This document shows, one piece after another, positions 1 through 20,779 of a DNA stretch of 20,779 bases. A model generated the notes under the pieces. The model had not been told where the DNA came from. It saw only the letters and a program-made list of their open reading frames with translations, and searched no databases. Numbering within the stretch: the stretch's first letter is position 1; each line of letters opens with the position of its first letter. The stretch comes from a virus. The stretch covers positions 1-20,779 of IMG/VR virus record IMGVR_UViG_3300049841_000106; one strand, 5' to 3'. A program made the position numbers and the translations under genes.

Positions 1-55
1 CGCTGTGCGCGGCCTGGTGACCGGTGTGGCCTCGCCGGAGTCGAAGGTCAAGTAA
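1..55 (+). CDS. C-terminal end of an upstream virion gene (partial)
   Basis: A reading frame is open from the left edge of the window and stops at TAA 53-55. The last 17 residues are AVRGLVTGVASPESKVK. Too little is present to name the product. Its position directly before the tailspike gene, on the same strand with a gap of about 50 bases, suggests a structural protein such as an internal virion or tail protein, but that is inference only. Confidence 0.45.
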   Translation, partial: AVRGLVTGVASPESKVK

Positions 56-107
56 GGGCGGATGCCCTGGCGTTCAGCCCCTACATTTCACACCCAGGAA
101 TTCCACC

Positions 108-1769
108 ATGACGCTCGCCGCCACCTCTCGCCTCGCTGGTCCGTTTGACGGGACCGGCGCGCTGGTGAACTACCCGTTCACGTTCAAGGTATTCGCCGCC
201 GCCGACGTCGAGGTCACGCTGCGCGACTCCACCGGGCTGGAGCAGGTCGCGGTTGACGGGTCCACGTGCCTCGTCACAGTCAACGCGGATCAGGACGGCT
301 CGCCTGGCGGGTACGTCCGTTACGCGGTCGGCGGCGTGGCCACCGCGTTGCCTTCCGGCACTTCGTTGACCATCACCGGCGCGGGCCTTGCGTACACGCA
401 GACGGCCGACCTGCCGGCGGCCGGCAACTTCAACCCAACGACGGTGGAGAATGCGCTCGATCGCAACACGATGCTGGTCCAGCTTATCCGCGACGAGGTG
501 GCGCGGGCGCTGCAGGTATCGGTCTCAACGCCGGCCGGCTTCAACGCCACGTTGCCAGTGCCTTCTGCGGGCCAGATCCTTGGGTGGAACGGTGCGGGCA
601 CCGGGTTCGCGAACTACCCGGTCGGGACCGCCGAGGGCAGCGCGTTAGCCATCGCGCTGGCGGACACCACCACCGCGGCGAAGGGGGACGCGCTGGTCGG
701 CTACGGTGGCATCGTTTCCACCTACAACGGGGTGCTCACGCGCCACGCTTCCCTGGCAGCAGCGGTGTCGTTTATCGGCGCCACCAGGTGCACGGTGATT
801 GTCAGCAAAGACACCACGATGGCCGCGAGCGCCACGTTCCCGGCGACGTCGACGTTGAAGATCGTCAACCGCGCGCAGATCACCACCACGGGGTTCACGC
901 TCACGATCAACGGGCACTTCAAGTGCCCGCCGGTTCAATGCTTCGCGGGCACGGGTGCGGTAGTGATGGCGCGCAGCGCACCGGCCACTGTCTACTGCGA
1001 ATGGTGGGGCGCCGTTGCCGACGACACCACGGACAGCAAGGCCGCAATGCAGGCGGCCTCCGATGCGCTGACGTTGACCGGAGACTCCGGCCGCGGGATG
1101 CGCATCGACTTCTTGTCCGGGATCTACAAGATCGGCGGGCCTGTACTGTGGCCCAACGGCATTACGCTAAGCGGCGCCGGCCGCCAGCAAACAACCATCA
1201 GGCCGACCGCTGGGTTCTCCGGCGGCAGTACGATGTTCGGGGACAAGGGCAATGGTTCGAAGATTTTCATGCGGCACTTCCGCATCGAAGCCTTCGCAGT
1301 TGCGGCTGTCACCGACGTCATCAAGCTGGGCTACGGGGGCACAGGCCCGTTGGCACAATGCGAGCTGTACGACCTTTACGTCGCGTGGAGTTATGCAGGC
1401 GGGCCTGCAGTGGCCGCGGGGACGAAGTGCATCAACATCACCACCAACGTTGCCTCGTTGACGGAGATCGAAGCCGGGTACGCTGCCCGCAGCTTCAACG
1501 AGGGCGCCAACAGTGGGACCACTTGCTACACCAGGTGCTTCTCGATTGCAGGCGACGTGCGTGGGGGTCTACTGCACTGCCGAAACGTTGATCGATGGGC
1601 TGATCTACTCGCAGAGCAACAGCGCGACAACAAACCCCTACGCAATCGAGGTGGCCGCTACCGGGCACCTGGACATGCTCGGCTTCAGGCACTTCAACGG
1701 TGGTGGTGCGTCGACGTTGACGAAAGTCGTCCAAGACAACCGTTCTGGCTACCCGGCAAGCTGGGGTGA
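108..1769 (+). CDS. Tailspike / tail fibre protein, N-terminal part (frameshifted gene)
   Basis: Start chosen at ATG 108, seven bases after AGGAA (96-100); an in-frame start at 24 has no such support. The N-terminal ~150 residues resemble the virion-attachment region of podoviral tail fibres and tailspikes. Around residue 300 the WGAVADDTTD stretch followed by an Ala-rich helix is the classic opening of a right-handed parallel beta-helix (pectate-lyase-like) spike domain, which in this family binds or cleaves host surface polysaccharide. From about residue 487 the frame becomes Arg/Pro-rich and stops at 1769. The natural continuation lies in the +1 frame (to 2220). Restoring one base in the G5 run at 1563-1567 gives a single 703-residue protein. 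As written, the product is a truncated spike with a foreign tail of about 67 residues. The family assignment is fairly sure; the polysaccharide target is unknown. Confidence 0.8.
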   Translation: MTLAATSRLAGPFDGTGALVNYPFTFKVFAAADVEVTLRDSTGLEQVAVDGSTCLVTVNADQDGSPGGYVRYAVGGVATALPSGTSLTITGAGLAYTQTADLPAAGNFNPTTVENALDRNTMLVQLIRDEVARALQVSVSTPAGFNATLPVPSAGQILGWNGAGTGFANYPVGTAEGSALAIALADTTTAAKGDALVGYGGIVSTYNGVLTRHASLAAAVSFIGATRCTVIVSKDTTMAASATFPATSTLKIVNRAQITTTGFTLTINGHFKCPPVQCFAGTGAVVMARSAPATVYCEWWGAVADDTTDSKAAMQAASDALTLTGDSGRGMRIDFLSGIYKIGGPVLWPNGITLSGAGRQQTTIRPTAGFSGGSTMFGDKGNGSKIFMRHFRIEAFAVAAVTDVIKLGYGGTGPLAQCELYDLYVAWSYAGGPAVAAGTKCINITTNVASLTEIEAGYAARSFNEGANSGTTCYTRCFSIAGDVRGGLLHCRNVDRWADLLAEQQRDNKPLRNRGGRYRAPGHARLQALQRWWCVDVDESRPRQPFWLPGKLG

Positions 1770-2220
1770 CAACGCTTCCGCGCAGCGACGCATCTCGTAC
1801 CTCGGCAAGGACCTGTTCCTCGCCGACGGCATGTACATGAAGGACCACAAGCGGCAGTCGTTCAAGATCCGCTTCGTCAATACGGGCGGCACCCTGCAAC
1901 ACCGCATTACTGCAGTCGCGAACACGTCGGCGTCGAGTTTCGTCGATCGCATCAGTGGGGCCAGCGCGACGCTCACGAACACCCCAACGGGGGCGGACGG
2001 GAGCACTGCGTTTGCGACCGGGGTGAAGGTCGGGTCGGGAAACACCAACGCCCTCTGGTTCAACACACTGTCGCAGGATGAGACGCGCTTCTCGTGCAAC
2101 GCTGTCATCGTGTTCAACAGCAGCAGCGTCGCGTTGACCGTCATCGCGTTGCCGTCCTCGATAAACATCAACGGTGTGACCCGAACCTACTTCGGGCTGT
2201 TCCTCCGGCGCGGCCTATAA
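1513..2220 (+). CDS. Tailspike C-terminal part (out of frame with the N-terminal part)
   Basis: This frame carries the continuation of the tailspike. From about 1567 it reads VYCTAETLIDGLIYSQSN, typical of beta-helix coils, and ends at TAA 2218-2220 with a C-terminal beta-rich domain that probably serves trimerisation. The GTG at 1513 is only the first possible start in this frame; it has no ribosome binding site, and its first ~18 residues (1513 to about 1566) are out-of-frame translation of the upstream segment. On its own the piece would lack the virion-attachment domain. I therefore read it as the 3' portion of one disrupted gene (108-2220), caused either by a sequencing or assembly error or by a real mutation in the G5 run. 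Confidence 0.6.
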   Translation: MGPLATPGASRLQATCVGVYCTAETLIDGLIYSQSNSATTNPYAIEVAATGHLDMLGFRHFNGGGASTLTKVVQDNRSGYPASWGDNASAQRRISYLGKDLFLADGMYMKDHKRQSFKIRFVNTGGTLQHRITAVANTSASSFVDRISGASATLTNTPTGADGSTAFATGVKVGSGNTNALWFNTLSQDETRFSCNAVIVFNSSSVALTVIALPSSININGVTRTYFGLFLRRGL

Positions 2221-2277
2221 CCTGACAACGTTAGGGTCTGGGCTGATTATCGATGTCGTCGTGGAGGGGTTCATCAA

Positions 2278-2511
2278 TTGAGCGAGTTCACCGACACCGA
2301 CCACGACGACCTGGCCAACAAGATCGTCGACAAGCTGGTCGAGCGCATGTCCGACGAGGAGACGGTGGAGACAATCATCGCGGTATGGAGCAAGCAGTTC
2401 GACCAGACGCTGGGCCGCGGGCTGCGCAGAATCTTATTCGCGTTGCTGCTGGTCATCGGCGGCGCGCTGGCCGTCAAGTTCGACATCATCACCTGGCTGG
2501 GGCCCAAATGA
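2278..2511 (+). CDS. Small one-TM protein of the lysis cassette (holin-like)
   Basis: This 77-residue protein starts at TTG 2278, ten bases after a strong GGAGG (2263-2267), and its end overlaps the endolysin start by ATGA. The first ~50 residues are charged and soluble (SEFTDTDHDDLANKIVDKL at the N terminus). The C-terminal part has a single membrane segment, about residues 52-69 (ILFALLLVIGGALAVKF), followed by a short tail. Gene order suggests a role in lysis, as a holin or a regulator of lysis timing. A soluble head with a C-terminal anchor is unusual for classical class I/II holins, so a membrane-anchored accessory protein is the alternative. Confidence 0.7.
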   Translation: MSEFTDTDHDDLANKIVDKLVERMSDEETVETIIAVWSKQFDQTLGRGLRRILFALLLVIGGALAVKFDIITWLGPK

Positions 2512-2861
2512 GTCCACTCCTTGCAAAGCAATTCAAGTTCACGCGGATGCTGCCGCGCCTGTTCGACAAGGCGCACGAGCTGGGTTTCGAGGCCACCGAG
2601 GGCGACGGATTCCGCGACCCTCGGGCCTTCGGTGAGCTCGGCGCCAGGGGCCCCTACGGGCACCCGAAGAGCGGGCACAAACAGAAGCTCGCCTTCGACA
2701 TCAACCTGTTCAAGGTCAACGCCGACGGCAGCGTGACCTACTGCAGCAAGACCGAAGACCACCGTCCTCTGGGAGAATGGTGGGAGTCACAAGGCGGCAC
2801 CTGGGGCGGCCGCTTTGAAGACGGCAACCACTACAGCCTCGAGCACGAAGGAATCAAGTGA
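2508..2861 (+). CDS. Endolysin, M15 family zinc peptidase (D-Ala-D-Ala carboxypeptidase / L-alanoyl-D-glutamate peptidase type)
   Basis: A 117-residue single-domain protein. The zinc-ligand motif SGHKQKLAFD (residues 55-64; His57 and Asp64) and the second His in DGNHYS (His108) match the SxHxxGxAxD...H arrangement of the M15 peptidases. This family includes phage endolysins that cut the peptide stem of peptidoglycan. The length is normal for a phage M15 enzyme without a cell-wall binding domain. There is no signal peptide, so release to the periplasm should depend on a holin. The start ATG 2508 overlaps the preceding stop (ATGA), and the stop overlaps the GTG start of the next gene, which indicates translational coupling across the cassette. 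Family assignment is confident; the exact bond cleaved is not visible. Confidence 0.9.
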   Translation: MSPLLAKQFKFTRMLPRLFDKAHELGFEATEGDGFRDPRAFGELGARGPYGHPKSGHKQKLAFDINLFKVNADGSVTYCSKTEDHRPLGEWWESQGGTWGGRFEDGNHYSLEHEGIK

Positions 2862-3082
2862 ACTTCTTCCAATTCATCATGGCTCGTCTAGGCGAGCGCA
2901 GCACCTGGCGCGGCCTGGTCGACGCCGCAATGGCGTGCGGGCTGGTGCTCAACCCCGACCAGATCGAAGCGATCCTCACCGCGGGCGTCAGCCTGCGCGC
3001 GGCCATCGCTGTGTTCCTGCCGGACCAGACCGTCAAGGCGGCCGCGGTCACCGTCGAGAAGGCGCGGGAGTCGCAGCTGTGA
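2858..3082 (+). CDS. Putative holin / small phage membrane-associated protein
   Basis: 74 residues from GTG 2858, overlapping the endolysin stop by four bases. The pattern ERSTWRGLV...GLVLNPDQIEAI...AAIAVFLPD resembles a common family of small phage proteins found next to endolysins and often annotated as holins. Residues ~20-31 and ~40-56 are moderately hydrophobic and could form two short membrane segments, but the hydrophobicity is modest, so membrane insertion is not certain. Together with the one-TM protein encoded at 2278 it is one of two holin candidates in the cassette. It overlaps the lipoprotein gene by four bases (GTGA). Confidence 0.65.
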   Translation: MNFFQFIMARLGERSTWRGLVDAAMACGLVLNPDQIEAILTAGVSLRAAIAVFLPDQTVKAAAVTVEKARESQL

Positions 3083-3465
3083 GGCGCCTCATCGCCGCCT
3101 GCATGGCCCTCCTGCTGGCCGCCTGCGCAGCGGTGAGCTCGCCCCCGGCGCCTTCCGCGGTGCTGGTGACGGTGGCGTCGAGCCTGGGCTCGTTCGACGA
3201 GCAGGTCGGCCAGGCGGCTTTCGCCGGCCGCATCAGCGCCACCAAGGCCACCGCGCTGCTGGACGAGTCTGCGCGCATCCGGGCGCAGATGAACGACGCG
3301 CGTGCGCTGCTGCGCAGCTGCGTGCCCGACAAACCGTGCGAGGCCTTCGACACTTCGCTACGCGCGATCAACGACCGTCTGCTAGAGGCCCAGTGTCGCC
3401 GACGGCAAGCCGAGGCCAAGCTGCCCGAGGATGTCTGCAAGCTACCCGTGAGGACTGCATCATGA
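3079..3465 (+). CDS. Lipoprotein of the lysis cassette (spanin-like candidate)
   Basis: A 128-residue protein starting at GTG 3079. The N terminus is a lipoprotein signal: MRR, a hydrophobic stretch and the lipobox LAAC, with lipidated Cys near residue 15. The mature part is largely helical with a Ser/Pro-rich start and a few more cysteines (CVPDKPC, then CRRRQ and CKLP), which could form disulfides in the periplasm. A lipoprotein following holin and endolysin genes is the usual position of an outer-membrane spanin subunit (Rz1-like). However, no inner-membrane Rz partner is nested here, and the protein is longer than typical Rz1. The spanin role is therefore inference; the lipoprotein nature is directly visible. 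Confidence 0.75.
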   Translation: MRRLIAACMALLLAACAAVSSPPAPSAVLVTVASSLGSFDEQVGQAAFAGRISATKATALLDESARIRAQMNDARALLRSCVPDKPCEAFDTSLRAINDRLLEAQCRRRQAEAKLPEDVCKLPVRTAS

Positions 3466-3665
3466 ACGCACTCGACACTCTGGCCGGTCTTACCAGCGCG
3501 GCGCTGGCCATCACCGACCTGATGAAGGCCGCCCAGCAGCTCGGCCGCGAGCCGACGGAAGCGGAAATCGACGCAGCCCTGGCCGAAAGCGCCGACAAGC
3601 ACATGCGGGCGCGACAACTGGTGGAGATTGCGCGCCAACGCGAGGCTGCGGCGCCTACCGGCTGA
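3462..3665 (+). CDS. Small helical phage protein of unknown function
   Basis: 67 residues; start ATG 3462 overlaps the lipoprotein stop (ATGA). The protein is acidic and Ala-rich and is predicted to be almost wholly alpha-helical (DTLAGLTSAALAITDLMKAA, then PTEAEIDAALAE and a basic helix). There is no membrane segment and no recognised domain. It is the last gene of the rightward lysis operon. Its final 11 bases overlap the 3' end of the opposing gene at 3655-3951, and a terminator follows 22 bases after its stop. A similar small protein accompanies lysis genes in other phages, but its role is unknown to me. Confidence 0.75.
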   Translation: MNALDTLAGLTSAALAITDLMKAAQQLGREPTEAEIDAALAESADKHMRARQLVEIARQREAAAPTG

Positions 3666-3951
3666 AGTAGGGCCGCCCCGTCGTTGCAGGCTGCGGTTTC
3701 GCAGCCTGTTTCGTTTGGGCGTCCGGGTCCTCGAGTGGCACGATGTCCTTCTTGCGGAAGCACGCCGAGCACCCCGCCGGGAAGCGGATGGGGCGGCCGA
3801 GCAACCAGTCGTAGAAGGGTTCGAGGCCGGTGCACGACCAACGGTCGGCCTCGCACGTGCACTGCCTGTCGCAGCTAACCTGTTTGCCGATGTTGGCCGG
3901 GATGTCGTCGTTGATGACGACGCAATGGTCGCCAGGCTTTGCGGGTCTCAT
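3655..3951 (-). CDS. Cys-rich small protein of unknown function, last gene of the leftward operon
   Basis: 98 residues; start ATG 3951-3949 overlaps the stop of the SNF2 helicase (ATGA), so it is coupled to it. It has seven cysteines (residues 10, 27, 31, 33, 40, 61, 64), including CDRQCTC and CSAC, which suggests one or two small metal-binding sites. The C-terminal ~25 residues (TKQAAKPQPATTG) are low in complexity and coincide with the rightward terminator hairpin, so sequence there is constrained by two functions. I do not recognise the family. The operon position points to an early, replication-linked accessory protein. Confidence 0.75.
   Translation of the reverse strand: MRPAKPGDHCVVINDDIPANIGKQVSCDRQCTCEADRWSCTGLEPFYDWLLGRPIRFPAGCSACFRKKDIVPLEDPDAQTKQAAKPQPATTGRPYFSR
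3687..3716 (+). terminator. Rho-independent terminator for the lysis/late operon
   Basis: A perfect 9-bp stem CAGGCTGCG / CGCAGCCTG (3687-3695 and 3700-3708) with loop GTTT is followed by TTTCGTTT. The T-rich tail lies on the + strand side only, so it ends rightward transcription. It sits inside the 3' coding part of the convergent minus-strand gene (3655-3951), which shows how tightly the convergent operons are packed. Confidence 0.85.
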
Positions 3952-5345
3952 CGTTTGCTCCTCATGTAGTCGAGCAGCAGGTCCTGCACCTTGCGCTTGC
4001 TGGCGCGCCGAGCCGCCACCACGGTGTCGATTGTGCCGCGGGCGACGATGTAGTGAACGAACACCGCGCGCTCGTGGCCCGACTGCATCTGCCTCATGGG
4101 CCCAATGCGCTCGATGATCTGGTCGTGCTGCTCAAGGTCCCACCACTGGCCGAAGAAGACGAGGATGTTGCCCCCGTCCTGTAGGTTGAGACCATGCCCC
4201 GCCGAAGCAGGATGCGCAAAGAGTAGAGGAACACGCCCGGCGTTCCACTCTTGCACCACGTGAGGGTCATCGCCCAGGCGCCGGCCTTTAGGGAAAGCAC
4301 GTTGGAGCCTTGCCAGGTCGCTCTTGAAATGGTAGGCAACGAGCACCGGTGCGCCGGCCGCTTCGTTGATGACTGACTCCAGGGCGTCCAGCTTCGCATC
4401 GTGCACCTCGACGAAGGTACCCTTCGCGTAACGCTCAGGGTCTAGGTAGACGGCCCCGTTGGCCATCTGCAAACACTTGATCGTCAACGCCGCAGCGTTG
4501 ACCGCTTCCACCTCGCCGCCGACGAGCTGCGTGTACATCTCGTCCTCGAGCTCTTTGTACCGGGCCTTCACCGAGTCCGGCATATCGACTTCGATGACGT
4601 TGACGATGGGGTCCTTCAGGTCGAACCAGTCCTTGGGGTCGATCGTGAGCGTGCAGTCCTTCAGGCGCTCCTGGATCTGCGCTTGCGTGTGCTCCATAGG
4701 CACCCAGTTAGCACCGTACTCCGTCTTGATCGGGCGGAACCACCGCTCCTGGAAGGCGGTGAAGGTACGGCCCAGACGCTGGCCGCCGTCGACAAACCAC
4801 TGCTGGCCCCACAGGTCGACCAGGCCGTTAGGCGACGGCGTGCCGGTGAGGTTGAGCCACTTGGTCACCTCTGTGTGCGCCAGCTTACCCAGGGTCTGGG
4901 CGCGCACGCCACCCTGGCGCGTGCGGAAGCTCTTCAGGCGCGTGCTCTCGTCGGGGACCACGCGTTTGAAGGGCCAGGGCTTCTTGTTGTCGGCGTACCA
5001 CTCGTGCAGCCAGACCAGGTTGTCGTAGTTCGTGCAGACCACCGGCGCGTTGGAGTTGAGCGCGGCCGCACGCATGTCGCTCACGCCGCACGCCACCGCG
5101 ATCTCGAGCCCCGCGAGGTGCGACCACTTCTTCTGCTCGGCGGGCCAGGTCTCGAGGGCCACGCGTTTCGGCGCGAGCACGAGCGTGGGGCGATCGTCGC
5201 CGAGGACGTTGTAGACCACGTTCAGGTAGGTCAGGCACGCCACCGTCTTGCCCGTGCCCATGCCGGCCCACAGGTTGCCGCGCCCCACGCTGGAGGCGAA
5301 GTCGATCATCACCGACTGGTGCGGCCTGGGGGTGAAGTCACGCAT
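3948..5345 (-). CDS. SNF2-like superfamily 2 DNA helicase/translocase
   Basis: A 465-residue protein with two RecA-like halves. Motif I is GMGTGKT (residues 28-34). Motif II is PDES (131-134), a DExx-type Walker B in which a Pro precedes the Asp. Motif III is LTGTP (166-170). Motif V is ASAGHGLNLQ (380-389), and motif VI is ERIGPMRQ (412-419) with its arginine finger. This is the compact phage SNF2-type helicase lacking extra domains, found beside VRR-NUC and polymerase genes in many phage replication modules. It likely translocates on or remodels DNA during replication or recombination in the cytoplasm. Its start overlaps the VRR-NUC gene by eight bases and its stop overlaps the next gene by ATGA. 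Family assignment is sure; the exact step is not. Confidence 0.93.
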   Translation of the reverse strand: MRDFTPRPHQSVMIDFASSVGRGNLWAGMGTGKTVACLTYLNVVYNVLGDDRPTLVLAPKRVALETWPAEQKKWSHLAGLEIAVACGVSDMRAAALNSNAPVVCTNYDNLVWLHEWYADNKKPWPFKRVVPDESTRLKSFRTRQGGVRAQTLGKLAHTEVTKWLNLTGTPSPNGLVDLWGQQWFVDGGQRLGRTFTAFQERWFRPIKTEYGANWVPMEHTQAQIQERLKDCTLTIDPKDWFDLKDPIVNVIEVDMPDSVKARYKELEDEMYTQLVGGEVEAVNAAALTIKCLQMANGAVYLDPERYAKGTFVEVHDAKLDALESVINEAAGAPVLVAYHFKSDLARLQRAFPKGRRLGDDPHVVQEWNAGRVPLLFAHPASAGHGLNLQDGGNILVFFGQWWDLEQHDQIIERIGPMRQMQSGHERAVFVHYIVARGTIDTVVAARRASKRKVQDLLLDYMRSKR

Positions 5346-5661
5346 GGAAGTGCGTGTCGAAGAACGCGTCCACCGCAGGGATGCTGTCGATCACGAAGAC
5401 CGTCTGGCCGGCGTCGCGCATGCGCTGGTGCTCGCGCAGCTGGTCGCCGCGAGGCTTCTCGCCGGGGCGCTTCAGCTCCACCCACACCGTCGGCGGGAGC
5501 GCCACGCCGAACACGCCAGCCAGGCCGCGCGGGATCTTGTGCGGGACCATCAGGACCCGGTCGGGGCAACCGCGGCGGCCGATCCACTTGACCTTGCGCA
5601 CGGTGCAGCCGGCGGCGATGGCTCGCCTGGTGAAGTAGGACTCGACGGTTCGCTCGCGCAT
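5338..5661 (-). CDS. VRR-NUC domain nuclease (PD-(D/E)XK superfamily)
   Basis: A 107-residue stand-alone VRR-NUC protein. Visible catalytic residues are Glu7 in the first helix, Asp34 in GRRGCPDR, the Glu62-Leu-Lys64 motif in VWVELKRPG, and Gln74 in DQLREHQ. These match the Holliday-junction-resolvase-like VRR-NUC fold, whose phage members are structure-specific nucleases thought to process branched DNA. The start ATG 5661 is chosen because residues just after it (ERTVESYFTRR) match the usual N terminus of the family; an in-frame start at 5781 would add 40 unrelated residues. It overlaps the helicase start by eight bases and is overlapped by 112 bases by the preceding zinc-ribbon gene. Confidence 0.9.
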   Translation of the reverse strand: MRERTVESYFTRRAIAAGCTVRKVKWIGRRGCPDRVLMVPHKIPRGLAGVFGVALPPTVWVELKRPGEKPRGDQLREHQRMRDAGQTVFVIDSIPAVDAFFDTHFHA

Positions 5662-5861
5662 AGGACTCCGATGGCGGTAAGGTATTCGCGGGCCTTGCCC
5701 ATCCGCACAGCGCGAACGTAGGCCTGGCTGGTGGGGTGCACAGTCTCGATGGTCGTGAAAGTGAACTTGCAGCTCGTACACTTGCGGTTGCGCGTGGTGT
5801 CTATGTTGCGCCCTCCGTGGTCAGTACGAACAGCGAGCGCGTTGCACAGGGGGCACTTCAC
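5550..5861 (-). CDS. Zinc-ribbon protein, NrdR/Ogr-like N-terminal finger
   Basis: 103 residues from GTG 5861-5859. The first 40 residues form a four-Cys zinc ribbon (CPLC at 3-6 and CTSC at 28-31) with an arginine-rich loop and the following FTFTTIET strand. This resembles the zinc ribbon of NrdR and other phage regulators, so nucleic-acid binding is likely. The start is supported by a GTGA overlap with the upstream microprotein gene. After about residue 65 the sequence is Ser/Pro-rich and overlaps the VRR-NUC coding region by 112 bases in another frame. The conserved part therefore ends near 5670, and the tail is either an unusual long overlap or the result of a lost stop. Target unknown. 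Confidence 0.7.
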   Translation of the reverse strand: MKCPLCNALAVRTDHGGRNIDTTRNRKCTSCKFTFTTIETVHPTSQAYVRAVRMGKAREYLTAIGVLCASEPSSPTSPGEPSPPAAPCARSSGSAAAVAPTGS

Positions 5862-5959
5862 AGGAACACCCCTAACGCGCCGGCTACGCAAAACCCCACG
5901 ATGATGAGGGCCCAGGTCAAGTCACTGACGAGCCAGGGCGAGTCGTCTTCTTCGTTCAT
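5858..5959 (-). CDS. 33-residue membrane microprotein
   Basis: This short gene reads MNEEDDSPWLVSDLTWALI and then a hydrophobic segment to the end. The whole C-terminal half (about residues 14-33, LTWALIIVGFCVAGALGVFL) is one predicted transmembrane helix, with an acidic N terminus. GGAG lies seven bases before ATG 5959-5957, and the stop overlaps the next gene start (GTGA), so translation looks genuine and coupled. The first 38 bases overlap the 3' end of the HNH-like gene. Function is unknown; a small inner-membrane phage protein among early genes could target a host membrane protein, but that is speculation. Confidence 0.6.
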   Translation of the reverse strand: MNEEDDSPWLVSDLTWALIIVGFCVAGALGVFL

Positions 5960-6302
5960 GCGATAGCTCCATGTTTTCCGAGGGTGTGACTGGCGTGAGG
6001 CAGCAGGGCCGCACACACGACGGGTTGATGCATGCGTGGTCGAGCTCGAGGCCCGAGTGCTTGTGCTCCAGGTAGGCGAGGTACAGATCGTCAGCGTTCT
6101 GCGCGCCGGCCGCGGACCAAGCGAACGAAGCGATGTGCGCTTTGATCGTCGCGTTGTGGCCGAGGCCCGGCACGTAGAAGTCGAAGATGCCGTAGCCCCA
6201 CCGGTCGCAGCGGTGCTTCCACTCCCAACACCCGCTGTCGTTCTCCGGCTCGCGCACGCCGGCCACCAGGCGCTCCCAGAGGTTGGCGAAGGGCGATCTC
6301 AC
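5922..6302 (-). CDS. HNH endonuclease-like protein, active site apparently degenerate
   Basis: A 126-residue protein from ATG 6302-6300. The N-terminal half has the pattern ...CWEWKH...GYG typical of phage HNH proteins, and the C-terminal half has ELDHACINPSCVRPCCLTPV then PSEN. This aligns with the HNH_3-type signature DHxCxNxxCVNPxHLxxVxxxEN. His89 of the DH pair is present, but the positions usually Asn and His in CVNPxH are Arg98 and Cys101. Homing or packaging-associated nucleases of this type cut DNA; this copy may be inactive or may use a changed metal site. It lies between two small genes in the replication operon with normal spacing, so it is expressed as part of the operon and not inserted into another gene. 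Confidence 0.8.
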   Translation of the reverse strand: MRSPFANLWERLVAGVREPENDSGCWEWKHRCDRWGYGIFDFYVPGLGHNATIKAHIASFAWSAAGAQNADDLYLAYLEHKHSGLELDHACINPSCVRPCCLTPVTPSENMELSHERRRRLALARQ

Positions 6303-6309
6303 CCGCGCC

Positions 6310-6540
6310 TCACTGCATCGGCGCCACGACTTCGGGCCCGAGCGCTTCGCGCATCGAGACCATCATCAGCGACAGGTGGATCATCTGCTCGGCGACGTTC
6401 ATCCACCGCGGGCGGGTGTTCGTCGAGGCGATGATGACCGCGCCGCCCGTGGGCACCAGGTCATCGGGGTTGACGTTGAGCCTGCCGCAGTAGATGCGGG
6501 CGGGGCGCTCATAGGCGCTCAGGTCCTTGTGGGTGATCAC
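6310..6540 (-). CDS. Small protein of unknown function after the DNA polymerase gene
   Basis: 76 residues from GTG 6540-6538, one base after the polymerase stop and with AGGA five bases upstream. An in-frame ATG at 6570 would overlap the polymerase and is less likely. The sequence has an N-terminal mixed part (ITHKDLSAYERPARIYCGRL) and a Met-rich helix near the end (AEQMIHLSLMMVSMREAL). No domain is recognised. The tight junction with the polymerase gene and with the HNH-like gene downstream places it in the replication operon. Confidence 0.7.
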   Translation of the reverse strand: MITHKDLSAYERPARIYCGRLNVNPDDLVPTGGAVIIASTNTRPRWMNVAEQMIHLSLMMVSMREALGPEVVAPMQ

Positions 6541-6541
6541 A

Positions 6542-8689
6542 TCATTCCTTCCGATAGCGGTACGTTTCAAAGCCCGCTGCGGACAGCGGGATGCCGGGCG
6601 CCCACGAGGGGCGGGTTGCCATCATCTCGCCGAGTGCCTCGGCTGAGAATTGGGAGTTGTCCTCGGTCTCGGTGAGCACCTCGTCGTGCACGGTGAGCAC
6701 GATGAGGTAGCCGCTGTCGTCGATGCGCTGCATCGGGTCGGCCAGCACGTCGCGCGCGAAGGCCTGGGTGCAGTTCTCCACCAACTTGCCGCCGTAGGTC
6801 TTGATCCGCTTCCACTGGCGCGTGTACTGGTCCACGCCCTGGTAGGTGATCTCGCCCGAGTCGCTCACCTCGGGGTGCAGGTAGCACAGGTAGCGGCCGC
6901 TGGGCAGGCGAATGCGCAGCCATGCAGCGTCGCGGCGGGCCGCCAGGTGCCGGCCGATGTTCACGACCTGGCCCGGGTTGGCGCACGCCTGGCGCACGCC
7001 GTCGGCTGCCGCGTTCCACAGGCTCACCACCGCGGGGTGCGCTTCGCGCCAGGAGGCCTTCAGGATCTCACAGGCTATGTACACCCTATCCGGCAGCCCG
7101 AACGTGCTCCTGCGCTGTTTCTTGACCCACGCGAGCATGCCCTGAGCACGATCGATAGCCTCGCGGCTGGCGCTGGCCCACACGCCCTCGGCCATGTCCT
7201 CCAGGTCCATGCGGTAGACAGCGGCGAAGGTCAGGAAGGCGGCCACGCCGCCCTCGTACCCGAGGCCGAGCTCCTGCACCTTGCCTATCTGGCGTTTCTG
7301 GCCGACCGCTTCCGACGGGTCGACGCCGAAGCTGCGCGCGTAGGCCAGCTTGTACAGGTCCGGGCCGGTGCCGGCGTCGTACTCCGCGAAGGCCTTCAGC
7401 TTCCAGCGCTCACCGGCGAGCCAGACCAGCCCGCGGCCTTCGATGTTGGCCAGGTCGGCCACGCACAGCTTGCGGCCCGGCGCGGCCACGATGCAGCCCC
7501 GCACGAGGTTGCTGGTCAGCTGCATCACGTCGTCGAAGACGTAGGTAGCGAACCCGCCCTTGACCGCGGCGACGCCCTGGCGCTCGTACTCGAGCACGAG
7601 CGCGTGCTTGGCCTCATCGCTCTTGGGCAGCGCCTCGAGCCCAAAGTGGTTGGCAATGTGCGCCTCGTCGGGGCGCGGCATGTTCTGCGGCTGGAAGATC
7701 CGCCCGGCCCAGCGCGCGGTGCGCTGCGCGCCGGCAAACTGCAGCGTGTTGCGCAGGCGCCCGTCGGCGCTGGTGGACTTCACCAGGGCCTTGAACTTGG
7801 CGGTGCTGGCCTTCGTCGCCTCCAGGCGCAGGCTCAGCAGCAGGCGCACGCCGTCGGGCAGGTTAGGGTCCTCGACGCGGCGGCGCAGGGTGTCGGCCTT
7901 CATGTCGGGCAGCGCCACGCCGTACTCGGCCAGGATGAACTTGAGCAGCTGGTCGCGCTTCGATGGCGAGCTCACCAGGCCGTCGGTGGCCTCGGCCGTT
8001 TCTTCTCGAAGGCGTTCCTGCTCCTCGCCCACCGCTTCAATGGAGGCTCGAGCGAAATCAAGGTCAACACAGAACCCGCGATCGTTAATGCGCTGGTCAA
8101 GGTGCCAGAGAGCAAGCTCAGGGTGACCCTCGCGATAGTTCCAGTGGGGCAGCAGCTCGTGGAGGTGTCGCATAGCGATGATGTCCTGCCGGCTGTACTC
8201 GAGGAATTCAGCCCACTCTGCGGGGTGCGTCTCACGTGTTGCCCTCCTGAGCTTCATGTTCTTCGGCCGAGGCTTGCAGAAGAGCTGGATCAGCTCTTTG
8301 CCCCGCTTGTCCTTGGCCACGTCGTTGGCCACGCCGAGCGCCTGGCCGACCTTCTCCAGCCCGCCGGGCAGGCCGTGCGCGAGCGCGAGCACCATGGTGT
8401 CGCGCCAGCGCTCGATGGGTACGTCGATGCCCCAGCAGTGACGCACGAGCGTGCGGTCAAAGGCGCTGTTGTGGGCGACGATCTGGACGTCTGGGTGCCG
8501 GAGCAACTGCGACAGCTCACCGTTGGGGCCGATGTCGCGCGTGCAGTCCTGCACCTCGGGGTCGCCCTCACCGATCGCCCACTGCGCGACCATGATCTCC
8601 GTGCTCTCGTGCGCGGCGTAGCGGTGCGTGCCCGCGCTGAACAGATCGCACTCGCTGAACGTTTCGGTGTCAAACCATAGGATCGTCAT
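6542..8689 (-). CDS. Family A DNA polymerase with 3'-5' exonuclease domain (T7-like)
   Basis: 715 residues, the usual size of a phage family A polymerase without a 5' nuclease domain. Exonuclease motifs: Asp7-Thr-Glu9 (Exo I), HNSAFD with Asp78 (Exo II), and Tyr165-x3-Asp169 (Exo III). Polymerase motifs: motif A DLANIEGR starting at Asp412, motif B in QIGKVQELGLGYEGG, and motif C VHDE with Asp669-Glu670. All catalytic acids are present, so it should be an active proofreading replicase that copies the phage genome. Motif A has Ala where most relatives have Ser (DxSxIE). Start ATG 8689-8687 has GAGG 14 bases upstream, so initiation may rely on coupling with an upstream small ORF. The gene is central to the leftward replication operon. 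Confidence 0.95.
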   Translation of the reverse strand: MTILWFDTETFSECDLFSAGTHRYAAHESTEIMVAQWAIGEGDPEVQDCTRDIGPNGELSQLLRHPDVQIVAHNSAFDRTLVRHCWGIDVPIERWRDTMVLALAHGLPGGLEKVGQALGVANDVAKDKRGKELIQLFCKPRPKNMKLRRATRETHPAEWAEFLEYSRQDIIAMRHLHELLPHWNYREGHPELALWHLDQRINDRGFCVDLDFARASIEAVGEEQERLREETAEATDGLVSSPSKRDQLLKFILAEYGVALPDMKADTLRRRVEDPNLPDGVRLLLSLRLEATKASTAKFKALVKSTSADGRLRNTLQFAGAQRTARWAGRIFQPQNMPRPDEAHIANHFGLEALPKSDEAKHALVLEYERQGVAAVKGGFATYVFDDVMQLTSNLVRGCIVAAPGRKLCVADLANIEGRGLVWLAGERWKLKAFAEYDAGTGPDLYKLAYARSFGVDPSEAVGQKRQIGKVQELGLGYEGGVAAFLTFAAVYRMDLEDMAEGVWASASREAIDRAQGMLAWVKKQRRSTFGLPDRVYIACEILKASWREAHPAVVSLWNAAADGVRQACANPGQVVNIGRHLAARRDAAWLRIRLPSGRYLCYLHPEVSDSGEITYQGVDQYTRQWKRIKTYGGKLVENCTQAFARDVLADPMQRIDDSGYLIVLTVHDEVLTETEDNSQFSAEALGEMMATRPSWAPGIPLSAAGFETYRYRKE

Positions 8690-8802
8690 GTTAGGGACCC
8701 GTTCCTCGCCATCAGGGACCGTGTATGCCTTTCAGACCGGCCACGGTGAGTAGTCGGCCCCTCTGCGCCAAGAAAGCGTGCAGCAGCGCGTGAGGGGATC
8801 AT
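8686..8802 (-). CDS. Possible 38-residue ORF coupled to the polymerase gene
   Basis: An ATG at 8802-8800 opens a 38-residue frame (starting MIPSRAAARFLGAEG) that ends in a TGA overlapping the polymerase ATG (ATGA), the same junction seen throughout this operon. It fills most of the 171-base gap between the polymerase and the next gene. Against it: the Shine-Dalgarno is weak (AAGAAG), the composition is Arg/Ser-rich and unremarkable, and no family is recognised. It could be a leader peptide coupling polymerase translation, or chance. Confidence 0.25.
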   Translation of the reverse strand: MIPSRAAARFLGAEGPTTHRGRSERHTRSLMARNGSLT

Positions 8803-8860
8803 GGCGGGGCTTCTTGCCAAGTGGGTCAGGCTCGGAGGGGAGCGCCGGTCGCTGCGGTGT

Positions 8861-9034
8861 TCAGCCGACCGCGTGCACTTCCGAGGGGCGCACGCTGACG
8901 CGCCCCTTGCGGTGCTGGTCGGTCTTGACGATGACCCAGTCGCCCGTCTTGCCGGCCAGGTTGCGGCCGATGACGGTGCCGCGGTAGGTCTTGCCCTTGC
9001 CGGTGGTGGCGCGAACTTTGGTTCCGTGTTTCAT
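8861..9034 (-). CDS. Small basic KOW/SH3-like protein
   Basis: 57 residues from ATG 9034-9032, eight bases after AAGGA. In-frame starts further upstream would run into the SSB gene and add Arg/Thr-rich nonsense. The protein is basic: MKHGTKVRATTGKGKTYRGT, then VIGRNL...DWVIVKTDQHRKGRVSVRPSEV. It has the Gly-Thr-x-Val opening and strand pattern of a small beta-barrel (KOW or SH3-like), suggesting nucleic-acid or protein binding. It lies between the SSB and polymerase genes, so it is probably a replication accessory protein. The fold is my inference from the pattern; the function is unknown. Confidence 0.75.
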   Translation of the reverse strand: MKHGTKVRATTGKGKTYRGTVIGRNLAGKTGDWVIVKTDQHRKGRVSVRPSEVHAVG

Positions 9035-9056
9035 GGTGGTGTCCTTGGTTGAAGTG

Positions 9057-9716
9057 TTAGGCCCAGGCGTTCGCGTCCACAGCGGCAGCGTCCGCAGCGG
9101 GGCCAAAGTCCCCGGCGTCCGCGCCCTCGGCCGGCTCGAAGTCGTCCTTGGACGCGCGGGTCCCGCCGCCGAACGCGTCACCATCGCCCGTGAACTGCGT
9201 GCCCTGCAAGCTGGCGAAGATGCCGTGCTGGCCGGGCTTCAGGTTCGCGTACAGGCTCACGCGCGCGGTGACATAGCAACCTGAGTAGATGCTTGAGGCG
9301 TCCTTCCCGCCGGTCTCTTCCCGGCCCTGCGCATCGAAGGTCGGCATCTGCTTGTCGCTGGTGGCGTGCACGAACCAGGCGCCCGCGTAGCCATCGGCGG
9401 CTTCGCCGTCGGCCTTGAGCTTCGTCTTGTCGCCTTCCCGCACTGCGCGCTGCTGCTTCAAAGCCAGCGCGCCGTGCCAGGCCTGGGCCTTGGCCACGTT
9501 GCCCTTCCAGGCGTCGGTGGCCACCATGCGCTCAGCCTCTTGCAAGCCGCCGGGCACCACCACCCACTTGCCCTCGGCGTTCTTGCGCTCGACGACGGTC
9601 GTGGGGCCGGAGATAAAGTCGCAGTTGAACTTCTTCGTGCCGTTTTCCACTGCGGACGACTTGGTCCACAGGCCTTGTGCGTGCGAGATGCGCGCGTTCT
9701 TGAGTCTCAGTTCCAT
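9057..9716 (-). CDS. DUF2815 single-stranded DNA-binding protein
   Basis: A 219-residue protein opening with MELRLKNARISHAQGLW, the hallmark start of the DUF2815 family. Structural work on the Enc34 phage member showed an OB-fold ssDNA-binding protein. The tail is long, acidic and Ala/Asp-rich and ends DANAWA. This resembles the acidic C-terminal peptides by which SSBs such as T7 gp2.5 recruit polymerase and helicase. AGGAGG lies a few bases upstream of ATG 9716-9714, the strongest ribosome binding site in this operon, which fits a protein needed in many copies. It lies directly after the DUF2800 nuclease gene, a pairing common in phages. Confidence 0.9.
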   Translation of the reverse strand: MELRLKNARISHAQGLWTKSSAVENGTKKFNCDFISGPTTVVERKNAEGKWVVVPGGLQEAERMVATDAWKGNVAKAQAWHGALALKQQRAVREGDKTKLKADGEAADGYAGAWFVHATSDKQMPTFDAQGREETGGKDASSIYSGCYVTARVSLYANLKPGQHGIFASLQGTQFTGDGDAFGGGTRASKDDFEPAEGADAGDFGPAADAAAVDANAWA

Positions 9717-9725
9717 GTTGCCCTC

Positions 9726-11054
9726 CTAGGCAAATTGCGAGCCCGCGCCCACAGGTTCGAAGTCGTTGGCGACCGGGGCGGGGTCGATCGCTGGACGGGA
9801 GTCGTCGACCGGCGCGACGTGGATCTTGCCGGGCGAACGGGTGATGAGGGCCTCGAGCTGGGGCCACTGGCGCTTTCCGATCTTCTCGGCCTTGGCCAGC
9901 TTCTCCGCGCTCGTGGGGCTGATGAGCTTCAGGTCGTAGGCCTCCTCGATGGTGAGCCTGAACTTCTTGCGCAGCATCTCCTCGGCGGCCTTCTCGTCGA
10001 GCCACGTGCGCGGCCCTTGGCGGCCCTGCACGAGCTTGAAGCCGGCGACCTTTTGGCCCGCCAGCAGGCGGCGCTCGGTCTCGGCCCGCACTGCGGTGAT
10101 CCAGGTCTCGATCAGGTCGGCCTTGGACATCGCAGCGGCGAGCCAGTGGTCGACTGCAGACTCGTTTACGGTGAGAACGGTGGATTGTTCGCTGAGCTCT
10201 TCCAGGAAGTCCTCGGGGGTGGCAGGCGCCACGCTGACGCCGGTGATGGTCTCGACCGCGAAGTCGCGCAGCGCCGGGCACGTGGCGGCGGCCTTGCAGA
10301 ACCGACACTGCTTGTCGCCTGGCACGAGGAACGTCTCGTTCCAGTCGGCGATGGGGTCCTCTGCGGACAACTCCGCATTGAGCCCCGTGAGCACCGCGCT
10401 GCGCGCCGGGCCGGCGGCCCAGGCCTCGAGCTCGTCGATCGTCAGGTCGAATTCCTTGGGCCGCGGGTTCAGGCGCGGCTGGTGGATGACGAGGCGCGCG
10501 ACGTCCTTGCCCGTGTACCCGCCCAGGTCCTTGAACTTGGCCAAGGCGCCGAGCCCGTACAGGGCGAGCTGCGGGTTGGGCACCTTGACCTTGGTGGGGG
10601 TGAGCGCGCCCGCCTCCACCTCGACGCCGCGACCGTACTTCAGGTCGATCATGACGATCTCGGAGGGCAACAGCACCGCCACGTCCAGCGTGCCCCAGGC
10701 CTGTTCCTCGTCGAGCTCGAGGTACGAGCCGTAGTGCACGCGCTGGTCCACCAGCACGGTGCCGTTCTCGCCCGCGACGTCGGCGACGTAGTCGATGGTC
10801 AGTTGGATCGCCTCGACCATCTCGCGGCCCACCGTGAACTGGTAGCCGTCGGCCTCGATGTCGCGCCCGAGGTAGGCGGCCGCCGGCTTGCCCTCCTGGA
10901 GGGCCCAGGTCAGCAGCTGGTGGGCCGCGGTGCCCTCGGCGGCGTACTCGCTCGTGCTGCGCGGCATGCCGCGCTGCAGGACCCGCGAGCCTGGGCAGAG
11001 CATGACCTGCTCGAAGCCCGAGGCAGGCCAGCTGGAGTGACCGAGTTCAGCCAT
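9726..11054 (-). CDS. DUF2800 Cas4/RecB-like nuclease with probable Fe-S cluster
   Basis: A 442-residue DUF2800 protein. The PD-(D/E)XK core is visible: Glu40 in AAEGTAAH with His45, Asp124 in WGTLD, Asp137 and Lys139 in IDLKYG, and Gln162...Tyr166 in QLALY. One N-terminal Cys (Cys20 in LCPGS) and three C-terminal ones (Cys250, Cys253, Cys259 in CRFC...TC) reproduce the 1+3 cysteine layout that binds an iron-sulfur cluster in Cas4 and AddB. Enzymes of this type are DNA exonucleases; in phages with SSB and SNF2 helicase they probably act in recombination or end processing. Start ATG 11054-11052 follows GAGGTGGGGG. The ~150 residues after the cluster are helical and not assigned. Family is certain; activity is inferred. 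Confidence 0.9.
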   Translation of the reverse strand: MAELGHSSWPASGFEQVMLCPGSRVLQRGMPRSTSEYAAEGTAAHQLLTWALQEGKPAAAYLGRDIEADGYQFTVGREMVEAIQLTIDYVADVAGENGTVLVDQRVHYGSYLELDEEQAWGTLDVAVLLPSEIVMIDLKYGRGVEVEAGALTPTKVKVPNPQLALYGLGALAKFKDLGGYTGKDVARLVIHQPRLNPRPKEFDLTIDELEAWAAGPARSAVLTGLNAELSAEDPIADWNETFLVPGDKQCRFCKAAATCPALRDFAVETITGVSVAPATPEDFLEELSEQSTVLTVNESAVDHWLAAAMSKADLIETWITAVRAETERRLLAGQKVAGFKLVQGRQGPRTWLDEKAAEEMLRKKFRLTIEEAYDLKLISPTSAEKLAKAEKIGKRQWPQLEALITRSPGKIHVAPVDDSRPAIDPAPVANDFEPVGAGSQFA

Positions 11055-11055
11055 C

Positions 11056-11385
11056 TCAGGCCCCCACCTCGTCGATGAACTTCTCGACGATGGCCAGCGC
11101 GTCGCGGCGCTTCTCGGGCGCCAGGTCGCGCATGGTCTTCACGCCCATCTTCTCGCAGGCCGCCTGGCACTTGGCCGGGGCCTTCTGGGCGAGCCGGAAA
11201 ACGGCCTTCTGGAGCACCGCGTAGTCGAGCGGGCCCTCGGGTGCCGGCGCGGGCGTTTCAACGGCCTGGGCGGCCGTTTTGGCCGCTTCCTGGACGGCCG
11301 GCGCGGGCGGCCCGATGACCAGGGCGGCCACCCGGGTGAAGTCCGCGGGGTTGTGGATGGTCAGCGTAACGGTAATGGGAAACAT
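11056..11385 (-). CDS. Small phage protein of unknown function before the DUF2800 nuclease
   Basis: 109 residues from ATG 11385-11383. It has three parts: an N-terminal beta segment (MFPITVTLTIHNPADFTRVA), an Ala/Pro-rich linker (~residues 25-50), and a C-terminal helical region with LDYAVLQKAVFRLAQK and GVKTMRDLAPEKRRDAL. The last part resembles small phage proteins commonly encoded just before DUF2800 nucleases, whose role is unknown. It is one base from the nuclease gene and three bases after the preceding gene, so it is firmly in the operon. Confidence 0.75.
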   Translation of the reverse strand: MFPITVTLTIHNPADFTRVAALVIGPPAPAVQEAAKTAAQAVETPAPAPEGPLDYAVLQKAVFRLAQKAPAKCQAACEKMGVKTMRDLAPEKRRDALAIVEKFIDEVGA

Positions 11386-11388
11386 GGC

Positions 11389-11664
11389 TCAGGCCTTGTG
11401 GTCGGGGTTGACGGTGGCGTCCAGCCCGGTGGCGGGCGTGGTCGTCGTGGGGGCCAGCAGGTTGATCGACTCGCTGACGGCGATCTTGCCCACCTGGTGC
11501 AGGTAGGCGTTCATCGCCTCCTGGTGCGTGGAGAACGACTCCACGCGGGTGAAGTGCAGCCCGTCCTTGTGCAGGATGACCCAGCGCCCCTGGGCGCGAA
11601 GGTGCTGCGCTGTCACGCCGAGGGTTTCGGCGTTGAGCTTGTTGATGGTGTTCAGGTCGTGCAT
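11389..11664 (-). CDS. Small protein of unknown function
   Basis: 91 residues; ATG 11664-11662 is preceded by AAAGGA at good spacing. The sequence begins MHDLNTINKLNAETLGVTAQ and includes a predicted strand-rich centre (GRWVILHKDGLHFTRVESF), a helix (HQEAMNAYLHQVGKIAV) and a Thr/Pro-rich tail. No known domain is recognised. Operon membership is clear from spacing: 12 bases after the preceding gene and three before the next. Confidence 0.7.
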   Translation of the reverse strand: MHDLNTINKLNAETLGVTAQHLRAQGRWVILHKDGLHFTRVESFSTHQEAMNAYLHQVGKIAVSESINLLAPTTTTPATGLDATVNPDHKA

Positions 11665-11676
11665 GAGAGAGTCCTT

Positions 11677-11994
11677 TCAGAAGGGGACGAAGTGGGTGGT
11701 GTCCGCGGGGCCTTCACCGCGCCAGGCGGCGGGCCCCACACGTTGCGCGCCGCGGTCGCCCTCGACGCGCACGGTGATGTAGTCGAGCTCCAGGTCCTTG
11801 GCCAGCTCGGCAACGATCGCGAGGATAGCGGGCCGCGGGAAGTTCTCCTCCGCGTCGCCCACGAAACAGATCACGTCACCGGGGCGCGGCCCGCGGCGGA
11901 CCTTGGCCACCTTGGCCAGGAACCGGTCGTGGAGCATCTGCGCCACGAGCATCGTGGCAACGTTCAGCCCGCTGATGTTGAGTTCGACGTTCAT
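11677..11994 (-). CDS. Small protein of unknown function, coupled to the hexapeptide-repeat gene
   Basis: 105 residues from ATG 11994-11992, which overlaps the stop of the hexapeptide gene (ATGA). A much longer in-frame ORF reaching 12636 is only an out-of-frame reading of the repeats. The protein starts MNVELNISGLNVATMLVAQM and has an alternating strand/helix pattern (PGDVICFVGDAEE, then AILAIVAELAKDLELDYITV). This could be a small alpha/beta fold, but no motif is diagnostic. No Shine-Dalgarno is visible, so translation probably depends on re-initiation from the upstream gene. Confidence 0.7.
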   Translation of the reverse strand: MNVELNISGLNVATMLVAQMLHDRFLAKVAKVRRGPRPGDVICFVGDAEENFPRPAILAIVAELAKDLELDYITVRVEGDRGAQRVGPAAWRGEGPADTTHFVPF

Positions 11995-12770
11995 GCCGCG
12001 TTTACAAAGTGGTCGGCGAGCAGCACCGCTGTGGCGTAAGCGTTGCCGTGCAACGTGTCGCCGTGCGTCTTCTCGACGGCAGCCAGGAACGCTTCGCGCG
12101 AGCCGGAGAAACAACCCGTCGAGTACCGCACGCCAAGCACAGCGTCGCTGTGCACCGTCAGGTACGCCAGGCGCGAACCAATGGGCCCGACGACAAAGAT
12201 ATCGGCGTTGCCGTCCACCCGCGCGCTGCCGGACACCTGCGCGTTGCCGTCCACCCGCGCGCTGCCGGACACCTGCGCGCTGCCGTCCACCTGCGCGCTG
12301 CCGGACACCTGCGCGCTGCCGTACACCTGCGCGCTGCCGGACACCTGCGCGCTGCCGTCCACCCGCGCGCTGTCGGACACCCGCGGGCTGCCGGACACCC
12401 ACGCATTGCCGGACACCCACGCATTGCCGTCCACCCACGCATTGCCGTCCACCCACGCATTGCCGTCCACCCGCGCGCTGCCGGACACCCGCGGGCTGCC
12501 GGACACCCACGCATTGCCGGACACCCGCGCATTGCCGGACACCCACGCATTGCCGTCCACCCACGCATTGCCGTCCACCCACGCATTGCCGTCCACCCGC
12601 GCATTGCCGGACACCCACGCATTGCCGTCCACCCACGCGTTGCCGTCGTGCGAAAGGTTGGCTTCTTTCTCGACGAGCCCACCAACGTCGCCGGCTTTGA
12701 CGGCGCCGAAGGCACGCAGCGCGTGGAGGCGAAAAAGGTGCTTGCAGGGCCGGAGTTCGTATTTCTTCAT
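11991..12770 (-). CDS. Hexapeptide-repeat beta-helix protein (phage YdcK-like type)
   Basis: 259 residues from ATG 12770-12768, coupled by ATGA to the gene upstream. The N-terminal cap (residues 1-41) contains LFRLHALRAFGAVKAGDVGG and ends EANLSH, typical of a widespread phage family. Next come exactly 25 six-residue repeats (42-191) of the form [D/S]G[N/S]A[W/R/Q]V, which should fold as a parallel beta-helix with three hexapeptides per turn. The C-terminal cap (192-259) has the conserved IFVVGPIGSRL, TGCFSGS and HGDT segments. Relatives are common in phage early regions but have no proven function. No transferase active site is apparent, so a structural or binding role is more likely than acyl transfer. 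The family is recognised with good confidence; the role is unknown. Confidence 0.85.
   Translation of the reverse strand: MKKYELRPCKHLFRLHALRAFGAVKAGDVGGLVEKEANLSHDGNAWVDGNAWVSGNARVDGNAWVDGNAWVDGNAWVSGNARVSGNAWVSGSPRVSGSARVDGNAWVDGNAWVDGNAWVSGNAWVSGSPRVSDSARVDGSAQVSGSAQVYGSAQVSGSAQVDGSAQVSGSARVDGNAQVSGSARVDGNADIFVVGPIGSRLAYLTVHSDAVLGVRYSTGCFSGSREAFLAAVEKTHGDTLHGNAYATAVLLADHFVNAA
12198..12647 (-). repeat. Tandem 18-bp coding repeats, 25 units
   Basis: 450 bp made of 25 in-frame 18-bp units coding for hexapeptides of the beta-helix protein. On the + strand the commonest units read CCGTCCACCCACGCATTG and close variants. Units fall into two blocks: mostly DGNAWV-type in the N-terminal half and mostly SGSAQV-type in the C-terminal half. 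Several multi-unit stretches are nearly identical at the DNA level (for example SGSPRV followed by an ARV unit, twice), indicating duplication by slippage or unequal recombination. Confidence 0.92.
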
Positions 12771-12979
12771 GGCAGTTTCTCGATGGTGGTCCAGGTGGTG
12801 GCGGTGCGCAGCGAGAGCACGTGCACCGCGGGGCTGTTGTCGTCGACCAGGATCAAGCACGGCACTTGCATGTGCACGTCCTTGATCTTCTCGACGGTGG
12901 TCGTCCAGGCCAGCGCGGTGCCGGTGATGAACGTGCGCGGCTGCGGCGCCGGGCGGTGGATGCAGGCAGTGACTTTCAT
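12767..12979 (-). CDS. Small protein of unknown function
   Basis: 70 residues from ATG 12979-12977, which lies two bases after the previous gene's stop; its own stop overlaps the hexapeptide gene start (ATGA). A longer in-frame ORF to 13111 would overlap the upstream gene heavily and is rejected. The protein reads MKVTACIHRPAPQPRTFITG, then a mixed strand region (VPCLILVDDNSPAVHVLSL) that looks like a small all-beta domain. Not recognised. Confidence 0.7.
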   Translation of the reverse strand: MKVTACIHRPAPQPRTFITGTALAWTTTVEKIKDVHMQVPCLILVDDNSPAVHVLSLRTATTWTTIEKLP

Positions 12980-12981
12980 GG

Positions 12982-13437
12982 CTACACAGCCCTCCGCGCC
13001 AGCGCGGCGAACGTCGGCGGGTTGATCTGCGAGGGGAAGCCCAGCGTGTTGCGCATGGCGCCGAGCGCCAGCAGCGCGCCCACGCGGGCGTCCTTGCCCA
13101 TGTCCTTCCACGAGGGCTTCATGCCCGCCTTGACCATCTGCTGGCAGGCGTAGCGCATGGGGGCCAGCTTTTGGTTCGCGTAGGTCTGCAGCTGCTCGTT
13201 CTCGAAGGCCCAGGCGTCCTCGATCGAGGCCACCGCCTTCAGGCGCGCCACCGCGGCGTCCCAGTCCTTGGCGGTGCAGAAGCGCAGCGCGGTCTTGATG
13301 CCGGGCCCGATGAGCTCGTAGAAGTAGCCGGCGCCGTCGGGACGATCGCGCAGCTGGAGGACGTAGGGGTAGGCGGCGCCAGCGCTGTGCGCTTGGACGC
13401 TCGAGCCGTCGGCGAGGTGGCCTTGGTAGGTGCTCAT
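12982..13437 (-). CDS. Protein of unknown function, first larger gene of the leftward operon
   Basis: 151 residues from ATG 13437-13435 with GGAG nine bases upstream. It begins MSTYQGHLADGSSVQAHSAG and has a beta-rich N-terminal half (YPYVLQLRDRPDGAGYFYEL) and a helical C-terminal half (EQLQTYANQKLAPMRYACQQ, then a Gly/Ala segment). No motif is diagnostic. Being right behind the operator-controlled promoter at 13481-13510, it is expected among the earliest products of the leftward operon. Its leader would be about 37 bases. Confidence 0.72.
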   Translation of the reverse strand: MSTYQGHLADGSSVQAHSAGAAYPYVLQLRDRPDGAGYFYELIGPGIKTALRFCTAKDWDAAVARLKAVASIEDAWAFENEQLQTYANQKLAPMRYACQQMVKAGMKPSWKDMGKDARVGALLALGAMRNTLGFPSQINPPTFAALARRAV

Positions 13438-13480
13438 GGCAAAAACTCCGGGTTGGGGGCTAAACGTTCACTGCCTGGCT

Positions 13481-13510
13481 ATTTCAGCACGGTGCTGAGA
13501 ACGTTGTCAA
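13481..13510 (-). promoter_or_regulatory. Leftward promoter PL1 with embedded operator O1
   Basis: On the minus strand a perfect -35 TTGACA (complement of 13505-13510) is followed after 18 bases by the -10 TGAAAT (complement of 13481-13486), preceded by TGC (extended -10). The spacer contains the perfect 7-1-7 palindrome TCAGCACGGTGCTGA (13484-13498), whose inner half overlaps the -10. A bound dimer would block polymerase. The predicted start is near 13474, upstream of the gene ending at 12982. Confidence 0.75.
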
Positions 13511-13513
13511 GCG

Positions 13514-13672
13514 TTATTTTTTCAACAGACGTTGCGCGAGGGCGACCACCTCGAGGGGCAGCAGCGGCGCGTGCGACGGGATGCCGTAGAAGTGGGCCCG
13601 CGCCTCGGGCGCGTGGAAGTGCAGGTCGGCCAGGCGCTCGACGCGCTGGGCGGTGAAGCTGGGTGCTCTCAT
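13514..13672 (-). CDS. 52-residue protein of unknown function between two operators
   Basis: ATG 13672-13670, preceded by GGAG at seven bases, opens a 52-residue frame ending TAA at 13516-13514. It begins MRAPSFTAQRVERLADLHFH and ends VVALAQRLLKK. It is His/Pro/Ala-rich with a C-terminal amphipathic helix, and no HTH or membrane segment is seen. It lies between promoters PL2 and PL1 and is the first product of the leftward transcript. A protein in this place could act as an early regulator (Cro-like or anti-repressor), but nothing in its sequence proves it. Confidence 0.6.
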   Translation of the reverse strand: MRAPSFTAQRVERLADLHFHAPEARAHFYGIPSHAPLLPLEVVALAQRLLKK

Positions 13673-13705
13673 CTCAGTGCTCCGTGTTGTTGAATCGACA
13701 GCCCG

Positions 13706-13735
13706 ACGTTAGCACGGTGCTAAAACACCCGTCAA
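13706..13735 (-). promoter_or_regulatory. Leftward promoter PL2 with embedded operator O2
   Basis: Minus strand -35 TTGACG (complement of 13730-13735), 18-base spacer, -10 TAACGT (complement of 13706-13711) with TGC in front. The operator TTAGCACGGTGCTAA (13709-13723) is a perfect 7-1-7 palindrome placed exactly as in PL1. It would drive the 52-residue gene with a leader of about 27 bases. Confidence 0.7.
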
Positions 13736-13758
13736 GCACTATTTCACGAAACACCCGA

Positions 13759-13776
13759 TTAGCGCTGTGCTACAGT
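13759..13776 (+). promoter_or_regulatory. Rightward promoter PR (extended -10) with operator O3
   Basis: Imperfect operator TTAGCGCTGTGCTAC (13759-13773) overlaps an extended -10, TGC-TACAGT (TACAGT 13771-13776). No good -35 is visible at 16-18 bases. The expected start is about 13783, the ATG of the regulator gene, so the mRNA would be leaderless or nearly so. The operator half-site to -10 geometry is the same as in PL1 and PL2. Confidence 0.65.
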
Positions 13777-13782
13777 CGCGCG

Positions 13783-14100
13783 ATGACACCCCTCAAGCAA
13801 TGGATGACCGACGCGGGCCCTCAGCTCACCGCGGCGCTCGCGAAGCGCTGCGGCACCAGCGTGGCCTATCTCAACCACCTAGCCGCCGAGGCGAGCACGA
13901 AGTACCGGCGCAACGCCACGGTCGAGCTCGCCACGAAGATCGAGCGGCACACGCGCGAGCTGGCCAAGGCCTCGCGCATGCAGGGCCTGCTGCTCGAGAT
14001 CCACCGCACGGACCTTGTGCCGGCGTGCGCTGAGTGCCCGCATGCGCGCAAGTGCCTGGGCGCGGTCGCTGTGCGTTCGGACTTTCCTGCGAAGAGGTGA
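13783..14100 (+). CDS. HTH regulator of the Cro/CI (YdaS-like) type
   Basis: A 105-residue protein. ATG 13783 is chosen because it directly follows PR; an ORF start at 13663 would cross the operators. Residues ~15-45 (LTAALAKRCGTSVAYLNHLA, then EAS) fit a helix-turn-helix of the lambda-repressor-like fold, followed by NATVELATKIERHT, as in YdaS-type transcription-factor/antitoxin relatives. The C-terminal part contains CAECPHARKC, three cysteines that might bind metal. No Shine-Dalgarno is seen before the ATG, consistent with a leaderless mRNA like that of lambda cI. It probably binds O1-O3, repressing the leftward genes and itself. It is co-directional with replication and packaging genes, so a Cro-like early switch is as plausible as a lysogeny repressor. 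Confidence 0.8.
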   Translation: MTPLKQWMTDAGPQLTAALAKRCGTSVAYLNHLAAEASTKYRRNATVELATKIERHTRELAKASRMQGLLLEIHRTDLVPACAECPHARKCLGAVAVRSDFPAKR

Positions 14101-14106
14101 GCCGAA

Positions 14107-14388
14107 GTGAGCCCACAAGACTACGTCAACGACATGCTCCCGAGCGTGTCCAACGAGGAGTGGCACGCCATAGCGGCCGTTGCTGTTAACACCATGAAAT
14201 CCATGGAGCGTCTTCACGCCAAGCAACTCGAAGTCGCCGAGCGCATGGCGCAGGGTTTGGCCGTGTGCCAGTTGGGCATGGAAGAGGCTGTCAAGCTATT
14301 GACCGAAACCGACACTCAATGCCTTTCGCTGGCTCATGCCATCGACGCTGCCCGCAAGGCCCGCGCCGAATGGGAGGCACTGAAGTGA
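14107..14388 (+). CDS. Helical protein of unknown function
   Basis: 93 residues from GTG 14107, with AGGTGA about nine bases upstream inside the end of the regulator gene. The protein is almost wholly predicted alpha-helical and acidic: MSPQDYVNDMLPSVSNEEWH, then repeated Met/Ala helices and a final AHAIDAARKARAEWEALK. Heptad-like spacing suggests a coiled coil. It lies between the regulator and the primase-helicase with no terminator, so it shares their transcript. No family is recognised. Confidence 0.72.
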   Translation: MSPQDYVNDMLPSVSNEEWHAIAAVAVNTMKSMERLHAKQLEVAERMAQGLAVCQLGMEEAVKLLTETDTQCLSLAHAIDAARKARAEWEALK

Positions 14389-14428
14389 CGCCGCGAACAA
14401 CCCTCTCGGTCTGTGCGAGAACGAACAG

Positions 14429-16411
14429 ATGATGGCCGCCATCGACATCACCTCTATCGCGAGGGTCGACGCGCCCTCAGCGCTGCGCGAGCTGCGCGCC
14501 TGGCTGATCTGGAAGTACGAGCCGCACCAGAACCCAGGCGGCAAGCCTCGGAAGGTGCCGTACTACGTCAACCAGCAGCGCCGCCAGGGTGTGCAGGGCA
14601 GCGCCGAGGACCGTGGCCTGATGGTCACCTTCGGCGAGGCTCGAGCGGCCGCCGCCGCGCGGCCAGGGTTCGAGGGCGTGGGCCTGGCGTTGATGCCCGA
14701 GAACGACATCGTGGCGCTGGACTTCGACGACTGCGTCGACGACCAGGGTGTTATCGAGCAGTGGGTGGTCGACCTGGTCGGCCCCTACACCTACGCTGAG
14801 TTCTCCCCCTCGGGCCACGGCGTGCGCGCCTTCTTCCGCGGCCAGCTGGGCGACCGCAAGTCCAAGGGCTTCGAGGTCTTCAGCGCCAAGGGCTACGTCA
14901 CCTTCACCGGCCGCCCGCTGCCGATCGTGGCCACGATGGGCAACGAGGACACGGTGGCCGACCTGCCCGACGAGGTGCTCAACTTCGTGCGCGAGCGCTT
15001 CCGGCGCGACCTGGACGGCCCAGGCCCCGCGCCGGCAGCCTACCAGGAAGAGCCGCTGGGCCTGCCCGCGGCCACCATCCAGCGCTGCCTCGACGTGCTG
15101 CCCACGGACCTGGAGTACGACGCCTGGCTGCAGGTCGGCATGGCGCTGCACCATGAGACCCAGGGCGAGGGGTTCGACACCTGGGACGCCTGGTCCGCCA
15201 GCTCACTCAAGTACACCTCCCGTGAGTTCGGCCTTGAGCGCTGGCGCAGCTTCGGCAAGAGCCACCAGGGGCCCACGGTCACCGCGCGCACGCTCGTCAT
15301 GATGGCCAACGAGCACGGGGCCGGCGTCAGCGTCACGCAAGCCGCGGACGCCAGCGACTTCGAACCCGTGGAGCCTGAGCTAGGGGCCGACGGCAAACCC
15401 AAGATCCGCTTCCAGGTTGAGCCCGCCCACGTCTTCGGCGCGCGGCCGCCGCCGGCCTGGATCGTCCAAGGTGTGGTGCCCCAGGCGGGCCTGATGGTCT
15501 GCTACGGGGCGCCTGGCAGCGGGAAGTCCTTCCTGGTGCTCGACCTGGTGGCCGCCATCGCCACCGGCCGCCAGTGGCGCGGCAGGAGGACCCAGGCGGG
15601 GCGCGTGGTCTATGTCGCTGCCGAGGGTGCGGGGGGCTTCCGAAATCGCCTCCACGCCCTCGCCAAGGGCCTGGACGCCCCGCTGGAGGACATTCCCATA
15701 GGCGTCATCGCCGACGCACCCAACCTGATGCTGCTGGCCGACGCCAAGGACCTGATCGCTGCGGTCGAGGCCGCGGGCGGCGCCGACGTCATCGTGATCG
15801 ACACGCTCGCCCAGGTCACGCCAGGCGCGGACGAGAACAGCGGCCAGGACATGGGCAAGGCCTTGGGCCACTGCAAGCGGCTGCACGCCGCCACGGGGGC
15901 CTTGGTGCTGCTGGTGCACCACTCGGGCAAGGACGCCGCGCGCGGTGCGCGTGGGTGGTCAGGCATCAACGGCGCCGAGGATGCGGAGCTCGAGATCACG
16001 AAGCTGCCCAACGGTGCGCGCGTGGCCAAGGTGACGAAACAGAAGGACGGGGAGGATGGGCTGCAGTTCGGGTTCAAGCTGGAGGTGGTGCCGCTGGGCC
16101 ACGACAAGCACGGTGAGCCGATCACCTCGTGCGTGGTGGTGGCCGAGGAGGTGCCCTTCGCTACCTTGGCCAGGCCGGTGGGCGTGGTGGAGCGGGTGGT
16201 CATCGAGGTCATCCAGGAGATCGCCAAGGTGCAGACCAAGGGCATCGAGGTGGCAGCGGTGATGGCCGAGGTGGTCCGGCTGCTGCCGGTGCCGGAGGAA
16301 GGCAAGCGCGATCGGCGCAAGTTCCTGGCCAAGCGGGCCATCGAGACGCTGAGCACGGGAGATGACGCGCCGTACTGGCTGCGCGATGACGGCACTTTGG
16401 AGGTGGGCTGA
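14429..16411 (+). CDS. Bifunctional primase-helicase (AEP prim-pol, PriCT and RecA-like AAA domains)
   Basis: A 660-residue replication initiator/primase. The N-terminal domain (~15-205) is an archaeo-eukaryotic primase/prim-pol fold, with the catalytic acids in LDFDD (98-101) and the SPSGHG motif (126-131) that contacts nucleotide. Residues ~215-290 (LDVLPTDLEYDAWLQVGMAL, then a Trp-rich helical part) match a PriCT-type linker. Residues ~340-540 are a RecA-like ATPase with Walker A GAPGSGKS (360-367) and Walker B VIVIDTLAQ (Asp458), as in RepA-type hexameric helicases. The last ~70 residues look like a winged helix that could bind an origin. Alternative starts are ATG 14429 and 14432; neither has a strong Shine-Dalgarno. 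It unwinds and primes DNA for the family A polymerase. The repeat field right downstream is its likely target. Confidence 0.92.
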   Translation: MMAAIDITSIARVDAPSALRELRAWLIWKYEPHQNPGGKPRKVPYYVNQQRRQGVQGSAEDRGLMVTFGEARAAAAARPGFEGVGLALMPENDIVALDFDDCVDDQGVIEQWVVDLVGPYTYAEFSPSGHGVRAFFRGQLGDRKSKGFEVFSAKGYVTFTGRPLPIVATMGNEDTVADLPDEVLNFVRERFRRDLDGPGPAPAAYQEEPLGLPAATIQRCLDVLPTDLEYDAWLQVGMALHHETQGEGFDTWDAWSASSLKYTSREFGLERWRSFGKSHQGPTVTARTLVMMANEHGAGVSVTQAADASDFEPVEPELGADGKPKIRFQVEPAHVFGARPPPAWIVQGVVPQAGLMVCYGAPGSGKSFLVLDLVAAIATGRQWRGRRTQAGRVVYVAAEGAGGFRNRLHALAKGLDAPLEDIPIGVIADAPNLMLLADAKDLIAAVEAAGGADVIVIDTLAQVTPGADENSGQDMGKALGHCKRLHAATGALVLLVHHSGKDAARGARGWSGINGAEDAELEITKLPNGARVAKVTKQKDGEDGLQFGFKLEVVPLGHDKHGEPITSCVVVAEEVPFATLARPVGVVERVVIEVIQEIAKVQTKGIEVAAVMAEVVRLLPVPEEGKRDRRKFLAKRAIETLSTGDDAPYWLRDDGTLEVG

Positions 16412-16413
16412 GC

Positions 16414-16611
16414 ATGCAAATAGCTGCAAACTTGTTGCTTTTGGCGTGGTTGTTGTCTGCTGTTTATCGCTGGCACGCTGGCACACGGTGGCACGCGTGC
16501 CACTTTGTGCCGTGTGCCACTGGCACGACTGGCACGCGCCCCTTTAGGGGCGTGCCGGTGTGCCACTCCCGAGTGCCATCAACTTGCAGTTTTTCGCAGA
16601 CGGCTGGGTGA
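16414..16611 (+). CDS. Possible 65-residue protein overlapping the hexamer repeat field
   Basis: ATG 16414 follows the strong GGAGGTGG at the end of the primase-helicase gene, and the stop TGA overlaps the next gene's ATG (TGATG), so translational coupling is possible. The N-terminal ~17 residues are hydrophobic (MQIAANLLLLAWLLSAVYRW), like a membrane anchor or signal. The remainder (RWHAGTRWHACHFVPCATGT...) is dictated by the TGGCAC/GTGCCA repeats. Since repeat spacing is not a multiple of three, the DNA and not the protein seems to be under selection. It may be a real short membrane protein or a translated leader. No family is recognised. Confidence 0.35.
   Translation: MQIAANLLLLAWLLSAVYRWHAGTRWHACHFVPCATGTTGTRPFRGVPVCHSRVPSTCSFSQTAG
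16471..16578. repeat. Dense TGGCAC/GTGCC hexamer field, candidate replication origin or control site
   Basis: In 108 bp there are five TGGCAC (16471, 16479, 16489, 16521, 16530) and six inverted GTGCC[A/G] (16497, 16507, 16514, 16552, 16560, 16573). They include the perfect 14-bp palindrome 16489-16502, GTGCCACTGGCAC at 16514-16526, and a hairpin GCCCC-TTTA-GGGGC at 16538-16551. The preceding 16412-16470 is T-rich compared with the surrounding DNA. Iterons beside an A+T-richer tract, directly after a primase-helicase gene, are what a phage or plasmid origin looks like. The function is inferred. Confidence 0.7.
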
Positions 16612-16871
16612 TGGAGCTGACTTTGACGGCGCCCGCAAAAAACCGCAGACTGACAGTAAACGAGGCCGGGCACCTCATCGGCGAGAGCCACCCGCGGGCG
16701 GTGCTGACCGACCACGAGGTGGACCTGCTGCTGGAGCTGCTGGCCGAAGGATTGAGCCAGGCCCGGGTGGCCCTGGCCATGGAGGTGTCGCGGCGCACGG
16801 TGCGCGACATCGCCAGCGGGCGGACGCGGGCCCAGATCCCCGCGCGATTAATCGTGAGACGAAAGGATTGA
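16611..16871 (+). CDS. Small HTH DNA-binding protein
   Basis: 86 residues from ATG 16611; an in-frame GTG at 16560 lies within the repeats and is less likely. The N terminus is MELTLTAPAKNRRLTVNEAG. After GESHPRAVLTDHEVDLLLEL comes a resolvase/Hin-type helix-turn-helix, roughly residues 38-70 (LLAEGLSQARVALAMEVSRR, then TVRDIASGRTR). The ESHPRAxLTxxEV lead-in is typical of a family of small phage and HNH-associated DNA-binding modules. The basic tail (PARLIVRRKD) would help bind DNA. Being next to the hexamer field, it is a candidate to bind it or to regulate late genes; this is inference. Confidence 0.75.
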   Translation: MELTLTAPAKNRRLTVNEAGHLIGESHPRAVLTDHEVDLLLELLAEGLSQARVALAMEVSRRTVRDIASGRTRAQIPARLIVRRKD

Positions 16872-16872
16872 G

Positions 16873-17112
16873 ATGAGAGAACCACGTGTGATGACGGACG
16901 AAGCTATCGAGGCCCTGTGGGCCAACAGGCCCGCCACCCTGGCGCCAACGTGGAAGAGGCCCGCCACCCTGGCGCCAACGTGGAAGAGGCCCGCCACCCT
17001 GGCGCCAACGTGGAAGAGGCCCGCCACCCTGGCGCCAACGTGGAAGCCTAAGAAGCGCAGCTGGGCCGCCTGGGTGCGGCGCCTGCTGCGGGCGTGGGGT
17101 CTCTCGCGATGA
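16873..17112 (+). CDS. Protein with four identical decapeptide repeats
   Basis: 79 residues from ATG 16873, six bases after AAAGGA. The short N terminus is MREPRVMTDEAIEALWAN. Residues 19-58 are four exact copies of RPATLAPTWK, then a basic Trp-rich amphipathic helix (PKKRSWAAWVRRLLRAWGLS) ends the protein. The repeat is rich in Pro, Thr and Trp and is probably an extended linker or binding peptide; the C-terminal helix could contact membrane or nucleic acid. The stop overlaps the next start (ATGA). No family is recognised. Confidence 0.7.
   Translation: MREPRVMTDEAIEALWANRPATLAPTWKRPATLAPTWKRPATLAPTWKRPATLAPTWKPKKRSWAAWVRRLLRAWGLSR
16927..17046 (+). repeat. Perfect 30-bp tandem repeat, four copies
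   Basis: Four identical 30-bp units (16927-16956, 16957-16986, 16987-17016, 17017-17046) beginning AGGCCCGCCACCCTGGCGCC. They are in frame with the 79-residue gene (10 codons per unit). Each holds the 8-bp palindrome TGGCGCCA. Absence of any base difference, even at third codon positions, implies very recent expansion or strong homogenisation. Confidence 0.95.
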
Positions 17113-17306
17113 GCACCCACGTTGGCTACGTGCTGGTCGACAAGGACAAGGACTACGCGCGCTACTGGCCCCGCGTGTTCTTCAAACACACGGACGCCGA
17201 GGTGCTGCGCCAGGCGGACGCTGCGCGCCCAGGGCACGCCCCGCACGCGTGGATGGACGTGTACCTGCACGCGCCGAAGGCGGATGCGCCGAAGGCTGCG
17301 CAATGA
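17109..17306 (+). CDS. Small protein of unknown function
   Basis: 65 residues; ATG 17109 overlaps the preceding stop and its own stop overlaps the next ATG (both ATGA). It reads MSTHVGYVLVDKDKDYARYW, then a predicted strand and helix (PRVFFKHTDAEVLRQADAAR) and a Lys/Ala/Pro tail. It is a small mixed alpha/beta protein without a recognised domain. It is part of the tightly coupled run leading to the terminase genes. Confidence 0.68.
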   Translation: MSTHVGYVLVDKDKDYARYWPRVFFKHTDAEVLRQADAARPGHAPHAWMDVYLHAPKADAPKAAQ

Positions 17307-17491
17307 CCGAACGAGAATACATCGACGCGACGAATCTAGCTAAGGTGCGCGCAGCCAAGGTGATTGCGCACGACCTCTTGCCAATGTCGCCAGAAGACGA
17401 AGCTGATCAGGTTGCTGCGTTGAGTGCTTTGCGGCGCATCGAAGCACGACTTGAGCACCGCATGGCGGATGCCCCGCCAAGCCTCGGCTAA
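17303..17491 (+). CDS. Small helical protein of unknown function
   Basis: 62 residues from ATG 17303, overlapping the previous stop by ATGA and ending TAA 17489-17491, eleven bases before the small terminase start. It is acidic and predicted all-helical (MTEREYIDATNLAKVRAAKV, then PMSPEDEADQVAALSALRRI). No motif is recognised. Codon usage is slightly less G+C-rich than in neighbours. Confidence 0.65.
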   Translation: MTEREYIDATNLAKVRAAKVIAHDLLPMSPEDEADQVAALSALRRIEARLEHRMADAPPSLG

Positions 17492-17501
17492 GCTGCGCAC
17501 C

Positions 17502-18065
17502 ATGGACGGTCGAAAGCTTGAGCTCTTCCTTGCGGCGTTGCGCCGTAGGCCCGTGGTGGCCTACGCGTGCGAGGCTGCCCTCGTGAGCCGCACCGACGCG
17601 TACCGCACGCGCCGCGAGAACCCCGAGGTGGCCAAGGCCTGGGACGATGCGCTGGAGGATGGTATCGACCGCGCAGAGGCCGAGGCCTTCCGCCGTGGGT
17701 CCGAGGGCTTTAACGAGCCCGTGATCCACCAGGGGCAGGTCGCGGTGCTCACTGAGCCCGTGCTCGACGACGAGGGCAACGTCCAGCTCAACGAGAAGGG
17801 TCAAATGCGGATGCGCCCGGTGCTCGACGACAAGGGCAACACCATTCCGCTGTCGGTGAAGAAGTTCAGCGATACCCTGCTCATCGCGGTGCTCAAGGCC
17901 CGGCGCGCCGCGTACCGTGTCGAGCGCACCGAGCTCACCAACCCTGACGGCTCGCTAACACCGCAGGACGACACCGCCCGCGCGGCACGCCTGGCTGCGA
18001 TCCTCGAGGCAGCCGAGCGCCGCGCGCAGGCGGCTGACAACGAGCCAGGCGCCGAGTTCGCGTGA
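17502..18065 (+). CDS. terS: Terminase small subunit
   Basis: 187 residues from ATG 17502, the first Met of the conserved part; the longer frame from 17424 overlaps the upstream gene. Residues ~5-45 (LELFLAALRRRPVVAYACEA, ALVSRTDAYRTR) form a helix-turn-helix of the phage TerS type that recognises the packaging site. The central part oligomerises, and the Ala-rich helical C terminus (ARAARLAAILEAAERRAQAA) would contact the large subunit. The stop overlaps the large-subunit GTG by four bases. Location directly before TerL is the strongest evidence. No Shine-Dalgarno is visible at the start. Confidence 0.88.
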   Translation: MDGRKLELFLAALRRRPVVAYACEAALVSRTDAYRTRRENPEVAKAWDDALEDGIDRAEAEAFRRGSEGFNEPVIHQGQVAVLTEPVLDDEGNVQLNEKGQMRMRPVLDDKGNTIPLSVKKFSDTLLIAVLKARRAAYRVERTELTNPDGSLTPQDDTARAARLAAILEAAERRAQAADNEPGAEFA

Positions 18066-19711
18066 CCCCGGACAAGGTCCGGGCCCTGTGGCCCTACCTG
18101 ACGGACGAGGAGCGCCGCGAGCTCGATGAGCTGCTCGCGCAGGACTTCGCCGCGGTGCCTTGGCGCTCACTGCCAGGCCCGCAGACGATGGCCCGCCTGT
18201 CGACCGCGGACATCGTGGGCTACGGTGGCGCGGCCGGCGGCGGCAAGACTGACCTGGTGGCGGGGCTGGCCATCACCGAGCACGAGCGCGTGCTCATCGT
18301 TCGCCGCGAGAAGGCGCAGACCGAGGGCATCGTTCAGCGCATCACCGAGATCCTCGGGCGCACCGATGGCTACTCGTCGCAGAAGGGCGCGTGGCGCATC
18401 GACCACCGCCTGCTCGAGTTCGCAGGCTTGGACAACCCAGGCGATGAGCGCCGCTGGCAGGGCCGCCCACACGACCTGAAGGCCTTCGACGAGGTGACCG
18501 AGATGCGCGAGCAGCAGGTCCGCTTCGTGATGGGCTGGACGCGTTCGAACAAGCCTGGCCAGCGCACGCGCGTGCTGATGACGTTCAACCCGCCCACTAC
18601 CAACGATGGGCGCTGGGTGATCGACTTCTTCGCGCCATGGCTGGACCCGAAGCATCCGCTCTACCCCACCGCGCCAGGTGCGATACGCTATGCGGCGATG
18701 ATCCCTGACGGGCGCGGGGGCTCGAAGGACACGTGGCTCGATCGTGGCGACGAGTTCATCCTGGTGAACGGCAAACCCTTCTACGACTTCGACTCGAGCG
18801 TGCAGCAACCAGAGGACGTCATCACGCCGAAGTCGCGCACGTTCATCCCGGCGCGGCTGACCGACAACCCCTACTACATGGCGACGGGCTACATGAGCAC
18901 ACTGCAATCACTACCCGAGCCCTTGCGCAGCCAGATGCTTTACGGCGACTTCCAGGCCGGCATCGAAGACGACGCATGGCAGCTGATCCCGACCGCGTGG
19001 GTCGACGCCGCAGTGGCGCGCTGGAAGCCGCGCTCGCCCAAGGGCGAGATGCTAAACAAGGGCGTGGACGTTGCGCGCGGTGGCAAGGACGACACCATGT
19101 TCATTGGGCGCCACCGCGACGAGCAGGCAGGGCACTCCTACTGGTTTGACGAGCCCGAGGTGCACCCTGGCACGAGCACGCCCAACGGCTCGAGCGTGGC
19201 GGGCCTGGTGATCGCTTCACGCACGCACGACTCGCCGGTGGTGATCGACGTGATCGGTGTGGGCGCGAGCCCCTTCGACATGCTCAACACGCTGGGCGTG
19301 CAGATCATCGGCATGAACGTGAGCGAGGCGGCCAACTCGACCGACAAGTCAGGCATGCTGCGGTTCAGCAACATGCGCAGCCAGCTGGCCTGGAAGCTGC
19401 GCGAACTGTTCGATCCTGCTAACGACACAGGTGTTGCGATCCCGCCCAACTCGCGCCTGCGCAAGGAGCTCACCACGCCGCGCTGGTGGCCGCAGGGGCG
19501 TGTCGTGCACATCGAGACGCGCGACGAGATCATCAAGCGCCTGGGCTGGTCGCCCGACATGTTCACCGCAGTGATGTTCGCGGCGATGGACGTGCCGAAG
19601 GTCAAGGTGCTGCAGATCGCCAGCATGCGCGAGGACGTCATCAACTACGACCCGATGGCCCACATGCGCGGCGCGATGCCCGACGCGCGCGGCCACGACC
19701 CGTTCCGATGA
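18062..19711 (+). CDS. terL: Terminase large subunit (ATPase and nuclease)
   Basis: A 549-residue protein starting at GTG 18062. The N-terminal ATPase has Walker A GAAGGGKT (56-63) and Walker B AFDE (141-144), with catalytic Glu144. The C-terminal RNase H-like nuclease has Asp336 in GVDVARGGKDD, Asp396 in VVIDVIGVGA and Asp499 in SPDMFTAV. All key residues are present. TerL cuts concatemeric DNA and drives it through the portal into the prohead. Gene order TerS-TerL, then portal about 1 kb later, is standard, although here a regulator, a tRNA and three small ORFs sit between TerL and portal. The stop overlaps the next start by ATGA. Confidence 0.95.
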   Translation: MTPDKVRALWPYLTDEERRELDELLAQDFAAVPWRSLPGPQTMARLSTADIVGYGGAAGGGKTDLVAGLAITEHERVLIVRREKAQTEGIVQRITEILGRTDGYSSQKGAWRIDHRLLEFAGLDNPGDERRWQGRPHDLKAFDEVTEMREQQVRFVMGWTRSNKPGQRTRVLMTFNPPTTNDGRWVIDFFAPWLDPKHPLYPTAPGAIRYAAMIPDGRGGSKDTWLDRGDEFILVNGKPFYDFDSSVQQPEDVITPKSRTFIPARLTDNPYYMATGYMSTLQSLPEPLRSQMLYGDFQAGIEDDAWQLIPTAWVDAAVARWKPRSPKGEMLNKGVDVARGGKDDTMFIGRHRDEQAGHSYWFDEPEVHPGTSTPNGSSVAGLVIASRTHDSPVVIDVIGVGASPFDMLNTLGVQIIGMNVSEAANSTDKSGMLRFSNMRSQLAWKLRELFDPANDTGVAIPPNSRLRKELTTPRWWPQGRVVHIETRDEIIKRLGWSPDMFTAVMFAAMDVPKVKVLQIASMREDVINYDPMAHMRGAMPDARGHDPFR

Positions 19712-19983
19712 GAGCCGGCGATACCAAAGCTGTGATCGCTGTGCTGCTGCCCGGCGGGGAAGGGCCACCCCTGGCCGAACTGGTGGAACGCTTCAAGAGC
19801 ATCACACTGCTGGAGAAGACCGTGCTCAGGTACAAGATCATGGGCCTGCGGTCCAAAGCTACCGCTGCGGAGATGGGGCTCAGCGTGAGCTACGTTGATG
19901 AGATCGTTGCGAACTGCCGCGACCGGGTTGGCGCGGCCTCGAAGGAACAGCTTTGCTACTGGGCTGGTCGGGTGGGATTCTGA
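19708..19983 (+). CDS. LuxR-type HTH protein between terminase and portal
   Basis: 91 residues from ATG 19708, coupled to terL by ATGA. The N-terminal half includes MRAGDTKAVIAVLLPGGEGP and PLAELVERFKSITLLEKTVL. The C-terminal half (KATAAEMGLSVSYVDEIVAN, CRDRVGAASKEQLCYWA) matches the layout of a LuxR/GerE four-helix DNA-binding domain: a helix, the G[L/V]S turn, a recognition helix, then GAxSxxxLxxxA. No receiver or ligand domain is present, so it would be a bare DNA-binding regulator. Its place next to virion genes suggests control of late transcription; this is inference. Confidence 0.72.
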   Translation: MRAGDTKAVIAVLLPGGEGPPLAELVERFKSITLLEKTVLRYKIMGLRSKATAAEMGLSVSYVDEIVANCRDRVGAASKEQLCYWAGRVGF

Positions 19984-20162
19984 TGACCCCCGACTGCATC
20001 GGCGCTCACGACATGCGTTTGTGCGAGGGCTGCACGCGCCTGGCGCCGCCCGTGCGCACGAGCACCGACCAGGGGTTGAAGCACCCCATCACGCCCGAGC
20101 TGCGCTACCTGGAGAAGCGCTGGGTGTGCCTGAGCCGTGAACCGAAGCAGCAGCAGCGATAA
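19983..20162 (+). CDS. Small Cys-containing protein of unknown function
   Basis: 59 residues; ATG 19983 shares one base with the previous stop (TGATG). It contains CIGAHDMRLCEGC near the N terminus and one more Cys in RWVCLSRE, so a small zinc site with C-x2-C is possible. The C terminus is basic (REPKQQQR). The last 26 bases overlap the zinc-knuckle ORF in another frame. No family is recognised. Confidence 0.62.
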   Translation: MTPDCIGAHDMRLCEGCTRLAPPVRTSTDQGLKHPITPELRYLEKRWVCLSREPKQQQR

Positions 20163-20370
20163 ACGTTGCACGTTCTGCGGCCGCGAGGGGCACCTTGCGC
20201 ACGCCTGCAAACGTCGGCTATACTGGCCGCATGGTCACTCCACCTCCGAACACCCTCTGGGTGTAATGTCAGCCCGGTCAGACGGCCGCCCTCGGAAGGC
20301 GGAGGTCGCTGGTTCGAATCCAGCCACCCAGACCAAGAGCCACAGGTTTGCAGGTACCGATTACGAGTAA
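20137..20370 (+). CDS. Zinc-knuckle (CCHC) ORF reading through the tRNA gene
   Basis: GTG 20137 opens a 77-residue frame. Residues 11-24, CTFCGREGHLAHAC, are a perfect C-x2-C-x4-H-x4-C zinc knuckle followed by basic KRR, as in small nucleic-acid binding phage proteins. From about residue 41 the frame runs through the tRNA gene (20257-20335), and this part is not expected to be conserved protein. The knuckle is therefore convincing, but the natural C terminus was probably different: the gene may have been cut by acquisition of the tRNA, or the extension may simply be tolerated. No Shine-Dalgarno is visible, and translation may be coupled to the preceding gene, which it overlaps by 26 bases. 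Confidence 0.5.
   Translation: MNRSSSSDKRCTFCGREGHLAHACKRRLYWPHGHSTSEHPLGVMSARSDGRPRKAEVAGSNPATQTKSHRFAGTDYE
20195..20224 (+). promoter_or_regulatory. Sigma70-type promoter for the tRNA
   Basis: TTGCGC (20195-20200), an 18-base spacer and TATACT (20219-20224). Transcription would start near 20231, about 26 bases before the mature tRNA end, leaving a short 5' leader for RNase P. It lies within the zinc-knuckle ORF. Confidence 0.6.
20257..20335 (+). tRNA. tRNA-Pro (anticodon CGG), unusual
   Basis: A complete cloverleaf can be drawn. The 7-bp acceptor stem is CTGGGTG/CACCCAG, with discriminator A332 and encoded CCA (20333-20335). The D-stem is TGTC/GACG (one T-G pair) with a GG-containing loop. 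The anticodon stem is CCGCC/GGCGG with loop CTCGGAA (20291-20297), giving anticodon CGG at 20293-20295. The variable loop is AGGTC, and the T-arm is GCTGG-TTCGAAT-CCAGC. C1-G72, A73, G35 and G36 fit bacterial proline identity. Two oddities: three bases, not two, separate acceptor and D-stem, and position 37 is A where tRNA-Pro normally has G. It would read CCG codons, which are common in G+C-rich phage genes. Confidence 0.85.
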
Positions 20371-20384
20371 CAGGAACCTGCCCT

Positions 20385-20416
20385 GAACGCCCGCCACCAG
20401 CGGGCGTTCTTGTTTG
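20385..20416 (+). terminator. Rho-independent terminator after the tRNA
   Basis: A perfect 10-bp stem GAACGCCCGC/GCGGGCGTTC (20385-20394 and 20400-20409) with loop CACCA, followed by TTGTTTG. It ends the tRNA transcript and probably the terminase operon, separating them from the portal genes. Confidence 0.88.
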
Positions 20417-20482
20417 TGGGCGCATGCTCGCCAGGCCAGGGGCTACAGTGCGGCCCCATCCAAGCCTTGCAGGCGCTCGCCC

Positions 20483-20671
20483 ATGTGCTTCTCCAGCCCC
20501 AACATCCCCGACCCGCCGCCGCCCGCCCAGGAGGGCAAACAGCCCGCCACCGAGGCGCTCAAGCGCAAGAAGGGGTCGCAGGTCGTGGCCGGCGGTTCGT
20601 TGCTGACGAGCCCATCAGGCGTGACCAACGGCGCGCTCAACACGGGCGCGCCAACGCTGCTCGGAGGCTGA
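20483..20671 (+). CDS. Small phage protein preceding the portal
   Basis: 62 residues from ATG 20483; in-frame upstream starts cross the terminator-proximal region. The sequence MCFSSPNIPDPPPPAQEGKQ, then a Lys-rich helix and a tail ending GVTNGALNTGAPTLLGG, fits a small protein family encoded directly before head-tail connector genes in many podoviruses. The N-terminal Cys and Pro-rich stretch followed by a Gly/Thr/Leu-rich end are characteristic. Function is unknown; a virion or assembly role is likely. The portal GTG starts one base after its stop. A weak promoter-like TACAGT (20444-20449), inside the inverted repeat GGGGC/GCCCC, lies upstream. Confidence 0.75.
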   Translation: MCFSSPNIPDPPPPAQEGKQPATEALKRKKGSQVVAGGSLLTSPSGVTNGALNTGAPTLLGG

Positions 20672-20779
20672 GTGGATCTCAGCGACAAGAAGCGGGCCGA
20701 CCTGCGCAAGACCCAGCTGTGGGACGAGCGCAACTCGTGGCTGGGCCACTGGCGCGAAATCAGCGAGTACCAGCAGCCC
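20672..20779 (+). CDS. Head-tail connector (portal) protein, N-terminal part
   Basis: From GTG 20672 the frame is open to the right edge (36 residues). The pattern RADLRKTQLWDERNSWLGHW followed by REISEYQQP matches the start of T7-like head-tail connector proteins, where an Arg/Trp-rich helix ends in W-x-E-[I/L]-[S/A]-x-[Y/F]-x-x-P. This protein forms the dodecameric portal through which DNA is packaged and to which the tail binds. The gene is cut off by the window. Its place after terminase and the small Pro-rich protein supports the call. Confidence 0.85.
   Translation, partial: MDLSDKKRADLRKTQLWDERNSWLGHWREISEYQQP

Follow-up and report, generated by a model that had tools for sequence, protein, structure and literature searches.

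A hexamer array behind a phage primase-helicase gene is a probable replication origin whose repeat word follows the C-terminal winged helix of the helicase

The window analysed here is a stretch of 20,779 nt of viral DNA (positions 1-20,779 of IMG/VR record IMGVR_UViG_3300049841_000106). It contains a primase-helicase gene in whose product Pfam recognizes AAA_25 (1.2e-43) and PriCT_2 (9.6e-19), and whose PDB matches relate the N-terminus to the NrS-1-type enzymes (AEP-type PrimPol; 6a9w/6k9a) and the helicase to RSF1010 RepA (1g8y, 1e-10). An array of short inverted repeats lies downstream of the stop codon of this gene (16411) and ahead of the gene for an 86-residue HTH protein, whose ATG is probably at 16611. 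The features of the region are as follows.

14429-16411, plus strand: putative initiator gene, 660 aa, with NrS-1-like PrimPol, PriCT_2, RSF1010-RepA-type (AAA_25) hexameric helicase and C-terminal winged helix (Pfam and PDB matches)
16124-16408, plus strand: C-terminal domain, residues 566-660, predicted winged helix and proposed hexamer reader (AlphaFold2; covaries with the hexamer)
16316-16351, plus strand: predicted recognition helix H3, RKFLAKRAIETL, residues 630-641, with F632/L633 as the hexamer-tracking positions in relatives
16412-16470, no strand: A+T-richer tract (54% A+T; window 33%), candidate unwinding element (base composition)
16414-16420, plus strand: ATGCAAA element outside the array, common to phages with different hexamers
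16425-16430, plus strand: second TGCAAA element (sequence match)
16471-16476, plus strand: hexamer site TGGCAC (exact match)
16479-16484, plus strand: hexamer site TGGCAC (exact match)
16489-16494, plus strand: hexamer site TGGCAC, left half of the 14-bp palindrome (exact match)
16497-16502, minus strand: hexamer site, right half of the 14-bp palindrome (exact match)
16507-16511, minus strand: imperfect site GTGCC (window sequence)
16514-16519, minus strand: hexamer site (exact match)
16521-16526, plus strand: hexamer site TGGCAC (exact match)
16530-16535, plus strand: hexamer site TGGCAC (exact match)
16537-16552, plus strand: core hairpin CGCCCC-TTTA-GGGGCG, flanked by inverted hexamers (in relatives the loop is conserved and the stem covaries)
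16552-16556, minus strand: imperfect site GTGCC (window sequence)
16560-16565, minus strand: hexamer site (exact match)
16573-16578, minus strand: hexamer site (exact match)
16611-16871, plus strand: gene for the 86-residue HTH protein, excluded as reader (locus comparison)

Three further features of the window were observed: a long protein of repeated GNAWVDGNAWVSGNAQV-type units, beta-helix-like, encoded on the minus strand at 11991-12860 within the early gene block; identical tandem copies of ca. 39 bp at 16930-17047, in a 79-residue ORF (RPATLAPTWK repeats) just past the HTH gene; and a tRNA-Pro(CGG) gene at 20257-20335, past the gene for the terminase large subunit.

The hexamer array is confirmed. 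The preliminary description of this DNA had counted eleven hexamers in 108 bp, and we found eleven GTGCC cores at 16471-16578, corresponding to nine exact copies of TGGCAC/GTGCCA plus the two imperfect sites. Both orientations occur, as described, but the packing is less regular than the reported 7-10 bp: the start-to-start distances of the exact sites are 8, 10, 8, 17, 7, 9, 30 and 13 bp. In third-order Markov copies of the window no hexamer exceeded 4-5 copies per 120 bp; TGGCAC is not enriched window-wide (18 observed versus 19.5 expected), and only its clustering is unusual. The other structures described earlier were also found, namely the perfect 14-bp palindrome (TGGCACGCGTGCCA, 16489-16502; 16 bp counting its flanks), the hairpin beside the hexamers and the adjoining A+T-richer tract. 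Repeats in a protein do not explain the hexamers of the window, as had been argued from their spacing: the array lies between genes. Similarity searches with the DNA of the region retrieved nothing relevant among GenBank phages.

Searches with the window protein, with an alignment and with its relatives yielded 154 distinct loci with a readable helicase end and downstream DNA. A hexamer array significantly above shuffles was present in 117 of them, starting at a median of 29 bp past the helicase stop and, in L005 and L015, extending into the end of the helicase frame; the remaining 37 loci gave no array behind the helicase in this test. No array accompanies the related proteins of the BPP-1-like phage (L013) and of Caulobacter phage RW (L014). 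Arrays of at least six copies occurred at 111 of the 154 helicase 3' ends versus 11 of 1357 other 700-bp windows from the same loci, and those with both orientations at 97 of 154 versus 1 of 1357. The expectation that the hexamers are conserved in relatives was therefore borne out for the array, which occupies the same place in the 117 loci, and usually not for the literal word, of which there are 43; a word that varies while the position of the array stays is what a coevolving initiator-origin pair predicts.

Although the word changes, the plan of these regions is conserved: inverted hexamer clusters, usually with a TTTA/TATA hairpin, and TGCAAA outside. A hairpin with a 4-nt loop lies between inverted hexamer copies in 82 of the 117 arrays, the left-hand spacer measuring 3 nt and the right-hand one 1 nt in 30 of the 82, and hairpins of this type reach 0.64 per kb in the array region versus 0.005 elsewhere, about a hundredfold difference. 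Among 23 distinct TTTA/TATA/TATG stem-loops the first four pairs are complementary in all, with CG, GC, TA and AT types occurring; these hairpins have a conserved loop on a covarying stem. TGCAAA is found in the upstream flank of 16 of the 43 different-motif representatives, versus about one expected. In the CGGGAC/TGTCCC group (L085, L088, L089, L091) the loop reads TAAA on the helicase strand, and the hairpin appears inverted.

The array plan recurs behind the helicase in cultured phages as well, namely GTATAA (eight copies, with CCCTTTAGGG) in Roseobacter CRP-821, GGGACA in Salicola CGphi29, GGTACA in Idiomarinaceae 1N2-2 and GCGTGA in Rhizobium 16-3; Burkholderia BcepGomr has the hairpin CCCCTTTAGGGG. 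The window and seven longer relatives each hold a single strong cluster of their own hexamer, and two of the seven also show a weak second cluster of four hexamers, so that there is usually one array per genome. The weaker cluster of G007 (45663-45779) comprises four TGCAAC hexamers 20 kb from its main array.

Circular phage-plasmids likewise carry arrays, behind stand-alone RepA-type helicases. Plasmid unnamed4 of Methylobacterium currus, which carries a ParA gene, has eight CGCAAC copies with CCCTATAGGG and no further initiator in its annotation; this favours an origin over a packaging or operator site. Since terminase genes lie at 17424-19711 in the window, the array might be thought a packaging (pac/cos) site recognized by the small subunit of terminase, whose gene lies 0.85 kb downstream; this we consider scarcely credible, because most array loci have no terminase nearby, the M. 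currus plasmid being one such case, and because in the 30.3-kb circle of CRP-821 the array (3307-3393) and the terminase small subunit gene (29787-30260) are ca. 3.3 kb apart.

Folded as single-stranded DNA, the array of the window forms two adjacent stem-loops, at 16471-16519 and 16521-16565, far better than shuffles (z = -5.0), and the arrays of L019, L031, L062 and L233 do likewise. Together with the core hairpin, its conserved TTTA/TATA loop and its covarying stem pairs, this would also fit a structured element that is mainly a stem-loop, be it an RNA element or an origin such as those proposed for pRN1 and phage BIP-1, that of pRN1 being a stem-loop 3' of the replication gene (PMC4234260); the hexamers would then be stem arms only. 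We regard this as unlikely: a pure stem needs no identical hexamer in every arm, the hairpin spacers are often unequal, and the identity of the hexamer follows the recognition helix of the helicase (see below). An Rfam search of the region gave no fitting family, with weak matches far below gathering scores, and a search for an intrinsic terminator in the region found none. Structure and protein binding may both matter.

Single long hairpins were observed at the same place in the array-less relatives L010 (6505-6560), L007, L011 and L012, that of L010 being GGATTTATTTTTGG..CCAAAATAAATCC (z -3.6); they are perhaps another type of origin. A CCCCCTTTAGGGGG hairpin lies ca. 80 bp past the stop (3517) of the RepA-type helicase in Polaromonas pPNAP03 (L241), with no hexamer array.

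Two proteins encoded at the locus could be thought to read the hexamers. The 86-residue HTH protein is small and its gene adjoins the array, and the preliminary description had named it as a possible reader; the comparison of loci contradicts this, and we give it almost no credence. Its gene lies within 1.5 kb of the array in only 19 of 117 loci; L053 and L141 carry CGTTGC and GAGTAC arrays, respectively, although their HTH proteins are virtually identical; the HTH recognition region is common to L019 (TGAAGG) and L113 (TGCAAC); and L013 has the HTH gene and no array.

The other candidate is the primase-helicase itself, described earlier as ending with a winged-helix-like C terminus. An AlphaFold2 model of residues 566-660, built from an alignment from which the row of L014 was left out, agrees with confidence (mean pLDDT 87.5), placing three helices (H1-H2-H3) before a two-stranded wing, and thus supports a winged helix as the predicted fold class. 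Foldseek comparison of the domain with the PDB gave no significant match, the best ranks among the weak ones being mostly winged-helix domains, and therefore we claim no specific structural family; a profile sequence search of the PDB with the same domain found nothing.

Pairwise comparison of all array loci for helicase-core identity, C-terminal-domain identity and hexamer similarity indicates that the word tracks the C-terminal domain. In partial Mantel tests on the two well-sampled clades, hexamer similarity correlated with the C-terminal domain after removal of the core (r 0.56, N 41, and r 0.73, N 40; p 0.0005), and the core added nothing in these clades once the C-terminal domain had been removed. 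Several near-identical helicases with different words have exchanged their C-terminal domain and array as one cassette. In L184 and L198, for example, the alignment breaks off at -289/-271 before the stop and resumes at +123/+153; between these conserved flanks both parts are replaced, the C-terminal domains being only 20% identical and the arrays built from, respectively, GCTTCC and TGGATC. The same exchange is seen between L139 and L147, L019 and L107, and L023 and L147. These are not one-sided recombinations, in which everything downstream is replaced, since both flanks are conserved.

Within the domain, the association narrows to two residues of the predicted helix H3, which could be assigned in 81 of the 117 loci. 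The pair Q-H goes with GCACC in the clade of L020 and independently in L173, from the clade of L062; Q-R, Q-M and Q-T go with GCAAC; x-N with GAAG in both clades; D-N with TGGATC; T-K with AGTCGG; and T-L with AGTAGG. The window has F-L and TGGCAC, and L005, with QFLAQRA in the helix, also has TGGCAC although its domain is 23% identical. L125 (RQHAKRAL, TGCACC) and L126 (RQRARRAL, GCAACA) have 96% identical cores; from one to the other, H and K of the helix each become R, and GCACC becomes GCAAC in the word. Among 39 disjoint pairs of loci, those identical at the two positions shared their hexamer in 16 of 16 cases and those differing in 8 of 23 (Fisher 2.5e-5), although the p-values of this comparison are optimistic because the two positions were picked after inspection of the alignment. 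For cross-clade pairs (core <50%) the corresponding figures are 29 of 29 versus 312 of 1624, with few independent contrasts behind the 29 pairs. Cassette exchange, partial Mantel tests, the H3 association and the winged-helix model thus support the earlier proposal that the C terminus of the primase-helicase reads the repeats.

Coevolution of the array with the winged helix would, however, also be expected of an operator, because an operator for autoregulation of the helicase would do likewise; the primase-helicase, or another phage protein that would coevolve with the array equally well, could in this case control downstream transcription and not replication. The array does lie between two same-strand genes and contains palindromes. 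We nevertheless hold such a role to be very unlikely, given that the array is 3' and not 5' of the helicase gene, that the downstream genes vary widely among array-bearing loci, that a search of the region found no sigma-70-like promoter at the array, and that 8-12 dispersed inverted sites with a conserved hairpin would be unusual for an operator.

Several known systems resemble this arrangement in part. SaPI Rep and SCCmec Cch2 are self-loading initiator helicases that bind, through their C-terminal domain, short iterons directly downstream of their own gene (PMC7581432). Here too short iterons directly follow the helicase gene, and a C-terminal reader domain is proposed from covariation, cassette exchange and helix association; the SaPI and SCCmec helicases are, however, AAA+ enzymes (DUF927/D5-like), whereas here a PrimPol is joined to a RecA-fold helicase of the RSF1010-RepA type, and 8-12 hexamers surround a conserved TTTA/TATA hairpin. 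The alpha protein of P4 combines primase, helicase and a repeat-reading C-terminal winged helix (PMC4234260). The window protein likewise appears to hold all three on one polypeptide, but with an AEP-type primase instead of the TOPRIM-type of P4 alpha. The helicase of P4 alpha belongs to SF3, and P4 uses two repeat regions (ori and crr), in contrast to the SF4-type helicase and the usually single array per genome found here.

The helicase domain of the window protein shares homology with RepA of RSF1010, and the oriV of RSF1010 has iterons and hairpins near the origin, analogous to the present layout. In RSF1010, however, the RepA helicase, the RepB' primase and the iteron binder RepC are separate proteins, whereas here primase, helicase and proposed reader domain share a single polypeptide; the RSF1010 repeats are three 20-bp direct iterons, as opposed to 6-bp words in both orientations. 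For pRN1 and Bordetella phage BIP-1, a stem-loop origin was proposed 3' of a gene for a prim-pol/helicase/winged-helix protein, with a large stem-loop and no origin iterons reported (PMC4234260). The window also has a large stem-loop 3' of such a gene, but combines hexamer iterons with a RepA-type helicase, as opposed to an SF3 helicase without iterons; the BPP-1-like locus L013 is among those lacking a hexamer array by our test. The present system would work like the origins of SaPI, SCCmec and P4, but it is not a member of these families because of its PrimPol and RSF1010-RepA-type helicase. New with respect to the SaPI/SCCmec and pRN1/BIP-1 precedents are the RepA-type helicase, the joint presence of iterons and hairpin, and a specificity part swapped as a cassette. 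The open-access literature yielded these SaPI/SCCmec and pRN1 precedents and no description of this class of array, in line with the earlier remark that motif and layout are not those of a described origin.

Taken together, these comparisons of sequence make it very probable that 16412-16578 is a phage replication origin whose hexamers are read by the primase-helicase's own C-terminal winged helix. GC and AT skew are confounded by the switch of the transcription strand: in some of four relatives of 44-46 kb the array is near a local extremum (in G008, array at 11281 and GC maximum at 11750), where the strand also switches, and three circular records show no turn at the array.

From this arrangement we infer how replication might start at the array. 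The primase-helicase would bind the TGGCAC hexamers behind its own gene through the winged helix, with H3 making the main base contacts, and at the inverted clusters helicase rings would be loaded onto double-stranded DNA facing opposite ways. Opening driven by ATP would begin in the flanking A+T-richer TGCAAA tract, the N-terminal PrimPol would then prime the strand so exposed, perhaps at the TTTA-loop hairpin or next to it, and extension would fall to the family A DNA polymerase that the phage itself encodes (6542-8689).

On balance, we favour, with some reserve, the broader view that the winged helix and the downstream hexamer array of these loci make up a two-part specificity cassette, exchanged by phages as a unit, and so define a large and hitherto undescribed class of phage origins, with a few H3 residues setting the word by a readable code (Q-H/GCACC, Q-R/M/T/GCAAC, x-N/GAAG, D-N/TGGATC and F-L/TGGCAC).

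The origins of most phages are not known and as a rule escape similarity searches. The loci described here provide a search rule, a hexamer of whatever sequence repeated around a TTTA/TATA hairpin just behind a PrimPol/RepA-type helicase, which yields candidate origins in CRP-821, CGphi29, 1N2-2, 16-3 and phage-plasmids. They also suggest a replication module whose specificity is exchanged independently of its engine, and the natural domain swaps make initiator-origin specificity directly testable. If the code holds, origin words would be predictable from the protein, and cassette exchange could set compatibility among co-infecting phages or phage-plasmids.
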